A stretch of 64,000 nucleotides of DNA. It comes from Pseudomonas sp. R5-89-07 (lineage in GTDB: Bacteria; Pseudomonadota; Gammaproteobacteria; Pseudomonadales; Pseudomonadaceae). The translations under genes were made by a program, and so were the position numbers. The DNA lies in the NCBI RefSeq assembly GCF_003851685.1, contig NZ_CP027727.1, forward strand, positions 3,348,001 to 3,412,000, given 5' to 3'. The notes under the pieces were generated by a model. The model had not been told where the DNA came from and did not search any database. It saw nothing but the letters and a program-made list of their open reading frames with translations. Position 1 is the first letter of the stretch. Each line of letters opens with the position of its first letter. Positions 1 to 64,000 of the stretch are shown piece by piece.

Positions 1-490
1 CCGCGCCGCCGATCCGCCCAACTGCGGTGTCGACCACCGGTAGCGTGGAGCCATCGCCCTTGCCCCAGATCAGCCGTTCGGTGCCGGTGGGCATTAGCTT
101 GCGGTGCTTGGCCACGAGCCCGCCCGTGGGTTCGAAATACAGCACGGTGCAATACAAGGTGCTGCCACTGCGCTCAATCACGCCAAGTACCAGGCTGGCA
201 CCGGTGCGCGCGGATAACCCCGCCAGTGCCTCGGTCTCGACACCGGGTACATCGATAGCGTTGGCAAAATAGTGCGCAAAGGCTTCACGACCCTCAGGCA
301 AGCGATACCCCAATTGAGTACCGAACCCTTCACCTTTGGGATAGCCGCCCAGCAGCGCCTCAGGCATTACCACCAACTGCGCGCCGCTGCGCTGGATGTC
401 GCCCTCATAGGCCAGTATCTGTTCCAGGGTCTCGGCCTTGCCGCCCGGCAGCGAGCCAATTTGTAAAGCGGCCACGGTAGAAACAGGCAT
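1..490 (-). CDS. Nitrilase / carbon-nitrogen hydrolase family protein (C-terminal part outside window)
   Basis: About 163 N-terminal residues are present; the gene runs off the left edge. The family hydrolyses nitriles or amides with a Glu-Lys-Cys triad. The Glu region reads [14 protein letters not shown] (near residue 45) and the Lys region [20 protein letters not shown], both typical of true nitrilases. The catalytic Cys would lie in the missing part. The start ATG at 490 gives [13 protein letters not shown], a normal family beginning. It is divergent from the LysR gene at 573, which is the usual arrangement for a regulator and its target. The substrate cannot be told from this fragment. 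Confidence 0.85.
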
Positions 491-572
491 CACGTCACTC
501 CAAGTCAGTGGGGGTTGCCCATTCTCCGGCCAGGCTGGATCATGAATAAAGCCCACCTCAGTGCTAAATGAT

Positions 573-1481
573 ATGAGCCAGATAAATATCGCGCAGGTTG
601 ACCTTAACCTGCTCAAGACCTTCGAAGCCCTGCATGACGAGTCCAGCGCCAGCCGTGCGGCTTTGCGCCTGGGGGTCACACAATCGGCCATCAGCGCCGG
701 TTTGCGGCGTTTGCGCGATCTGTACAGCGATCAGTTGTTTGTGCGGACCGGGCGCGGACTGGCGCCGACCGTGCGCGCCAATCAACTCAAACCGGTGATC
801 AGCGAGGCGCTGGACCGCTGCCGGCAAAGCCTGGCGATGATCAACCCGCAAAGCCCGAACTACCAGGGCCGCTCGGTGGTACTGGGCCTGTCTGACGATT
901 TCGAGATTGCCTACGGCCGCCGCCTGATGGACAGCGTTGCACAGCGCCTGCCGATGTTGCGGGTGATTTTCCGCCAGACCCACAGCCAGATCGTTGCAGC
1001 CGCCCTGCTCGACCGCAGCCTGGACCTGGCGATCACCGCTGGCGGTTTTGCCGAGCGGCGCCTGAGCCGGCAAGTGCTCGGCGAGGGTGATTATCGCTGC
1101 CTGGTGGACGCCGACAGCCTGGCGCCCGGCCAGCAACAGATCGATTTGAAGGAATTCGTCGCGCGCGACCATGTGCTGGTGTCATCGGGCGGGTTTATCG
1201 GCATTACCGATGAGGGCTTGGCGGCGCACGGCTTGAGCCGCCAAGTGTGTGCGTCCACCAGCCATTTTGCCGCCTTGGCGTTTCTGCTCAAGGGCAGTGC
1301 GGCGGTGGCGACGATTCCGGGGCATGCCGCCGAAGCCATCGCCCGCCTGACCAGTTTGCGCGTCCTGCCCTGCCCGCTGGCGTTGCCCCGTTATCCGGTG
1401 GAGCTGGGCTGGCGCACCCAGGCTCAGCTCGACCCGTTGTTGTTGAAGGTCCGCGAGGCGATCGAGGCGAGCTTTATTTAG
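573..1481 (+). CDS. LysR-family transcriptional regulator
   Basis: A 302-aa LysR-type regulator. The N-terminal winged helix-turn-helix (about residues 5-65) contains [20 protein letters not shown], followed by a substrate-binding domain of the periplasmic-binding fold. I chose ATG 573 because it gives the usual short lead-in ([20 protein letters not shown]); an in-frame GTG at 561 would add four residues, and neither has a strong ribosome binding site. It is divergent from the nitrilase-family gene, so it probably controls that gene and itself from the shared 82-bp gap. The inducer is unknown. Confidence 0.9.
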
Positions 1482-1725
1482 CCGCCATCAGCTTGTTGAC
1501 TTCGCTGCGCACCATGTTGGAAAACTCCGGCGGCGACATGCCGTCCAGTTCCGCGCGCACCCATTCGGCCCATTTGCCCTTGCGCTTGGCGCGCTCGCCG
1601 AACAACCGCGCGGCTTCGCCCTTGGCCTTGCCCAGGTTGGCTTGCCACAGGTCGTAGAGACGGGACTTTTCATCTTCCAGCTCGGCGCGTTCGGCGAGGG
1701 TCTTGTTGGCGAGATTGAAGCTCAT
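1474..1725 (-). CDS. Small charged hypothetical protein
   Basis: An 83-aa protein rich in Lys, Glu and Ala, with predicted helical character and no signal peptide or membrane segment. It begins MSFNLANKTLAERAELEDEK and ends with AAK. I do not recognise a domain. The start ATG at 1725 is preceded by an AGGT-like ribosome binding site. Its 3' end overlaps the tail of the LysR gene by 8 bp in convergent orientation. The codon pattern matches its neighbours, so it is probably a real conserved Pseudomonas gene. Confidence 0.65.
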   Translation of the reverse strand: MSFNLANKTLAERAELEDEKSRLYDLWQANLGKAKGEAARLFGERAKRKGKWAEWVRAELDGMSPPEFSNMVRSEVNKLMAAK

Positions 1726-1888
1726 GTTGAGTTACCTGCTGCACAAATAGGTGACATCTTACACTGTAGGTCGAAAGGACCCGATTTCGATTTTGCCGCA
1801 AATGGATAGCCCGCGAAATAAACTGCAACTTTTGCCACTGCCCGACACTCCATTGGTCACCGCCACATCCACTTGCAAGGAGTCAAAC

Positions 1889-2209
1889 ATGGCCCGCAAA
1901 ACCGCCGCCCAAGCCGTCGAAGAACAAATCAAGGATCAAGCGTTCAGCGAGCTGACTGCGCTGATCGAAGAGTCCGACAAACTGCTCAAGAGCAGCGCAT
2001 CCCTGGTGGGCGAGGAAGGTGAAACCCTGCGTGAGCAGGTCGCCATCAAACTCAAGCAAGCCCTGGACTCGGTCTCCAGCGTCCGTGAGCGCAGCAAGCC
2101 GGTCGTGGATGCCACCGAGACCTATATCGGTGGCCACCCATGGCAGACCGTGGCCATTTCTGCAGGCTTTGGCCTGGTAGTAGGCCTGTTGCTCGGTCGC
2201 CGTAACTGA
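1889..2209 (+). CDS. DUF883 (ElaB/YqjD-type) membrane-anchored protein
   Basis: A 106-aa protein with a long amphipathic helical region (residues 1-85) and one C-terminal membrane segment (about 87-103) flanked by a GGHPW motif and an RR-rich end. This is the layout of ElaB/YqjD/YgaM proteins, which in E. coli anchor ribosomes to the inner membrane in stationary phase. The start was set at ATG 1889, 9 nt behind an AAGGAG site, rather than at the longer upstream frame from 1751. A hairpin terminator follows at 2217. The function here is inferred from the family only. Confidence 0.88.
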   Translation: MARKTAAQAVEEQIKDQAFSELTALIEESDKLLKSSASLVGEEGETLREQVAIKLKQALDSVSSVRERSKPVVDATETYIGGHPWQTVAISAGFGLVVGLLLGRRN

Positions 2210-2216
2210 CGAGTGC

Positions 2217-2245
2217 GGGCTGCGCGCAAGGCGCAGCCCCCTTTT
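2217..2245 (+). terminator. Rho-independent terminator after DUF883 gene
   Basis: A 9-bp perfect stem GGGCTGCGC / GCGCAGCCC (2217-2225 and 2231-2239) with a 5-nt loop is followed by CC and TTTT. It lies between the convergent DUF883 and dpkA genes, and its T-run overlaps the end of dpkA. Confidence 0.75.
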
Positions 2246-3281
2246 ACCCCGCCGCCCACTCGCGCAACTGCCGCAGATCCTGCGCCTCAAGTTCTATCCC
2301 TGTTTCCTCAGACTTCGCCCGAGTGCGATGCCGCCGATCCCCCGGCAACCGTCGCAACCCCACCGCGTGCATCTGCCGCACCAGTTCCTGACTGCGCGCT
2401 GCGAAGCTTTGCCCAGCCGTTTTGCTCGGGTCGATGACAATCAGCAACTGGCCGGTCCAGGGCGTGCGCGCCCCTGGATGATCAGCCCAGTTGAACTCGA
2501 ACGAGAAGTTCCCCCCGGTCAACGCGGCCGCCAGCAACTCCACCATCATCGACAGGGCCGAGCCCTTGTGCCCGCCAAATGGCAATAGCGCGCCGCCTTC
2601 CAGGATGGCTTTCGGGTCCTGGGTCGGCTGGCCCAGGCTGTCCACGCCCATGCCCGCCGGCAGGCGCTCGCCCTTGCGCGCGGCGATCTGCACGTCGCCA
2701 TGGGCAATGGCGCTGGTGGCCAGGTCGAATACGATCGGCGGGCCGTCGGCGCGCGGCGCGGCGAACGCGATAGGGTTGGTGCCGAACAGCGGCCGATCAG
2801 CGCCGTGGGGCACCACGCAGGTCATGCTGTTGACCACGCTCAAGGCCACCAGGCCTTCGTCGGCAAAGGGCTCGACATCTGGCCACAGTGCGGCGAAATG
2901 GTGGGAGTTGTGGATCGCCAGCAACGCGATCCCGGCGCTGCGAGCCTTGTCGACCAGCAAGGATCGGGCGGCCGCCAGGGCCGGCTGGGCAAACCCGTTA
3001 CAGGCGTCCACCCGCACGAAACCAGAGGCCACATCCGTCACCACCGGCAGCGCCTGACCGTCCACCCAGCCGCTGGCCAGCGTACTGAGATAGCCGGGCA
3101 TGCGAAAAATCCCGTGACTATGGGCGCCGTCGCGCTCGGCACTGGCGCAATTGTTCGCCAGAATGGCCGCAACCTCGGGCGCGGTACCGTGCTTTTCAAA
3201 CACCGTTTGCAGCAAGGCCACCAGCTCAGTGAAGCCGATGAAGACGCTGGCACGATCAACTACCGGGGACTGGGCAGACAT
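2244..3281 (-). CDS. dpkA: Delta1-piperideine-2-carboxylate / delta1-pyrroline-2-carboxylate reductase
   Basis: A 345-aa member of the malate/L-lactate dehydrogenase-like NAD(P)H oxidoreductases. Known DpkA enzymes reduce delta1-piperideine-2-carboxylate to L-pipecolate and delta1-pyrroline-2-carboxylate to L-proline in D-lysine and hydroxyproline catabolism. The segments CASAERDGAHSHGIFRMPGY, AIHNSHHFAALWPDVEPF and GALLPFGGHKGSALSMMVEL match what I recall of Pseudomonas DpkA closely. The start ATG at 3281 has GGAG 8 nt upstream; an upstream in-frame start at 3341 is less likely. No other lysine-catabolic gene lies beside it. Confidence 0.88.
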   Translation of the reverse strand: MSAQSPVVDRASVFIGFTELVALLQTVFEKHGTAPEVAAILANNCASAERDGAHSHGIFRMPGYLSTLASGWVDGQALPVVTDVASGFVRVDACNGFAQPALAAARSLLVDKARSAGIALLAIHNSHHFAALWPDVEPFADEGLVALSVVNSMTCVVPHGADRPLFGTNPIAFAAPRADGPPIVFDLATSAIAHGDVQIAARKGERLPAGMGVDSLGQPTQDPKAILEGGALLPFGGHKGSALSMMVELLAAALTGGNFSFEFNWADHPGARTPWTGQLLIVIDPSKTAGQSFAARSQELVRQMHAVGLRRLPGDRRHRTRAKSEETGIELEAQDLRQLREWAAG

Positions 3282-3457
3282 CTGTAGCTCCGATTTTATA
3301 ATTGGAAGAGGCAACGAGAATCCAGAACACCGATTAAACAACGCCGCCCATGCCTGCTGTCAACGGGCGCCTGCGGCTTGATCCAGTTATCTACCACCAC
3401 CGCCGCCCCATCAGCCTTTAGTTTTGCCTGTTCTTCCGACGCTGATGAGAACACCCG

Positions 3458-6400
3458 ATGGCTCGCTTGACCCCACCTTATTTTTTCGAAGAATTCCTGC
3501 GCCCGATCAAACGCAAGGCACCCACCGAGCGCGAGCGCAAGCTTGGATTTACCGTGAAAGACCTGGATTGGTTGCATACGCTTTACTACGCCACCCATGC
3601 GGCGCGGCAGGACACCAAGATCCAGAACTACCCGATGACCGTGGAACGCCTGCTGATTACCCTCACCGACAAAACCTCCATTCCATTGGCCGGCGCGTTC
3701 ATGATGAGCCCCACGCCAGACGCACAACGCGCCGTGCTCTATACCCCCTATGGCGGCCTGGAAGTGTTCGACAGCCCGTCAGTGCTGGTCAAGGAACTGC
3801 ACGATCGGTTCAAACAACCCAGCACACGGGCCGACCTGCTGCGGTTTCTGTCCATCAGCCAACGCGACGCAATACCGGCCAACGCGGCGCTGGCGCTCAC
3901 GCGCGAGGTGGTTCAGGGCGCGGTCATGCAAGACCAGGAGCAGACGATCCTGGCTAACCAGCACAGCAACGTCCAGACCATGCTCGCCCAATTACGCCAA
4001 CTGCCCAACCTGCACGAAATGCTCGACACATTGCTCGGCATTATGGCCCGCGCCTATTTTCCGGGCCTGAACCAAAGCGACACCCGAGTCGATTTTTTCA
4101 GCCGGGTGGGGGCCGGCGAAGACAGCCGCTGGGTCGCCTCTGCCCCGTTGCGCGAGGTGTTGCTGCAGTTTTATGCCAGGCAAGGCTGGCCAGTCGAACA
4201 GACGCACCGTTTCTCCAACCCACGCCATGACACCACCGACTTTAACCAGACGCAACGAGACGAAGACCAAGTGCGTTGGGACAACGTCGTACAGCAAACC
4301 AGCGGCATCCTGTCGAAACTGCTCAACAGCCTGGTGCAAACCTACTGGAACGAGGACTTTGACAATGGCCAGTCTCGCCTTGAGTTCTTCGCCCGGGTCA
4401 TCCGTGACAAATTCCGCGCTGACCTGCTGTTCAAACACCAGAATTTCATCCTGTCCAGTGACGAAAGTCGCACACTGCGGGCCCTTTTGCTCCCGAGCAC
4501 AGCCGCACGCACTGCGTTGGACAGCCCATTGCGCATCGAGAAAATACGGGTACGCGCGCAGTATCAACATCAAGTTGAACTGGCCAGCACCCTGATGATC
4601 AGTGATGACCACGCCTATCTGTATACCCAGGCCCGCGGCCTGCAGGTGCTCAAGGATCTGGATGACCTCCACGCCACCCTGCTGACGATGCTCAAGACGG
4701 CCGGCCACGAAGACGAACTGCTCAATTTTTTGTCCCTGGATGAACAGAACGTATTCATTGGCATGGATCAGTTGCAGGTTGTCGGCCTACCCGTGGCCGA
4801 CGATATATTCCAGGAAATGGTCGAGGACATTGCCGCCAAGCAGCTGGACAACCTGGAGTACTCCCTGGGGCTTTTTCGACGCAGCGGCGGCACCATCGAC
4901 CTGGGCGCGCTACTCGACAGCGCCCTGGATATCCGGTTCATGCTCGACAGCCGCTTACTCGCGCTGCAGACCGACGGGCGCTGGAGCGTGCACCCCATCA
5001 CCGGCCCGAAGGGTGGCCCGACCACCGTCATGGCGCAACGCACCAAGGGCCATTTGCAACGGCTGGAGGCCGTCCAGGCGGCACTCGCCCTCGCTCAGAG
5101 CAAACACCCGACCCTGCACAGCCTGGCGACGAAGGCGCTGAATGCGCAGTTAACCAAAAGCCAGCTGGATCTGCAGGCCGAGGATGTCCACATCAATACC
5201 TACGCCACGCCTGCGCAAGAGCTTGAAACCCGCTTACCCGAAGACTCCTCGACGATGGTCGAACACTTTATCGCGCGCCTGGCCAGGCAGGCCGAAGCCC
5301 TGACGCCATCATCACTGGCCTGGTTTTACGGCAAACGCATCGCGGGCGTCGCTTCCAAGCTCAACAGCCTGACCGTTACCCTCTTCAATCGAGTGATCGA
5401 GCAGACCCTCAAAACCTTTGGGCAACAAGATCTGCGCACGCTGCCGGGCGAGTTTCTGGACAATGAACTGCCCCGCCTTAGCCTCGGCATGCTGCAGGGG
5501 CTCAGTGGGGAAATGCAATTGCGCCAGCTGGAGAAAAGCCTCGCCCCACGAGAGCTGGCGCTGCTCGACAGCGCGCTCAAGGCCGACAGCATGACGCGAC
5601 TGACTCGTCACGGCCTCAACGGCTTCATACCGGACGCCTTCGGCTTGTCGCTCTATGTCGGCAGCCAAGCCGAGCCCGAGCCGCTGGCCAATTGCTTCGT
5701 ATTGAGCGAACGCGGCGGGCTCGACCCGCTGCATTCCGGTATTGCTCTGCTTTGGTCCCCCCACCATGGCCATGAGGCCTTCACCTCGGTCGACGACCTG
5801 CGCGATGCACTGACGCAACGTCTCGCCGATCCAACGCAGCGGCTGCCGTTACTGGACAACTTGCCCATCTCCAAACGTAAGCCCCATCAAACCTTCAGGC
5901 TTGGCCCTCTGCAACGTATTGACGACCACCTGCTGAACAACCGCCAAGGCAGTTACAGCCGACGCACACGGGCCGAGATCGACCATGTGCTGCTGATGAA
6001 CCTGAGCGCTGGGGCGCTACAGAACTGGCTGGACGCCTTGATGCGCCGAGCGCCGCCGTCAAACCTGGCTAGAAGCCTCGCCATCGCCAAAGCCATGCTG
6101 CTCCAGCAAGGGCTGCCGGTGTGGCTAGGCATGGCGCCCCCCCACGAGCAGATTGTGCATGCCGAGCTGCTCGAACAATACCGCCTCAGCGCACCGCAGG
6201 AGCGTGACTATCTTCACGGCATCACCCCGATGCGCGAGCAGGCGGCGACAACCCTTTCCAGCCTGCTCAAGGCGCGCTTTCCCGAGCAGGTGCTGGACCC
6301 GGACAATGTGCTGATCGCGCCCCGGATCAACCTCAAAGGGCATGTCCAGAGCCTGACGGACTTTGCCTTGCGCCACTGGCCCGTGCTGCGCGCCGACGAT

Positions 6401-8620
6401 ATCCGGCCCAGTTCGCGTTCCGCCACGCCGCTGCCGGCTGGGTTGGATGGCGACGCCGTGATACAGCTGGTGCGCCAACTCGACCTCAAGGGCCTGTATC
6501 GGACACACCTGGCCAGCCATCTGGAAGGCCAGGGCGATGACGCGCTCAAACGCCGTGATCTGTTTTGTCGGCAGCTGCCTTGGCAAATGCTGCAGTACGC
6601 CCATGAACAAAGGCTCGATGAACGGCTGTCGGGTACGGCCTGGAGTTTCGTTCAGCAAATCTTCGACATGCCCGACGCCGTGGCCCGCGCCATGATCCAC
6701 GGCGTAACGGCGGTCATTCGTCCCCTTGAACTGATCGCGACGCCAGGCGCGATCCCAGCCAAGGTCTTGGGCTGCTACCTGATCGGTCCCAAGGCAGGCG
6801 CTACCGGCCCCACGCTGCTTTATGCACCCTACAGCCACACGCACCTGCTCAAGGAATACACCAGTGAATCGACCTTGCTCAGTGAGTTCACTACCCCAGG
6901 CGCTTTGCAGGAATGGGTGATCAGCCGCCTGCAAGGCGGCCAACAAGCGACCTACCGCAATCTGCTGCGCCAGCACGCGCGTCGCGAGTTATCCGAGATC
7001 AGTCTTGGCGACACGCCCATTTCCGGCAACGTGCTGACACGCCTGTTCGCGGACAACCTCAGCCTGTTGTCGCAAATGCTGGCGAGCCAATTCACCCTGG
7101 GCGCAAAGGTGCAGTGGGACGCGGTGAAGAGCCTGCTGAGCGAGGACATTACCCAAGGCATTCAGTTCATGGCCGGCAAGCTGACCTACCCCCTGGTGAT
7201 CTGGCGCAGCTTCAAATTGTTCATGACCTCGGCCGAAGACCTGCAGCAACACCGCTGGAAACACGGGTTAAAGACGTTTATCGCCGGCGTGGCCGAAATG
7301 GCTGCCCTGCGCAGGGAATTGGACGGGCTCGTGCCCGACACCGCGACGCCCCAGCCAGCCACCACCGTGGAGCAATGGCTTGACGCCCCTGCGCCAGCGG
7401 CAATGACCTTGGCGACCCACGATGTGACAGCACCCCAGCGCACCCGGCTGAGCCTGTACGAAAACACAGGGGTCAACCTGAAGGACCTGAAAAAGAGCCT
7501 CTTGACCCACGTTTACAAGGATGAGGCCAATCAACGCCATTTCGTCCCGGTGGATGGCAAGGTCTATTCGGTGAAGCCATCCGCTGAACACTGGCGCATG
7601 AGTGACGGTGACCAGCACGGCCCCTACGTGCAGCGCAATGCCCGCGGCGAATGGGTGCTGGACCTGAACCTGCATCATCCGCTCTATGGCAAGACCCTCT
7701 CCAAATATACCCACAGGGTGCTGACCCGCTCGGCCGAGCGCGAGGCCATCAACGTCGAGGCGGTGGGCATGACAGCCATTGCCGCGCTGTCCAGCTGGAA
7801 GGCGCAGTGCATCAACGAAGCGCTCAACGTGGCGACGTATTACACCGTGACGTGCAAACGCAACCTGGTGCATTTTGCCGCCCTGCGCGAGCCAACCAGT
7901 CGGCTCGGGCGCTTTTTCACGGAAATGTTCGGCGTGCTCAGCCTGTCGCCCCAGCAGGTGCAGCGAATCGAAACCCGCGTCGACGAGGTGCTCGATGAGC
8001 TGCTCAACCCCACGCTGATCAACCCCGACTCAATGCGGTTCGTCACCGGTACCCACCGCCATGGTGATCGAGATACGTTTGCCTTCGTGCTGCCTGAGGA
8101 TGCGAGCAAAAAAATCTACCTGCTGGACCGGTTCTTCGATCCGAACATGGACGTCTATCAAAATCGCCTCACCACCCCGTTCGACATCACCGCCCATGCG
8201 CGCGCAGCGGTGCTGATCCACGAGATCACGCACTTGAAATCCCTGACCGAAGACCTGGCTTACCTCGACAGCATGCGACCGTTCCCGGACCTGATCAATG
8301 TGCAGATCAAAGGCGCCACGCTGATGAAAACCGACCTGACCGACCTGCGTGAAACAGCCCTCTCGGTGCTCACGCCAGCCACCCGGTTGTTCAAGAGCCT
8401 GGACGCGCTCACCCAGCAGTGGAGCGACTACAGCAGCGGCCAGGGTACCTCGCTGCTCAAGGACAAGGTGTTGAGTACCACCGGCGCTCGAAACCTGGCG
8501 GATGCCCGTGCCGTCTTCATGAGCAATGCGGATCGGCGCATCGACACGATCCTGGCCAACGCCGACTCGGTCACCTACCTGATCAGCCATCTGGGCCGGG
8601 AGCTGGACGCAGGGGCCTGA
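3458..8620 (+). CDS. Large toxin-like protein (DUF6543 / dermonecrotic-toxin-type) with C-terminal metalloprotease motif
   Basis: A single 1720-aa reading frame with no signal peptide and no clear membrane segments. The sequence style (repeated helical segments, phrases such as LYAPYSHTHLLKEY, YHQ-type repeats and FMMSPTPDAQRAVLYTPYGG) resembles the very large Pseudomonas proteins annotated as dermonecrotic toxin or DUF6543. Near the C-terminus HEITH (H1588, E1589, H1592) is followed by TEDLAYL, which resembles the HExxH plus Asp zinc site of aspzincin-type metallopeptidases. No secretion gene is adjacent. The start ATG at 3458 has only a weak ribosome binding site. Toxin activity is inferred, not shown. 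Confidence 0.7.
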   Translation: MARLTPPYFFEEFLRPIKRKAPTERERKLGFTVKDLDWLHTLYYATHAARQDTKIQNYPMTVERLLITLTDKTSIPLAGAFMMSPTPDAQRAVLYTPYGGLEVFDSPSVLVKELHDRFKQPSTRADLLRFLSISQRDAIPANAALALTREVVQGAVMQDQEQTILANQHSNVQTMLAQLRQLPNLHEMLDTLLGIMARAYFPGLNQSDTRVDFFSRVGAGEDSRWVASAPLREVLLQFYARQGWPVEQTHRFSNPRHDTTDFNQTQRDEDQVRWDNVVQQTSGILSKLLNSLVQTYWNEDFDNGQSRLEFFARVIRDKFRADLLFKHQNFILSSDESRTLRALLLPSTAARTALDSPLRIEKIRVRAQYQHQVELASTLMISDDHAYLYTQARGLQVLKDLDDLHATLLTMLKTAGHEDELLNFLSLDEQNVFIGMDQLQVVGLPVADDIFQEMVEDIAAKQLDNLEYSLGLFRRSGGTIDLGALLDSALDIRFMLDSRLLALQTDGRWSVHPITGPKGGPTTVMAQRTKGHLQRLEAVQAALALAQSKHPTLHSLATKALNAQLTKSQLDLQAEDVHINTYATPAQELETRLPEDSSTMVEHFIARLARQAEALTPSSLAWFYGKRIAGVASKLNSLTVTLFNRVIEQTLKTFGQQDLRTLPGEFLDNELPRLSLGMLQGLSGEMQLRQLEKSLAPRELALLDSALKADSMTRLTRHGLNGFIPDAFGLSLYVGSQAEPEPLANCFVLSERGGLDPLHSGIALLWSPHHGHEAFTSVDDLRDALTQRLADPTQRLPLLDNLPISKRKPHQTFRLGPLQRIDDHLLNNRQGSYSRRTRAEIDHVLLMNLSAGALQNWLDALMRRAPPSNLARSLAIAKAMLLQQGLPVWLGMAPPHEQIVHAELLEQYRLSAPQERDYLHGITPMREQAATTLSSLLKARFPEQVLDPDNVLIAPRINLKGHVQSLTDFALRHWPVLRADDIRPSSRSATPLPAGLDGDAVIQLVRQLDLKGLYRTHLASHLEGQGDDALKRRDLFCRQLPWQMLQYAHEQRLDERLSGTAWSFVQQIFDMPDAVARAMIHGVTAVIRPLELIATPGAIPAKVLGCYLIGPKAGATGPTLLYAPYSHTHLLKEYTSESTLLSEFTTPGALQEWVISRLQGGQQATYRNLLRQHARRELSEISLGDTPISGNVLTRLFADNLSLLSQMLASQFTLGAKVQWDAVKSLLSEDITQGIQFMAGKLTYPLVIWRSFKLFMTSAEDLQQHRWKHGLKTFIAGVAEMAALRRELDGLVPDTATPQPATTVEQWLDAPAPAAMTLATHDVTAPQRTRLSLYENTGVNLKDLKKSLLTHVYKDEANQRHFVPVDGKVYSVKPSAEHWRMSDGDQHGPYVQRNARGEWVLDLNLHHPLYGKTLSKYTHRVLTRSAEREAINVEAVGMTAIAALSSWKAQCINEALNVATYYTVTCKRNLVHFAALREPTSRLGRFFTEMFGVLSLSPQQVQRIETRVDEVLDELLNPTLINPDSMRFVTGTHRHGDRDTFAFVLPEDASKKIYLLDRFFDPNMDVYQNRLTTPFDITAHARAAVLIHEITHLKSLTEDLAYLDSMRPFPDLINVQIKGATLMKTDLTDLRETALSVLTPATRLFKSLDALTQQWSDYSSGQGTSLLKDKVLSTTGARNLADARAVFMSNADRRIDTILANADSVTYLISHLGRELDAGA

Positions 8621-8654
8621 GAGGTCGCCAGCCGGCCTGGGCCCGGTGCGCTTC

Positions 8655-8676
8655 AGAGAGATTCATTCTCATTGAT
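8655..8676 (+). promoter_or_regulatory. Fur-type box upstream of the FecR-like gene
   Basis: On the minus strand this reads AATGAGAATGAATCTC, which differs at one position from the common pseudomonad Fur half-palindrome AATGAGAATGATTCTC. It lies about 75 bp before the FecR-like start and just after the toxin-like gene. Confidence 0.6.
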
Positions 8677-8748
8677 GCGCATTTGCCACGATGGCGGTTC
8701 TCGCCGTCCTGCCTGGGAGGTTAGAATGGCGCAAATCAGGATGTGTTA

Positions 8749-9744
8749 ATGACCGACCAGCCCATTTCCGAAGCCGAGTATGACGCCATCACCGATGCGG
8801 CCGCGCATTGGTGCATGCGCATGCATGCGAGCGACTGCACGATGGCGGAGCGCCAGGCCTTTACCCACTGGCACGATGCTCATCCGCTGCACGCCTTTGA
8901 GTATGCAGCAATGCTGGAAATCTGGGACGTGGCCGATCATCTGCCGCGCAGCACGCCGGCGCCGGTCGTTTTGGCGTCCAGGCCACGCCCGCGCTGGCGA
9001 ACCTACGCGGTCGCAGCCACCATTTGCCTCGCCGCGTTACCGCTGGCCGCCTTCACTGGCTGGGAGGCCGGCTGGTTGCCCAGTTCCTATAAGCATTTCC
9101 AGGCAGTCAACGGCTTGCGCAGCGTCACCCTCGGTGATGGCAGCCAGGTGGAATTGAACCTGGGCACCGAACTGGTCTACAGCGCTTACAAAGACAGACG
9201 CCAAGTCAAATTGAAAAAAGGTGAAGCGTTTTTCAAGGTCACTCATGACAGCGATCATCCGTTTATCGTGCAGGCTGGCGACGGGCAGGTGCGGGTGACG
9301 GGCACCCAGTTCAATGTCTGGACGTATGAAGACCAGGTTCGGGTGATGTTGCTCGAAGGTTCGGTGCAGATCGCCAGCGACTCGGTGCATGGCAGCGTGC
9401 CGCTTACCCCAGGCATGCAGGCCAGTTACCAGCGCGGCGACGCCACCCCACGAGTGGCCTCGATCCAGCCCAATGACGCAGCGCTGGCCTGGCGCACGGG
9501 TAAACTGGTGCTCGACAACCTGGCCCTGGCCGACGCCTTGCCGCTGATCAACCGCTACCTGGACAAACCCGCGATGCTGGCGGACGCGGGCACCGGGACC
9601 ATTCGCATTGGCGGGATTTATAACCTCAGTGAAGTCAACAACCTCATCCCTTCCTTGCCCAAGGTGCTGCCGGTCTACCTGACCCAGAACCAGGACGGCA
9701 ACCCTGTCCTCAACTCCATCCCGCGTAAAGCACCCAAGGGCTGA
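8749..9744 (+). CDS. FecR-family sigma-factor regulator (orphan)
   Basis: A 331-aa FecR-type inner-membrane regulator. It has an N-terminal cytoplasmic DUF4880 domain (about residues 10-60, with MAERQAFTHWHDAHPLHAFEY), one membrane segment (about 87-104), a periplasmic FecR domain (about 115-235) and a DUF4974-like C-terminus. FecR proteins relay occupancy of a TonB receptor to an ECF sigma factor of the FecI type. No fecI gene precedes it, although a Fur-type box does. The FhuE-like receptor 13 kb away lacks the signalling domain needed to pair with it. The start ATG at 8749 follows AGGA; a GTG at 8743 is possible. Confidence 0.88.
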   Translation: MTDQPISEAEYDAITDAAAHWCMRMHASDCTMAERQAFTHWHDAHPLHAFEYAAMLEIWDVADHLPRSTPAPVVLASRPRPRWRTYAVAATICLAALPLAAFTGWEAGWLPSSYKHFQAVNGLRSVTLGDGSQVELNLGTELVYSAYKDRRQVKLKKGEAFFKVTHDSDHPFIVQAGDGQVRVTGTQFNVWTYEDQVRVMLLEGSVQIASDSVHGSVPLTPGMQASYQRGDATPRVASIQPNDAALAWRTGKLVLDNLALADALPLINRYLDKPAMLADAGTGTIRIGGIYNLSEVNNLIPSLPKVLPVYLTQNQDGNPVLNSIPRKAPKG

Positions 9745-9765
9745 ACGCGCGCCTGCAGCGTCAAC

Positions 9766-9782
9766 TGTCCATTTCTGAAACA
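9766..9782 (+). promoter_or_regulatory. Candidate activator site 1 of the fap operon
   Basis: TGTCCATTTCTGAAACA, an imperfect copy (one base shorter in the left arm) of the palindrome TGTnTCA-N4-TGAnACA found twice more in this gap. Its centre is about 229 bp before the predicted start of transcription. Confidence 0.5.
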
Positions 9783-9837
9783 CCCAAGTGTCTTGAATCG
9801 CCCGGCGGGTGCGGATTCATGGTTTTGTCATGGGCAC

Positions 9838-9855
9838 TGTTTCATCAGTGATACA
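9838..9855 (+). promoter_or_regulatory. Candidate activator site 2 of the fap operon
   Basis: TGTTTCATCAGTGATACA: arms TGTTTCA and TGATACA are separated by 4 nt. Its centre is about 157 bp before the predicted transcription start. It fits an enhancer-type site for a sigma54 activator. Confidence 0.55.
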
Positions 9856-9895
9856 ACTGGCGCGAGCGGCCGGGCATATCGCGCAGGATCGCAAC

Positions 9896-9913
9896 TGTCT
9901 CATGCCTGAAACA
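9896..9913 (+). promoter_or_regulatory. Candidate activator site 3 of the fap operon
   Basis: TGTCTCATGCCTGAAACA: arms TGTCTCA and TGAAACA with a 4-nt spacer, the best palindrome of the three. Its centre is about 99 bp before the predicted transcription start. Confidence 0.55.
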
Positions 9914-9976
9914 CCACAACCGGCTCACCCTCCAGCGCAATTGGCAACACCATGAATTAACAAGAAAAAACAAAAG

Positions 9977-9992
9977 CGGCACGCCTTCTGCT
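9977..9992 (+). promoter_or_regulatory. Sigma54 (RpoN) -24/-12 promoter of the fap operon
   Basis: CGGCACGCCTTCTGCT matches the RpoN consensus TGGCACG-N4-TTGC[A/T] at all but two specified positions, with the essential GG and GC exactly 10 bp apart (9978-9979 and 9990-9991). Transcription would begin near 10003, giving a leader of about 42 nt to the fapA start. This is the only strong -24/-12 match I see in the gap. Confidence 0.78.
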
Positions 9993-10044
9993 CTGTCCCT
10001 GACAACGCTGTTTAGGGTCAGCGTGAATAATAAGGACTGCCGCC

Positions 10045-10494
10045 GTGAACACACTCACTCATGCCTCGATAAACGCACTGCTGATCAGTTGCGTGCTCAG
10101 TGCCGGCATCAGCCTGCCGAGCCAGGCGGGTGACGGTGTGATCGTGACAGGGCGTGTCGTGCAAGGTCATATGTACGGGCGCACCTCCCTCCCTGACCCT
10201 TACCCCAACACCGCCAATGCCAATCCCAGCAAAGAGGTCATCAGCGCCATCTCCGGTGAACTCAGCGATGTGGACATCGGCGGTATCCGCAGCGGTTCGA
10301 GCCTTGCGCGTTCCGTCCAGCCCAGCGGCAATCCGTCGGGCTTGAGCGCCACGCAAAACGGCATGTCGACCCTCGGCACCGGCGCAGCCGCCGGCCACGG
10401 AGCAGGCAGCGGGATGGGTGGGCAGATCAGTGATTCGATCCAGCGCGGCATGACCCCCCTGAACAACCTCGGCAGCATGATGGGGGGCAAGTGA
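10045..10494 (+). CDS. fapA: Functional amyloid protein FapA
   Basis: A 149-aa secreted protein, first gene of the fap operon. The signal peptide ends near residue 25 (SQA); the mature part is rich in Gly, Ser and Asn and has no Cys. In known fap systems FapA affects how FapB and FapC are distributed in the fibril. The start is GTG at 10045, 8 nt after TAAGGA; no better ATG exists. The stop overlaps the fapB start (TGATG). The operon order, the size and the FapB-F neighbours make the call firm, since FapA itself is poorly conserved. Confidence 0.85.
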   Translation: MNTLTHASINALLISCVLSAGISLPSQAGDGVIVTGRVVQGHMYGRTSLPDPYPNTANANPSKEVISAISGELSDVDIGGIRSGSSLARSVQPSGNPSGLSATQNGMSTLGTGAAAGHGAGSGMGGQISDSIQRGMTPLNNLGSMMGGK

Positions 10495-11042
10495 TGAAGC
10501 ACTTGGTGTGGATATTAGCGCTGCTGGGCAGCGCGTCGACAATGGCTGACGACTCCGCCGTGGTCGACAACAGCGGCACACAGTACCAGGGCGTGCTGTC
10601 GATCAACCAGGCCGCCGGTACCCAGCAACAAATGTCCAACAGCCGCGCCATCGCTCTCGGCGGCCAGGCGACCAACCTCAACATTCAGAAACTCGACGGC
10701 AACGTCGACCCGTCCTTGAACGCCAAGGCGGCGATCCTGGGCACCTCTTTTACCAACGGCAACGGCGTACTGGGCATCAACCAGTCGGCCGGGGCCAATA
10801 ATCAATCGATCAACGCCGTGCGGATCAGCCTCAATCCTGGTCCGCAAAGCATCGATGACAGCGTCCTGTTGCAACAGAACACGACGCAGTTGACCGACTC
10901 AGGGCTCACCCCCACCACTGGCAGCCGCCAGGTCGTGACCAGCGACCAGGCCTTCACCGGCAGCCGAGGAGTGATTCAGGTGAACCAGAGTGCCGGGGTG
11001 GGGAACCGAGTGGCTAACACCCTGGGCATCACTATCAAGTAA
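10494..11042 (+). CDS. fapB: Amyloid nucleator / minor fibril subunit FapB
   Basis: A 182-aa secreted protein with a signal peptide (about residues 1-18) and three imperfect repeats built on the pattern GV-x-x-INQSAG-x-x-N (near residues 32, 84 and 157), each ending in an SRAIALG or LGITI-type strand. In described systems FapB nucleates FapC polymerisation and is a minor fibril component. ATG 10494 overlaps the fapA stop; the GTG one codon earlier is an alternative. There is no Cys in the mature protein, unlike FapC. Confidence 0.92.
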   Translation: MKHLVWILALLGSASTMADDSAVVDNSGTQYQGVLSINQAAGTQQQMSNSRAIALGGQATNLNIQKLDGNVDPSLNAKAAILGTSFTNGNGVLGINQSAGANNQSINAVRISLNPGPQSIDDSVLLQQNTTQLTDSGLTPTTGSRQVVTSDQAFTGSRGVIQVNQSAGVGNRVANTLGITIK

Positions 11043-11110
11043 ACGCTTGGTAGCACTGGCTGGACCGTACCAACACTTAACCCAACTAATTAGAAGCAAG
11101 GAGAAACACC

Positions 11111-11848
11111 ATGAAACCTCAAATGGCTCTGAAACCAATGGTTTTCGCGCTCGCCGCACTCATGGCTGCCGCCGCTCAAGCAGGCGGAGGCTGGCATCCA
11201 GCGCCGCAACCTACCGGTACGGTTGCTGCTGTGGTCACGGATGTACAAAAAAGCGAACACAACAAATTCGACGACACCAATACTGAAAACAATGCCTCTG
11301 CTGACGGTTCGGTAACCGGCAACAGCGGTAACGTAGGGGTCAACGTGCAGTCGGGCTCCGGCAACCAGGCGGATAACGCCGGTGCCATCTCCAGTGCCAA
11401 GGGCGACTTTGCCACGGTGTTCGCGGTGATCGATGTGGATCAGGGCAGCACTCACAACAACTTCGTCAACAAAGGCACGCAAAACAATGCCTCCCTGGAC
11501 AACTCGGTCAACGGCAACTCCGGTAACGTGGGTTACAACGGCCAGGCCGGTCAAGGCAACCAGGGTAAAAATAACCTGGCAATCACCACCGCTGACGGCA
11601 AAAACATCGCAGCGGCCTCCAATACCGAGCAGAACTCGCTCAATAACAGCTACCTCAATACCGCCACAAGCAGCCATGGTTATGGCAAACCTCAATACGT
11701 GTCCAACAACTCAAGCCTCGACAATTCGGTTAACCGCAACTCCGGTAACGTAGGTGTGAACCTGCAATCCGGTGCGGGCAACCAAGGCAGCAACAGCCTG
11801 TCGATCGGTCAAGGTTGCAGCGTCTGCGCCAGTGGCGTGCGCTTCTGA
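11111..11848 (+). CDS. fapC: Major functional amyloid subunit FapC
   Basis: A 245-aa main fibril subunit. The signal peptide ends at AAQA (residue 24). Three repeats of about 33 residues, each with NSGNVG-x-N-x-Q-x-G-x-GNQ, lie near 61-93, 126-159 and 200-233, separated by linkers of about 32 and 40 residues. The C-terminus carries the conserved CxxC (C236, C239). An AAGGAG site precedes ATG 11111 after a 68-bp gap from fapB. A perfect hairpin terminator immediately follows, so this gene probably gives the most abundant transcript end. Short linkers are usual in the fluorescens group. Confidence 0.97.
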   Translation: MKPQMALKPMVFALAALMAAAAQAGGGWHPAPQPTGTVAAVVTDVQKSEHNKFDDTNTENNASADGSVTGNSGNVGVNVQSGSGNQADNAGAISSAKGDFATVFAVIDVDQGSTHNNFVNKGTQNNASLDNSVNGNSGNVGYNGQAGQGNQGKNNLAITTADGKNIAAASNTEQNSLNNSYLNTATSSHGYGKPQYVSNNSSLDNSVNRNSGNVGVNLQSGAGNQGSNSLSIGQGCSVCASGVRF

Positions 11849-11855
11849 TCCAACG

Positions 11856-11881
11856 GGGCCTTGGCAACAAGGCCCTTTTTT
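11856..11881 (+). terminator. Intra-operon hairpin terminator between fapC and fapD
   Basis: GGGCCTTG (11856-11863), a GCAA tetraloop, then CAAGGCCC (11868-11875) make a perfect 8-bp stem followed by six T residues. It lies 7 bp after the fapC stop and 28 bp before the fapD start, so it can act as a partial terminator or as a 3' stabiliser of fapABC mRNA. Confidence 0.85.
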
Positions 11882-11909
11882 ATTCCAGTGTCCAGCAGGT
11901 CATTCGATC

Positions 11910-12590
11910 ATGCGCATCGCGACCCTCACCCTTCTTATGTTGCTCACCGGCACCACTTGGGCAGGCACCATGGCAATCTCTGCCATGCCCGGCGGTGCAG
12001 TGATCTTCAAGAAGGTCGAGAGCATTCGTGAACGCCGGTTCGCCAACCTGGTGGAACAGAAAACCGATTTCAGTTGTGGTGCCGCGGCACTCGCCACCAT
12101 CCTGCGCCAGGCCTATTGGCTGGACGTCGACGAAGAACACATCATCAAAGGCATGCTGGTCACCGCCGACCAGGACCTGGTGCGTACCCAGGGTTTTTCC
12201 ATGCTGGACATGAAGCGCTACCTCGAAAGCATCGGCATGCGCGCCCGGGGCTACAAGATCGCCCCTGACACCCTGACGACCGTGAAAATCCCCGTCGTGG
12301 TGCTGCTGGAAATCCGCGGCTACAAGCACTTCGTGGTGATGCAGCGGGCCGACAAGGACTGGGTGTATATCGGTGACCCGGTGCTGGGCCATAAGCGCTA
12401 TTCGCGGGATGATTTCGTCAAGGGCTGGAATGGCATCGTGTTCGCCGTATTGGGTGAAGGCTACGACAAGACCAACGTGTTGCTCGACCCACCCGCACCG
12501 CTGACCGCCAAGAACCAGATGAACGAGTTCAGGCCCGTAGGCGACGCCGAGCTGATGGATTTCGGTTTTATCCAGAGCGACTTCTTCTAG
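11910..12590 (+). CDS. fapD: C39-family cysteine peptidase-like protein FapD
   Basis: A 226-aa protein with an N-terminal signal peptide (about residues 1-18) and a C39-peptidase fold. The motif QKTDFSCGAAALATILRQAY contains the catalytic Cys; KHFVVMQR supplies the His and IGDPVLG the Asp. FapD is the putative periplasmic protease of the Fap pathway, thought to act on other Fap proteins before or during export through FapF. ATG 11910 was chosen because it gives the signal peptide; the longer frame from 11772 lies inside fapC. It is the first gene after the internal terminator. Confidence 0.93.
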   Translation: MRIATLTLLMLLTGTTWAGTMAISAMPGGAVIFKKVESIRERRFANLVEQKTDFSCGAAALATILRQAYWLDVDEEHIIKGMLVTADQDLVRTQGFSMLDMKRYLESIGMRARGYKIAPDTLTTVKIPVVVLLEIRGYKHFVVMQRADKDWVYIGDPVLGHKRYSRDDFVKGWNGIVFAVLGEGYDKTNVLLDPPAPLTAKNQMNEFRPVGDAELMDFGFIQSDFF

Positions 12591-12627
12591 AAGCGCAATA
12601 AGGGGCAGGACGCTCCAGGAGCAAAAG

Positions 12628-13374
12628 ATGAACACTTCCCGTTGGCTGACGGTTTTGTGTCTGGCAGCCTCGATGCCCGCTTATGCTTCATCGGGTTTCA
12701 AACCGATCGAACTCAAGGATTCGGAAATGGCCGAGCTGCGCGGCCGCTATGTGATGCCGGGGCGAATCATCAGCTTCGGCATTGTCATGAGCAGCACCTG
12801 GACCAATGCCGTGGGTGACAGCATCACCGGCAAGGCCAGCCTGCAGCTCGACAAGGCCACCATCACGCCACAGTTCTACGTGCAAACCACTGGCTCGGCG
12901 GGGGCCGGAAGCAACCAGAACACCGGGGCCGGCAACGTGATCGGCGGCGCTGGCCTTGGCACTGGCCAGGGCGTGGTGCAAAGCGTGCGCACCGCCGGCG
13001 ACGGCAACACTGCCCACAACACCGTAGGCATCAACGTCACGCAGGACGGCTTAGCGCCTGCCAACCTCGTGCAATCCGGGCAAGTACTGGTGGCCGGTGG
13101 CACGGTCACCGGCGACAGCCCGGCAGGCCATGTCAGTGTGTCGGCCAACAATGGCGGCCTGCAGATGGCGATCCAGGCCAACCACAACCAGGGCAACAGC
13201 CTGCAGCAGATCGGCACCGGGAATGTGCTGCAAGGCACGGTTTTGACGGGCAATAGCAACTTCGTCAACAACCTGACCCAGCTCAATGTCGTGATGAACA
13301 ATAACGGTTTGAACAACGGCGCGTTGAACTGCAACCTGGATCAACTCAAAGGCCTACGCACCCTCGGTTATTGA
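12628..13374 (+). CDS. fapE: Functional amyloid protein FapE
   Basis: A 248-aa secreted protein with a signal peptide of about 20 residues (ending AYA). The N-terminal part carries a LKDSEMAELRGRYVMPG motif; the rest is rich in Gly, Asn and Gln with repeat-like GNVLQG and GNTAHNTVGIN segments resembling FapB and FapC repeats. FapE is a minor component found in purified fibrils. It has one mature Cys near residue 235 (ALNCNLD) rather than a CxxC pair. An AGGAGC site precedes ATG 12628. Confidence 0.9.
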   Translation: MNTSRWLTVLCLAASMPAYASSGFKPIELKDSEMAELRGRYVMPGRIISFGIVMSSTWTNAVGDSITGKASLQLDKATITPQFYVQTTGSAGAGSNQNTGAGNVIGGAGLGTGQGVVQSVRTAGDGNTAHNTVGINVTQDGLAPANLVQSGQVLVAGGTVTGDSPAGHVSVSANNGGLQMAIQANHNQGNSLQQIGTGNVLQGTVLTGNSNFVNNLTQLNVVMNNNGLNNGALNCNLDQLKGLRTLGY

Positions 13375-13423
13375 ACTACGCTGACCCTCGACACTTACGC
13401 ATTAGAAAAGGACGGCTTATTTC

Positions 13424-14725
13424 ATGCATCGATCGTTATCGCTCCGCGCGGTGGTCTGTCTCAGTACGCTATTGCCCGCATCCGTGTTGTATGCCGCACC
13501 GGATGCCGATATCGACACCCTCAAGCAGGAACTCCTGGAACTCAAGCAACGCTACGAGGTGCAGCAAAAAGCCCTTGCCGTATTGGAACAACGTGTTCGC
13601 CAGGTGGAAGACCAACCGGCGGCGCCAGCGCCCAGGCGCCTGGCCAAATCCCCCGCCGACTTCAAGAAAGGCGGTACCGTGGTCGCCGGCACGGGCGCGG
13701 CGGCGGCATCGGGTGGTGCGGGCGGCGGCGGCAGTTCCTACGGCCAGTCGCTCAAGGATGATTCCGCGCCGGCGCAAAGCGTGAGCAACCTCTACAACGA
13801 AGCCAGCGGCTTTTTCGGCAATGGCAAGTTCAGCTTCGAAACCGGCGTCACCTATGCCCGTTATGACGCCCGCCAGTTGACCCTCAATGGCTTCCTGGCA
13901 CTGGACTCGATCTTCCTCGGCAACATCAACCTGGACCGGATCAAGTCCGACAGCTGGACCCTTGACCTGACCGGGCGCTACAACGTCGACAATCGCTGGC
14001 AGTTTGACCTGAACGTGCCGGTGGTCTATCGCGACTCGACCTACCAGTCCGCCGGCGCCGGCAACGACGCCACGGCGACCTCGGAAGGCTCCGTCACCCG
14101 CGACCCCACCATCGGTGACGTCAACTTCGGCGTGGCCTACAAATTTCTCGATGAAACCCCCACCCTGCCGGATGCGGTGGTGTCGGTACGGGTAAAGGCG
14201 CCAACGGGTAAAGAGCCGTTTGGCATCAAGCTGGTCAAGCAGCCCAACAACGACAACCTCTACCTGCCGGAAAGCCTGCCGACGGGCAACGGCGTCTGGT
14301 CGATCACGCCGGGCATTTCGCTGGTCAAGACCTTCGACCCTGCGGTGTTGTTCGGCTCGCTGTCGTACACCCACAACTTCGAAGACTCGTTCGATGACAT
14401 CAGCAGCGAAGTCAACCAGAAGGTGGGAGGCAAGGTGCGCCTGGGCGACAGCTTCCAGGTCGGCCTGGGCGTTGCGTTCGCGCTCAACGAGAAGATGAGT
14501 ATGTCGTTCTCGGTGTCGGACCTGGTGCAGCGTAAAAGCAAGCTCAAGCCGGACGGCGGCGACTGGCAGTCGGTGGTCTCCAGCGATGCCAACGCCGGCT
14601 ACTTCAACGTGGGCATGACGATTGCCGCATCGGATAACCTGACCATCGTGCCGAACCTGGCGATCGGGATGACCGACGATGCGCCGGACTTTACCTTCAG
14701 CCTGAAATTTCCGTATTACTTCTAA
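13424..14725 (+). CDS. fapF: Outer-membrane amyloid secretion channel FapF
   Basis: A 433-aa protein. The signal peptide ends near residue 24 (YAA). A coiled coil of heptads (about residues 28-62, with [16 protein letters not shown]) is followed by a linker (about 63-110) rich in Ala, Gly and Ser and then a beta-barrel that ends in the aromatic signal KFPYYF. FapF is the trimeric pore that exports Fap subunits. A 49-bp gap separates it from fapE. It is the last gene of the operon; a REPIN-type element follows and may end transcription. Confidence 0.95.
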
Positions 14726-14740
14726 TTGAAATGCGGACTT

Positions 14741-14833
14741 GTGGGAGGGGGCTTGCCCCCGATGGCGGTATATCAGTCACAGACTGGCTGACTGACACAA
14801 TGCCATCGGGTACAAGCCCTCTCCCCCCCCCCG
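14741..14833. repeat. REPIN-type extragenic palindrome, family a
   Basis: Two inverted copies of the REP core GGGGGCTTGCCCCCGAT lie about 50 bp apart; the right copy has decayed. It lies between the convergent fapF and sigma54-activator genes and could form a terminator hairpin for both. Confidence 0.8.
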
Positions 14834-14835
14834 CC

Positions 14836-16161
14836 CTAGCGGATCTGGTGTTTGTGCAGCAACCGGTAGAATGTCGGCCGGGAAATGCCCAGTGCACGCG
14901 CCGCGACGCTCAGGTTATCACTGTGCCGGTCGAGCACATCGCACAACGCCTGGCGTTCGGCGCGGTGTTTGTAATCTTCCAATGTAGCCATCGGTGGCGA
15001 AACCGCCTGCTCGCCCTGCAGCCCCAGGTCGACCGCTTCGATCTGACGCCCTTCGGCCAACACCAAACCACGGCGCACGCGGTTGGCCAATTCACGCACA
15101 TTGCCCGGCCACGGGTGTTGCCCCATTGCCACCAAGGCCCCTTCGCTGAAGCTGCGCGGGCGGCGGCCGGTTTCCTGGCTATAGAAGCGTGAAAAATGGT
15201 TGGCCAGCATCGCCACGTCACCATGTCGCTCGCGCAACGGCGCCGTGACAACTTGCAGGACGTTCAGACGGTAATACAGGTCTTCACGAAAGGTGCCCTT
15301 CTCGACGGCGGTCTCAAGGTCAACGTGGGTAGCCGCCAGCACCCGCACATCCACCGGGATGGGCTGGCTGCCGCCGACGCGCTCGATCTGTTTTTCCTGA
15401 AGAAACCGCAACAAATTGGCTTGGAGTTCCATCGGTAGATCGCCGATTTCATCGAGGAACAGTGTGCCACCGTGGGCGGCCTCGATACGTCCGACCTTGC
15501 GCTGATGCGCCCCGGTGAAGGCGCCCTTTTCATGGCCGAAGAGTTCCGACTGGATCAGGTGCTCTGGAATCGCCCCGCAGTTGATCGCCACGAACGGCTT
15601 GGCGTGCCGCTGGGACTGGCGGTGCAACGTCTTGGCGACGAGTTCCTTGCCGGTGCCACTGTCCCCACGAATCAGCACCGGGGACTCTGTCGGCGCCAAC
15701 TTCGACAACAACTTACGCAGTTCACGGATGGGGCGGCTGTCGCCCAGTAGTTCATCCCCGGGCCCATCTACTGGGGTGTGGCCTTTACCGCGCAGGCGCG
15801 CCATGCCAAAGGCGCGTCCCAGGGTGACCTGCACCCGCGACACGTCGAACGGCAAGGTATGAAAGTCAAAGAACCATTCGCAGACAAAATCGCCAACGTT
15901 CTGCAGGCGCAATACATCCTGGCTGAGTACCGCGATCCACTCGGTGCCGCTGCGGCCGATCAGCTCCTTGACCGCTTCGGGACGTTCCAGATGGCAGGGT
16001 TGCAACCGCAGCAGGCCGACGTCGCAGGAACGGTCGCCCACCGCTTCCAGCGCACAACTGTCCACTTCCCATCCGACCGTGCGTAAGCCGGGTAGCAACC
16101 CATGGCAATCCGCACACGGGTCTACCACCAGCAAGCGGCGTTGGACGGAGGGCACGATCAT
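14836..16161 (-). CDS. Sigma54-dependent activator, VpsR/FleQ-like, probable fap regulator
   Basis: A 441-aa enhancer-binding protein. The N-terminal domain (about residues 5-120) looks receiver-like but lacks the acidic pocket and phospho-acceptor pattern, as in VpsR. The AAA+ domain (about 135-370) shows Walker A GDSGTGKE, GAFTGA (contact with sigma54) and Walker B GTLFLDEIGD. A Fis-type helix-turn-helix (AARALGISRPTFYRLLHKH) ends the protein. It is convergent with fapF, and the fap promoter is of the sigma54 type, so it is the best candidate activator. c-di-GMP control is possible by analogy with VpsR and FleQ but is not shown. Confidence 0.9.
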   Translation of the reverse strand: MIVPSVQRRLLVVDPCADCHGLLPGLRTVGWEVDSCALEAVGDRSCDVGLLRLQPCHLERPEAVKELIGRSGTEWIAVLSQDVLRLQNVGDFVCEWFFDFHTLPFDVSRVQVTLGRAFGMARLRGKGHTPVDGPGDELLGDSRPIRELRKLLSKLAPTESPVLIRGDSGTGKELVAKTLHRQSQRHAKPFVAINCGAIPEHLIQSELFGHEKGAFTGAHQRKVGRIEAAHGGTLFLDEIGDLPMELQANLLRFLQEKQIERVGGSQPIPVDVRVLAATHVDLETAVEKGTFREDLYYRLNVLQVVTAPLRERHGDVAMLANHFSRFYSQETGRRPRSFSEGALVAMGQHPWPGNVRELANRVRRGLVLAEGRQIEAVDLGLQGEQAVSPPMATLEDYKHRAERQALCDVLDRHSDNLSVAARALGISRPTFYRLLHKHQIR

Positions 16162-16483
16162 GAATATTCCTTGGCGTCAGAACATTAACGTTATTAGAAA
16201 CAACAGTTTGGGATGACTGACAGGAACCTTAGCAAAATCCTGACGCGACCCTTGTACCCATTCGCTATAACTGCGGGCAAAAAGCCACCTATCTTTGAAA
16301 CGTTATCGCCTGGGTTCAGCTTTTAAAACAGCCGCTTACATGACGTCAGTCAGGGAACGTTAAAATTTCTCGCTCTAGCATGTGACCCGCACCCCACCAT
16401 CGTGCATCAGTACAAGTAACCCACCGCACGGTCAGCCCAACCGCCGGTACTCACTTGAATGGGCATAGAGAGAGACGACCCAC
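16162..16483. other. 322-bp gap with no supported gene
   Basis: The stretch is AT-richer than its surroundings and holds the upstream regions of the divergent sigma54 activator and the 86-aa gene. I see short palindromes (around TTAACGTTA near 16188 and TGACGTCA near 16341) but no convincing promoter, RNA or small gene. The fap-type palindrome TGTnTCA-N4-TGAnACA is not present. Confidence 0.5.
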
Positions 16484-16744
16484 ATGAACGCTCCGCTGCG
16501 CATCAACGAAGCTCTTTTGATTGCAGACCGCGCTTTCCAGCCCTTTCAGTGCGTGGCCTGGCACGATGGCAATGGCGACCTCAGCCTGAGCGTCATCGAT
16601 CGCACCAATACCCGTATCGGCCGCAAACAGCTGTCCTCGAACACTTACACCGACCCGGCGCAACTGGAAAACTTGTTGCTGCAGGCGCGGGCCGAGCTCG
16701 ATAAAGACGGCTACCAATTGCAGCAGTGGGCAATGCCCAAGTAA
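16484..16744 (+). CDS. Small conserved hypothetical protein
   Basis: An 86-aa soluble protein with no signal peptide, no Cys pair and no membrane segment. It has a mixed alpha/beta pattern with WHDGNGDLSLSVIDRTNTRI near the middle and a helical C-terminal half. I do not recognise a family. The start ATG at 16484 follows a purine-rich GAGAGAGA stretch. A long hairpin at 16755 separates it from the convergent HAD gene. Codon use is like its neighbours, so it is probably a real gene. Confidence 0.7.
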   Translation: MNAPLRINEALLIADRAFQPFQCVAWHDGNGDLSLSVIDRTNTRIGRKQLSSNTYTDPAQLENLLLQARAELDKDGYQLQQWAMPK

Positions 16745-16754
16745 GTCGGCCCTG

Positions 16755-16791
16755 CAACTTCCGACCACTGCACGACAGTGATCGGAAGTTG
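16755..16791. terminator. Long hairpin between convergent genes
   Basis: CAACTTCCGA-C-CACTG and CAGTG-A-TCGGAAGTTG pair over 16 positions with one mismatch around a 5-nt loop. It lies between the stops of the 86-aa gene and the HAD gene and has the form of a two-way terminator, although T-runs are short. Confidence 0.7.
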
Positions 16792-16798
16792 AACTTAC

Positions 16799-17623
16799 TT
16801 AACGTGCAGCAAGAATAAACCGTTCGAACGCTTCGGCGGCGCCGTCCTCGACATTACTGCCGGTGACCACGCTGGCCTGACGCTTGACGGTTTCTTCCGC
16901 CTGGCCCATGGCGATCGACAAACCGGCCACATGAAACATCGCCGGGTCGTTGCCACCGTCACCAATGGCCGCCGTTTGCGCAAGCGGCACCCCAAGATGA
17001 GTCGCGATGGTCTTCAAGGCCTCGCCCTTATTTGCCAGCATGGCGGTCACGTCCAGGTAAACCGGCTGCGAACGCGACACTTGCGCCAAGCCCTTCACCT
17101 TGGGCTGCAACTGCGCCTCCAGCTCCACCAGCAACTGTGTGTTGTTGCTGGCGGCGACGATCTTGTCGACCCGGTCCAGGTACGGCTCGAAACTGTCCAC
17201 CACCACCGGCCCATAGCCCAGTCCATCGGCTTCGCGCTGCACCATCGGCCCAGGCGGGTCACGGCGCAGCCAGTCGCCGTCGGCGAACACCCAGACCTCC
17301 ACGTCCGGCTCGGCCGAAAACAGCGCCAGCGTGACCAACGCGGCTTCCGCCGGCAGGTGGTGGGCCACCAGGATGCTGCCATCCGGGTTGATCAACGTGC
17401 CGCCGTTAAAGCCCGCCACCGGCACGTCGATGCCGAAGGTCTCGATCAGGTGCAACATGGCCTTGGGCGGGCGCCCGCTGGCCAGGCTGAAAAACACCCC
17501 GGCCTCACGCAACGCGCTTACCGCATCGGCCGTGCGCTGGCTCAGGCTGTGATCCGGGTGCAGCAAGGTGCCGTCCACGTCACTGAGGATAAAACGGATG
17601 GGATGAATCGCGGCATCACTCAT
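16799..17623 (-). CDS. HAD-superfamily (Cof-type) sugar phosphatase
   Basis: A 274-aa HAD IIB phosphatase. Motif I is FILSDVDGTLLHPDH (nucleophile Asp), motif II SLASGRPP, and motif IV IGDGGNDPAMF. The family dephosphorylates sugar phosphates and other small phosphates in the cytoplasm. The gene is the third in a run: its start overlaps the zwf stop (ATGA), so translation is coupled to G6P dehydrogenase and gnd. A role in clearing sugar phosphates linked to the pentose phosphate route is plausible but inferred. The substrate is unknown. Confidence 0.88.
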   Translation of the reverse strand: MSDAAIHPIRFILSDVDGTLLHPDHSLSQRTADAVSALREAGVFFSLASGRPPKAMLHLIETFGIDVPVAGFNGGTLINPDGSILVAHHLPAEAALVTLALFSAEPDVEVWVFADGDWLRRDPPGPMVQREADGLGYGPVVVDSFEPYLDRVDKIVAASNNTQLLVELEAQLQPKVKGLAQVSRSQPVYLDVTAMLANKGEALKTIATHLGVPLAQTAAIGDGGNDPAMFHVAGLSIAMGQAEETVKRQASVVTGSNVEDGAAEAFERFILAAR

Positions 17624-19143
17624 CCGAGGCTGTGCCAGGTGCGGCCATCACGGGCCAGCAGCGCATCAGCCGCCGCAGGGCCATCTTCGCCGGCCTTGTA
17701 GGCCTGTATACCGTCATCTTCTTTCCAGGCATCTAGGAACGGCTGCACGGCACGCCAACCGTTCTCGATGTTGTCGGCGCGCTGGAACAGGGTCTGATCG
17801 CCGGTCATGCAGTCGTAGATCAGCGTTTCGTAACCCGTCGACGGCTGCATCTCGAAGAAGTCCTTGTAGTCGAACCCCAACTCGATATTGGCCATCTCCA
17901 AGGTTGGCCCGGGCTTCTTGGCCAGCAGGTCGAACCACATGCCTTCGTTCGGCTGGATCTGGATCTTGAGGTAAGTGGGCTTGAGTTCATCGACTTCGGT
18001 GTCGCGAAATTGTGCGTAAGGTGCGTGCTTGAAGCAGATCACGATCTCAGTGTCGCGAATGCTCATGCGCTTGCCCGTACGCAAGTAAAACGGCACGCCG
18101 ACCCAGCGCCAGTTGTCGATCATCACCTTCAGCGCGACGAAGGTCTCGGTGCTGCTGTCGGGCGCGACGTTGGCTTCTTCACGGTAACCCGGCAGCGACT
18201 TGCCGCCGATTTCACCAGCGGTGTACTGGCCGCGCACGGAGTTGGCCCGTGCATCTTCCAGGGACCAGGGCCGAATGGCCCCCACCACCTTGGCCTTCTC
18301 ACCGCGCACCGCGTCGGCACCGAAGGCGGCCGGTGGTTCCATGGCGACCATGGCCAGCAACTGGAACAGGTGGTTGGGCACCATGTCCCGCAGGGTGCCG
18401 GTTTTTTCGAAGAAATTGCCCCGGGTTTCCACACCGACCGTCTCGGCCGCGGTGATTTGCACGTGATCGATGTAATGATTGTTCCAGAACGCTTCGAACA
18501 GCACGTTGGAGAAACGGCTGATGAGGATGTTCTGCACCGTTTCCTTGCCCAGGTAATGGTCGATGCGATAGATCTGTTTCTCGCTCATCACCTTGAGCAG
18601 GCACGCGTTCAGCGCTTCGGCGGTCGCCAGGTCGGAACCGAAAGGTTTCTCGATGACCACACGGCGAAAGCCCTCCTCGGTTTCGTTGAGCAACCCGGCA
18701 CTGCCCAGGCGCTGCACCACTTCACTGAAGAAGCGCGGCGCCGTTGCGAGGTAGAACACCGCATTGGCGGTGCCGCTGTCAGCGATTTTCTGCGCGATAT
18801 CCGCGTAGGTGCTGTCGTCGAGGAAGTCGCCCTCGACGTAGCTGATGCCCTTGGCCAACTGGGCCCACAGTTGTGGGTCCAGCGCATTGTCGGCACTGCC
18901 GCGCACTTTGCTGGCAGCCTCGGTGCGAATGAAGTCTTCGAGCTTCTTGGCAAAGTCAGCGTCGCTGATGGCGTTGTGATCAACGCCGACGATGCGCAAG
19001 CCATCGCCCAGCAACCCGTCGCGGCTCAGGTTGTACAGCGCCGGCATCAGCAGGCGCTTGACCAGGTCGCCATGGGCGCCAAACAGAAACAAGGTGGTGG
19101 GTGGAGCGGGTTCGGCCTTGGGTTTCTTGCCGTTGGCGGTCAT
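17620..19143 (-). CDS. zwf: Glucose-6-phosphate 1-dehydrogenase
   Basis: A 507-aa enzyme that oxidises glucose 6-phosphate to 6-phosphogluconolactone. The N-terminal nucleotide-binding motif reads [20 protein letters not shown], and the catalytic signature RIDHYLGKE follows near residue 180. The true start is ATG 19143, which overlaps the gnd stop (ATGA); a longer frame up to 19419 is only an extension into gnd. The pairing with gnd rather than with hexR, edd and pgl suggests the paralog called zwfB in P. putida. The order gnd-zwf-HAD indicates one coupled operon. Confidence 0.95.
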
Positions 19144-20123
19144 TTTTTGGAGGTCTCCACGTGGCCGCCAAAGCCGAAGCGCATGGCCGAAAGCATTTTG
19201 TCGCCGTAGGTGCTCTGCTGGCGCGAACGGAAACGGGCGAACAATGAGGTCGACAGCACCGGTACCGGCACCGCTTGCTCCATGGCCGCTTCGATGGTCC
19301 AACGGCCTTCGCCGCTGTCCGCCACGGAACCGGAATAGCCGTCCAGCTTCGGATCGGTCGCCAGGGCGTCCGCGGTCAGGTCCAGCAACCACGACGACAC
19401 CACGCTGCCACGGCGCCACACTTCGGCGATATCGGCGACGTTGAGGTCAAAGCGCTGGTCTTCCGCCAGGTTTTCCGAGTTCTTGGTCTTGAGGATGTCG
19501 AAACCTTCGGCAAATGCCTGCATCATTCCGTATTCAATGCCGTTATGGATCATCTTGACGAAGTGACCAGAGCCCGCCGGGCCGGCATGGATGTAACCCT
19601 GCTCGGCGCGAGGGTCGGCAGAGGCCGAACGGTCCTTGGTGCGCGGGATGCTGCCAAGGCCCGGGGCGAGGCTCTTGAAGATCGGGTCCAGGCGTTGCAC
19701 GGTTTCCACGTCGCCGCCAATCATCATGCAGTAGCCGCGCTCCAGGCCCCATACGCCGCCGGAAGTACCGACGTCGACGTAGTGCAGGCCCTTTTGCGCC
19801 AGGGCTTTGCCACGACGCACGTCATCCTTGTAATTGGTGTTGCCGCCGTCGATGATCACGTCGCCGCTTTCCAGCAGTTCACTCAGTTCATTGATGGTGT
19901 CTTCGGTAGGCGCGCCGGCTGGCAACATCACCCACACCGCGCGTGGTTTCTGCAGCCCGGCCACCAGGGCCTCCAGGCCAGCGACGCCAGTGGCGCCCTC
20001 CTCGCTCAAGCCTTTGACAAAGGCTTCGTTACGGTCATATACAACGGTGGTATGCCCATTGAGCATCAGGCGCCGCGCAATGTTACCGCCCATGCGGCCT
20101 AGTCCGATAATCCCCAGTTGCAT
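19140..20123 (-). CDS. gnd: 6-Phosphogluconate dehydrogenase, short form
   Basis: A 327-aa decarboxylating dehydrogenase producing ribulose 5-phosphate. The N-terminus has the Rossmann motif [16 protein letters not shown] followed by VYDRN. The substrate signature near residues 120-135 is [20 protein letters not shown], and the active-site [18 protein letters not shown] contains the catalytic Lys. The length (about 330 rather than 470) marks the short GndA/YqeC-like class. It is first in the coupled gnd-zwf-HAD set. Upstream (20124-20382) is a 259-bp AT-rich region likely to hold the promoter. Confidence 0.95.
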
Positions 20124-20382
20124 GTGCTGATGCTCCTAACTACTAAAAAATGTGTGACATAGTTTATAGCGCAATGAGGCTAATGAGGGTTAGTCCAGAG
20201 CGGATCCATGTAGTTTCATGGCAAAAAAGTCGCCATCATTTCACCATCACGCCTCGAAAAGTCACACGACCACCAAAAATAAAAAAGTTCCCTTGGTGCG
20301 AAAAAGAATTCAGACTTACCTCCGACTGTTGCCGCGAACCGTTTCGCGCAACGCGATTGACCGGCTATTTGCGAGGTAAGCA

Positions 20383-20559
20383 ATGAGCACAGCACAGATG
20401 TCCCGACCGTCACAGACTCTCTACGTCACCATCCGCCGCGATGAATTGCGCCAGTTGAAGGACGAGCGTGATCAGTTGCAACAGGAAGTCCTGCGCCTGC
20501 GTTCACACCTGCAAGGCCAGCTTGAACTGGCGTCCGGCGCCAAGCCCGCGCTCTGCTGA
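20383..20559 (+). CDS. 58-aa coiled-coil hypothetical protein
   Basis: A short frame, MSTAQMSRPSQTLYVTIRRD followed by a heptad-rich helix (residues 20-50, with LRQLKDERDQLQQEVLRL). There is no signal peptide or membrane segment. GAGG lies 7 nt before ATG 20383 and codon bias is typical of the genome, so it is probably expressed. The helix suggests self-association or binding to another helical protein. I recognise no family. It lies divergently from gnd and 120 bp or so before the phosphoethanolamine transferase gene. Confidence 0.65.
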   Translation: MSTAQMSRPSQTLYVTIRRDELRQLKDERDQLQQEVLRLRSHLQGQLELASGAKPALC

Positions 20560-20700
20560 ACCGCTTGGTGAGTTTGTCAGGCAATACCTACAGAAAACTC
20601 ACAAAGTTTTCACACACACATCTTGATACTCCCGCCCGCGATGCCGCTCACTTACTGAGCGGCCCGATGTTGCGCGCCTGTGCGTGACGATCATTTTCTG

Positions 20701-22455
20701 ATGGGGCGCTGGATGGCGATGTTCAAACGCAGCACGACGACTGCGAAAGGCTTTGATTGGGCCGGCCTTGGCTGGTTATTCCTGTTTTTCTGGTATTTCT
20801 CCGGGATCACCCAACTTCTTATCCAACTGACCGGCACGTCCGGCTTCAGCGGCTTCCGCCAGGCGTTCTTCATGAGTGCGCTGTGGCTGGCGCCGATGTT
20901 GCTGTTTCCTCGGCAGACGCGCCTGCTGGCCGCCTTGATCGGCGTGGTGCTGTGGGCCTGCTCCATGGCCAGCCTGGGTTATTTCTTTATTTACCAGCAG
21001 GAATTTTCCCAGAGCGTCATCTTCATCATGTTCGAATCGAACATCTCTGAAGCGGGCGAATACGCCACCCAATACTTTGCCTGGTGGATCGTGCTGGCCT
21101 TCATCGCCCACACCGCCTTTGCGATTTTCCTGTGGACACGCCTGCGCCCGGTCTACTTGCCTCGCGGTCAGTCGATCGTAGCGGCCATCGCCATCGTACT
21201 GGCCGTGGTTGGCTACCCACTGGTCAAGCAGATCGCCACCAGCGAAACCATGGAATTGGCCATCGACCGCTTCGAAACCCGCATCGAACCGGCCGTGCCT
21301 TGGCAGATGATCGTCGCTTACCGTCGTTACACCGAACAGCTGGACAACATGCAAGGCATGCTCACCAGCGCCAGCCAGATTCCACCGCTGAAAAACCTCA
21401 AGGACAGCATGGCCGGCCAGCCGTCCACCCTGGTACTGGTGATCGGCGAGTCCACCAACCGCCAGCGCATGAGCCTCTATGGCTACCCGCGTAACACCAC
21501 GCCGGAACTGGACAAGCTGCGCGACCAACTGGCGGTATTCGACAACGTGATTACCCCGCGCCCCTATACCATCGAGGCGCTGCAGCAGGTACTGACCTTC
21601 GCCGACGAAGAAAACCCGGACCTGTACCTCAAGACACCGTCCATCGTCAGTGTCATGAAACAGGCCGGCTACAAGACTTTCTGGATCACCAACCAGCAGA
21701 CCATGACCAAGCGCAACACCATGCTCACAACCTTTTCCGAACAGGCCGACGAGCAGGTGTACCTGAACAACAACCGTAACCAGAACGCCCGCCAATACGA
21801 CGGCGATGTACTGGCGCCGTTTTCCAAGGCCCTGGCCGATACCGCCGAGCGCAAGTTCATCGTGGTGCACTTGCTGGGCACCCACATGAGCTACCAGTAC
21901 CGTTATCCGCAGACGTTCGACAAGTTCACCGACCGCCAGGGCGTGCCGGCGGGTGTCAGCGATGCACAGTTGCCGACGTATAACAGCTACGACAACGCGG
22001 TGCTGTACAACGACTTCGTGGTATCGAGCCTGATCAAAGACTACGCCAAGACTGACCCCAACGGCTTCCTGCTGTACCTGTCGGACCACGGCGAAGATGT
22101 GTTCGACTCTGCCGGCCACGACACCCTGGGCCGTAACGAAGGCAAGCCAACCGCGCCGATGTACACCATTCCGTTCATGGCCTACGCCTCGCCCAAATGG
22201 CGCGAAAGCCACGACTGGAGCTTTGCCGGTGACCTGCAACGGCCTTACAGCAGTTCGCAGTTGATCCACACCTGGGCGGACCTGGCAGGCCTGAGTTTCG
22301 ATGAACTGGACCGCAGCAAAAGCCTGGTCAGCGACAGCTTCAAGCCGCGCCCCCTGCTGATCGGCAACCCTTACGAGACCAAGCAGAAGGCCTTGATCGA
22401 CTTCAGTTTGATCAAGCCGAAGAAGGCCGACAGTGCCGATGTGGTGGTCAAGTAG
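20701..22455 (+). CDS. cptA: Phosphoethanolamine transferase CptA-like
   Basis: About 584 aa. The N-terminal half holds five membrane segments (to about residue 190). The periplasmic sulfatase-fold domain carries VLVIGESTNRQRMSLYGYPR, whose Thr is the nucleophile, then IVVHLLGTHMSYQYRYP and LYLSDHGEDVFD as metal ligands. Enzymes of this kind move phosphoethanolamine from phosphatidylethanolamine to lipopolysaccharide, which can lower sensitivity to cationic peptides. The choice between EptA and CptA types is by overall sequence impression. Start codon uncertain: ATG at 20701, 20713 and 20719 are all in frame and none has an ideal ribosome binding site. Confidence 0.88.
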   Translation: MGRWMAMFKRSTTTAKGFDWAGLGWLFLFFWYFSGITQLLIQLTGTSGFSGFRQAFFMSALWLAPMLLFPRQTRLLAALIGVVLWACSMASLGYFFIYQQEFSQSVIFIMFESNISEAGEYATQYFAWWIVLAFIAHTAFAIFLWTRLRPVYLPRGQSIVAAIAIVLAVVGYPLVKQIATSETMELAIDRFETRIEPAVPWQMIVAYRRYTEQLDNMQGMLTSASQIPPLKNLKDSMAGQPSTLVLVIGESTNRQRMSLYGYPRNTTPELDKLRDQLAVFDNVITPRPYTIEALQQVLTFADEENPDLYLKTPSIVSVMKQAGYKTFWITNQQTMTKRNTMLTTFSEQADEQVYLNNNRNQNARQYDGDVLAPFSKALADTAERKFIVVHLLGTHMSYQYRYPQTFDKFTDRQGVPAGVSDAQLPTYNSYDNAVLYNDFVVSSLIKDYAKTDPNGFLLYLSDHGEDVFDSAGHDTLGRNEGKPTAPMYTIPFMAYASPKWRESHDWSFAGDLQRPYSSSQLIHTWADLAGLSFDELDRSKSLVSDSFKPRPLLIGNPYETKQKALIDFSLIKPKKADSADVVVK

Positions 22456-22477
22456 GCCGGTGTCCCACATCATAAAG

Positions 22478-22498
22478 ATACAAATCATTCTCGTTTGA
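22478..22498 (+). promoter_or_regulatory. Fur-type box before the siderophore receptor
   Basis: The minus strand reads AACGAGAATGATTTG, close to the pseudomonad Fur pattern AATGAGAATGATTCTC in its first 13 bases. It lies about 85-105 bp upstream of the receptor start. Confidence 0.55.
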
Positions 22499-22582
22499 AG
22501 CTAAAGTTCCGCGCCTCCTTTCGTCTTTGAGCCATACCCGCCCGTTCCGGGCGGCCTCAAAGACGACAAGGAGTTCGCCGCG

Positions 22583-24820
22583 ATGCTCGCGCCCGTTACC
22601 CGTTCCATCACTTTCACCCTTGGCCTGTTCAGCCTGGCGCTGAGCCCGGAACTGCTGGCCGAAACCGACCCCGAACACACCCCCGCCAATGCCCTCGAAC
22701 TGGGCGCCACCCGCATCACCGCCGAAGGCCTGGGTGCGACCACCGAGCACACCGGTGCCTACACCACCGGCTCCATGAGCACCGCCACCCGCCTGAACCT
22801 GTCGATCAAGGAAACCCCGCAATCGATCTCGGTGATCACGCGCCAGCAGATGGATGACTTCAACCTCAACACCCTGACCGAGGTGTTACGCCAGACCACC
22901 GGCGTCAATGTTCAGCACTATGATTCGGACCGCGTGGCCTATACGTCTCGTGGCTACGGCATCAACAACTTCCAGATTGACGGGATGCTCAACACGTTCG
23001 GCTACATGAAGTCCGACGCCGACACCATCATCTACGACCACATCGAAGTGGTTCGCGGTGCCACCGGCCTCACGACCGGCGCGGGCGACCCCTCGGCCAC
23101 CGTCAACATGGTCCGCAAGCGTCCTACTGCCCAATGGCAGGCGAAAACCGGGATCAGTGGCGCCACCCATGACAACTACTACAGCTACCTCGATGTCGGT
23201 GGCCCGCTGGCCTTCGACGGCAAACTGCGTGGGCGCAGCGTACTGGCCTACCGTGACAGCCAGTCATTTCGCGACAACTACGCGCTGCAGCGGGCGGTGG
23301 GCTACGGCATTCTCGAGGGCGACCTTTCCGAAGACACCGTGCTGGCCGTAGGCTTTGATTATCAGGACAAACAGGTGCAAGGCACTTCCTGGGGCACCGT
23401 GCCCTACTGGAACAGCCAGGGCGGCAAGGCCAGGCTGCCGCGCTCCACCAATATGGCGGCGCACTGGAGTTCCTGGCCACTGACCGACAAGACTACCTTC
23501 GCCACCCTCGATCACCGGCTCGGCGGCGACTGGCACCTGAAGGCCGCCTACACCCACCGCCAGAGCGATACCGACGGCAAGGTGTACTACGGCGGCGCGG
23601 GTTTCCCCAATGCCGACCGCAGCGGCATGACGGCCTGGGCCAGCCATATGCGCGGCACGTCGAGAATGGAAGCCGTGGACCTCAACCTGGCCGGCAGCTA
23701 CGCGCTGCTGGGCCGCGAGCACGCGCTGATGATGGGCTATGGCGAGGCGGCGCAACGAGACAGCTCGCCATTCATGCGCAGCGACCTGCCCGCCAGCTAC
23801 TACCCCATCGAGGACTGGAAACACATGGGGGGGATCGGCAAGTTCAGCGATGACGTCACCAACCTCAAGGGTGAGCACAGCAAAAAACAACAGAAAGCCG
23901 GCTACCTGGCCACGCGACTGAGCCTGACTGACCGTCTGCACGCCGTACTGGGCAGTCGCTACGGCAGCTGGGAGCTGGAAAGTGCTACTCCCGAATACGA
24001 TGAAAACGATCAACTGACCGCTTCCGGCAAAACCCGCCAGACCCACAACGATATGTGGACGCCCTACGCCGGGCTGCTTTACGACATCACACCGCAGTAC
24101 ACCGTCTATGCAAGCTACACCGATATTTTCAAGCCGCAGGATTACCGTGATGCCAACAGGAAATACCTCGAACCCCTCGTGGGCAGCAACTATGAGGTGG
24201 GGCTCAAGGGCAGCGTGCTGAACGAGCGCCTGAACCTCGCGGCTGCGTATTTCTGGAGCACCCAGGACAACGTCGCCGAGCGCGATGAATCGGTGCCGCC
24301 GAACCCGGTCACCGGCGAGGAGTATTACAAGTCCAGCGGCAAGGGCAACAAGGTGAAAGGGTTCGAGCTAGAGGCGGCCGGGGAAATTACACCGGACTGG
24401 AACCTGACCGCAGGCTACACCTACACCCATTCGGTGAATGGCGCAGGCACGCGCAGCAACACCGGTCAACCGTTGAACCTGTTGAAGCTGTCCAGCGCCT
24501 ATCGCCTGCCGGGGGCGTGGCGCAACCTTACCGTGGGCGGCGCGGTGAACTGGCAGAGCGAAATCTATGACTTCGGCAACCGCCCCACGGGAGGGCGCAA
24601 CAGCGAGGGCGGAGTGGTCACAACGCGGGAGAAAATCACGCAACAGGGCTACACCGTGGTCAACATGATGTCGCGCTATCAGTTCGACGAACATGTTACG
24701 GCGTCGATTAACGTCAATAACTTATTCGATAAAAAATATTACGAGCGCGTCGGTTTTTACAATGGTGTGTATTGGGGCGACCCACGTTCGATCACGCTGG
24801 CGCTGGACTGGAGGCTATAA
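22583..24820 (+). CDS. TonB-dependent siderophore receptor, FhuE-like
   Basis: A 745-aa outer-membrane receptor. The signal peptide ends near residue 26 (LLA). The plug domain begins near residue 70 with IKETPQSISVITRQQMDDF and includes YTSRGYGINNFQIDG and VVRGATGLTTGAGDPSATVN. The 22-strand barrel ends with a C-terminal aromatic-type strand (LALDWRL). It resembles FhuE, the receptor for coprogen and rhodotorulic acid, more than FpvA. It has no N-terminal signalling (STN) domain, so it should not drive a FecI/FecR cascade. AAGGAG precedes ATG 22583 and a Fur-type box lies upstream. Confidence 0.9.
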   Translation: MLAPVTRSITFTLGLFSLALSPELLAETDPEHTPANALELGATRITAEGLGATTEHTGAYTTGSMSTATRLNLSIKETPQSISVITRQQMDDFNLNTLTEVLRQTTGVNVQHYDSDRVAYTSRGYGINNFQIDGMLNTFGYMKSDADTIIYDHIEVVRGATGLTTGAGDPSATVNMVRKRPTAQWQAKTGISGATHDNYYSYLDVGGPLAFDGKLRGRSVLAYRDSQSFRDNYALQRAVGYGILEGDLSEDTVLAVGFDYQDKQVQGTSWGTVPYWNSQGGKARLPRSTNMAAHWSSWPLTDKTTFATLDHRLGGDWHLKAAYTHRQSDTDGKVYYGGAGFPNADRSGMTAWASHMRGTSRMEAVDLNLAGSYALLGREHALMMGYGEAAQRDSSPFMRSDLPASYYPIEDWKHMGGIGKFSDDVTNLKGEHSKKQQKAGYLATRLSLTDRLHAVLGSRYGSWELESATPEYDENDQLTASGKTRQTHNDMWTPYAGLLYDITPQYTVYASYTDIFKPQDYRDANRKYLEPLVGSNYEVGLKGSVLNERLNLAAAYFWSTQDNVAERDESVPPNPVTGEEYYKSSGKGNKVKGFELEAAGEITPDWNLTAGYTYTHSVNGAGTRSNTGQPLNLLKLSSAYRLPGAWRNLTVGGAVNWQSEIYDFGNRPTGGRNSEGGVVTTREKITQQGYTVVNMMSRYQFDEHVTASINVNNLFDKKYYERVGFYNGVYWGDPRSITLALDWRL

Positions 24821-24831
24821 CACCCTGCCTC

Positions 24832-24859
24832 GTGAAGTTAACAGAAATGTTAACTTCAC
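24832..24859. repeat. Perfect 11-bp inverted repeat after the receptor gene
   Basis: GTGAAGTTAAC and GTTAACTTCAC are separated by 6 nt (AGAAAT). There is no T-run, and the arms are AT-rich for this genome. It could be an operator for the next gene (start 24964) or a transcript end. Confidence 0.6.
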
Positions 24860-24963
24860 AGCTGAATTCAGTTAATTCCCACTTAATAAGTTAGCGCCAT
24901 AGTCACCCCATGATCTGATCAAGGAGTGACCGGATACCTATCACTCTTAACGGGAATACCGCC

Positions 24964-25176
24964 ATGAAACTTTCGACAGTGATGCTTGCCACCCTGATGA
25001 CCCTGACCTCCGCCGCCGCCTTCGCAGAAGGCGGTTCAGAGCGCTCGAAGGAGTTTTACAACAACTTCAGCTTCATTCAGGAAAAAACCCACGGCAAGGC
25101 TGAACAACAAGTTGCATCCGCCGATGGCAAACCGGTTAAAACCACTACTACCGATTCAGCACAGCCCAACAGTTGA
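24964..25176 (+). CDS. Small secreted protein, possibly PtrA-like
   Basis: A 70-aa protein with a clear signal peptide cut after AFA (residue 22), leaving a 48-residue hydrophilic mature part that begins EGGSERSKEF. The AEGG-x-(D/E)R start of the mature part recalls small pseudomonad proteins annotated with a PtrA N-terminal domain, several of which respond to copper, but the likeness is short. GGGAA lies before ATG 24964. A strong terminator follows at 25238. It may be periplasmic. Function unknown. Confidence 0.7.
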   Translation: MKLSTVMLATLMTLTSAAAFAEGGSERSKEFYNNFSFIQEKTHGKAEQQVASADGKPVKTTTTDSAQPNS

Positions 25177-25237
25177 TTTAACGCTGAGTTAATCCGCAAC
25201 ACCCCATGCCATTCCGCTCCCTTGGCAAGGGTTTATT

Positions 25238-25265
25238 AGGCGCCATTGAATGGCGCCTTTTTTTT
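25238..25265 (+). terminator. Strong rho-independent terminator
   Basis: AGGCGCCATT and AATGGCGCCT form a palindrome around one G, then eight T residues follow. It terminates the small secreted-protein gene and sits just before the end of the convergent GNAT gene. Confidence 0.88.
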
Positions 25266-25275
25266 CACTTTTTTA

Positions 25276-25767
25276 TTAAAGCGCCTTGCTCCAGAACAAC
25301 ATACGGCCGTGGGCGGGATCAAATACCGAATCGTCAAAACCGAACTTGCGATACGCCGACTGCGCCAGCTCGTTACCTTCAAGCACTTCCAGGGTGATCT
25401 TGCAGCAACTGCGCTGACGGGCGATTTCCTCGACCTTCTGCAGCATCTTCTGACTCAACCCCAAGCCACGAAACTGTTTGGCCACCACCACATCGTGGAC
25501 GTTGACCAGCGGCCGACACGTGAACGTAGAGAACCCCTCGAAGCAATTGACCAGCCCCGCCGGCTCACCCCCGACGAACGCCAGCACACTGAAGGCGTGA
25601 GGGCGCTTGGCCAGCTCTGCAGGCAGTTGCTGCAACAGATCGGCTTGCAAGGTGTGGCCGCCACCCATTGGGTCTTCAGCGTAATGGTTGAGCAGCGAGC
25701 CGATGGCATCGGCGTGCACGGCATTGGTATAGCTGGCTTGCAGCACCAGGATGTCTGGGGTGTCCAT
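25276..25767 (-). CDS. GNAT-family N-acetyltransferase
   Basis: A 163-aa acetyltransferase. The acetyl-CoA binding motif A reads VVVAKQFRGLGLSQKMLQKV (about residues 95-114), followed by ITLEVLEGNELAQSAYRKFG, a standard GNAT motif B. The start was set at ATG 25767, which has AGGAAGGA immediately upstream; the frame extends to 25830 without a better start. The acceptor substrate is unknown. It lies between the small secreted-protein gene and zapE, and the 163-bp gap to zapE argues against a shared transcript. Confidence 0.88.
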   Translation of the reverse strand: MDTPDILVLQASYTNAVHADAIGSLLNHYAEDPMGGGHTLQADLLQQLPAELAKRPHAFSVLAFVGGEPAGLVNCFEGFSTFTCRPLVNVHDVVVAKQFRGLGLSQKMLQKVEEIARQRSCCKITLEVLEGNELAQSAYRKFGFDDSVFDPAHGRMLFWSKAL

Positions 25768-25930
25768 TTCCTTCCTCGATAACGACAACCAGGGAACCGA
25801 TTCCCTTTGAGAGAAGGTGATTGTAAGCATGGAGCCGGCAGTAGATGAAGGAGATAAACGACAAATGCCTGACAGAAAGCGCGCACGCTGCAGGCATCCA
25901 ACGCCTCGAACAAGGCGAATACCAGGGCTC

Positions 25931-27040
25931 TCAGGTACCGAAGCGCTGCAGCTGCATTTGCTGCAAGCGGCTCAAGGTGCGACGAAAGGCAAACGCCAGG
26001 TAGCCTTCGGTATAAAGCTGCTCCAACGGCACCTGGGCCTCGATGAACAACGGCACTTTGCGGTCGTAACATTCATCCACCAGCGCAATAAAGCGCCGCA
26101 CGCTGTCATCGTGCACCGACAGCGCCGGCAATTGGCGATCCCCCGCGACCACGCGCTCGGCCCCGTCTTCGGTGCCACGGGCAATGCGACCGGGGCGCTG
26201 TTGTGCGCTGAGGTTGGGTACTTGTGCCAACAAAATGGCTTTGAAACGATCACACAGCAACATGAAATCCATCGCGGCGAGGGGCTGTTCGCAGAGTTCG
26301 GCGTAGCGGCACCAAAGTACCTCGTCACTGGCCTGTACTGCCGTAATCATGCGATGCCCCACGCTCACCCGCTTCACGTCGCCGACAGTTTGTCCGGCGC
26401 TCAACTGCCTGAACACGGTGGCCAGTGCATCGGGTTGATTCACCCAGTAGCGCTGCAGACCAACCCCCGGATGCAGGCGGTGATCCTCGCTACCGTCCAC
26501 CGCCACCACCTGCATATGCCGCTTGATCGCCTCGATACCCGGCAGAAAACGTTCACGGTTGAAGCCATCGGCGTACAGTTGGTCAGGCGGTTGATTGGAG
26601 GTACAGACCATCACCACACCCTCCTCGAACATCACCTGAAACAGACGACCAAGAATGATCGCGTCACCGATATCATTGACGAACAACTCATCGAAGCACA
26701 GCACGCGCACGTCCCGGCTCAGTTCCCGCGCCAAGGCCTGCAGCGGGTCTTTGATACCGGTGAGCTGGAACAGGCGCTGGTGTACCCAGCCCATGAAGTG
26801 ATGAAAATGCTGACGTCGCGCGGGCACGCGCAGGCTCTGGTAAAACTGGTCCATCAGCCAGGTCTTGCCGCGCCCCACCGGGCCCCACAGATAAACCCCT
26901 GCAGGGGGCGAACGGCCCTGGTGCAAGGCCTGATGACAGGCTTGCAAGGCCTCCACCGCACGGCGCTGGGCGTCGTCGGGCACGAAGCCCTGCTGGGCGA
27001 TAGCGTATTGATAAGCGGCGAGCGGCGAGTCGAAAGTCAT
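25931..27040 (-). CDS. zapE: Cell division protein ZapE (AFG1-like ATPase)
   Basis: A 369-aa AFG1/ZapE ATPase. Walker A is GVYLWGPVGRGKTWLMDQFY (about residues 63-82) and Walker B VLCFDELFVNDIGDA; a sensor region VMVCTSNQPPDQLY follows. ZapE associates with the FtsZ ring in E. coli and is needed at low oxygen or high temperature. It lies only 15 bp downstream of the truncated metE gene, so the two may be read on one message. Length is normal for the family. Confidence 0.9.
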   Translation of the reverse strand: MTFDSPLAAYQYAIAQQGFVPDDAQRRAVEALQACHQALHQGRSPPAGVYLWGPVGRGKTWLMDQFYQSLRVPARRQHFHHFMGWVHQRLFQLTGIKDPLQALARELSRDVRVLCFDELFVNDIGDAIILGRLFQVMFEEGVVMVCTSNQPPDQLYADGFNRERFLPGIEAIKRHMQVVAVDGSEDHRLHPGVGLQRYWVNQPDALATVFRQLSAGQTVGDVKRVSVGHRMITAVQASDEVLWCRYAELCEQPLAAMDFMLLCDRFKAILLAQVPNLSAQQRPGRIARGTEDGAERVVAGDRQLPALSVHDDSVRRFIALVDECYDRKVPLFIEAQVPLEQLYTEGYLAFAFRRTLSRLQQMQLQRFGT

Positions 27041-27055
27041 GCCCGCCAGTATGAC

Positions 27056-28189
27056 CTACAACGCCAACGCCGGCCGCGCAGTTTTCACGCGCAACCCGGC
27101 TGCGCGAGCGCTTGGTACCCGGGGCTGGTCGACGGCCTGGGCCAGCGCCGCGACCTGCGCGCACGTTTGCAAGGCGCAGGTCAGCCAACTGTTGTCTTCA
27201 CGCTGCGGATCCACCGGGCCGTACAGCAGCGAGCAGGACGGCGCCACCCACAAGCGATCGGCTAATTTTTCGTGGGCACGCTGCAAGGTCGCCAGGGCTT
27301 TTTCAGGGTCGCAGCGCGCTGGGTTGCAGCCATCGACCACACCCAGAGACAGCACTTTATAAGCGGGCAGACGATCAAGAATGGTCGGGTACTGCTCCGG
27401 TGCCCGCACCAGGTCGATATGCAGGCCGTCGACCGGCAGGTTGGCGGCCAGGCCGAGGTTTTCTTCGAGCCCGCCAAAGTAGGTAGCGACCAGTTTTTTC
27501 AGCGGGTCACGCTGGATCAGGTTATAGGCGCGCTCGAACGCGTTCTTCCAGGCCTGCGGCAGCTGGAGCGCCAGGATTGGCTCATCGATCTGTACCCACT
27601 CCACACCCAGCTCGGCCAAGCGCTGGAAGATCTGGCCGTACAGCGGCAGCAGACGCTCGAGCAAGTCGAGCTTGTCGAAGGCACAGCCCTTGGCCTTGCC
27701 CAGCCACAGGTACGTCAGCGGGCCGATGACCACCGGTTTGACCGTATGCCCGAGGCCGCGAGCTTCTTGGACTTCTTCGAATAATTGATCCCAGCCCAGG
27801 TGAAATCGCTGATCGACGCTGAACTCCGGCACCCGGTAGTCAGAGCTAGTATCGAACCACGAGGCGTGAGCATCGCCGCAGCGGGTGTCGCGGGCGATGT
27901 CGAATAACGTCCGCAGCGTGGCATGGCCCTTGACCGGGCGGAAACGTTCAGGGATCACACCAAACATCAGCGAGTGGGTCAGCACCTGGTCGTGCCAGGC
28001 GAAATCACCGACTGGCAGCAGCTCGATGCCGGCTTGCTTCTGCAACGCCCAATGCTTCTGGCGCAAGTCACGGCCTACGGCGCGCAGGCCGGCCTCATCG
28101 AGCTTGCCGTTCCAGAACGCTTCCTGCGCGCCTTTAAGTTCGCGGTCGCGCGCAAAGCGCGAAAAACCGAGGGAATGAGCGACTGCCAT
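27056..28189 (-). pseudogene. metE: Cobalamin-independent methionine synthase, N-terminal half only
   Basis: A 377-aa frame matching the N-terminal domain of MetE, from SLGFSRFARDRELKGAQEAF through QKQAGIELLPVGDFAW, VIGPLTYLWLGKAKG and QIDEPILALQLPQAW to DRLWVAPSCSLLYGP. Full MetE is about 760 aa; the C-terminal barrel, which carries the zinc and homocysteine site, is absent. The frame ends SARAAGLRVKTARPALAL, near the domain boundary, and zapE begins 15 bp later, so the second half is not nearby in another frame. No internal stop or frameshift is seen. It is either a recent deletion remnant or a domain with a new role. The start ATG at 28189 follows GGGAGCTG. Confidence 0.8.
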
Positions 28190-28244
28190 AACTTACAGCT
28201 CCCGTACATAAAGGTATGGCAGCTATTGTCGGCAGCGGGCGGCA

Positions 28245-28259
28245 ATGAGACAAACTCAT
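28245..28259 (-). promoter_or_regulatory. MetR-like operator before the metE remnant
   Basis: ATGAG-N5-CTCAT is a perfect inverted repeat of the LysR T-N11-A form, close to the MetR consensus TGAA-N5-TTCA. It lies about 56-70 bp upstream of the metE start. Confidence 0.5.
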
Positions 28260-28305
28260 ATAATTGAAGATGATCACAAGTAACGCTCATGTTAATAGGC
28301 TGACA

Positions 28306-28440
28306 CCTGTGGCGAGGGAGCTTGCTCCCGCTGGGTCGCGGAGCGGCCCCAAATCAGTCATATTTGCCATCTGAAACACTTCGATTGCGACTTTCGGGGC
28401 TGCTACGCAGCCCAGCGGGAGCAAGCTCCCTCGCCACAGC
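28306..28440. repeat. REPIN-type extragenic palindrome, family b
   Basis: Two inverted copies of CTGTGGCGAGGGAGCTTGCT (plus CCCGCTGGG) flank about 75 bp that includes the short repeat pair GCGGCCCC / GGGGCTGC. It lies between the metE remnant and the GFA gene. Confidence 0.85.
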
Positions 28441-28474
28441 GTTCAGCGTTGAACATGGATGGGATTGAATTGAG

Positions 28475-28864
28475 ATGAGTAAAACCAGCCAAGGCAGCTG
28501 CCTCTGCGGCGCAATCCGCTATCAGGTCATGGCACCGCTCAAGGCCGCCACCCACTGCCACTGCAAAAAATGCCAGAAGGGCCACGGCGCAGCGTTCGCC
28601 AGCTACGCAAGCGCGCCCAGGACAGCGGTGAACATTCACGCTGCCGCAGATGCGCTGCGAGGCTATGAATCCTCGCCGGGCGTTACCCGTCAATTCTGTT
28701 CGCAGTGCGGCTCGTCACTGTTTTGGTCGGATGCCAACGGTGCTTATCCGGGCTGGATTTCGATTGCGCTGGGCACATTGGACACGCCTTTCAGTGCGTC
28801 GCAGCAAACGCACAGCTGTGTTGAGTCCAAGGTGGGCTGGCTTAGTGCACTCCAATCGATATGA
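28475..28864 (+). CDS. GFA-family zinc-binding protein
   Basis: A 129-aa protein with the Gfa/CENP-V fold. Zinc ligands appear as C9-x-C11 (GSCLCGAIRYQV), C28-x-C30-x2-C33 (HCHCKKCQKGHG) and QFCSQCGSSLFW. The founding member is the glutathione-dependent formaldehyde-activating enzyme, but most homologues, this one included, have no proven activity. ATG 28475 was chosen. It stands alone between a REPIN-type element and the polyamine genes. Confidence 0.88.
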   Translation: MSKTSQGSCLCGAIRYQVMAPLKAATHCHCKKCQKGHGAAFASYASAPRTAVNIHAAADALRGYESSPGVTRQFCSQCGSSLFWSDANGAYPGWISIALGTLDTPFSASQQTHSCVESKVGWLSALQSI

Positions 28865-28920
28865 ACAATCCGGTGAATGCCTTCTCGGTGCGTTTTGTCT
28901 TGGGCAACTGATCGCCATTG

Positions 28921-28959
28921 CCGGCGTCGCTCGCGATAAAAATCGCTCAGGGACGCCGG
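28921..28959 (+). ncRNA. Stable two-part hairpin upstream of nspC
   Basis: CCGGCGTC (28921-28928) pairs with GACGCCGG (28952-28959); inside, GCGAT (28933-28937) pairs with ATCGC (28942-28946) over an AAAA loop, with a small internal loop between the stems. It has no T-run, so it is more likely leader structure or a transcript 3' end than a simple terminator. It lies 154 bp before nspC. Confidence 0.4.
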
Positions 28960-29112
28960 GCGCCCTCTATCGCCTGACTATCTGTACCGTCACACCGAGA
29001 GCCTATGCTTGTATGCAGGCGCGCAAATTCCGCCGGCTAACCTTTCGATCTGCTCCAAGTGCGGGCACAATGCGTGTCCTTTTTTGGCAGGCACCGCCGC
29101 AGGCTCTCAAAA

Positions 29113-30210
29113 ATGATCAAAACGCCGTACTACCTCATCGACAAACAGAAGCTTCTGGTCAACATGCAGAAGATTGCCTACGTGCGCGAGCAGTCCGGCG
29201 CCAAGGCTCTGCTGGCGCTCAAGTGCTTTGCCACCTGGTCGGTGTTCGACCTGATGCAGCAATACATGGACGGCACCACGTCGTCGTCGCTGTATGAGCT
29301 CAAGCTCGGTCGCCAGAAGTTCGAAGGCGAGGCGCACGCCTACAGCGTGGCCTGGGCCGACGATGAAATCGAAGAGATGCTGGAGAACTGCGACAAGATC
29401 ATCTTCAACTCCATCAGCCAGCTGCAGCGCTTTGCCGAACGCAGCGAAGGCAAGACCCGTGGCCTGCGCGTGAACCCGCAGGTGAGCAGCTCCGATTACC
29501 TGCTGGCCGACCCGGCGCGCCCGTTCAGTCGCCTGGGCGAGTGGGACCCGGTGAAGATCGACGGCGTGATCGATCAGATCTCCGGCTTCATGTTCCACAA
29601 CAACTGCGAAAACGGCGACTTCAGTCTGTTCGACAAGATGCTCGGCACCATCGAAGAACGCTTCGGCGCGCTGCTGCACAAGGTCCAGTGGGTCAGCCTC
29701 GGCGGCGGCATCCATTTCACCGGTGAAGGCTATGCGCTGGACGCGTTTTGCGCGCGCTTGAAGGCATTCTCCGAGAAGTACGGCGTGCAGGTGTACCTGG
29801 AACCCGGCGAAGCGGCGATCACCAACAGTGCCTCCCTGGAAGTCACCGTGCTCGACACGCTCTACAACGGCAAAAATCTTGCCGTGGTCGACAGCTCCAT
29901 CGAAGCGCACCTGCTGGACCTGCTGATCTACCGCCTCAACGCCAAGCTGGCGCCGAGCGAGGGTGAGCACACCTACATGGTGTGCGGCAAATCCTGCCTG
30001 GCCGGCGACATCTTCGGCGAGTACCCATTTGATCGTCCGCTGGCCATCGGCGATCGGCTGTCGTTCATCGACACCGCAGGCTACACCATGGTCAAGAAAA
30101 ACTGGTTCAACGGCCTGAAAATGCCGTCCATCGTAGTGAAACAACTCGACGGTACAGTCGAGGTGGTTCGTGAATTTGGTTACGACGACTACCTGTCCAG
30201 CCTTTCGTAA
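29113..30210 (+). CDS. nspC: Carboxynorspermidine / carboxyspermidine decarboxylase
   Basis: A 365-aa PLP-dependent fold III decarboxylase. The PLP-lysine region is ALLALKCFATWSVFDL, the glycine-rich phosphate loop SLGGGIHFTGEGY, and the partner-subunit Cys and Asp motif CGKSCLAGDIFGEYPF. It removes CO2 from carboxynorspermidine or carboxyspermidine to give the polyamine. Start ATG 29113 is chosen because MIKTPYYLID is the normal family beginning; the ribosome binding site is weak. The synthase gene follows after 28 bp. In Vibrio these two genes form the norspermidine pathway; which triamine is made here cannot be read from sequence. Confidence 0.93.
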   Translation: MIKTPYYLIDKQKLLVNMQKIAYVREQSGAKALLALKCFATWSVFDLMQQYMDGTTSSSLYELKLGRQKFEGEAHAYSVAWADDEIEEMLENCDKIIFNSISQLQRFAERSEGKTRGLRVNPQVSSSDYLLADPARPFSRLGEWDPVKIDGVIDQISGFMFHNNCENGDFSLFDKMLGTIEERFGALLHKVQWVSLGGGIHFTGEGYALDAFCARLKAFSEKYGVQVYLEPGEAAITNSASLEVTVLDTLYNGKNLAVVDSSIEAHLLDLLIYRLNAKLAPSEGEHTYMVCGKSCLAGDIFGEYPFDRPLAIGDRLSFIDTAGYTMVKKNWFNGLKMPSIVVKQLDGTVEVVREFGYDDYLSSLS

Positions 30211-30238
30211 GCTGGCGGATAAAGGAGAGATAAAGCAA

Positions 30239-31483
30239 TTGAAAAAGAACGTTCTTATCATTGGTGCAGGAGGTGTCGCCAAGGTGGTGGCCTACAAGTG
30301 CGCGCAGCACAACGACGAACTCGGTCGTATTGCTATCGCGTCGCGCAACATCTCCAAATGCCAGGCCATCATCGACAGCGTCAAGGCCAAGGGTAGCCTC
30401 AAGGTACCCGCCGACATCCAAGCCTTCGCGCTGAACGCCCTGGACGTGGAAGCGACCAAGGCCCTGATCCGCGAGACCGACTCGCAGATCGTCATCAACG
30501 TAGGTTCCGCGTTTCTCAACATGTCGGTGCTGCGTGCCTGCATCGATACGGGCGTGGCTTACCTGGACACCGCCATCCACGAAGAGCCGGGCAAGGTCTG
30601 CGAGACCCCGCCGTGGTACGGCAACTATGAATGGAACCATCTGCAAGAGTGCAAAGAGAAGAACATCACCGCCATCCTTGGCGTGGGCTTCGACCCAGGT
30701 GTCGTCAACGCGTACGCCGCGCTGGCGCAGCAACAGCATTTCGACCGCATTGATTCGATCGATATTCTCGACGTCAATGCCGGCTCCCATGGCAAATACT
30801 TCGCCACCAATTTCGACCCGGAAATCAACTTCCGCGAGTTCACCGGACAGGTGTGGAGCTGGCAGAACAGCCAGTGGACCAGCAACACCATGTTCGAAGT
30901 CAAACGCACCGACGACCTGCCGGTCGTCGGTTCGCAGAACCTTTACCTCACCGGCCACGATGAAGTGCACTCGCTGTCGAAAAACCTCGACGTGCCGAAC
31001 GTGCGCTTCTGGATGAGCTTCGGCGAGCACTACATCAACGTGTTCACCGTGCTGAAAAACCTCGGCCTGCTTTCCGAGAAGCCAGTCAAGACCGCCGAAG
31101 GCCTGGAAGTGGTGCCGTTGAAAGTGGTCAAGGCCGTGCTGCCCGACCCGTCTTCGCTCGCTCCGGGCTACACCGGCAAGACCTGCATTGGCGATCTGGT
31201 CAAAGGCACCAAAAACGGCCAGCCGCGTGAGATGTTTATCTACAACGTGGCGGATCACGAAGAAGCCTTCGCGGAAACCGACAGCCAGGGCATCTCCTAC
31301 ACCGCCGGCGTTCCGCCAGTAGCCGCTGCGCTGCTGGTAGCGCGTGGCGAGTGGGACGTGAAGCACATGGCCAACGTTGAGGAACTGCCGGCTGAGCCGT
31401 TCCTCAAAGCGCTGGATGGGATGGGCTTGCCGACTCGGATCAAAGACGAGCACGGCGATCGCGCCTGGGATGCAAAGGCCTGA
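30239..31483 (+). CDS. Carboxynorspermidine / carboxyspermidine synthase (saccharopine dehydrogenase family)
   Basis: A 414-aa NADPH-dependent dehydrogenase that joins aspartate semialdehyde to a diamine. The Rossmann motif is VLIIGAGGVAKVVAYKCAQH at the N-terminus; ILGVGFDPGVVNAYA and ISYTAGVPPVAAA are typical of the family. The start appears to be TTG at 30239: it follows AAGGAGA and yields the expected family beginning (KKNVLIIGAGG). The ATG or GTG candidates upstream lie within nspC. A weak TTG start may lower its level relative to NspC. A terminator follows at 31504. Confidence 0.92.
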   Translation: MKKNVLIIGAGGVAKVVAYKCAQHNDELGRIAIASRNISKCQAIIDSVKAKGSLKVPADIQAFALNALDVEATKALIRETDSQIVINVGSAFLNMSVLRACIDTGVAYLDTAIHEEPGKVCETPPWYGNYEWNHLQECKEKNITAILGVGFDPGVVNAYAALAQQQHFDRIDSIDILDVNAGSHGKYFATNFDPEINFREFTGQVWSWQNSQWTSNTMFEVKRTDDLPVVGSQNLYLTGHDEVHSLSKNLDVPNVRFWMSFGEHYINVFTVLKNLGLLSEKPVKTAEGLEVVPLKVVKAVLPDPSSLAPGYTGKTCIGDLVKGTKNGQPREMFIYNVADHEEAFAETDSQGISYTAGVPPVAAALLVARGEWDVKHMANVEELPAEPFLKALDGMGLPTRIKDEHGDRAWDAKA

Positions 31484-31503
31484 TAGGCAATCGCTGACCG
31501 AAC

Positions 31504-31534
31504 AAAAAAATGCGCCCTCAGGGGCGCATTTTTT
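31504..31534 (+). terminator. Rho-independent terminator of the nspC operon
   Basis: TGCGCCC and GGGCGCA form a 7-bp stem over a TCAG loop (31511-31528), with a run of seven A before and six T after, so it can act in both directions. Confidence 0.9.
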
Positions 31535-31575
31535 GTTTGGGCTCACATAAATCCCAAAACCAGTAAAGATCAAAC

Positions 31576-31660
31576 GTGGGAGGGGGCTTGCCCCCGATGG
31601 CGGTGTATCAGCTACAACGGAGCTGGCTGACACACTGCATCGGGAGCAAGCCCCTTCCCA
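31576..31660. repeat. REPIN-type extragenic palindrome, family a
   Basis: GTGGGAGGGGGCTTGCCCCC with its GATGGCGG extension and an inverted, slightly decayed partner about 45 bp later. It is the same family as the elements near 14741 and 57539. Confidence 0.85.
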
Positions 31661-31853
31661 GAGGGATAGCACTTCGCCCCGGACTCTCAGAGTTTTCCCA
31701 CGACCGTTTCAGGTTGTCGGTCGGAAGAGCGCTAACTAACCTCACTGCCGTCGCTACCCACTCAGCGACCGGACTTGACCGTCCGATTAATTGAAGGACA
31801 GCTACGGCCAAAACCTATTCGGCGTTTTCTTTGCGCCTGAGGTATCGTGTCGC

Positions 31854-31962
31854 GGCGGCTGTACGCGGGATACCTTCGGGTATGCCGGATTTCCTTTGAT
31901 TGCCGGTCGGTCAACCCGCGTACAGCTGCCACCCTCTTTGCTTGACCGCGAATGTTGGCGGC
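31854..31962 (+). ncRNA. Candidate structured leader RNA of the DUF3077 gene
   Basis: An outer stem of 16 continuous pairs (31854-31869 with 31915-31930, one G-U) encloses a hairpin ATACC-TTCG-GGTAT (31870-31883), i.e. a cUUCGg tetraloop, and a CCGG/CCGG stem (31885-31888 with 31903-31906). This makes a three-way junction. The sequence GGCGGCT occurs twice, in the 5' arm (31854-31860) and again at 31957-31963, so the 3' arm GCTGCCA (31925-31931) can pair with either copy. The second copy lies 12 nt before the AGAGGAA site of the gene at 31988. The rest of the gap (31661-31853) shows small hairpins such as CGGAC-N6-GTCCG near 31770 but no gene. Confidence 0.6.
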
Positions 31963-31987
31963 TCCACTTAATCAGAGGAACTTCACC

Positions 31988-32227
31988 ATGATCAAAGACA
32001 GCCCCAACCCCCCAGAACACCTCTTCACCGTACGCCCCAACCTGTGTACGGAAACCCTGCTGGTCAACGCATCCCAGGATCTAGCCTCCATCAACGATAT
32101 CGCCACTCACCTGGCATTCGACGTCGATGGCGCTCAACGTAATATCGCACTGGGCATCTGCCGCATGCTCGAAGGCGTACAGCTGCTGGTGGACAAAGCA
32201 CTGGATGAGGCTCATCCGGCTGCCTGA
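31988..32227 (+). CDS. DUF3077 family small protein
   Basis: A 79-aa soluble protein. It has the DUF3077 pattern: a variable start, then LFTVRPNLCTETLLVNASQD, a helical middle and RNIALGICRMLEGVQLLVD, ending with AHPAA. There is no signal peptide. The family is found mainly in Pseudomonas and has no known function. AGAGGAA lies 7 nt before ATG 31988. It follows a structured leader, which suggests control after transcription starts. It may be read together with the signal peptidase II paralog 72 bp downstream. Confidence 0.85.
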   Translation: MIKDSPNPPEHLFTVRPNLCTETLLVNASQDLASINDIATHLAFDVDGAQRNIALGICRMLEGVQLLVDKALDEAHPAA

Positions 32228-32299
32228 ACGTAGACGGCACCAGGCGCCTGAGCTATCTTCAGGCGCTCCTTTCGAACGCCCCAAACAGGAAGTTACCAC

Positions 32300-32803
32300 T
32301 TGAGCACGTCGCCCCTAGTGCGAGGCCGTACGTTCGCCCTCCTCGCTGGCATCGCATTCATCGCCCTGGACCAGCTTGTAAAACTATTGGCCCTAGTTTC
32401 ACTGCATGCCAAAAGCTTCAAAATCGGCTCAAACCCAATCAATCTTGCTTTGGAGCTAAGCCTGAACCCCGGCGCATTCCTGAGCCTGGGCGCCGCTTTG
32501 CCGCCACAGGTCAAACAACTGATTTTTATCATCGGCGTAGCCGTCGTAGTGGCCTGGGCGATGGGATGGTCCCTCTCCAACTGGAACCAGCCACTGCGTA
32601 AAGTCTTGCCGCTGTACGCCATCGCCTTGGGTGGCATCGCAAACCTGATCGACCGGGTGTTTCGCGACGGCCATGTGGTTGATTACATGATCCTGAACGT
32701 CGGGCCAGCACATACCGGGGTATTCAATATTGCAGATATCGCGATTACCGTCGGCGCGTTGTACCTGCTAATCGACCTGTTCGTGAAGCCGCTTAAAGCC
32801 TAG
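32300..32803 (+). CDS. Signal peptidase II paralog (LspA-like)
   Basis: A 167-aa inner-membrane aspartic peptidase with four membrane segments. Motifs expected for LspA are present: FIALDQLVK near the N-terminus, LNPGAFLSLG, and the two catalytic Asp motifs GGIANLIDRVFRDGHVVDYM and TGVFNIADIAI. LspA cleaves prolipoprotein signal peptides. This copy is not in the usual ribF-ileS-lspA-fkpB cluster, so it is probably a second copy. The start is taken as TTG 32300 behind AGGAAG; GTG 32318 is an alternative. It ends 5 bp before the end of a convergent gene. Confidence 0.88.
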   Translation: MSTSPLVRGRTFALLAGIAFIALDQLVKLLALVSLHAKSFKIGSNPINLALELSLNPGAFLSLGAALPPQVKQLIFIIGVAVVVAWAMGWSLSNWNQPLRKVLPLYAIALGGIANLIDRVFRDGHVVDYMILNVGPAHTGVFNIADIAITVGALYLLIDLFVKPLKA

Positions 32804-32808
32804 GCGCC

Positions 32809-33129
32809 TCAGTATTGCTCCCCTTCATCGCCTCGAATTTCGGCGGCGAGGGCCTGGGCGATCGCCTTGGCTTTGACGATGCTCTCATCGCTGTATACAA
32901 ACGAAATCTGGCCACGGCGATAATCGAAATAATAATCCTGCTGCGTGGTGGTAGAGGTCCAGTAAGCAGTTTCGTTACCGCTGAGCGAGATCGTCGCTCC
33001 TGTGGCGGGGTTAACGGCAGTCACTTCGTCCTGTAACACCAGGGTTGGATCATTGGCACACAAGGCACGCCATTCTTCAGGCGTGATTACATTGCTTTCG
33101 ACACGGGCTATATGGAGTTCATAGGCCAT
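32809..33129 (-). CDS. Hypothetical protein
   Basis: A 106-aa acidic soluble protein (an ATG at 33141 would give 110). It has the patterns VITPEEWRALCANDPTLVLQ and YYFDYRRGQISFVYSDES, and looks like a small alpha/beta protein with aromatic strands of the kind seen in polymorphic-toxin immunity proteins. I do not recognise the family. The base composition is slightly lower in GC than most of the window. It lies beside the zeta-like toxin pair on the same strand, 87 bp downstream of the toxin. Confidence 0.6.
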   Translation of the reverse strand: MAYELHIARVESNVITPEEWRALCANDPTLVLQDEVTAVNPATGATISLSGNETAYWTSTTTQQDYYFDYRRGQISFVYSDESIVKAKAIAQALAAEIRGDEGEQY

Positions 33130-33215
33130 AAAAATATCCATCAGATAAAGGGGAAAGGTCCTTGAAATGCCAAGGTAGCCTGATACTCACTTCAGCGGCT
33201 TTTGCCCTCCGACGT

Positions 33216-33959
33216 CTACGTCAACTTATCGATGACATACTGCTGAAACCATGCAGGCTGGGTGTCCGCAACAATATCGATATCCTCGCCTTCTGTAATC
33301 TCGGCAATTTGCGCAAACCTGGGCTCGCCGTCTTGCGAATTGTCAAAGATATAGGCTCGATTGGATAAGAGAATCGCCTCTGACAGGTTTTCCAAAGAGC
33401 GCTTATAACGAGATCGAATCTTGTCCGGTGGTACATCATGGCCACCTATAGAGGCCCGGTAGGCAACCCGAGCAACGTTAATATCAGCATCCGCAGTAGC
33501 AACGTAATAAACGTATACCCGATAACCAGCAGCTTTCGCCTGCCTTAGCAGCTCAATTTTGCTGCCGTCCGACATGACTGTCTCGAATGTAAAACTTACG
33601 CGTTCCCCAATCAGAGACACCCGAATATAGTCAGAAAGAGCGGAAGCGATATAGGAGTCGATGTTGCGCGAAGCAAAAATGATCCGTTCACCCTTGGCGG
33701 CCAGGTCATCCAGTTTGACAAGGGAATCAGGAAACTTTGAAAGCAGCGAATGGCTGCGCAAGAACGTGATCGCACACTTGGCGTAGCGGTACAGCCCGAA
33801 GGCAGCAAAATCGAAAAAACCCGTTTCACGAATGCCCAGCTCAATTGCATCAGGATTGATGTAATTGACCAGCAAGTGGGCCGGAACCTTCGAATTGAAT
33901 GTGCTCTTTCCACTCCCGTTCGGTCCGGCGAACATACGGACGCGGGGGGTGGTACTCAA
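33216..33959 (-). CDS. Zeta-toxin-like P-loop kinase
   Basis: A 247-aa protein with Walker A FAGPNGSGKSTF (residues 10-21) and YINPDAIELGIRETG. Next comes FTFETVMSDGSKIELLRQAK, then YVATADADINVARVAYRASIGGHDVP, the arginine-rich region typical of zeta toxins and related AAA kinases. Zeta toxins phosphorylate UDP-N-acetylglucosamine and block wall synthesis. Its start overlaps the stop of the upstream small gene (ATGA), the normal antitoxin-toxin arrangement. GC is lower than in the genome around it. The substrate is not known for this branch. Confidence 0.85.
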   Translation of the reverse strand: MSTTPRVRMFAGPNGSGKSTFNSKVPAHLLVNYINPDAIELGIRETGFFDFAAFGLYRYAKCAITFLRSHSLLSKFPDSLVKLDDLAAKGERIIFASRNIDSYIASALSDYIRVSLIGERVSFTFETVMSDGSKIELLRQAKAAGYRVYVYYVATADADINVARVAYRASIGGHDVPPDKIRSRYKRSLENLSEAILLSNRAYIFDNSQDGEPRFAQIAEITEGEDIDIVADTQPAWFQQYVIDKLT

Positions 33960-34246
33960 GCCTGTATCTGCGCCTGGGCAGACCGACGGTCCAATAAAGA
34001 CTTTTTGGTTTTCAAGCGCGTGCCGGCTTTGAGAGTGCCGTAGGTTTCCACAGGGCGGATAACCAACATTTCCGTAGTAGAAACTTTAACCAGTTGGCCG
34101 TCGCGAACCATAAGTACGGACTCTCCCTTGGAAAGGGCAACCTCGTAGGCATCCCTGAATGCTTTGGCCGCAATGGAGGGAATGCTCGATTCCTGGGCAA
34201 GAATCTGTGCCTCGGTAATTTGGGATTTAACTTTTTTACGTGACAT
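33956..34246 (-). CDS. Putative antitoxin of the zeta-like module
   Basis: A 96-aa basic protein that starts MSRKKVKSQITEAQILAQES and contains helical segments followed by GESVLMVRDGQLVKV, then TLKAGTRLKTKKSL. It does not resemble epsilon antitoxin; it fits the short antitoxin-like genes that precede zeta-type kinases in proteobacteria. GGAGA lies before ATG 34246. The stop overlaps the toxin start by 4 bp, so the two are translationally coupled with the antitoxin first. Assignment is by position and size. Confidence 0.65.
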   Translation of the reverse strand: MSRKKVKSQITEAQILAQESSIPSIAAKAFRDAYEVALSKGESVLMVRDGQLVKVSTTEMLVIRPVETYGTLKAGTRLKTKKSLLDRRSAQAQIQA

Positions 34247-34388
34247 GTTGGTCTCCGGCTCAGGACAAGGGTTGATCAATGGCGATGAGCATAGATCACC
34301 TTAGGCGTCGAACGCTGGCTCGACTTTACCTCAATGTGTGTCCCATGTCCTGCAGTGGGCTGTTCAACACCTCTAAGCGGTTTCTCGC

Positions 34389-35297
34389 TCAAAACACCGA
34401 CCACCCAATCCGCTCACTCAACAACTCCAACGCCTTCATCCCCGCCAGCGAATTCCCCGCTGCATTCAGTTCCGGCGACCACACGCACACCGTAAACTGC
34501 CCCGGCACCACCGCGACAATCCCGCCGCCTACCCCGCTCTTGCCCGGTAATCCCACCCGGTAGGCAAAGTTACCCGCCTCGTCATACAGCCCGCTGGTGG
34601 CCATGATCGAGTTGACTTGCTTGGTCTGGCGCGCCGTCAGAATCTGCTCGCCACTGTGGGCACTCACGCCCTCGTTGGCCAGGAAGCTGAACGCCCTGGC
34701 CAGGTCCAGGCAGCTCATCTGCAAGGCGCAGTAATTGAAATAACTGTGCAGCACCGCGTCCACATCATTGTGAAAGTTGCCGAATGACTTCATCAGGTAA
34801 GCCATGGCCGCGTTGCGCGCGCCGTGCTGCGCTTCCGAATCGGCGACCACGCTGTTGACCAGGATCTGCGGGTTGCCGGACAGGCGCCGTACGAAATCGC
34901 GCATCGACAGGATCGGCACGGCGAAGCGTGACTGGTTGATGTCGCAGATCACCAGCGCGCCGGCGTTGATAAACGGGTTGCGCGGGCGGCCTCGTTCGAA
35001 TTCCAGTTGCACCATGGAGTTGAACGGTTGCCCCGACGGTTCGTGGCCCAGGCGTTCCCAGATGGTTTCGCCGCCGTGGTCGATGGCCTGCACCAGGCTG
35101 AACACCTTGGAAATGCTCTGCACCGAGAACAGCGTGTCGGCATCACCGGCGCAGTAGGCCGCGCCGTCGTTGCCATATACCGCGATGCCCAGCTGGTTGG
35201 CGGGCACGTCGGCCAGGGCGGGGATGTAGTCGGCGACTTTGCCGAGGCCGATCAGGGGGCGCACTTCGTCGAGGATCGACTCCAGCAGCGCCTGCAT
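34389..35297 (-). CDS. glsA: Glutaminase A
   Basis: A 302-aa serine-dependent glutaminase (beta-lactamase-like fold), making glutamate and ammonia from glutamine. The catalytic Ser-x-x-Lys is in [38 protein letters not shown] and [18 protein letters not shown] are also family signatures. The start ATG at 35297 gives the usual 302-aa length and has AGGA 7 nt before it; the longer frame to 35378 is not needed. It is next to a small membrane-protein gene on the same strand. Confidence 0.96.
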
Positions 35298-35352
35298 ATC
35301 TTGTCCTGTCATCTTGGTTTGAATCAGTGGTGAACGAGGCGCGGAGGATACT

Positions 35353-35697
35353 TCAATGGGCGCGGAAGCCCCACACAATCTCGACCACGCGTTCAGCGAC
35401 CACCAGGTAGATCAGGATCAGCAGCAGTTGCAGCGCCAGGTGATAGCGCAGCTTGGCCAGCCGACGAATGCCGTCACTGACGTTCAACAACACCAACAGC
35501 GTCGACAGGATGATCAGCCCCCAACCGGCGACATAGGAGGCAAAGACCCCGATGAATAACTCATGGCGCCCCACCAGCGTATTGGTGCCCGCCGCAAACA
35601 GCAACGCGCACACCAGCAGGTTTTTCACGTTGTCGAAAACCTGTGTGCTCAGGTCGTTTTCCAGCAACGCCAGGTACCGCGTCCATAACGTGCGCAT
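35353..35697 (-). CDS. Small inner-membrane hypothetical protein
   Basis: A 114-aa protein with three predicted membrane segments (about residues 25-45, 49-70 and 84-106) and a short basic N-terminus, [21 protein letters not shown] frame extension to 35727 is possible. I see no catalytic motif. It ends 56 bp before the glsA start on the same strand, so it may share a message with glutaminase. Conserved-looking in codon use; function unknown. Confidence 0.7.
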
Positions 35698-35971
35698 GCG
35701 TGAATACCGAGTGGGAAGGCTCGTCAATCAAGGTAGTTCAAATGGGCAGGCTGTCGAGCGCTGACCAGGCAAGCACGTCACGCAACAGGCGTGCACAGCA
35801 ATAGCAAAATGCAATCCATTGATAATATGAAAATCTATAATTCCATAATTTAATAATTAGGTTAGAACCAATCGGCCTTTTACAGGCACGCCCGTGCGCT
35901 CTATTTTCACGCTACGGACCGACCCCCTGCCCGGTGGAGGCTTGTTTATCGACTTCAACAAGGACCTGACC

Positions 35972-37054
35972 ATGAGCATCGAATTCATCGGCTACATCGG
36001 CGGCCACCATGCCTCCGAAATCCACCCGCGCAGCGGCCCCACCCTGCAGCCGGACTACGTTGAACGTGTGGCGCGCGCCCATGAAGAGGCCGGCTTCGAC
36101 CGTGCCCTGGTGGCCTTCCATTCCAACAGCCCGGACAGCACACTGATCGCCGCCCACGCCGCCAGCGTGACGCAACGGCTCAAATTCCTGATCGCCCACC
36201 GCCCAGGCTTCGCCCAGCCCACGTTGGCCGCGCGCCAGTTCGCCACGTTGGATGTGTTCAACGGCGGCCGTACCGCCGTGCATATCATCACCGGCGGCGA
36301 CGACCGCGAGCTGCGTGCCGACGGCAGCCATATCGGCAAGGACGAGCGCTATGCGCGCACCGATGAATACTTGAGCGTGGTGCGTCAGGAATGGACCAGC
36401 GACAAACCCTTCGACTTCGCCGGCACGTACTATCAGGTCGAAGGGGCGTACTCCAGCGTGAAGTCGCCGCAACAGCCGCATATCCCGGTGTACTTCGGCG
36501 GCTCGTCCGCGGCGGCGATTGCGGTGGCAGGCAAGCATGCGGATGTGTATGCGCTGTGGGGCGAAACCTATGAGCAGGTGCGCGAGGTCGTGACCCAGGT
36601 GCGTGCCGAAGCGGCGCGGCACGGGCGTACGATTCGCTTCAGCCTGTCATTGCGGCCGATCCTCGCCGAGACGGAAGAACTGGCATGGCAGCGGGCAGAC
36701 ACTATCTTGCAGCAAGCCACGGCGCTGGCCGAGCAAAGCGGCTTTGTGCGGCGCGAACCACCCAATGAAGGCTCGCGCCGGTTGCTGGCGGCAGCGGCCC
36801 AAGGCTCGCGTCTGGATAAGCGCCTGTGGACCGGGATTGCCGGCTTGCTCGGCGCACAGGGCAATTCCACCTCGCTGGTGGGCACGGCCGAACAGGTCGC
36901 GCAGGCGTTGCTGGATTACTACGACCTGGGCATCACCACGTTCCTGATTCGCGGGTTCGATCCGCTCAATGATGCGATCGACTACGGCAAGACGCTGATA
37001 CCGCTGACCCGCCAGCTGGTCGCCGAACGCGAACGGGCCAGGCAAGTCGCTTGA
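35972..37054 (+). CDS. LLM-class FMNH2-dependent monooxygenase (SsuD-like)
   Basis: A 360-aa luciferase-like monooxygenase. It matches the alkanesulfonate monooxygenase group: FIGYIGGHHASEIHP at the N-terminus, FLIAHRPGFAQPTLAARQFA, HIITGGDDRELRADGSH and YFGGSSAAAIAVAGKHAD. Such enzymes use FMNH2 from a partner reductase to desulfonate organosulfur compounds. No ssu transporter or reductase is adjacent, so the substrate is open. AAGGA precedes ATG 35972. The upstream 240 bp is strongly AT-rich, which would suit a regulated sulfur-starvation promoter. Confidence 0.88.
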   Translation: MSIEFIGYIGGHHASEIHPRSGPTLQPDYVERVARAHEEAGFDRALVAFHSNSPDSTLIAAHAASVTQRLKFLIAHRPGFAQPTLAARQFATLDVFNGGRTAVHIITGGDDRELRADGSHIGKDERYARTDEYLSVVRQEWTSDKPFDFAGTYYQVEGAYSSVKSPQQPHIPVYFGGSSAAAIAVAGKHADVYALWGETYEQVREVVTQVRAEAARHGRTIRFSLSLRPILAETEELAWQRADTILQQATALAEQSGFVRREPPNEGSRRLLAAAAQGSRLDKRLWTGIAGLLGAQGNSTSLVGTAEQVAQALLDYYDLGITTFLIRGFDPLNDAIDYGKTLIPLTRQLVAERERARQVA

Positions 37055-37060
37055 GAACCG

Positions 37061-37086
37061 GCGGGAGGACGCACGTGCCCTCCCGC
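37061..37086. terminator. Hairpin between convergent monooxygenase and uvrA-like genes
   Basis: GCGGGAGG (37061-37068) and CCTCCCGC (37079-37086) pair perfectly over a 10-nt loop, 7 bp after the monooxygenase stop and 12 bp before the uvrA-like stop. There is no long T-run. Confidence 0.6.
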
Positions 37087-37097
37087 ATTCCTGGCGG

Positions 37098-39617
37098 CTA
37101 GCCAAGTTCTCGCGCCAGGAATGGCGCCGTGCGGCTGGTTTTACTGTTGGCGACCGTCTGCGGCGTACCACTGGCAACCACTTTCCCGCCCGAATCCCCG
37201 GCGCCGGGGCCAATGTCGATGACCCAGTCGCTCTGGGCCACCACGCGCATTTCATGCTCGACCACCACCACCGTATGCCCCGCCTCCACCAATTGATTGA
37301 GCTGGCTGAGCAAGCGGTCGACGTCCCTGGGATGCAGCCCGGTGGTCGGTTCGTCCAGTACATATAACGTGGCGCCCCGCGCATTGCGTTGCAGCTCGGT
37401 CGCCAGCTTGATGCGCTGCGCCTCACCCCCGGACAGCTCGGTGGCCGGCTGGCCGAGACGCAGATAGCCCAGGCCGATATCGCGCAGCACCTGCAGTGCG
37501 CGCAGCACGCTCGGTTGCTCGGCGAACACGTCGACGGCCTGCTCCACCGTCAAGCCCAGCACTTGGGCGATGTTCAAGCCTTGCCATTTGACCGCCAGGG
37601 TCTCGGGGTTGTATCGCGCACCGTGACAGGTCGGGCATGGCGCATACACGCTGGGCATGAACAGCAATTCAACGCTGACAAAGCCCTCGCCTTCGCAGTT
37701 CGGGCAACGGCCCTTGGCGACGTTGAAGGAGAACTGCCCCGCGTCGTAACCGCGCTTCTTCGCGGTGGGCGTGGCGGCGAACAGTTTGCGCACGTTGTCG
37801 AACAGCCCGGTGTAGGTCGCCAGGTTGGAACGCGGCGTACGGCCAATGGGTTTCTGGTCCACCTGCACCAGACGGCGAATATGCTCCAGCCCGGCGCTGA
37901 TGCGCCCCTCGCTGGCGGCGGGCGCAGCGTCTTCCAGACTCGGCTCATCGACACTTTCCAGCACGCGCCCAAGGCCACTGCTGACCAGTTCCAACAGCGC
38001 CTGGCTGACCAGGCTGGACTTGCCCGAACCGGAAATCCCGGTTACCGCCGTGAAGCAGCCCAGCGGGAAACCCACCTCAAGATTGTTCAAGTTATTGCGC
38101 GTCACCCCTTGCAGCTTCAGCCAGCCGCTGGGTTCGCGCCGCGCCTGATTCGACGGGCGCGCTTGGGCAAACAGGTACTCACGAGTCTGCGATGCGGCGA
38201 TATCCGCCAACCCCGCGGGCGGGCCGCTGTACAGCACTTGGCCGCCGTGTTCGCCCGCGGCCGGGCCCACATCGATCAGCCAGTCGGCGCGGCGCATGGT
38301 TTCCAGGTCATGCTCGACCACAAACAGCGAATTACCGGCGGCCTTCAAGCGCGCAAGTGCGCTGAACAAGGCCTCGCCATCGGCCGGATGCAGGCCTGCG
38401 GAAGGCTCATCCAGCACGTAGATCACGCCGAACAACTGCGAGCCCAGTTGAGTGGCCAGGCGCAGGCGCTGCAACTCTCCGGACGACAGGGTCGGCGTGC
38501 TGCGCTCCAGGGACAGATAGCCCAGCCCCAGTTCGATCAAGGTGCTGACCCGTTCCAGCAAATCCTCGGCGATACGTTGGGCCGCCAGGCGTTTTTCCAC
38601 CGACAATTTCATCTTGTCCTGCCCCGCCGCCACCGGCCGCAGCAACTCGGCCAGGCGGTTCAGGGACAGTTGCGACAGCTCACCGATATCCACCCCGGCA
38701 AACTTCACCGACAGCGCCGCCTTGGTCAGCCGTTTGCCCTCGCACAACGGGCAGGCACTGCCTTGCATGAACTGCGACACGCGCTTTTTCATCAGCGCAC
38801 TTTGGGTGTGGGCGAAGGTGTGCAGAATGTAGCGCCGCGCGCCGCTGAAAGTGCCCTGGTAACTGGGCTCCAGCTTGCGCTTGAGGGCATCGCGGGTTTG
38901 CGCCGGCGTGAAGCCGGCGTACACCGGCACGGTGGGGGTTTCTTCGGTGAACAGAATCCAGTCGCGCTGTTTTTTCGGCAGGTCGCGCCACGGGATATCC
39001 ACGTCATAGCCCAGGGTCACGAGGATATCCCGCAGGTTCTGCCCCTGCCACGCCAACGGCCAGGACGCCACCGCGCGCTGGCGGATGGTCAGGGATGGAT
39101 CGGGCACCATCAACGCTTCGGTCACTTCATACACGCGGCCCAGGCCATGGCATTGCGGGCACGCGCCCTGGGGCAGGTTCGGCGAAAAGTCCTCGGCATA
39201 CAGCATCGCCTGCCCCGGCGGGTAGCTGCCGGCGCGCGAATACAGCATGCGGATCAGGCTCGACAAGGTGGTCACACTGCCCACGGAGGAGCGCGCACTC
39301 GGCGTGCCACGCTGCTGTTGCAGGGCCACGGCGGGCGGCAAGCCTTCGATACTGTCGACATCCGGCACACCGACCTGGTCGATCAAACGACGCGCATAGG
39401 GCGCCACCGATTCGAAATAGCGACGCTGGGCCTCGGCGTATACGGTGGAAAACGCCAGGGACGACTTGCCGGAACCGGACACCCCGGTAAACACCACCAG
39501 GGCATCGCGCGGGATATCCACATCGACGTTACGCAAGTTGTGTTCGCGAGCGCCGCGCACCCGCACGAAGCCGGTGTGCTGGGCGGTCGGTGAAGGGATG
39601 TTGCGCTGTGAAGTCAT
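37098..39617 (-). CDS. UvrA-like excinuclease subunit (UvrA2 type)
   Basis: An 839-aa ABC ATPase of the UvrA family, about 100 residues shorter than housekeeping UvrA (about 940). It has two ATP-binding halves with GVSGSGKSSLAFSTVYAEAQ and GISGSGKSSLVSQALL, signatures LSSGELQRLRLATQLGS and LSGGEAQRIKLATELQ, and zinc CxxC pairs (CPQCHGLG, CPNCEGEG). UvrA2 proteins have been tied to tolerance of DNA-damaging or intercalating compounds. ATG 39617 overlaps the kinase stop (ATGA), so it is coupled to the hybrid kinase gene and lies downstream of the mutasome operon. Confidence 0.92.
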   Translation of the reverse strand: MTSQRNIPSPTAQHTGFVRVRGAREHNLRNVDVDIPRDALVVFTGVSGSGKSSLAFSTVYAEAQRRYFESVAPYARRLIDQVGVPDVDSIEGLPPAVALQQQRGTPSARSSVGSVTTLSSLIRMLYSRAGSYPPGQAMLYAEDFSPNLPQGACPQCHGLGRVYEVTEALMVPDPSLTIRQRAVASWPLAWQGQNLRDILVTLGYDVDIPWRDLPKKQRDWILFTEETPTVPVYAGFTPAQTRDALKRKLEPSYQGTFSGARRYILHTFAHTQSALMKKRVSQFMQGSACPLCEGKRLTKAALSVKFAGVDIGELSQLSLNRLAELLRPVAAGQDKMKLSVEKRLAAQRIAEDLLERVSTLIELGLGYLSLERSTPTLSSGELQRLRLATQLGSQLFGVIYVLDEPSAGLHPADGEALFSALARLKAAGNSLFVVEHDLETMRRADWLIDVGPAAGEHGGQVLYSGPPAGLADIAASQTREYLFAQARPSNQARREPSGWLKLQGVTRNNLNNLEVGFPLGCFTAVTGISGSGKSSLVSQALLELVSSGLGRVLESVDEPSLEDAAPAASEGRISAGLEHIRRLVQVDQKPIGRTPRSNLATYTGLFDNVRKLFAATPTAKKRGYDAGQFSFNVAKGRCPNCEGEGFVSVELLFMPSVYAPCPTCHGARYNPETLAVKWQGLNIAQVLGLTVEQAVDVFAEQPSVLRALQVLRDIGLGYLRLGQPATELSGGEAQRIKLATELQRNARGATLYVLDEPTTGLHPRDVDRLLSQLNQLVEAGHTVVVVEHEMRVVAQSDWVIDIGPGAGDSGGKVVASGTPQTVANSKTSRTAPFLARELG

Positions 39618-41392
39618 GGACAACCTTGTCTGGCGGTGAGCACGCTGCGCACCCGTTGCGTCAGGGCGTCGGGGCTGTAGGGTTTGCTCAGCAGGTGAAT
39701 ATCGGCACTGAGCAGATGATTGGAGGAAAGAATGTCGCGGGTGTGGCCGGAGGTGAACAGCACCGGGATCGGCGGCGCCTGCTCTCGCGCCCAGTTGGCC
39801 AGGTCGATGCTCTTGACGCGGCCGGGCATCACCACATCGGTGAAGATCAATTCCGGTTGCAGGCCGGACTGCAGTTTGGCCATGGCCTGGTCGCCGTCTT
39901 CAGCGGTCAGCACGGTGTAGCCCGATTGCTGCAGCAGCTCCACCACGGTCAGGCGCACGCCTTCATTGTCCTCTACCACCAGAATGGTTTCCTGGCCGGT
40001 GCAGAGGCTTTCCTCGCCGGTATCCAGGTCCAGGTGTTCCGGTTCCAGGCTGCGCGGAAAATACATCTGCACCACCGAGCCTTTGTTCTCCTCGCTCCAG
40101 ATGTCGACATGCCCGCCGCTTTGGCGCACAAAGCCAAACACCATGCTCAGCCCCAGGCCGGTGCCCTGCCCCTCGCGCTTGGTGGTGAAGAACGGCTCGA
40201 ACGCACGCTTGAGCACCGTCGGCGGCATGCCCACGCCGGTGTCGGTGACCGCCAGGCGCACGTACTCGCCGGGCTTGATGCTTTTGCCCGCGCATTCGGC
40301 CGGGTTGAGAATGATATTTTCGCCAGTGATACGAATCACACCCTCGCCTTGCATGGCGTCGCGGGCATTGATCGCCAGGTTGAGCAGTGCGTTTTCCAGT
40401 TGGTTGCGGTCGACGTTGATGCACCAGGAATCCTGCGGCAGCTGCACGTCCAGGTGAATGGTCTCGCCCAGCGCGCGTTGCAGCAGTTCACCGAGACCGG
40501 CGTAGATGCGTTGCGGGTTGTACACCGCCGGCGACAACGGTTGGCGCCGGGCAAACGCCAGCAGTTGCGAGGACAGCGTAGCGCCGCGTTCCACCGCAGC
40601 GATGGCGGCAGCCACCCGCCGTTGCACCTGCGGGTTGTCCGGCTCATGCCGCGCCAGCAGGTGCAGGTTGCCGGCGATCACTTGCAGCAGGTTATTGAAG
40701 TCGTGGGCCACGCCGCCGGTCAGGCCACCAATCGCTTCCAGCTTCTGTGACTGGCGCAATTGCTCCTCGGCGGCGGAACGCGCCTGCACTTCGGCCGCCA
40801 CGCGCTGCTCCAGATTATGGGTCAGCTCCTGGCGCACCCGCTCGGAGCGCACCAGTTCAGTGGTCTCCACCACGATGGCCAGCACGCCGGCCGGTTGCTG
40901 GTCATCGCCGGCCACAGGGCTGTAATACAGGTCCAGCCACAGGTTTTCCGGCTTGCCGTTACGCGACAACACCAGTTCCTTGTTGTTGAACGACAAGGTG
41001 CCACCCGCCAGGCAGGTGTCCACCACATGCCGGTTGAACTCGGCCACTTCCGGCCAGCCCAGCTCCACCGGCGTGCCCAGCAAGTACGGATGGCGCCCGC
41101 CCGCGAACACCGAGTAGCTGTCGTTGTAGATCATGTAACCGGCCCGCCCCCACAGCATCACCATGGGCACTGGCGAGGCGAGCATCATCTGCACGGTGCA
41201 GGCCAGGCTGGTGGACCAGCGATCGATCGGGCCCAGGTCGGTGGTTGACCAGTCAAACGCGCGAATCTGCTGGGCCATTTCACCGGCCCAGCCTTCACAG
41301 CCGTGGGGGTTGGATAAAAATTGCATGATTGGCTCTGGGCAAAGAGAGGGCAGTTGCAAGTTTTGGAGCGCGGCGGCGCGGGATGGTTTCAT
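39614..41392 (-). CDS. Hybrid sensor histidine kinase
   Basis: A soluble kinase of about 592 aa. A PAS-type domain (about residues 75-185) is followed by a coiled coil, a HisKA domain with the phospho-acceptor GGVAHDFNNLLQVI, an HATPase domain (N box LLNLAINARDAM, G boxes DTGVGMPP and GQGTGLGLSMVFGF) and a C-terminal receiver whose Asp lies in LIFTDVVMPG. There are no membrane segments, so the signal is probably cytoplasmic. The start could be ATG 41392, GTG 41404 or ATG 41326. It follows dnaE2 by about 33 bp and overlaps the uvrA-like gene, hinting that it belongs to the damage-response set. Confidence 0.88.
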   Translation of the reverse strand: MKPSRAAALQNLQLPSLCPEPIMQFLSNPHGCEGWAGEMAQQIRAFDWSTTDLGPIDRWSTSLACTVQMMLASPVPMVMLWGRAGYMIYNDSYSVFAGGRHPYLLGTPVELGWPEVAEFNRHVVDTCLAGGTLSFNNKELVLSRNGKPENLWLDLYYSPVAGDDQQPAGVLAIVVETTELVRSERVRQELTHNLEQRVAAEVQARSAAEEQLRQSQKLEAIGGLTGGVAHDFNNLLQVIAGNLHLLARHEPDNPQVQRRVAAAIAAVERGATLSSQLLAFARRQPLSPAVYNPQRIYAGLGELLQRALGETIHLDVQLPQDSWCINVDRNQLENALLNLAINARDAMQGEGVIRITGENIILNPAECAGKSIKPGEYVRLAVTDTGVGMPPTVLKRAFEPFFTTKREGQGTGLGLSMVFGFVRQSGGHVDIWSEENKGSVVQMYFPRSLEPEHLDLDTGEESLCTGQETILVVEDNEGVRLTVVELLQQSGYTVLTAEDGDQAMAKLQSGLQPELIFTDVVMPGRVKSIDLANWAREQAPPIPVLFTSGHTRDILSSNHLLSADIHLLSKPYSPDALTQRVRSVLTARQGCP

Positions 41393-41425
41393 CTTGTCTG
41401 ACACAAGCTTAAGAAACCACTGGCC

Positions 41426-44400
41426 TCAGTGAAAATCCCGGCTGCGCACCACAATGCCGTCCAGCAGCGGTGTCAGATCTGTCAGGCGCCCGGCGATCAA
41501 ATGCCGCACCTCGCCCACCGCCTCCCAGCGCCCGTCCACCTTGAGCAGGCGCGACCCTACCAGGGCCCGGCGCTGGCGCTCGGCCAGGTCGCGCCAGACC
41601 ACCACGTTGAGGTTGCCGAATTCATCTTCCAGGGTGACAAAGGTCACGCCGCTGGCGGTGCCTGGGCGCTGGCGCCCGGTGACCAGCCCGGCGACGCTCA
41701 CATTGCGCCCATGCTCCACGGTCAACAGCTCCTGGGAACTGCGGCAGCGGCGCTTGCGCAGTTCGGCGCGCAGCAGTGTCAGGGGATGGGGGCCAAGGGT
41801 GGTGCCGAGGGTGGCGTAATCGGCATGCAAGTCTTCGCCTACCGTGGGCTGGGGCAATGTCACCACCGCTTCATCGGGGCTCGGCAGGCCGGCAAACAGG
41901 CCCAGTTGCTTGTGCACACCGGCCACCTCCCAGCGCGCCTGGTGCCGGTTACCGGCCAACGCGCGCAACGCGCCGGCATCCGCCAGCAATGCCTGGGCGC
42001 GGGCATCCAGGCCGACGCGGGCGTCGAGGTCGGCGATGTCGCTGAAGGCACGCTGCTGGCGCACGGCCTCGATGCGCCGGCCATCCTCTTCGCGAAACCC
42101 CGAGATCATGCGCAGGCCCATGCGGATCGCCGGCTGCTGGCCGTCGATGGGCTCCAGGCTGCAATCCCAGTCGCTGGCCTGCACGTCCACCGGGCGGATC
42201 TGCAGGCGATGACGGCGCGCGTCCTGCAGGATCTGGTCCGGGCTGTAAAAACCCATCGGCCAGCTGTTGATCAGCGCGCAGGCAAACGCCGCCGGCTCAT
42301 GGCATTTGAGCCAGCAACTGGCATACGTCAGCAAGGCAAAACTGGCCGCGTGGGACTCGGGAAAACCATAGCTGCCAAAGCCCTTGATCTGCTCGAAAAT
42401 CTGCGCGGCAAAGGCTTCGGTGTAGCCGTTTTTCAGCATGCCATCGCGCAGGCGCTTTTGATGGGGTTCCAGGCCACCGTGACGTTTCCAGGCGGCCATG
42501 GAACGGCGCAACTGGTCGGCCTCGCCGGGGCCGTAGTCGGCGGCGACCATGGCGATCTGCATCACTTGCTCCTGGAACAAGGGGATGCCCAGGGTGCGCT
42601 CCAGCACTTCTTTCAATGCCGGCGACGGATAGGTTTCTTCTTCCTCTTTATTCCGGCGACGCAAATACGGATGCACCATGCCGCCCTGGATCGGCCCTGG
42701 CCGCACAATGGCGACTTCGATCACCAGGTCATAAAACGTCTTCGGCTTGAGCCTGGGCAGCATCGACATCTGCGCCCGCGATTCAATCTGGAACACGCCG
42801 ATGGTGTCGGCCTTGCTGATCATCGCGTAGGTGGCCGGGTCCTCTGGAGGAATGCTGGCCAGGCTCAAATCCAGGTGGCGATGGCGACGCAGCAGGTCGA
42901 AGCAGCGACGGATCGCACTGAGCATGCCCAGGGCGAGAATGTCCACTTTAAGCAGGCCGACGGCGTCGAGGTCGTCCTTGTCCCACTGAATGATGGTGCG
43001 CTCGGCCATGGCGGCGTTTTCCACCGGCACCAGGGTGTCCAGCGGATGCTCGGAAATCACGAAGCCACCGGGATGCTGGGACAAATGCCGCGGAAAGCCG
43101 ATCAACTGCTGGGTCAGGGTCAATACGCGGCGCAGCAGCGGGCTGTCCGGGTCGAAGCCGCTTTCACGCAGGCGCTCCAACGGCGGCGCGTCGTCACTCC
43201 AACGTCCGCAGCATTCGGCCAAGGCGTTGACCTGGTCCGCCGGCAGCCCAAGGGCTTTGGCCACATCCCGCACCGCGCCAGTGGCGTGGTAACTGCTGAC
43301 CACCGCCGTCAAGGCGGCGCGCGTACGGCCATAGCGCTGGAACACGTATTGCAGCACTTCTTCGCGGCGCTCGTGTTCAAAATCCACGTCGATGTCCGGC
43401 GGCTCGTTGCGCTCCCTGGACAGGAAGCGTTCGAACAGCAGGTTGCTCAGGCTCGGGTTGATCTCGGTGATGCCCAGGGCAAAACACACCGCCGAGTTGG
43501 CCGCCGAGCCGCGCCCCTGGCACAGGATCGAGCGGCTGCGGGCAAAGCGCACAATGTCGTGCACTGTGAGGAAGTAGCTCTCGTAGCCCAACTCGCTGAT
43601 CAGCTCCAGCTCGGTGTTGATCTGCTTCAAGGTCTTGGCGTCGATGCCGTCGGGCCAGCGCAGCGCGATACCTTCCTTGGTGAGGGTGCGCAGCCAGGAT
43701 TCGGCGTCATGGCCGGCGGGTACCAGCTCGCGAGGGTAGTGGTAACGCAGCTGGCCGAGGTCGAAGCTGCAGCGCCGCGCGATGGCGAGGGTTTCATCGA
43801 GCAAGGCTTGCGGGTACAGCGCGGCCAGGGCGTCGAGGCTGCGCAGGTGCCGCTCGCCATTGGGGTGCAGATGCAGGCCGGCTTCGGCCACCGGTACGTG
43901 ATGGCGGATGGCGGTCATGGTGTCTTGCAGGGCACGGCGGCCACGCGCATGCATGTGCACATCACCGCAGGCGACCGCCGGGATCTGCAGGCTGGCCGCC
44001 AGTTGCAGGCGTTGCTCCAGATGGCGCGCATCGTCCTGCCCGCAGTGCAAGTGCACCGCCAGCCACAGGCGCTCGGCGAAGGTACGGCGCAGCCACTGAA
44101 TGCTCGCCTGGGTGTCGCTGTCCTCGGCCACCCATAGCGCCAGCAGGCCAGACAGCGGTTGCTCGAAGTCTTCATGCAGCAGGCGATAGCTGCCCTTTTC
44201 AGCGCGGCGCCGGGCCAGGGTAATCAACCGGCACAGGTGCTGGTAACCGCTCAGGTTCTCCACCAGCAACACCAGTTTCGGACCATTCTCGATGCGCATC
44301 TCACTGCCGATGATCAGCGGCAGCTCCAGCGCTTTCGCCGCCTGCCAGGCGCGCACGATGCCCGACAGCGTGCATTCGTCGGTAATCGCCAGGGCGCTGT

Positions 44401-44497
44401 AGCCCTGGCGCTTGGCCCGCTCGAAGAGTTCCAGCGCACTGGAGGCACCGCGCTGGAAGCTGAAGTTGGACAGGCAATGCAGCTCGGCGTAACTCAT
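41426..44497 (-). CDS. dnaE2: Error-prone DNA polymerase DnaE2 (ImuC)
   Basis: A 1023-aa C-family polymerase, the catalytic unit of the SOS mutasome. It has an N-terminal PHP domain ([20 protein letters not shown], with fewer metal-binding residues than replicative DnaE), the catalytic Asp pair in PPDIDVDF with [10 protein letters not shown], and a C-terminal OB domain ([18 protein letters not shown]). It works with ImuA and ImuB in translesion synthesis. ATG 44497 is preceded by a G-rich site. A REPIN-type element lies in the 136-bp gap to imuB, which is unusual inside this operon. Confidence 0.95.
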
Positions 44498-44510
44498 GCC
44501 TGCCCCGCCC

Positions 44511-44613
44511 CTGTAGGAGCGAGCTTGCTCGCGAAAAACCCTGGGGCACCGCATTCATTCAGGCGCCCCGCGTTATCGTTACCCACCTTCGCGAGCAAGC
44601 TCGCTCCTACAAA
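44511..44613. repeat. REPIN-type extragenic palindrome, family c, inside the mutasome operon
   Basis: CTGTAGGAGCGAGCTTGCTC (then GCGAA) and its inverted partner flank about 45 bp. It lies between the imuB stop and the dnaE2 start. As RNA it would form a long hairpin within the operon message. Confidence 0.88.
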
Positions 44614-44633
44614 GGGTGGTGGCCTGTTGGTGT

Positions 44634-46049
44634 TCATGCGAACCAGCCTTGCAACCACAAACCATCCTGCTGCCCCACCGTGCGGTAGGCCCAGCCTTGC
44701 TGGCCGGCGCGGGTCTGGATGAGGTAATAGTCGCGGCGGATATCGGCGCCATCCCACCAGCCGGATTCGATACGCTCCGGCCCCATCAGGATCTGTACGC
44801 CCTGCTCGGCCAGCAAGGTCGGTTGATTCAACAACCAGCCAGGGCGGCGCACCTTGTGCAAGGTCGGGCACGGATGGTTGTCGACAGTGGCTTGCCAGGC
44901 GCATTCGGGGCGATGGTCGGCGTGAAAACGCAGGCCCTGCACCGCCTCGTCACCCAGGCGCGCACGCAGGCGTTCGCGCAATTGCTCCCAGGGCAAACTC
45001 TGTTGCGGACGGTCGTCAAACAGGTCCTGGCGTTGCGGCACGAATACCGGCAAGTCCTGGGCCACCAGGCGAAAACCGCGCACGGGCGCTGTGACCTGCA
45101 CCTGTTCCAATCGCCCCCGGGCCAGTTCGAACAGCATTGCCGGTTCACGCTCGGCGCTGAGCAAGCCCACCTTGATCACGCTGTCCGGAGCCTGGGCATG
45201 TTCCAGGTGCAGATCGAAACGCTGCACGCCACTGTCACGCCCGCACAGAAAGGCGGACAAGTCGGCGGTCAAACGGCGCAAGGGAAACAGCAGCGCCTGG
45301 TGGGATTGCACGTCGAAATTCAACTCGATGCGCACATCGAACTGGTCCGGCGGCTGATAGAACTCCAGGGCCAGTGGTCGGTGCCCGGTGAGCGCGTCGA
45401 GGTGCTTGAGCAGGCTGGCGTCAAAGCGCCGCGCCAGGGTATGCCGGGGCAACGCTTGCACCTGGGCCACCGTGCGCAGGCCCATGCGCGACAAAGCCAC
45501 GGCGGCCTGCGGTTCAATCCCGGCGCGGTCGATCGGCAGCGGCGCCAGGGCCTGCATCAGGGTGCTGTCGTCAGCCACGGCCAGGCCATCGTAACGGTTC
45601 GCCAGCACCCGCGCCGCCGCCGGGTTGGGCGCGGCGACGATGCGGTGACCAAAGCCCAGCTCGGTCAACTCCTTGCGCAAACGCGCTTCGAACTGCGGCC
45701 ACGGCCCGAACAGGCCCAGGCTCGACTCGATCTCGAACAGCAAGGCACGTGGATAATACACGCTGACCTGGGAACTGAAGCGGTAGGCCCAGGCGGCGAG
45801 AAACTGCTGCCAGCGCTGGATTTCCAGTGGGTCGTATTCGGCACAGGCAAAAGTCTTGGTCAGGGCATGCGCGGCCGTCAGCGACTGGCCGGGGCGCAAC
45901 CCCAGGGCGCGGGCGGCGGTATTGACGGTTTGCAACACGCGCCGCTGCGGCGTACCGGCCAGCAGTGCCAGCGGCTGGTCGGGCTCGGGATGGGCACGCA
46001 ACACCCCGTCCAGCGCCAATTGCGGGAAGACAATACACACCCAGCGCAT
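44634..46049 (-). CDS. imuB: Mutasome Y-family-like protein ImuB
   Basis: A 471-aa member of the Y-family DNA polymerase fold that lacks the catalytic acidic residues. It starts MRWVCIVFPQLALDGVLRAH, contains YPRALLFEIESSLGLFG and GHRIVAAPNPAAARVLANR, and ends with a C-terminal region used to bind the beta clamp, ImuA and DnaE2. It acts as the hub of the mutasome. It is 7 bp after imuA. The gene is followed by a REPIN-type element and then dnaE2. Confidence 0.93.
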   Translation of the reverse strand: MRWVCIVFPQLALDGVLRAHPEPDQPLALLAGTPQRRVLQTVNTAARALGLRPGQSLTAAHALTKTFACAEYDPLEIQRWQQFLAAWAYRFSSQVSVYYPRALLFEIESSLGLFGPWPQFEARLRKELTELGFGHRIVAAPNPAAARVLANRYDGLAVADDSTLMQALAPLPIDRAGIEPQAAVALSRMGLRTVAQVQALPRHTLARRFDASLLKHLDALTGHRPLALEFYQPPDQFDVRIELNFDVQSHQALLFPLRRLTADLSAFLCGRDSGVQRFDLHLEHAQAPDSVIKVGLLSAEREPAMLFELARGRLEQVQVTAPVRGFRLVAQDLPVFVPQRQDLFDDRPQQSLPWEQLRERLRARLGDEAVQGLRFHADHRPECAWQATVDNHPCPTLHKVRRPGWLLNQPTLLAEQGVQILMGPERIESGWWDGADIRRDYYLIQTRAGQQGWAYRTVGQQDGLWLQGWFA

Positions 46050-46056
46050 GGCAACC

Positions 46057-46671
46057 TCAATGCCCCGCCAGGGCGATCGGCGCCGGGTGAGCCAGGCCGC
46101 CCCGGCACTTGAGCACCCGCACTTGCGCGGGCCTTGCCTCTACCGCCAGGCGCAAGGCGGCCGGTGATGGATTGACCGCTTCACTCAAGGCGCGCCAGGC
46201 AAACGCCAGGGTCTGCCCGGTTTCCGCCGCCACCTGCAAACGGCGCAAGGCCCGGTCATCGGCCTTGTGCGGCCAGCACAGCACCGCGCCGCAACTGCCG
46301 GAGCGCAGGCATTGCTCCACCGCCCACAGCGCGTCGCGTTCCTGGGCCTGGATCACCGCGAGCTGGCGCACATCCACCCCGGCGTTCTGCCAGGCATGGG
46401 GATACGGCGTGTAGGGCGGCGCTACCAGCACAATGCGTTCGCCCATCGCCGACAAGCGCGCCAGGGTTGGCAGCACCAGTTGCAGTTCACCCACGCCGTC
46501 CTTGGCCATCAGGATTTCACTCAACGCCGCTTCCGGCCAGCCGCCGCTGGGCAGCACCGCGTCCAGCGGCGCAAGCCCGGTGGGGTGCACACTGGCCGGT
46601 GGCGCGGCGGGCCGACCCTTCCAGACTCGCCCGCCGTTGAACAGCGAGTCCAGGGCAACCACGGCGCCCAT
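46057..46671 (-). CDS. imuA: Mutasome accessory protein ImuA
   Basis: A 204-aa RecA/SulA-like protein. The N-terminal part has HPTGLAPLDAVLPSGGWP, and ALSEILMAKDGVGELQLVLP takes the place of a Walker A without the usual GKT; LVAPPYTPYPHAWQNAGVD and LCWPHKADDRALRRLQ follow. In Pseudomonas ImuA acts with ImuB and DnaE2 in SOS mutagenesis. Its start overlaps the lexA2 stop (TGATG), so the two are translationally coupled. Confidence 0.92.
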   Translation of the reverse strand: MGAVVALDSLFNGGRVWKGRPAAPPASVHPTGLAPLDAVLPSGGWPEAALSEILMAKDGVGELQLVLPTLARLSAMGERIVLVAPPYTPYPHAWQNAGVDVRQLAVIQAQERDALWAVEQCLRSGSCGAVLCWPHKADDRALRRLQVAAETGQTLAFAWRALSEAVNPSPAALRLAVEARPAQVRVLKCRGGLAHPAPIALAGH

Positions 46672-47288
46672 CAGCCTTGCCTCACCAGGCCGCAGAACAC
46701 CCCTTCGATGGCCAGGTCCTGATCGGCCCCGACCACGATAGGTTGATACGCCGGGTTGCGCGGCAGCAGGCGCACCTTGTCGCCATTGCGCTCGAAACGC
46801 TTGATGGTGACTTCACCGTCCAGGCGCGCCACCACAATCTGCCCGTTCAAGGCCTCGACACTGCGCCGCACACCTACCAGGTCGCCATCGAGAATACCGT
46901 CTTCGATCATCGAATCGCCCTGCACGCGCAGCAGGTAGTCCGGTGTCTTGGCGAACGTGGCGGGGTCCAGTTGCAGATGATTGTGCACTTCGGCATCCGC
47001 GCCGATGGGCAGGCCCGCCGCCACCCGACCGAGCACCGGGATGTCCAGCCATTCCGGGCGTGGCGGTTGGTTGAGCAAGCGAATACCGCGCGCCTGGTTG
47101 GGGTTGACCTCGATAAAGCCGGCCTCGGTCAGGGCCACCACATGCTTGCGGGCGACGCTGCGCGAGGCAAAGCCGAACGCCTCGGCGATCTCGGCGAGGC
47201 TCGGGGGCTGGCCTTGCTGCGCGATGCGGTCGCGGATGAAGGTCAGGATGGCAGTGCGGCGGGGGGGCAGGTTTGTCATGGAGTACAT
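46671..47288 (-). CDS. lexA2: Second LexA repressor, LexA2
   Basis: A 205-aa SOS repressor that cuts itself when RecA is active. An N-terminal winged helix (SLAEIAEAFGFASRSVARKH) is followed by the cleavage site VAAG, the catalytic Ser in QGDSMIEDG and the Lys in VTIKRF. It heads the lexA2-imuA-imuB-dnaE2 operon, the arrangement known in several Pseudomonas where LexA2 controls this operon. The start ATG at 47288 is taken because AGGAG lies 5 nt upstream; ATG 47279 is an in-frame alternative. The operator at 47281-47296 covers the start itself. Confidence 0.93.
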   Translation of the reverse strand: MYSMTNLPPRRTAILTFIRDRIAQQGQPPSLAEIAEAFGFASRSVARKHVVALTEAGFIEVNPNQARGIRLLNQPPRPEWLDIPVLGRVAAGLPIGADAEVHNHLQLDPATFAKTPDYLLRVQGDSMIEDGILDGDLVGVRRSVEALNGQIVVARLDGEVTIKRFERNGDKVRLLPRNPAYQPIVVGADQDLAIEGVFCGLVRQG

Positions 47289-47296
47289 TTGTACTC
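47281..47296 (-). promoter_or_regulatory. LexA2 operator overlapping the lexA2 start
   Basis: GAGTAC-ATTT-GTACTC is a perfect palindrome of the GTAC-N4-GTAC form reported for LexA2-type repressors. It covers the AGGAG site and the ATG at 47288, so bound repressor would block transcript elongation or initiation close by. Confidence 0.75.
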
Positions 47297-47410
47297 CTGT
47301 CGGAAATTTCTGACAATAGCCATCAGTCGGGGCTGGGGATTGGCCTGGGAATCACAAGCAAAACAGGGAGGGGCTTGCCCTGATGCCAATCAGTCAAGGC
47401 AAACACCGTA

Positions 47411-47506
47411 CCTGTGGCGAGGGAGCTTGCTCCCGCTGGACTGCGCAGCAGGCCCATTGTTTGGGGCCGCTTCGCGGCCCAGCGGGAGCAAGCTCCCTCG
47501 CCACAG
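47411..47506. repeat. REPIN-type extragenic palindrome, family b
   Basis: CCTGTGGCGAGGGAGCTTGC and its inverted partner flank about 45 bp with GGGGCCGC / GCGGCCC. A decayed half copy of family a (GGGAGGGGCTTGCCCTGAT) sits just before, near 47367. The gap separates lexA2 from nudK. Confidence 0.85.
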
Positions 47507-47571
47507 ATGACTTCTGAATTGAATCCAATAAGACAGGTGCTCTCACAGGTTGATCGTCAGGCTCGATTGGG

Positions 47572-48159
47572 CTACCAGCGTTCTTTCAACATGCGCAGTT
47601 CCAGATGCTGCAGCAGCATGATGGTCTTGCCATCCACGATTTCCCCGCTGGCCACCATCCCCAGCACCTGTTCGAACCCCAGCTCCAGCACTTCGATGTC
47701 CTCGCCCTCCTCCTCCAAGCCACCGCCTGTGCCAACCCGGTCGCCCGGTTGGTACTCACCGATAAAGAAGTGAATCCGCTCGGTCACCGACCCCGGGCTC
47801 ATGAACGCCGCATAGATTTTCTCCACATGCCCGACGCGGTAGCCGGTTTCTTCCTCGGCCTCCAGGCGGATGCGTTCTTCAGGGCTGGCGTTGTCGAGCA
47901 AGCCGGCCGCCGCTTCGATCAGGTAACCGGGGTAATCGTTGACGAACGTGGGCATGCGGAACTGGCGGATCAGCAGCACCGTGCGCTGGGCGCGGTTATA
48001 CAGCAGGATGGTCGCACCGTTGCCGCGGTCGTACACCTCGCGGGTCTGGGCCTGCCAGCTGCCGTCGCGGCGGCGCAGGTCGAAGCTGTATTTTTTCAAG
48101 AGGTACCAGTTGTCCGAAAGGGTTTCTTCGGCAGTGATGCGCACGGGGCTGTTGTCCAT
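47572..48159 (-). CDS. nudK: Nudix hydrolase NudK-like (GDP-mannose pyrophosphatase)
   Basis: A 195-aa Nudix enzyme. The Nudix helix region reads [20 protein letters not shown] followed by GYRVG, and [18 protein letters not shown] and [16 protein letters not shown] match E. coli NudK. NudK hydrolyses GDP-mannose and related nucleotide sugars. The start was set at ATG 48159 ([19 protein letters not shown]), which agrees with the family length of about 191 and follows AAAGG; the frame extends to 48204. It is divergent from the lipase-like gene at 48342. Confidence 0.88.
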
Positions 48160-48341
48160 GGTCGGGCCTTTGCTCAAAGAAGCGGAGCATCGCGTGCAGG
48201 TCATGCAGCGTCAAGCCGGTGACTCGCCTGCATCGCTGCAACACTTTGCAAGCAATCCTGCGTCACGGCCGTCGCATTAATTTCGCCCCCAACCCGGACC
48301 ATCTGGTACAACCCGTGCTTCGCTTTTGTAATGGAACTTTC

Positions 48342-49268
48342 ATGTCCTCTCGTTCTATGCCCCGTCGGGGTCTGCGCTGGCTGGCGCTGCTGTGCATGGC
48401 CGTGCTGGTCGTCGGACTGCCGGTGGGCTGCGCCGTGTTGCAACACAAGGAGCGCGAACTGGTGTTTCGCATCGAGCCGGGCACCGCAGGCTGGTACACC
48501 GGGCTCCCCAGCGCCGTGCAGGAGTTCGATATCAAGCCCGCAGCCTTCAAGGCCGGCCAGAATATCCATGGCTGGTGGTACCCGGCCGCTCAAAAGGACG
48601 CACCCGCCATCCTCTACCTGCACGGCGTGCGCTGGAACCTCACCGGCCAACTGTTTCGCATCGAGCAATTGCATGCCATGGGCTTTTCGGTACTGGCCAT
48701 CGACTATCGCGGCTTTGGCAAAAGCCAGGGCGACCTGCCTTCGGAAACCACGGTGTATGAAGACGCCCGCATCGCCTGGGAGCGCTTCCAGACCTTGCAG
48801 CCAGACCCCGGCAAACGCTTGATCTACGGGCACTCCCTGGGCGGCGCGGTGGCCATCGACCTCGCCGCGCAGTTGAGCAAGCAGGTACCGCTGCCGGTGC
48901 GCGGGCTGGTGATCGAGTCCACGTTCACCTCCCTGGGGGATGTCGCCACGGCCGTCGCCAATACATCATGGCCGGTGCGCTGGTTGCTCTCGCAAAAATT
49001 CGATTCCATCGACAAGATGGCTGATATTCATATGCCCTTGCTGGTGGTGCATGGCCTCGATGATCGCTACGTGCCACCGCGCTTCAGCCAGCAATTATTT
49101 GAAGCCGCCCGCGAACCCAAGCGGCTGTTGATGGTGCCGGGTGCCAGCCATAACAACAGCATGAGCCTGGCCGGGCGAAATTATGGTCAGGCGCTGAACA
49201 AGCTGATGCAAACGACGATGCCAACACCCGTGGTCACGCACTCCAAAGGCCGCGTGGGCGACTCGTAA
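48342..49268 (+). CDS. Membrane-anchored alpha/beta hydrolase
   Basis: A 308-aa alpha/beta hydrolase. The N-terminus has basic residues, a hydrophobic segment (about 13-30) and a lipobox-like LPVGC, so it may be a lipoprotein facing the periplasm. The catalytic Ser is in YGHSLGGAVAIDLAA, the Asp in VVHGLDDRYVPPRFS and the His in PGASHNNS; the oxyanion motif is YLHGVRW. The substrate is unknown. ATG 48342 (MSSRSMPRRG) was chosen over the longer frame from 48219. Downstream lies a 177-bp gap with no gene and an isolated DnaA-box-like 9-mer. Confidence 0.85.
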   Translation: MSSRSMPRRGLRWLALLCMAVLVVGLPVGCAVLQHKERELVFRIEPGTAGWYTGLPSAVQEFDIKPAAFKAGQNIHGWWYPAAQKDAPAILYLHGVRWNLTGQLFRIEQLHAMGFSVLAIDYRGFGKSQGDLPSETTVYEDARIAWERFQTLQPDPGKRLIYGHSLGGAVAIDLAAQLSKQVPLPVRGLVIESTFTSLGDVATAVANTSWPVRWLLSQKFDSIDKMADIHMPLLVVHGLDDRYVPPRFSQQLFEAAREPKRLLMVPGASHNNSMSLAGRNYGQALNKLMQTTMPTPVVTHSKGRVGDS

Positions 49269-49445
49269 ATGCGCTTTTCGGCACTGGGTTCGCTCAGGCC
49301 TGTCAAGCGCAAACCCTGCCCATATTGGCCCCTGTTGAAAGTTGATCAAATATTGACCGCAGGCTAAATCACCAACGCGGCCGGGGCCTTGCAAAGTTAT
49401 CCACAGAGATACCCACGGTTTTCGTGGACAACTCTTTTTACTTTT

Positions 49446-50621
49446 TCAGGTTTTTTTTGCCCATTCAACGCCGTCAGGAAACGTGCCAGGCAGCAGGATC
49501 TCGCGGTTCACATTACGTATATCGTTATAGCCACACAGCGCCATCGACACGTCCAATTCACGGGCGATGATCTCCAGCGCTCGGGTGACACCCGCCTCGC
49601 CCATTGCACCCAAGCCATACAGATGCGGGCGCCCGATCATCGTGCCCTTGGCGCCCAGCGCCATGGCCTTGAGCACGTCCTGGCCGGAGCGAATACCGCC
49701 ATCGAGCCACACTTCAATGCGGTTGCCCACCGCCTCGACAATCGCCGGCAACTGGCTGATGCTCGATGGCGCACCATCCAGCTGGCGACCACCGTGGTTG
49801 CTCACCACCAGCGCATCGGCGCCGGCATCGGCCGCCAGGCGTGCGTCCTCCACATCAAGGATGCCTTTGATGATCAGCTTGCCGCCCCAGCACTTCTTGA
49901 TCCATTCCACATCGTCCCAGCTCAGGCGCGGGTCGAACTGCTGGGCGGTCCAGGCCGACAGCGAACTCATGTCAGCCACCCCCGTCACATGCCCGACGAT
50001 GTTGCCGAAGCCACGGCGCTGGGTGCCCAGCATGCCCATCACCCAGCGCGGCTTGGTCATCATGTTGAGGATATTGGGCAGGGTCAGTTTGGGCGGCGCC
50101 GACAGGCCGTTGATCAAGTCCTTGTGCCGCTGGCCGAGTATCTGCAGGTCCAGCGTCAACACCAGCGCGTCAACGCCCGCCGCCTTGGCACGCTCGATCA
50201 ATCGCTCGATAAACCCCCGGTCGCGCATCACATACAGCTGGAACCAGAACGGCTGACCGACATGCTCGGCGATGTCTTCCAGCGAACAGATGCTCATGGT
50301 CGACAAGGTATAGCGCAGGCCAAACGCTGCGGCGGCGCGCGCGGTGAGGATCTCGCCATCGGCGTGCTGCATGCCCGCCAGGCCGGTAGGCGCCAGGACC
50401 ACCGGCATGGCCATGTCCTGGCCAATCATGCTGGCGCGAATCGAACGCTCATCAATATTGCGCGCCACGCGCTGACGGAACTTGATCCGGGCAAAGTCGC
50501 TTTCATTGGCCCGGTAGGTGCTCTCAGTCCAGGAACCGGAATCGGCGTAGTCGTAGAACATCCGGGGCACACGTTTTTGCGCAAGCTTGCGTAAGTCTTC
50601 GATGGTTGTGATCAACGACAT
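49446..50621 (-). CDS. FMN-dependent alpha-hydroxy-acid dehydrogenase (LldD-like)
   Basis: A 391-aa FMN enzyme of the L-lactate dehydrogenase / glycolate oxidase family. MFYDYADSGSWTESTYRANE near the N-terminus, PTGLAGMQHADGE, and VVSNHGGRQLDGAPSS with the catalytic His are all present, followed by LDGGIRSGQDVLKA. It likely oxidises L-lactate or a similar hydroxy acid and passes electrons to the respiratory chain. No lactate permease is adjacent. It is divergent from a DeoR-type regulator, its probable controller. Confidence 0.88.
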   Translation of the reverse strand: MSLITTIEDLRKLAQKRVPRMFYDYADSGSWTESTYRANESDFARIKFRQRVARNIDERSIRASMIGQDMAMPVVLAPTGLAGMQHADGEILTARAAAAFGLRYTLSTMSICSLEDIAEHVGQPFWFQLYVMRDRGFIERLIERAKAAGVDALVLTLDLQILGQRHKDLINGLSAPPKLTLPNILNMMTKPRWVMGMLGTQRRGFGNIVGHVTGVADMSSLSAWTAQQFDPRLSWDDVEWIKKCWGGKLIIKGILDVEDARLAADAGADALVVSNHGGRQLDGAPSSISQLPAIVEAVGNRIEVWLDGGIRSGQDVLKAMALGAKGTMIGRPHLYGLGAMGEAGVTRALEIIARELDVSMALCGYNDIRNVNREILLPGTFPDGVEWAKKT

Positions 50622-50713
50622 CGGGTCACCTCTCCCTGAACTGAACCCAGAGAGTAACCGGCGATGGCTCGGGCAACCAGTCGTTGCGTTTGGACAGGCC
50701 GGCGCTTAATCTT

Positions 50714-50741
50714 GCACAAACCCGCAATAAAGCGCACAAAC
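50714..50741 (+). promoter_or_regulatory. Direct repeats before the DeoR-type gene
   Basis: GCACAAAC occurs at 50714-50721 and again at 50734-50741, 20 bp apart, the second touching the ATG at 50742. The spacing of two helical turns suits an operator for a regulator acting on the lldD-like / deoR gap. Confidence 0.45.
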
Positions 50742-51527
50742 ATGCAAAACACCCATCACGCCATCGACCTGCCTTCCCTGCGCAAACAAAAGATTCTGTT
50801 GCTGCTGGAGCGCGACGGCAAAGTCACGGCATCCGAGCTGGTCGAGCATTTCGCCGTGTCCCAGGACACCATCCGCCGCGACCTCGGCGAACTCGCCGCC
50901 GCTGGCCTGTTGCAGCGCGTACACGGCGGCGCCCTGCCCCGGCCCAAGGACACCGGCAAGGATTTTTTCACCCGTGTCGGCGAGACCGATGACGTCAAGC
51001 GGCGCCTGGCACAGTTGGCCGCGCAACAGGTTGAAGACGGCCAGATCGTGCTGTTCGATTCCGGTTCCACCACCCTGCAGATCGCCCGTTCATTGCCCTA
51101 CTCGATCCACCTGACCGTGGTCAGCCCATCGCCGATGATTGCCATTGCGCTGGCGGACCACCCCCACGTGACCGTGATCCTGGCCGGTGGCCAACTCAAC
51201 CCCGTCACCCTCTCCACCGGCGGCCATGAAGCGCTGCGCCTGATCCAGAGCATCAAGGCCGACCTGCTGTTCACCGGCGTGTGCGCACTGCACCCGCAAG
51301 TGGGCATCACGTCTGTGCATTTTGCTGAAGTGGCCGTCAAGCAAGCCCTGCTCGACAGCGCCTCCCAAGTGGTGGCCGTGACCACCTCGGACAAGCTTGG
51401 TGCGGTGGAGCCCTTTGTGGTGGCGCCGTGCAACCGCATCCATACGCTGATTACCGAGTGGGATGCGCCCGGTGTCGAGGCTTACGAGCAATCAGGCCTG
51501 CACGTTTTGCGGATGGATGCCGAGTAG
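50742..51527 (+). CDS. DeoR/GlpR-family transcriptional regulator
   Basis: A 261-aa regulator. The N-terminal helix-turn-helix includes RDGKVTASELVEHFAVSQDT, then IRRDLGELAAAGLLQRVHGG, the DeoR signature. The C-terminal sugar-phosphate sensor domain has LFDSGSTTLQIARSLP and VILAGGQLNPVTLSTGG. DeoR regulators usually bind phosphorylated sugars. It is divergent from the FMN-dependent dehydrogenase. ATG 50742 lacks a good ribosome binding site, but MQNTHHAIDLPSLRKQKILL gives the normal family start. Its tail overlaps the convergent DUF72 gene by 36 bp. Confidence 0.9.
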   Translation: MQNTHHAIDLPSLRKQKILLLLERDGKVTASELVEHFAVSQDTIRRDLGELAAAGLLQRVHGGALPRPKDTGKDFFTRVGETDDVKRRLAQLAAQQVEDGQIVLFDSGSTTLQIARSLPYSIHLTVVSPSPMIAIALADHPHVTVILAGGQLNPVTLSTGGHEALRLIQSIKADLLFTGVCALHPQVGITSVHFAEVAVKQALLDSASQVVAVTTSDKLGAVEPFVVAPCNRIHTLITEWDAPGVEAYEQSGLHVLRMDAE

Positions 51528-52220
51528 GTCAAGGGCATCGGCCACCGCATGGCCACTGGCGGTGTTATCGAAAATGCACCAGGTGGGAATGCCCGCCTCA
51601 ATCGACTGCTGCAACAACCGTGCATAAGCCTGCACCCGCTCGTGTCCATAGGCGCTGTGATAAATCCGTGGCGAGCCATGCAGGCGCCAATAGCGCACGC
51701 CGTGCCAGGCCTCGCATGGAGCGATCACCGCAGGGTCGGCAGTGACCCAGCCAATCTCGAAGGCCTGCAGCAAGGCCTGCGCAGCGAGCCAACTGGCATG
51801 GCGCGGTTCCAGCACCACAGTACCGGCGAACCGTTGGCGCAGCGCCTCGAAAAAAGCGCCGGCAACCAACGGCTCATACTTCAGGGACGGTGGCAGCTGG
51901 ACCAACAGGCAGCCCAGCTTCTCGTCCAGTTGCAGGCATTGCGCGAGAAACTCGTCCAAGGCGGTGTCACACTGCTGCAGGCGCCGCGTGTGGGTGATCA
52001 GCTTGGGTATCTTGACGGAGAAACGAAACCCCGCGGGCACTGAATCACGCCAACGCTCATAGGTTTTGGGCAGGTGAGGCCGATAAAACGAACTGTTGAT
52101 TTCCACCGCGTTGAAGCGCGACGCATAGCGCTGTAAATGCGTGCCTTGCTCAGCGAAGGCTGGCCACTGTTCGCGGGGCAAACTCCAGCCGGCGCAGCCC
52201 ACATACAGAGGTGCGGTCAA
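51492..52220 (-). CDS. DUF72 family protein
   Basis: A 242-aa TIM-barrel protein of the DUF72 (YecE) family, with YVGCAGWSLPREQWPAFAE at the N-terminus, FNAVEINSSFYRPHLPKTYE and FRFSVKIPKLITH. The family has no settled function. Its start overlaps the stop of an upstream HhH-domain gene (ATGA), so the two are coupled, which hints at a shared role in nucleic-acid handling. Its 3' end overlaps the DeoR-type gene by 36 bp on the opposite strand. Confidence 0.9.
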   Translation of the reverse strand: MTAPLYVGCAGWSLPREQWPAFAEQGTHLQRYASRFNAVEINSSFYRPHLPKTYERWRDSVPAGFRFSVKIPKLITHTRRLQQCDTALDEFLAQCLQLDEKLGCLLVQLPPSLKYEPLVAGAFFEALRQRFAGTVVLEPRHASWLAAQALLQAFEIGWVTADPAVIAPCEAWHGVRYWRLHGSPRIYHSAYGHERVQAYARLLQQSIEAGIPTWCIFDNTASGHAVADALDLLGIHPQNVQA

Positions 52221-52648
52221 AACAGAACCGTGGCGGCATCGCGCATGAAAATCTCGATGGTCTTGGGGCCGACGCCGTCGAACTCAGCCAGGCGTTTTTC
52301 GAACGCCTGGCGGCTATCGCTGGCCTGCACCATCCGCCTGATGCTACCGCTGTAGTCGGCGTTGAGCTTGGCGCTCAGGTCCAACAGGCGCTGCGCGGTG
52401 GTTTCGTCGTAGCGCACGTAATGCGCACGCCCCAACATCGCCACCAACTGCCGCGACGTGCAGTGCTGCAGCTTGCGCGCGCTGTCGAGGCCCTCCTCTT
52501 CAACGATCACCTTGTAGGCCTGCGCGGCAATGGGCGCCTGTATGCGCTTGCCCATCAGAAAACTGGCGATAAACCACTTGAAGAGGCTGCTGTCGTCGTC
52601 AGGCTTGAGCTCGATGCCCAATTGCGCCGCGCTGATGGAACGGGCCAT
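52217..52648 (-). CDS. Helix-hairpin-helix DNA-binding protein, endonuclease III/HhH-GPD-like
   Basis: A 143-aa helical protein. It has SSLFKWFIASFLMGKRIQAP, and the helix-hairpin-helix EFDGVGPKTIEIFMRDA near the C-terminus. The overall pattern resembles the HhH-GPD fold of base-excision glycosylases, but it is much shorter (usually about 210) and has no 4Fe-4S Cys cluster. ATG 52648 was selected; the longer frame to 52795 overlaps another gene. It is coupled to the DUF72 gene by a 4-bp overlap. Catalytic activity is uncertain. Confidence 0.78.
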   Translation of the reverse strand: MARSISAAQLGIELKPDDDSSLFKWFIASFLMGKRIQAPIAAQAYKVIVEEEGLDSARKLQHCTSRQLVAMLGRAHYVRYDETTAQRLLDLSAKLNADYSGSIRRMVQASDSRQAFEKRLAEFDGVGPKTIEIFMRDAATVLF

Positions 52649-52652
52649 GTGC

Positions 52653-52862
52653 TCACTGACCCTTGCTGAGCTTTTCGTTGATGGCATCGGTCTGGCGTTC
52701 GATGTCCTTGATCGAGGTAGGCGTGACGACCTTGTCGATGGTTTCGGTCTTGGGGTTGGGACGCTCCAGCGTCTGCCCTTTGGCGCCGTCGGCATTGCCT
52801 TTTTGCACGTCTTCAGAGCTGATGGGCGCGGGGGTTTTATCGTCGGGCGTGTGGTCGGTCAC
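52653..52862 (-). CDS. Small disordered hypothetical protein
   Basis: A 69-aa hydrophilic protein rich in Asp, Lys, Thr and Pro (MTDHTPDDKTPAPISSEDVQ at the start), followed by a short amphipathic helix (SIKDIERQTDAINEKLSKGQ). It is likely mostly unstructured. I recognise no family. It lies 4 bp before the HhH gene on the same strand, so it probably shares a message with the HhH and DUF72 genes. AGGAGAT precedes its ATG 52862. Confidence 0.7.
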   Translation of the reverse strand: MTDHTPDDKTPAPISSEDVQKGNADGAKGQTLERPNPKTETIDKVVTPTSIKDIERQTDAINEKLSKGQ

Positions 52863-53060
52863 AGTGCAATCTCCTGATCAATAACAGGCCACCGAGAGCG
52901 GCGGTCCTATGCAGCAGAACCGCAGGGATTTGCATTAGTTCAAGGAAATTGGCGCGTCTGGCCGTTGGGTCAATTCGCGCAAAAAAAATTTAAACCTTTT
53001 GCGCAGGTCTCGGTTCAACAGTCAGGTAACGGCATCACGCCATTTCCAAGGAGAGACACC

Positions 53061-53564
53061 ATGACGACTCGACTGATGAAACAAATGGGCCTGACATTCG
53101 CGCTGGTAGCAGGCTCGATTTCCACCGCAATGGCCGCAACGTCCAACGACTTTGTCGAAAATGCCGCCCAAGGCGGTATCACCGAAGTGGAAGCCGGCAA
53201 GCTGGCCCTGGAAAAAAGCGGTTCGGCGGACGTGAAGACCTTCGCGCAACATATGATTACCGACCATACCAAGGTCAATCAGGAACTGACGGCACTGGCG
53301 CAAAAGCTCGATATCGAAGTACCGGATGACGCCGCCCTGACGGACAAGGCGAAGAAAGCCATCCTGGAAATGCGCGATGAATCCTTCGACAAGGCGTATG
53401 CCAACAACCAGGTCAACGCCCACGAAACCACCGTCGCATTGTTCAAGAAGGAAGCCCAGTCCTCGGACAACGCCGAGCTGAAAGCCTTCGCCACCAAGAC
53501 CCTGCCTTCCCTTGAAGCGCACCTGAAAATGGCCAAGGAACTGCAAGCCAAGTACGCCAAGTAA
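53061..53564 (+). CDS. DUF4142 periplasmic protein
   Basis: A 167-aa secreted protein with a signal peptide cut after AMA (residue 23) and a DUF4142 four-helix domain, seen in DFVENAAQGGITEVEAGKLA and FAQHMITDHTKVNQELTALA. The domain resembles ferritin-like bundles (related to DUF305), but the His pairs that bind metal are only partly present. AAGGAGAG lies before ATG 53061. The PfpI-like gene follows 30 bp downstream, suggesting a stress-related two-gene operon. Confidence 0.9.
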   Translation: MTTRLMKQMGLTFALVAGSISTAMAATSNDFVENAAQGGITEVEAGKLALEKSGSADVKTFAQHMITDHTKVNQELTALAQKLDIEVPDDAALTDKAKKAILEMRDESFDKAYANNQVNAHETTVALFKKEAQSSDNAELKAFATKTLPSLEAHLKMAKELQAKYAK

Positions 53565-53594
53565 TCCACCCATGACCCCAGGAGACACTCGACC

Positions 53595-54155
<561 letters not shown>

Positions 54156-54173
54156 TCCGTAGGCTGCAACAAA

Positions 54174-54203
54174 AACAGGCGCCCCATGGGGCGCCTGTTT
54201 TCT
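54174..54203. terminator. Rho-independent terminator
   Basis: AACAGGCGCCCC and GGGGCGCCTGTT form a 12-bp perfect stem around AT, followed by TTTTC and preceded by a run of A. It serves the PfpI-like gene and, in reverse, the convergent 68-aa gene. Confidence 0.9.
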
Positions 54204-54218
54204 TATCGCTCAATGCCT

Positions 54219-54425
54219 TTAGTGTTTGCGCTGTTGCGCCATCTCACGCTTGGGCCCGAACATCGCCCAGGCGATCAGCCCCAGCAGCGGTACGAAGATC
54301 AGCACCACCAGCCACAACCCCTTGGACTCCCAGCCACCGGTGCTGCGCAATACGGTACTGATCGCCCACAATTCCAAGAGCAGCAAAATCACCGCCAATG
54401 CGATCCAGATATAGTTTATTTCCAT
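54219..54425 (-). CDS. PLDc_N-type small membrane protein
   Basis: A 68-aa protein with two membrane segments (about residues 5-25 and 38-58) separated by a short loop, ending FGPKREMAQQRKH. The segment WLVVLIFVPLLGLIAWAMFG matches the N-terminal domain of cardiolipin synthases (PLDc_N) found alone in many small proteins. There is no phospholipase domain. Purine-rich GGAGGTGA lies before ATG 54425. The next 289 bp to the hemerythrin gene shows no gene. Confidence 0.88.
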   Translation of the reverse strand: MEINYIWIALAVILLLLELWAISTVLRSTGGWESKGLWLVVLIFVPLLGLIAWAMFGPKREMAQQRKH

Positions 54426-54714
54426 GCTTCACCTCCTGAGGTCTAAGGGTTAGGTCAAGCAGAAGCGCCAAGGGTTCCATTGGATTTTCTGGTCGGGGGC
54501 ACACCGCTGAAGGTACGGCGTCGGCAGATCGGCATTGTGCAATCCAGTCAAGGCCAAATCATGCAAGCTGCACGACAACGAAACGCCTTGTCACTCCCAT
54601 CCCTTTGATTTTAAAGAGCTTTCAAAAGGTGTAAAAGCTGGTACGCCTGATGCATTTACCCTACTCACGAGGCGTGCGTTTCGACATGCCCGACGACTAC
54701 CCGTGAGGTTCCAC

Positions 54715-55191
54715 ATGAATGCCATCGACCTTCTCAAAGCCGACCATGAACGCGTCAAGGCCCTGCTGACCCAACTGAGCGAGTCCACCGAACGCGGGGT
54801 GAAAAAACGCACCGAGTTGCTGGCCAAGCTGGAGATGGAAATTACCCTGCACACCAAGCTGGAAGAGGAAATTCTCTACCCTGCTTTCAAGAAAGCCGGC
54901 GGCAAGGAACAGGAGATCATGTACCACGAAGCCAAGGAAGAGCACCGCACCGTCGATTCACTGGTGCTGCCCGACCTGAAACAGACCGACCCTTCATCCA
55001 CCGAGTTTTCCGGTCGCGTGAAAGTGGTTAAAGAGCTGCTGGAGCACCACATCGAGGAAGAGGAAAGCGAGATGTTTCCTCAAGCCAAGAAACTGTTGGG
55101 CAAGGCGCTGCTGGATGATCTGGGGGCCGAGATGGAAGCGATGAAAGCGGCCTATAAAAAGTCGATGGCGAGCAAGCCATTGGCCGCGTGA
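54715..55191 (+). CDS. Hemerythrin HHE domain protein
   Basis: A 158-aa four-helix protein. Metal-ligand positions appear in LLKADHERVKALL, ITLHTKLEEEILYPAF, MYHEAKEEHRTVDSL and LLEHHIEEEESEMFPQA, the standard HHE pattern for a non-haem di-iron centre. It may sense or detoxify oxygen, nitric oxide or peroxide. ATG 54715 follows GAGG; a longer frame from 54535 is not supported. The preceding genes (DUF4142, PfpI, PLDc_N) suggest a general-stress neighbourhood. Confidence 0.93.
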   Translation: MNAIDLLKADHERVKALLTQLSESTERGVKKRTELLAKLEMEITLHTKLEEEILYPAFKKAGGKEQEIMYHEAKEEHRTVDSLVLPDLKQTDPSSTEFSGRVKVVKELLEHHIEEEESEMFPQAKKLLGKALLDDLGAEMEAMKAAYKKSMASKPLAA

Positions 55192-55257
55192 TTCCCTCGC
55201 GACAGGCCTGCCATCAGGCCCTGTCGCGTTATCCTTCGCAAGGATCAGCCAGACCTT

Positions 55258-55803
55258 TTACGGTACCGGCAACCATTCGCCGAACGCGCCTCGCTCACTC
55301 AAGGGGCACCAGCCGAAATCCAGGTCAGGCGCCGCAGATACCTGCCGCCCTGCGGCTGTCGAAGCGGCGCCTCTCCAATCCAACACCCTCACGTTTCGCC
55401 AGCTCAGGGCAATCCCTGCGGCCTGGCTGTCGTCGGTGAGAATCCAGCGCGCGGCGGCGGCGGCCATGAAGGCTTCGATAGGTTCGTCACCGATTTGCGT
55501 ACTGTAGGATGAACCCAGCAGCCAGCGGCACACGTTCAAATGGTAGGTCCAGTCCAACGCTGGCCGGTTGCGATACGCCCAGGTCATGAAGCTGCGAAAC
55601 AGGTTCAAGCCTTCCGGTGGGTCGAGCTTGAGCAATGCAGGGCACACATCGAACAAGGTGTGCCAATGCGGCAGCAACCGCGCATCGAGGTGTACGAAAC
55701 AGCGGGCGTTACTCGGATAGTCCGGCAGCATCGGTTCCGCGAGCGGCCGTCGAGCGGCCTTGCTGACCAGGCGACCGGCGCTTGCAGGCAATAGGGAATT
55801 CAT
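55258..55803 (-). CDS. Hypothetical protein
   Basis: A 181-aa soluble protein (183 or so if the start is taken at 55812). It contains FVHLDARLLPHWHTLFDVCP, EGLNLFRSFMTWAYRNRPAL, DWTYHLNVCRWLLGSSYSTQ and WCPLSERGAFGEW. Many Trp, His and Cys residues are notable, but no CxxC pair. There is no signal peptide. I do not recognise the family; codon use fits the genome. It lies alone between the hemerythrin gene and DUF2946. Confidence 0.65.
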   Translation of the reverse strand: MNSLLPASAGRLVSKAARRPLAEPMLPDYPSNARCFVHLDARLLPHWHTLFDVCPALLKLDPPEGLNLFRSFMTWAYRNRPALDWTYHLNVCRWLLGSSYSTQIGDEPIEAFMAAAAARWILTDDSQAAGIALSWRNVRVLDWRGAASTAAGRQVSAAPDLDFGWCPLSERGAFGEWLPVP

Positions 55804-55865
55804 CAAACGCACTCACAATCGTGACGATAGGATGCCTCCCGGTTACGGGAAGCCCAGGGCACACG

Positions 55866-56246
55866 TCAGAATGTGGGGGAAGCGCGGGGATTGGCCGAAG
55901 GCCAGACATAACGTGGAGGCGCCTTGTTGCGTTGTTCATGGGCCACACGTGGGGTTTGCTTGAGGCTTAGCAGCCACGCCAGGCCAATCAGGAAGACGAT
56001 GGCGACAGTGACAGCACTGCACACCGGGCAGGCAAAGTAGTTCGAGATGTTACTGGACGACGGGTCAGCCAACCCTTTGTCGGAAACTGCCGGCTGGCCG
56101 CCGTCCACTGAACAGAACTGGCCGCCGATGCCATTGAGCTGTTGGCCCATCATCTGTCCGTGCCCCAACCCGCACACGAACAGGTTCACCAGTACGCAGA
56201 AGTACAGGGCCCAGGCGATCAGCGCACGGTCAGGGTGGCTCAATTT
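55866..56246 (-). CDS. DUF2946 family membrane protein
   Basis: A 126-aa protein with an N-terminal membrane segment (about residues 9-28) and a second one (about 80-100) around FACPVCSAVTVAIVFLIGLA. The lone CPVC pair and the loop with GQFC may bind metal. DUF2946 genes commonly sit beside copper and TonB-receptor genes. Here it is divergent from the Sco and PCuAC genes, supporting a copper link. ATG 56246 (MKLSHPDRAL) was chosen over the longer frame to 56276. Confidence 0.82.
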   Translation of the reverse strand, partial: KLSHPDRALIAWALYFCVLVNLFVCGLGHGQMMGQQLNGIGGQFCSVDGGQPAVSDKGLADPSSSNISNYFACPVCSAVTVAIVFLIGLAWLLSLKQTPRVAHEQRNKAPPRYVWPSANPRASPTF

Positions 56247-56428
56247 CATGGCGGCGACTCTACCACCGAGCCACAAAAGGATGAAGCGCAGCGCGCCCCT
56301 GTGGCAGAACGTCGCAGATTACGCAAGGTGGCCAGGGTTGGTAGACTCTTGACCCTTCTCGTTACTCCTTTTCAAAGCCGGGTGGGCCTCAGCACAGCCA
56401 TTCAGGCGTTTCACAGGATGCACAGTTG

Positions 56429-57037
56429 ATGAGTACGTTATTCACCCGCCGCAAAGTGCTGACCGGCATGGGCCTGTTGGGCCTGGGCAGCCTGCTGGGC
56501 GGCTGTGACTACAGCCCCAAGTTGAATTTCAAATATGGCAAGGACCTCAGCGACAAGATCATGGGGCGCACCTTCAAGCTCAAGAACACCGACGGCGAGA
56601 CTGTCACCCTGAGCTCGTACCGTGGCCTGATGCCCGTGGTGTTCTTCGGCTTCACCCAGTGCCCGGCGGTGTGCCCGACCACCCTGGCACGCGCCGCCCA
56701 GGCGAAAAAACTGATGGGCCGCGACGGTGAAATCATGCAGGTGGTGTTCATCACCCTGGACCCCGAGCGCGACACCCCCGAGATTCTCGACAAATACGTC
56801 AAGGCCTTCGACCCCAGCTTCGAAGCCCTCTACGGCACCCCGGAAGAAATCGCCGTGGCCGCCAAGGAGTTCGGGATCTTCTATGAAAAGATCCCCGCCG
56901 GCGACACCTACACCCTGTCCCACACCGCCACCAGTTTCGTGTTCGATACCCGTGGCAACCTGCGCCTTGGCTTGCAGGCGTCCCTTACCGCTAAAGAGTG
57001 CGCAGAAGACCTGCTCACCGTCATGGAGGTTTGCTAA
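56429..57037 (+). CDS. SCO1/SenC/PrrC-type copper-delivery protein
   Basis: A 202-aa thioredoxin-fold protein. The N-terminus has a twin-Arg FTRRKVLTGMGLLGLG and a lipobox LLGGC, so it is probably a lipoprotein. The copper site is CPAVCPTTLA (CxxxC), with the distant His in YTLSHTATSFVFD. Sco proteins deliver copper to the CuA centre of cytochrome c oxidase. Its stop overlaps the start of the PCuAC gene (TAATG). ATG 56429 was taken; TTG 56426 is in frame. Confidence 0.92.
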   Translation: MSTLFTRRKVLTGMGLLGLGSLLGGCDYSPKLNFKYGKDLSDKIMGRTFKLKNTDGETVTLSSYRGLMPVVFFGFTQCPAVCPTTLARAAQAKKLMGRDGEIMQVVFITLDPERDTPEILDKYVKAFDPSFEALYGTPEEIAVAAKEFGIFYEKIPAGDTYTLSHTATSFVFDTRGNLRLGLQASLTAKECAEDLLTVMEVC

Positions 57038-57519
57038 TGACTGCCGTTCAACACCTCAAGCGTTTCACCCTCGGCCTCACGCTGCTCGGTCTTGCCGCCC
57101 ACGCCAGCGCCCAGGTGCAAGTGACCGACGCCTGGGTGCGCGCCACCGTACCGGGCCAACCGTCCAGCGGCGCGTTCATGACCGTCACCGCCGACACCGA
57201 CAGCCAGTTGCTGCGCGTGGCGTCGCCGGTGGCCAAGGACGTGCAGATCCATGAAATGAGCATGAAAGACGACGTCATGCGCATGGGCCCGGTGAATGCG
57301 GTGGCCCTGCCCGCCGGCAAGCCCGTGACCCTCGACCCGAACGGCTACCACGTGATGCTGATGGGCCTGACCGGCCAGATCAAGGAAGGCGACCAGGTGC
57401 CGCTGACCCTCACGGTAAAAGACGCCAAGGGCGCAGAGCAAAGCATTGAAGTAAAGGCTGCTGCTCGGGGGCTGGATGGCATGGACCATAGCCACATGGA
57501 CCATAGCAAGATGCATTGA
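57037..57519 (+). CDS. PCuAC-type periplasmic copper chaperone
   Basis: A 160-aa secreted protein with a signal peptide cut after ASA (residue 25). The cupredoxin-like domain shows the H-M copper motif: IHEMSMKDDVMRMGPV followed by GYHVMLMGL. A His/Met tail MDHSHMDHSKMH gives a second metal site. PCuAC works with Sco in CuA assembly. It is translationally coupled to the sco gene by a TAATG overlap. A REPIN-type element follows. Confidence 0.93.
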   Translation: MTAVQHLKRFTLGLTLLGLAAHASAQVQVTDAWVRATVPGQPSSGAFMTVTADTDSQLLRVASPVAKDVQIHEMSMKDDVMRMGPVNAVALPAGKPVTLDPNGYHVMLMGLTGQIKEGDQVPLTLTVKDAKGAEQSIEVKAAARGLDGMDHSHMDHSKMH

Positions 57520-57538
57520 AGTCGAACTCGGCTAAAAA

Positions 57539-57627
57539 TGTGGGAGGGGGCTTGCCCCCGATGAGGGAGTATCAGCACATACATTCGTGACTGAGCCACC
57601 GCCATCGGGGGCAAGCCCCCTCCCACA
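57539..57627. repeat. REPIN-type extragenic palindrome, family a
   Basis: TGTGGGAGGGGGCTTGCCCC (then CGATG) and a near-perfect inverted partner, about 40 bp apart. It is the best-kept copy of this family in the window. Confidence 0.9.
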
Positions 57628-57676
57628 TGGGGAATACTTGTTATCCTGCCGCACCAGCCAACCTGGACGCGCGCCC

Positions 57677-58165
57677 ATGCCAATCGACCCCGCCTTCATC
57701 CTGCACCAGACCGAACACTGGCTGCTCAACCATCACCAGTCTACAAAACTGCCCGGCTACCTGATGCTGGGCGCCAAGGCACCGATTGCCTCCCTGGCCG
57801 ACATGCCCGACGCCGCACTGGCCGAACTGGGCGGCTTGCTCGCCCGAACCCAACGGGTAATGGAAACGCAGCTGCAGCCCAAGTGGCTGTATATCAGCCG
57901 CTACGGGCATATGCCGGGGTTCGCGCTGCACTTTCATTTGATCCCCGTCTATGACTGGGTGGAGCAAGCGTTCTGGCAAGACGAACGCTACCGCGCACTG
58001 CACAATTTCGGCTCGCAAACACTCGCCAGGGACCTGACCGATGGAGCCGAGCTGACGTTGTTTGTGTGGCGTGAGTTTGGCGAGAGTGATGCACCGCCGC
58101 AGATTCAGGGGCCCGGGGTGAAACAGGTGATTGAGCGATTGCGCACTGGTTTCGCAGATCAATAG
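57677..58165 (+). CDS. HIT-family protein
   Basis: A 162-aa protein of the histidine-triad hydrolase superfamily. The motif region is LHFHLIPVYDWVEQAF, a short HxH-x-x-P form, with MPGFALHF and PGYLMLGAKAPIASLADM upstream, as in diadenosine-tetraphosphate-type HIT proteins. It would hydrolyse dinucleotide polyphosphates or adenylate esters. ATG 57677 (MPIDPAFILHQTEHW) was chosen over the longer frame from 57587, which lies in the REPIN-type element. Confidence 0.85.
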   Translation: MPIDPAFILHQTEHWLLNHHQSTKLPGYLMLGAKAPIASLADMPDAALAELGGLLARTQRVMETQLQPKWLYISRYGHMPGFALHFHLIPVYDWVEQAFWQDERYRALHNFGSQTLARDLTDGAELTLFVWREFGESDAPPQIQGPGVKQVIERLRTGFADQ

Positions 58166-58262
58166 AAATTGTTTGAAGGCATATCCACGCACGGTTACAA
58201 GTCTTTCTGGCAACTTCCCAATGGGCGGATACAGTTCAGAAAAGACCTTTGGATATGGCTGC

Positions 58263-59084
58263 ATGAAACGCAAAGTTCGAATTCTGATTCTATGTAAAAC
58301 CTACCCTTCACCAAGCGCTAAATACGCCGAAACGTCCTGTGTGGCAGGGATGGACGAGCACGGCAATCTTATACGACTTTATCCAGTACCTTTTCGCCTG
58401 ATCACCGGTGAACAACGGTTCGCCAAATGGCAATGGATTGAAGCAACTATTGAGCGAAGCCCGGCAGACCGCAGACCAGAAAGCCATAAGATCGGCGTGG
58501 ACAGCATCTGCGTGGGTAGTGTCTTGCCCGCTGGAGACTGGCACGAACGAATGAGACTGCTGGAAAAACTGACCGTTTATGAGAGCTTTGACGCGCTGGA
58601 AAGAGCAAGGATCAACTACAACGTTACGCTAGGTCTGGTAAGACCTGCACGTATTGTTGCATTGCGCATCAAGAAGTCAGCCTCCGCAGACTGGACACTT
58701 GATGAGATTGAAAAGCTGCAATCAATGCAACGCCAATACTCTTTGTTTGAAGAGCGGGATCACGCCAGCATAAAGCGCTTGGAGAAAGTGCCATTTGACT
58801 TTCACTACGTCTACGAATGCATGTCTGGCGGGGTGCTGAAATCTCATACCCATAAAATTGTCGACTGGGAAGCTAGCCAGCTCTATAGAAACGTGCATCG
58901 CAAATATGGTGCGTCAGGATGGGAGGCGCCATTGCGTCAAAAACTCGAAATCGATCTACCCGCCAGGGACCTGATGCTTCTCATGGGCACCATCCATCGT
59001 TTTCCTGGCCAATGGCTAATTGTCAGCTTGATCTACCCTCCTAAGCGACTCAATGAAGGGCATCCGCAGATAGCGTTGTTCTGA
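58263..59084 (+). CDS. Hypothetical protein paired with DUF488
   Basis: A 273-aa protein that starts MKRKVRILILCKTYPSPSAK. It has patterns such as ETSCVAGMDEHGNLIRLYPV, PFRLITGEQRFAKWQWIEAT, FDFHYVYECMSGGVLKSHTH and KIVDWEASQLYRNV. No signal peptide, no membrane segment. I do not recognise a family; the basic and aromatic content would suit nucleic-acid binding. Base composition is clearly less GC-rich than the neighbourhood. Its 3' end overlaps the end of the convergent DUF488 gene by 52 bp. ATG 58263 is chosen; 58221 is in frame. Confidence 0.65.
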   Translation: MKRKVRILILCKTYPSPSAKYAETSCVAGMDEHGNLIRLYPVPFRLITGEQRFAKWQWIEATIERSPADRRPESHKIGVDSICVGSVLPAGDWHERMRLLEKLTVYESFDALERARINYNVTLGLVRPARIVALRIKKSASADWTLDEIEKLQSMQRQYSLFEERDHASIKRLEKVPFDFHYVYECMSGGVLKSHTHKIVDWEASQLYRNVHRKYGASGWEAPLRQKLEIDLPARDLMLLMGTIHRFPGQWLIVSLIYPPKRLNEGHPQIALF

Positions 59085-59515
59085 GAGAGGTGTCGAGTTT
59101 GTAGCGAGGCAACTACTTCCTGGGCTGCTTCAGCAATCAGGCTACGATGGCAGAAGTTTGCGTCGGCTTCGTAGCAGACCATGCAAATACGTTGTACGGC
59201 GGCTTTGGAAACCAGCGAGTTCAACACATCGCCTTGCGTTCGGATATAAGCCCGAAAGTCCCGCGCATAGGTCGACCAATTGCCGTCTTCCTTGTACTGC
59301 TTGCGTATGGGTTTCGGGCAACCGAGTGGTCGGCTATGTTCATAGCCGATTCCATGCACAGCCAGACACTGGGCAAAGGCATTTTTGGAAAAACCTTTTT
59401 TACGCGACAACGGGTATTCACGTACATCAAGCACCTTGTCGATACCGGCGTGTTTGAGCTGCGCGATAAACGCGTCGATAGACAGCCCTTCGTAGCCAGC
59501 GGTGTAGAGGTTCAT
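59033..59515 (-). CDS. DUF488 family protein
   Basis: A 160-aa DUF488 protein. The conserved N-terminus NLYTAGYEGLSIDAFIAQLK, then VLDVREYPLSRKKGFSKNAF and MVCYEADANFCHRSLIAEAA fit the family, which often has Cys and His in the C-terminal part (C-x4-D-x2-x-C-H-R). AGGAGAA lies 7 nt before ATG 59515. It is convergent with, and overlaps, the unknown gene at 58263. DUF488 proteins have no established role; the lower GC of both genes suggests a small acquired module. Confidence 0.88.
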   Translation of the reverse strand: MNLYTAGYEGLSIDAFIAQLKHAGIDKVLDVREYPLSRKKGFSKNAFAQCLAVHGIGYEHSRPLGCPKPIRKQYKEDGNWSTYARDFRAYIRTQGDVLNSLVSKAAVQRICMVCYEADANFCHRSLIAEAAQEVVASLQTRHLSQNNAICGCPSLSRLGG

Positions 59516-59621
59516 GCGGATTCTCCTGGGGCCTCCCGGCGTAATCGAACGGTAAAAAGCGCCGGGACTATAACACTGGCGCGGGTTCCAAGGCTCTGCG
59601 AGTGACAGGCGGAGCGGGCAA

Positions 59622-60134
59622 TTACGTAACAAGGCACTCACTCTGGCTGCCTGCCGCACCAGAATCCCAAGCAAGCTTTTTCACCATAGTCACACATGCC
59701 AACACCAATCCCGCTGGCGAGCGATACACTGCCTGCTCATGCCCCACATACCCGCACGCTTGATAAAAGCTCACCGCGTTCAACGTCGAATCCAGCACCA
59801 CTTGCGCAACGGCATGCTGCCGCGCGACGTCTTCAAGATGGTCAAGCATCGCCTTGCCATAACCGCGCCCGGCAAATGCGGACCGTACGAATAACGCCCC
59901 GATTTCGTTGTTGGCAAGATCGAGCATGCCGCTGATAACGGCTTCACCGTTCACCCATCCGATGTAGAACAGTTTTTCCATCAATACGCTGTAACCGTCG
60001 CTTGCGCAGCCCCGGGTCCAGAGCGCCATTTGCTCAGCGCTGTAGGCGCCAATGCACTGACTGCGAATGGCTTCGCGGCGAATCTCGAACGCCTCGTCAG
60101 CGTCGGCTGGTGTGGCGCGTTTTATCCTAAGCAC
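59622..60134 (-). CDS. GNAT-family N-acetyltransferase
   Basis: A 170-aa acetyltransferase. VLRIKRATPADADEAFEIRR starts the fold; the acetyl-CoA motif is NEIGALFVRSAFAGRGYGKA followed by MLDHLEDVARQHAVAQVVLD and NAVSFYQACGYV. The start is taken as GTG 60134, which has a GAGAGGGA site 9 nt upstream; TTG 60152 would be weaker. Substrate unknown. The gene stands alone between the DUF488 and lipoprotein genes. Confidence 0.87.
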   Translation of the reverse strand: MLRIKRATPADADEAFEIRREAIRSQCIGAYSAEQMALWTRGCASDGYSVLMEKLFYIGWVNGEAVISGMLDLANNEIGALFVRSAFAGRGYGKAMLDHLEDVARQHAVAQVVLDSTLNAVSFYQACGYVGHEQAVYRSPAGLVLACVTMVKKLAWDSGAAGSQSECLVT

Positions 60135-60310
60135 AGCACTGTCCCTCTCCAAGATTTCAAACTGCCATTAGCCCATTTGTGCTAATCGACCCACCCCTTC
60201 TCCAACGCTATATTCCCCCGCACCTCCAACGCTCAGCCAACACCCGTATTCAGCGCGTGCGGCACCGTTGCGCGTCGGAAAAACCCTCACAACCCCAAGG
60301 AAGAAGCACC

Positions 60311-60649
60311 ATGAAACTCCACTCCTCTGCTACTCGTGTTGTCCTGCTCGGCGCCTTGATCATCGGCGTCGCCGGCTGCAGCAATATCAAACCCACCGAA
60401 GATCGTCTCAAGACGCTGTCGGAAACCAATCTGGGTGAGCCGGTGAAGCGTATCTCCAATGTGCGAAGTGATTCCATGACCACCTACTACATAGCCAGCA
60501 CCGCGTCCGGTGACTACAACTGTGTGATCTCCAGTGGGGTGGGTGGTGGACTGATGGCAATCGGAAGCTTTGGCCTCGTAAAACCCAACGCCATGTGCCA
60601 ACCCAAGGGAGCGCGGGGCAACCAGTTGATGCCACCGTTCATGCAGTAA
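60311..60649 (+). CDS. Small lipoprotein
   Basis: A 112-aa protein with a signal peptide and a lipobox GVAGC (Cys at residue 23). The mature part, NIKPTEDRLKTLSETNLGEP then ISNVRSDSMTTYYIASTASG, has two further Cys and ends MPPFMQ. No clear domain is visible. AAGGAAGAAG precedes ATG 60311. Its 3' end overlaps the tail of the convergent hybrid kinase gene by 11 bp. Confidence 0.85.
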   Translation: MKLHSSATRVVLLGALIIGVAGCSNIKPTEDRLKTLSETNLGEPVKRISNVRSDSMTTYYIASTASGDYNCVISSGVGGGLMAIGSFGLVKPNAMCQPKGARGNQLMPPFMQ

Positions 60650-62252
60650 TTTTTTTCCGACCGAGCTCACGCAAGGTGCCACGCAGTTCCGCAGGGCGTA
60701 ACGGTTTGGACAAGATGGCGATCTGACGGTCGTGCAACGCGGCCTGGATTTTCTCCACGTCATGCCCGGTAAGGATCAGCGCCGGCACCGCCCAGCCGCG
60801 CTGCCGGCGCAGGTGGTCGATGCATTCGATACCGGTGGCGTGATTGCCCAGGTCATAGTCGGCGACGATGATGTCGCAGTCACTAACCAGGTCATGTCCT
60901 GATGATTCTGCCTGCACTTGGCAGCCCCAGCGTTCCAGCAAGGCCTGGGTGGCGAGCAGTACGTTGTGGTCATCTTCCACCAGGCAGACTTTCAAACCCG
61001 TCAGCAGCCCGGCCTGGCGCGCCTCATCGCGTGGGGCCGGCTGACGTGGGGCGCAGGTTGGCGTCAGGCCGTACAGGCTGACCGAAGTGCCGTGCCCCAC
61101 CCGCGAGCGCAGGCTTGCCTGCAGGCCCATCAACTGTCCCAGGCGCTTGACGATCGACAGCCCCAGGCCCACACCTTCGACGTCTTTGTCGCGCACGTGG
61201 CGCACCCGATAAAACTCTTCGAAGACCTTTGACAGATGCTCCTCGGCAATTCCCCGCCCACGGTCGTGAATCTCCACCGCCAAATCGCCGCCACGTCTGC
61301 GCACGCCGATCAACACCGGCCGTTGCGCGCCGTACTTGAAACAATTGGACAGCACGTTTTGCACCATGGTCGCCAGCAACGCCGGATCAACCCGCACCCA
61401 GTGCGCGCACGGACGCAAGTGCAAGTGCACCCCGGCCCAGCGCGCCGCCTCGGCGTTCTGGCGCACCAGGTCGGCGAGGAACTCACCCAGGTCGATCACC
61501 TGGTACTTGGGCAGCAGCCGACCGTTATCGAGGGTGTAGAGGTCAAGGATCGAGCGGAACAGCTGCGACACGTTGAGCAACGAACGGTCGATATTGTCCA
61601 CCAATCGCCGCTCTTCATCGCCCAGCCGGGCTTCGCGCAGGCAGGCGGTGAACAGGCCGATGGAGTGAATCGGCTGGCGCAGGTCATGGCTGGCCTGGGC
61701 CAGGAAGCGGGACTTTTCCAGGTTGGCGGCGATGGCTTCTTCGGAGGCCTTGCGCGTACGCTCCAGCAGAATATGCGCATAGACCGGGATCACGGTGCTG
61801 GTGATCATCAACATCAGCACCATGAACGGTTGCGCCTGCCACAACGGCGTAAGCCGGTACACCACCAGCAGCGCCAGCAACGCCAGCCCGGTGGCAATCG
61901 CCAGGTAACGGGAGCCGTAGCGCATGCCATTGCCCAGGTTGACCCACACCATCACCGCATACAGCGGCAGCGCCGCTTCACCGCCCACTACCAGGCCGAA
62001 CGAGGTGCCGGTGTAGTCATGCAGCATGCCGAAGATCCGCCGCGCCGGGTAATGCCCCGGCCAGCGCGCGATCACCTGACGCAGTACGATAGACACCAGC
62101 AGGAACACGACGATGTACACCATCACTGGCAGATAGGTGCCCAGCGAATGCCCGGGCAAAAAACCCAGCACGCTTATATACACAATGGCGATAGTTGCCA
62201 CCACGATGCGCAGGTTAGCCTGGTCGAGTTCGGAGCTAGTTTCAACACTCAT
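60639..62252 (-). CDS. Hybrid sensor histidine kinase, membrane-bound
   Basis: A 537-aa protein. The first 165 or so residues hold about six membrane segments. The HisKA domain has ASHDLRQPIHSIGLFTACLR as phospho-acceptor, followed by an HATPase domain (QNVLSNCFKYG, DRGRGIAEEHLSKVFEEFYR, GVGLGLSIVKRLGQL) and a C-terminal receiver with Asp in IIVADYDLG. The start ATG at 62252 follows AAGGA; ATG 62258 is too close to it. It is divergent from the LuxR-type regulator at 62332, its probable partner. It resembles the hybrid kinases that work with AgmR/ErbR-type regulators. Confidence 0.88.
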   Translation of the reverse strand: MSVETSSELDQANLRIVVATIAIVYISVLGFLPGHSLGTYLPVMVYIVVFLLVSIVLRQVIARWPGHYPARRIFGMLHDYTGTSFGLVVGGEAALPLYAVMVWVNLGNGMRYGSRYLAIATGLALLALLVVYRLTPLWQAQPFMVLMLMITSTVIPVYAHILLERTRKASEEAIAANLEKSRFLAQASHDLRQPIHSIGLFTACLREARLGDEERRLVDNIDRSLLNVSQLFRSILDLYTLDNGRLLPKYQVIDLGEFLADLVRQNAEAARWAGVHLHLRPCAHWVRVDPALLATMVQNVLSNCFKYGAQRPVLIGVRRRGGDLAVEIHDRGRGIAEEHLSKVFEEFYRVRHVRDKDVEGVGLGLSIVKRLGQLMGLQASLRSRVGHGTSVSLYGLTPTCAPRQPAPRDEARQAGLLTGLKVCLVEDDHNVLLATQALLERWGCQVQAESSGHDLVSDCDIIVADYDLGNHATGIECIDHLRRQRGWAVPALILTGHDVEKIQAALHDRQIAILSKPLRPAELRGTLRELGRKKITA

Positions 62253-62331
62253 AGTCATATCCTTGACATGCCCTTTGTGGGCGCGGGGGTAAAGTAACAT
62301 GCCTCAGCACAGCCCCAGGAAGGAGCCCAGC

Positions 62332-62934
62332 ATGACCGGCCGGATTATTATCGCCGACGACCATCCGATGTTTCGCGAGGGCATGGCGCGCACCGTGCAG
62401 CGCCTGCTACCCGAGGCCGTGGTACAGGAAGCCGGCGACCTGGATGCGGTGCACCAGTTGCTGGCTGACTGCGACGATATCGACACGCTGATCCTCGACT
62501 TGCGCTTTCCCGGCCTGACCAGCATGAGCCAGCTCGCCGACCTGCGCCGGCAACTGCGGCGTACCACGCTGGTGGTGGTGTCGATGGTGGATGACCCGGC
62601 GCTGATCGAACAGGTCATGGCCCTGGGCGTCGACGGTTTTATCGGCAAGAACATTGCTCCCGATGAAATCGGCCTGGCACTGCTGGCGATCCGAGACGGC
62701 GAAGTGCTGGTCAAGTTCGCGCCATCAGGCCTGTTGCCCCTCGACACCCACACGCTTACTGCCCGCCAGCGAGACGTATTACGCCTGATCGCCCAGGGCA
62801 AGACCAACAAGGAAATCGCGAAGGCCCTGGCAATCTCGCCGTTTACCGTGCGCATTCATGTGTCGTCGTTGCTGCGCAGTTTGAAGGTGCCGTCGCGGGC
62901 AGCGGCAGCGGTGAAGTATTCCGGAGCGCTCTGA
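62332..62934 (+). CDS. LuxR/NarL-family response regulator
   Basis: A 200-aa regulator with a receiver domain ([14 protein letters not shown], phospho-Asp in [10 protein letters not shown], Lys in GKNIAPDE) and a C-terminal LuxR helix-turn-helix ([40 protein letters not shown]). GGAAGGAG precedes ATG 62332; the frame extends to 62299 without a better start. It is divergent from a hybrid kinase gene and upstream of a flavin monooxygenase gene, which may be a target. Confidence 0.92.
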
Positions 62935-63055
62935 CGCTGCATCCGATATTTATGCTCACTCCCAAGCTTAATAATATTTTATTAAAAACCACCCTCCCCC
63001 TAGCCTTGAAGCCATGCCCACGTTGAATCCAACTGCATGACGCAAGGACAAACAC

Positions 63056-64000
63056 ATGACTGAATCAATAACAAAAACAGACACCCTGGTGGTGGGCGCC
63101 GGCCAGGCCGGCGTGGCCATGAGCGAGCACTTGAGCAAGCTCGGCGTGCCGCACCTGGTGCTGGAACGCAGCCGGATCGCCGAGCGCTGGCGCACCGGGC
63201 GCTGGGACTCGCTGGTGGCCAACGGGCCAGCCTGGCATGACCGGTTTCCGGGCCTGCAATTCGATGATGTGGCGCCCGATGGCTTTGCGCCGAAGGAGCG
63301 CGTGGCGGACTACTTTGAAGCCTATGCACGCAAGTTCAATGCGCCAATTCGCACAGGCGTGGAAGTCACTTCGGTGGTGCGCAACGAAGGTCGGCCAGGC
63401 TTTACCGTACACACCAGCGAAGGCGTGATCGAAGCCAATCGCGTGGTGGCCGCCACCGGGCCGTTCCAGAAGCCGGTGATTCCGGCGATTGCGCCGAAAG
63501 ACACCGCGCTGTACCAGATCCATTCCGCCGACTACCGCAACCCCGCGCAACTGCCGGCAGGCGCCGTGCTGGTAGTGGGTGCGGGCTCTTCCGGGGTACA
63601 GATCGCCGATGAACTGCAACGCAGCGGTCGCCAGGTGTACCTGTCGGTGGGTGCCCACGACCGCCCGCCGCGCGCCTATCGAAACCGCGACTTCTGCTGG
63701 TGGCTGGGGGTGTTGGGCGAATGGGACCAGGCCGCGATGAAACCCGGCCGCGAGCACGTGACCATCGCAGTGAGTGGTGCCCACGGCGGCAAGACCATCG
63801 ATTTTCGTGAGCTGGCCCAGCAAGGCATGACCCTGGTCGGCCTCACCCAGGCGTTTAACGGCAGCGTCGCCACGTTCCAACCCAACCTGGTGGAGAATCT
63901 GGCCCGCGGGGATGAAAACTACCTGGCCCTGCTGGATGCGGCCGACGCCTACATCGAACGCAACGGCCTCGACCTGCCCCCGGAGCCTGAAGCGCGCCGC
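63056..64000 (+). CDS. Flavin-containing monooxygenase (CzcO-like), C-terminal part outside window
   Basis: At least 315 residues; the gene runs off the right edge. The FAD motif is DTLVVGAGQAGVAMSEHL, the NADPH motif VLVVGAGSSGVQIADELQ, and VVAATGPFQKPVIP precedes it; this is the layout of group B flavin monooxygenases and CzcO-type oxidoreductases. ATG 63056 follows CAAGGA. The 121 bp before it are AT-rich and hold the probable promoter. The substrate is unknown; the upstream two-component pair may regulate it. Confidence 0.88.
   Translation, partial: MTESITKTDTLVVGAGQAGVAMSEHLSKLGVPHLVLERSRIAERWRTGRWDSLVANGPAWHDRFPGLQFDDVAPDGFAPKERVADYFEAYARKFNAPIRTGVEVTSVVRNEGRPGFTVHTSEGVIEANRVVAATGPFQKPVIPAIAPKDTALYQIHSADYRNPAQLPAGAVLVVGAGSSGVQIADELQRSGRQVYLSVGAHDRPPRAYRNRDFCWWLGVLGEWDQAAMKPGREHVTIAVSGAHGGKTIDFRELAQQGMTLVGLTQAFNGSVATFQPNLVENLARGDENYLALLDAADAYIERNGLDLPPEPEARR

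Follow-up and report, generated by a model that had tools for sequence, protein, structure and literature searches.

In our opinion the window, by which we mean the whole stretch of 64,000 nucleotides from Pseudomonas sp. R5-89-07 that was analysed, very probably carries an orthologue of the published BrfA-RpoN-fap circuit, with BrfA acting on a palindromic enhancer of three sites in front of fapA. According to the mechanism that we propose, BrfA from the convergent gene past fapF would bind operators of the TGTnTCA-N4-TGAnACA type as a dimer. The operators would make up a three-site enhancer, the proximal site being locked 64 bp above the GG of the -24 element and the middle and distal sites, about 73 bp apart from each other, lying further up. 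At high c-di-GMP the bound BrfA would assemble and remodel the RpoN-polymerase at the -24/-12 promoter, upon which the fap amyloid operon would be transcribed. Our own observations concern the anatomy of the sites, their conservation and the co-occurrence of fap with BrfA.

The BrfA-RpoN-fap circuit as such is already known, according to the published accounts at our disposal. In P. fluorescens PF07 the expression of the fap genes falls in rpoN and in brfA deletions, the transcription start of fapA-E, located by 5'-RACE, is preceded by a -24/-12 promoter, and the gene that follows fapA-F in reverse orientation is brfA, whose ORF measures 1,326 bp (PMC9207406). PF07 BrfA is further reported to sense c-di-GMP and to activate fapA (PMC13101488), and RpoN has been reported as a positive regulator of fap (PMC8202526); a review of 2018 listed the transcriptional control of fap as still to be investigated (PMC6173800). 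Direct regulation of fap by BrfA has been reported in print for this orthologous system. The direct evidence for control of fap by BrfA and RpoN in PF07 is reportedly given by Guo 2024 (Microbiol Res 287:127864). The sequence of the operator was not found in the literature on BrfA and fap that we searched; Guo 2024 lay outside this search, so prior publication is possible. What the present analysis adds to the known circuit is a definition of the operator, its fixed geometry and evidence for a role of BrfA beyond fap.

The window resembles PF07 in having a convergent activator past fapF, a -24/-12 promoter before fapA and an activator ORF of the same length as PF07 D7M10_RS14495 (1,326 bp), and both activators belong to the Fis family of sigma54 activators. 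The strains are different, and the likeness is one of gene position, ORF length, promoter type and family rather than of aligned proteins. A preliminary description of this DNA had suggested that amyloid formation has its own locally encoded sigma54 activator, possibly linked to c-di-GMP, and the match to the published orthologue supports this suggestion (PMC9207406, PMC13101488).

The operon itself lies on the plus strand and consists of fapA (10045-10494), fapB (10491-11042), fapC for the major amyloid subunit (11111-11848), fapD for a C39 peptidase (11904-12590), fapE (12628-13374) and fapF for the outer-membrane transporter (13424-14725). FapA models of NCBIfam match fapA above their cut-off, and NCBIfam also identifies fapB to fapF, with a Pfam match in addition for fapD. 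Directly upstream of fap there is a FecR-like gene (8743-9744). It is preceded by an ORF of 1,720 aa (3458-8620), which is not an ECF sigma factor; this ORF has a match to PF20178 (ToxA_N) and a match to a metallo-endopeptidase family that stays below cut-off.

The activator gene, which we regard as the brfA orthologue (441 aa), occupies 14836-16161 of the minus strand and converges with the adjoining fapF, which ends at 14725. Its product combines an N-terminal domain of the VpsR type (PF20161, 33.8 bits with a cut-off of 23.7), a sigma54 AAA+ domain (PF00158, 245.4 bits) and a Fis-type helix-turn-helix (PF02954, 22.2 bits with a cut-off of 22). GAFTGA is present in the translation (ELFGHEKGAFTGAH), which bears out the earlier claim of a GAFTGA-containing sigma54 activator running against fapF from the minus strand. 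The PF20161 domain is shared with VpsR of Vibrio cholerae, a c-di-GMP-linked regulator of matrix that is not known to need RpoN, whereas BrfA has GAFTGA and a sigma54 promoter. By sequence, the best-scoring solved structure is that of FleQ of Pseudomonas aeruginosa (8p53), over the AAA+ part; the N-terminal domain of FleQ has no Pfam match in the window activator at E <= 0.001. FleQ responds to c-di-GMP, and its operator differs in sequence from the palindrome discussed here. We take R185 and N186 to be the c-di-GMP contacts of FleQ, and these two residues align with Lys and Thr in the window activator (VARNLH versus VAKTLH). Provided that the contacts are as we assume, the c-di-GMP site of BrfA is not that of FleQ, a point that we count against the proposed circuit.

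The gap upstream of fapA (9745-10044) was inspected letter by letter. The sigma54 promoter CGGCACGCCTTCTGCT at 9977-9992 on the plus strand is evident from direct reading and is conserved in an alignment of 32 loci. As described earlier, its GG (9978-9979) and GC (9990-9991) are separated by 10 bp, and the surroundings are of the TGGCAC..TTGC kind. We set the nominal +1 at 10003, which is 12 nt past the C of the GC, and counted the centres of operators from there. The candidate proximal operator is the exact palindrome TGTCTCATGCCTGAAACA at 9896-9913, centred at -98.5 and 64 bp from the GG of the -24 element, and the candidate middle operator is the exact palindrome TGTTTCATCAGTGATACA at 9838-9855, centred at -156.5. 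The candidate distal operator TGTCCATTTCTGAAACA (9766-9782, centre -229) is a 17-bp variant of the palindrome with TGTCCA as its left half, and its centre is 72.5 bp away from that of the middle site. The preliminary description placed three copies of the palindrome about 99, 157 and 229 bp upstream of the start. These distances agree with the measured ones, and two of the copies are indeed exact, but the third falls outside the consensus, though it is conserved among close relatives, where the 32-locus alignment reads TGTCCA.TTTTgaaACAC.

A scan of the window for TGTnTCA-N4-TGAnACA with up to two mismatches returned 9838-9855 and 9896-9913 as the sole matches; even at this tolerance the distal element (9766-9782) is not matched. 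Two such loose matches per 64 kb are nothing unusual, because two or more were reached in 32 of 100 shuffles of the 64 kb (mean 1.21 palindromes). What is unusual is that both palindromes are exact, lie 58 bp apart and are unique in the genome: among 5,997,145 bp the exact pattern occurs in these two copies upstream of fapA and nowhere else, and the reversed control gave 0. For 81 fap loci of the genus the frequency of exact palindromes is 0.96 per upstream region of 600 bp versus 0 in shuffles (first-order Markov, 20 per region, 1,620 in total). Two further conserved elements came from the 32-locus alignment. One is a block, GCGGATTCATGGTTTTGTCAT, at 9811-9831 between the distal and middle operators, and we know of no site that resembles it. 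The other is the strongly conserved stretch CCTGACAACGCTGTTTAGGGTCAGCG around the transcript start (9998-10023, plus strand), which by eye holds a 5-bp inverted repeat CTGAC...GTCAG; its conservation and the repeat hint at control on the RNA level or at the start site.

The geometry of the sites was compared among 101 loci representing six genus groups: the window, 80 of the 141 fapF-positive loci of the genus, which were picked mostly down an identity ranking and are a non-random sample, and 20 of 33 loci of the family. Nineteen of these family loci come from five other genus codes and one (G286) from the window's own; at three of them (L165, L168 and L176) a FapA match is absent and the anchor was fapB. 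A weight matrix made of 229 sites, with both strands used, has the consensus TGT-n-t-C-a-N4-t-G-a-n-ACA. In 98 of the 101 loci a site is centred between -97.5 and -99.5, and in 78 it is centred at -98.5 exactly. The three misses are L048, where the promoter was mis-picked and the spacing is 64 bp by eye, and L160 and L173, where the proximal site is degenerate by eye. Eighty named loci (P. orientalis, P. lactis, P. simiae, P. lurida, P. protegens, P. chlororaphis and others), which overlap in part with the first set, were compared as well; of the 79 that could be scored, 78 agree in the position of the proximal site. The exact geometry, taken as a relaxed palindrome, 64 bp and GGCAC-N7-GC, was looked for in the 199 genomes drawn from the genus and gave 110 matches in 103 of them; its reversed control was found in 2 genomes. 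Judged by position or likeness, ninety-eight matches are at fapA promoters of fapF-positive genomes (the one of G127, on a separate contig, was assigned to the fapA promoter by likeness), one is a fap remnant in G196 and 11 are elsewhere. The exact arrangement of operator and promoter is found almost exclusively in front of fap (99 of 110 matches).

This comparison also bears on the FecR-like gene, since it could be argued that in the clade of the window fap is governed chiefly by this gene together with an ECF sigma factor. Indeed, such a gene adjoins fap on its upstream side in the window and at 31 of the 80 fetched genus loci. However, the DNA fetched for the remaining 49 genus loci and for the 20 family loci yielded no FecR-like gene, and there the operators and the promoter are mostly kept. 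We consider this explanation very improbable.

As to the more distant sites, in the window and the 80 genus loci (L001-L080) the middle site is found at -145.5, at -155.5 to -157.5, at -166.5 to -168.5 or at -175.5 to -180.5, with none between, and these clusters recur in the named set, where the last of them extends to -182.5. Counted from -98.5, classes of distance near 47, 58, 70 and 82 bp comprise 3, 13, 15 and 47 of the 78 genus loci with a scored middle site, the window included and the classes having been drawn up with the data in view. A quick FapF tree of these 78 loci calls for at least eight changes of class. The steps from class to class are close to one turn of DNA, which no more than suggests helical phasing of the middle site; the mean step is about 11.7 bp, longer than a turn of B-DNA, and the other genera and L175 scatter. 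When the 40-80 bp above the middle site were searched, 30 loci had a scoring distal site; in 25 of them it is 72-75 bp off, the exceptions being L163, L165, L168, L175 and L176. The distal element of the window's clade goes unscored by the weight matrix. Regarding covariation of the helix-turn-helix with the half-sites across genera, there is little variation in either.

The deviating form of the distal element allows for another interpretation, namely that only the proximal and middle sites are operators of BrfA, and that some other protein uses the distal TGTCCA...TGAAACA and the GCGGATTCAT..TTTGTCAT block. In the window's clade this element has neither the length nor the left half of the palindrome, and it contains a conserved run of T peculiar to it. 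Other clades, on the contrary, have a near-consensus palindrome 72-75 bp above the middle site (for example L046, L068, L080 and L171). To us this two-site alternative seems possible but rather doubtful, and we infer that all three sites act jointly as the BrfA enhancer.

The distribution of the two partners was assessed in a draw of 199 genomes from the genus, where BrfA was considered present at a best E <= 1e-150 and fapF at E <= 1e-70; seven genomes with weak fapF-like matches (about 1e-11 to 1e-20) were left out of the fapF-positive group. BrfA was found in 164 genomes and fapF in 141. All 141 fapF-positive genomes are BrfA-positive, 23 have BrfA without fapF and 35 have neither (Fisher p 7.6e-24, kinship ignored). 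In a draw of 119 genomes from the family (fapF E <= 1e-50, BrfA E <= 1e-110) BrfA occurs in 48, among them all 33 fapF-positive ones, five of which are also in the genus draw. The counted copies of BrfA include some partial or broken ones. In G125 (L044) the match covers residues 1-372 and the helix-turn-helix is lost, and in G052 (L021) the gene as assembled has internal stops; both genomes keep fap and the operators, and we count them against the circuit. In G076 the BrfA match covers 1-385 and fapF is in pieces. One of the 35 genomes with neither, G196, has a remnant of fap (L289, 5102-6595) in which the promoter, fapA and fapB are kept; the fetched 11 kb gave no good matches to FapC-F, and BrfA is matched over residues 1-129 only.

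The preliminary description also raised the question of whether the palindrome appears only where the convergent activator is present. This holds in the main, in so far as a site is fixed before fapA at the family loci fetched and no fapF was seen without a BrfA match, but it fails for strict adjacency: among the 80 fetched genus loci there are 8 where brfA is unlinked to fap and located elsewhere in the genome (at a ninth, L001, the contig ends before brfA). The proximal palindrome is kept at these eight loci, as would be expected of a factor that acts in trans.

BrfA is not restricted to genomes with fap, and the 23 of 199 genomes that have it without fapF count against BrfA as a regulator of fap only. 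The recognition helix SRPTFYRLLHKHQIR is unchanged in 71 of 72 fap-linked BrfA proteins (the window included), in 5 of 5 unlinked ones and in 14 of 14 from fapF-less genomes, the latter being the neighbourhoods fetched from 14 of the 23 genomes. In all 14 neighbourhoods brfA is full-length with no inner stops and is flanked by CobN, ChlI-like, VWA and AAA_28 genes; an NMN transporter was matched in 11. Of the 80 fap-positive genus loci, 48 likewise have an AAA_28 gene within the DNA fetched, and in L031, L068 and L074 the printed gene orders place it on the fapA side, which makes it look as if fap had once stood between the AAA_28 gene and brfA and was then lost. Compared with the BrfA of the window, the fapF-less proteins have a mean identity of 88% in the helix-turn-helix region and of 68% in the N-terminal domain. 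G137 (L153) has one change in the helix (HHIR); its fap is gone except for a C-terminal scrap of fapF, and its brfA is full-length. Because the helix is kept in 14 of 14 fapF-less loci, BrfA probably has further targets beyond fap.

Two further ideas about these fapF-less genomes were followed up. A c-di-GMP enzyme beside brfA was rejected, as the neighbours at L141 and L139 are other proteins according to Pfam (CobN, a ChlI-like AAA protein, a VWA protein, an AAA_28 protein and an NMN transporter). A promoter of the fap type is so far not supported either, since the exact 64-bp pattern is found in 0 of the 23 BrfA-positive fapF-less genomes. With one mismatch allowed, 21 of the 23 genomes and G000 gave 117 matches versus 58 for the reversed pattern, and about 32 of the 117 are, by eye, two strings that recur across genomes.

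The palindrome is not exclusive to sigma54 promoters, since exact copies occur elsewhere in relatives. We inspected 58 such loci away from fap (L081-L138), a part of those that had come up, as candidates for more promoters of the BrfA-sigma54 kind and rejected them: in none of the 58 did we see several operators together with a convincing intergenic sigma54 promoter. Some have a lone string resembling -24/-12 downstream of the palindrome (L081, L086, L089 and L137, for example, and at other distances). In L100-L103 such a string lies at 101.5 bp, near the fap spacing, with both elements located inside a long ORF or bordering on it. Single exact palindromes near genes for a C39-ABC exporter, a ShlB-type transporter and RTX/DUF4214 proteins were seen in fapF-less, BrfA-positive genomes (L082, L085, L092 and L098), where no sigma54 promoter at the fap spacing was found.

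A different arrangement recurs before a chemoreceptor gene, where the palindrome is located 53 bp upstream of an nGCCGATA element, presumably part of a sigma28-type promoter. This pattern is present in 20 of 199 genomes, compared with 1 for the reversed control. A chemoreceptor relative, 80-100% identical, follows it in 15 of the 20 and not in the other five; the L106 member of this family has 4HB_MCP and MCPsignal matches. The 15 genomes are all fapF-positive and BrfA-positive, and the genome of the window is not among them. The loci concerned are L291, L292, L294-L300, L302, L304, L305 and L307-L309.

These findings bring up an objection to our proposal, namely that the palindromes bind another regulator, while BrfA acts via some other sequence or together with that regulator. 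Exact palindromes do precede genes without a sigma54 promoter, such as the chemoreceptor with its sigma28-like promoter in 15 of 199 genomes, and AmrZ is reported to regulate the fapA-F cluster in P. ogarae F113 (PMC9279365). Nevertheless, the spacing of 64 bp to a sigma54 promoter is fixed at nearly all fap loci examined, the palindrome is retained where brfA is unlinked, and all 15 chemoreceptor genomes have BrfA. Moreover, exact palindromes occur in 12 of 23 genomes with BrfA and no fapF versus 4 of 35 without BrfA (p 0.001, kinship ignored), and one of these four is the fap remnant of G196. In our view the objection is unlikely to hold, and we infer that BrfA is the protein that binds the palindromes in this strain. 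In favour of the BrfA circuit we count the uniqueness of the palindromes in the genome, their fixed spacing, the co-occurrence, the unchanged helix and the published genetics.

A wider and much more tentative interpretation, which we would not yet bet on, is that BrfA uses a rigid array of three operators, in which the proximal one keeps to -98.5 and the middle and distal ones have shifted as a pair, several times over, by about one turn of DNA, and that it has a second regulon as well. A fixed proximal site combined with turn-sized moves of the other two would mean that BrfA touches the promoter in a set helical geometry. The second regulon is proposed because the helix is unchanged in the absence of fapF and because in some species the same operator precedes the sigma28-like promoter of the chemoreceptor gene by a constant distance. 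If this is true, one sensor of c-di-GMP would tune amyloid and chemotaxis jointly. Fap is the biofilm amyloid of Pseudomonas, and an operator defined by fixed geometry makes the control of fap by BrfA predictable in new genomes and names the bases and spacings to be tested. Further, the persistence of BrfA without fapF makes for a concrete search for other genes under its control.
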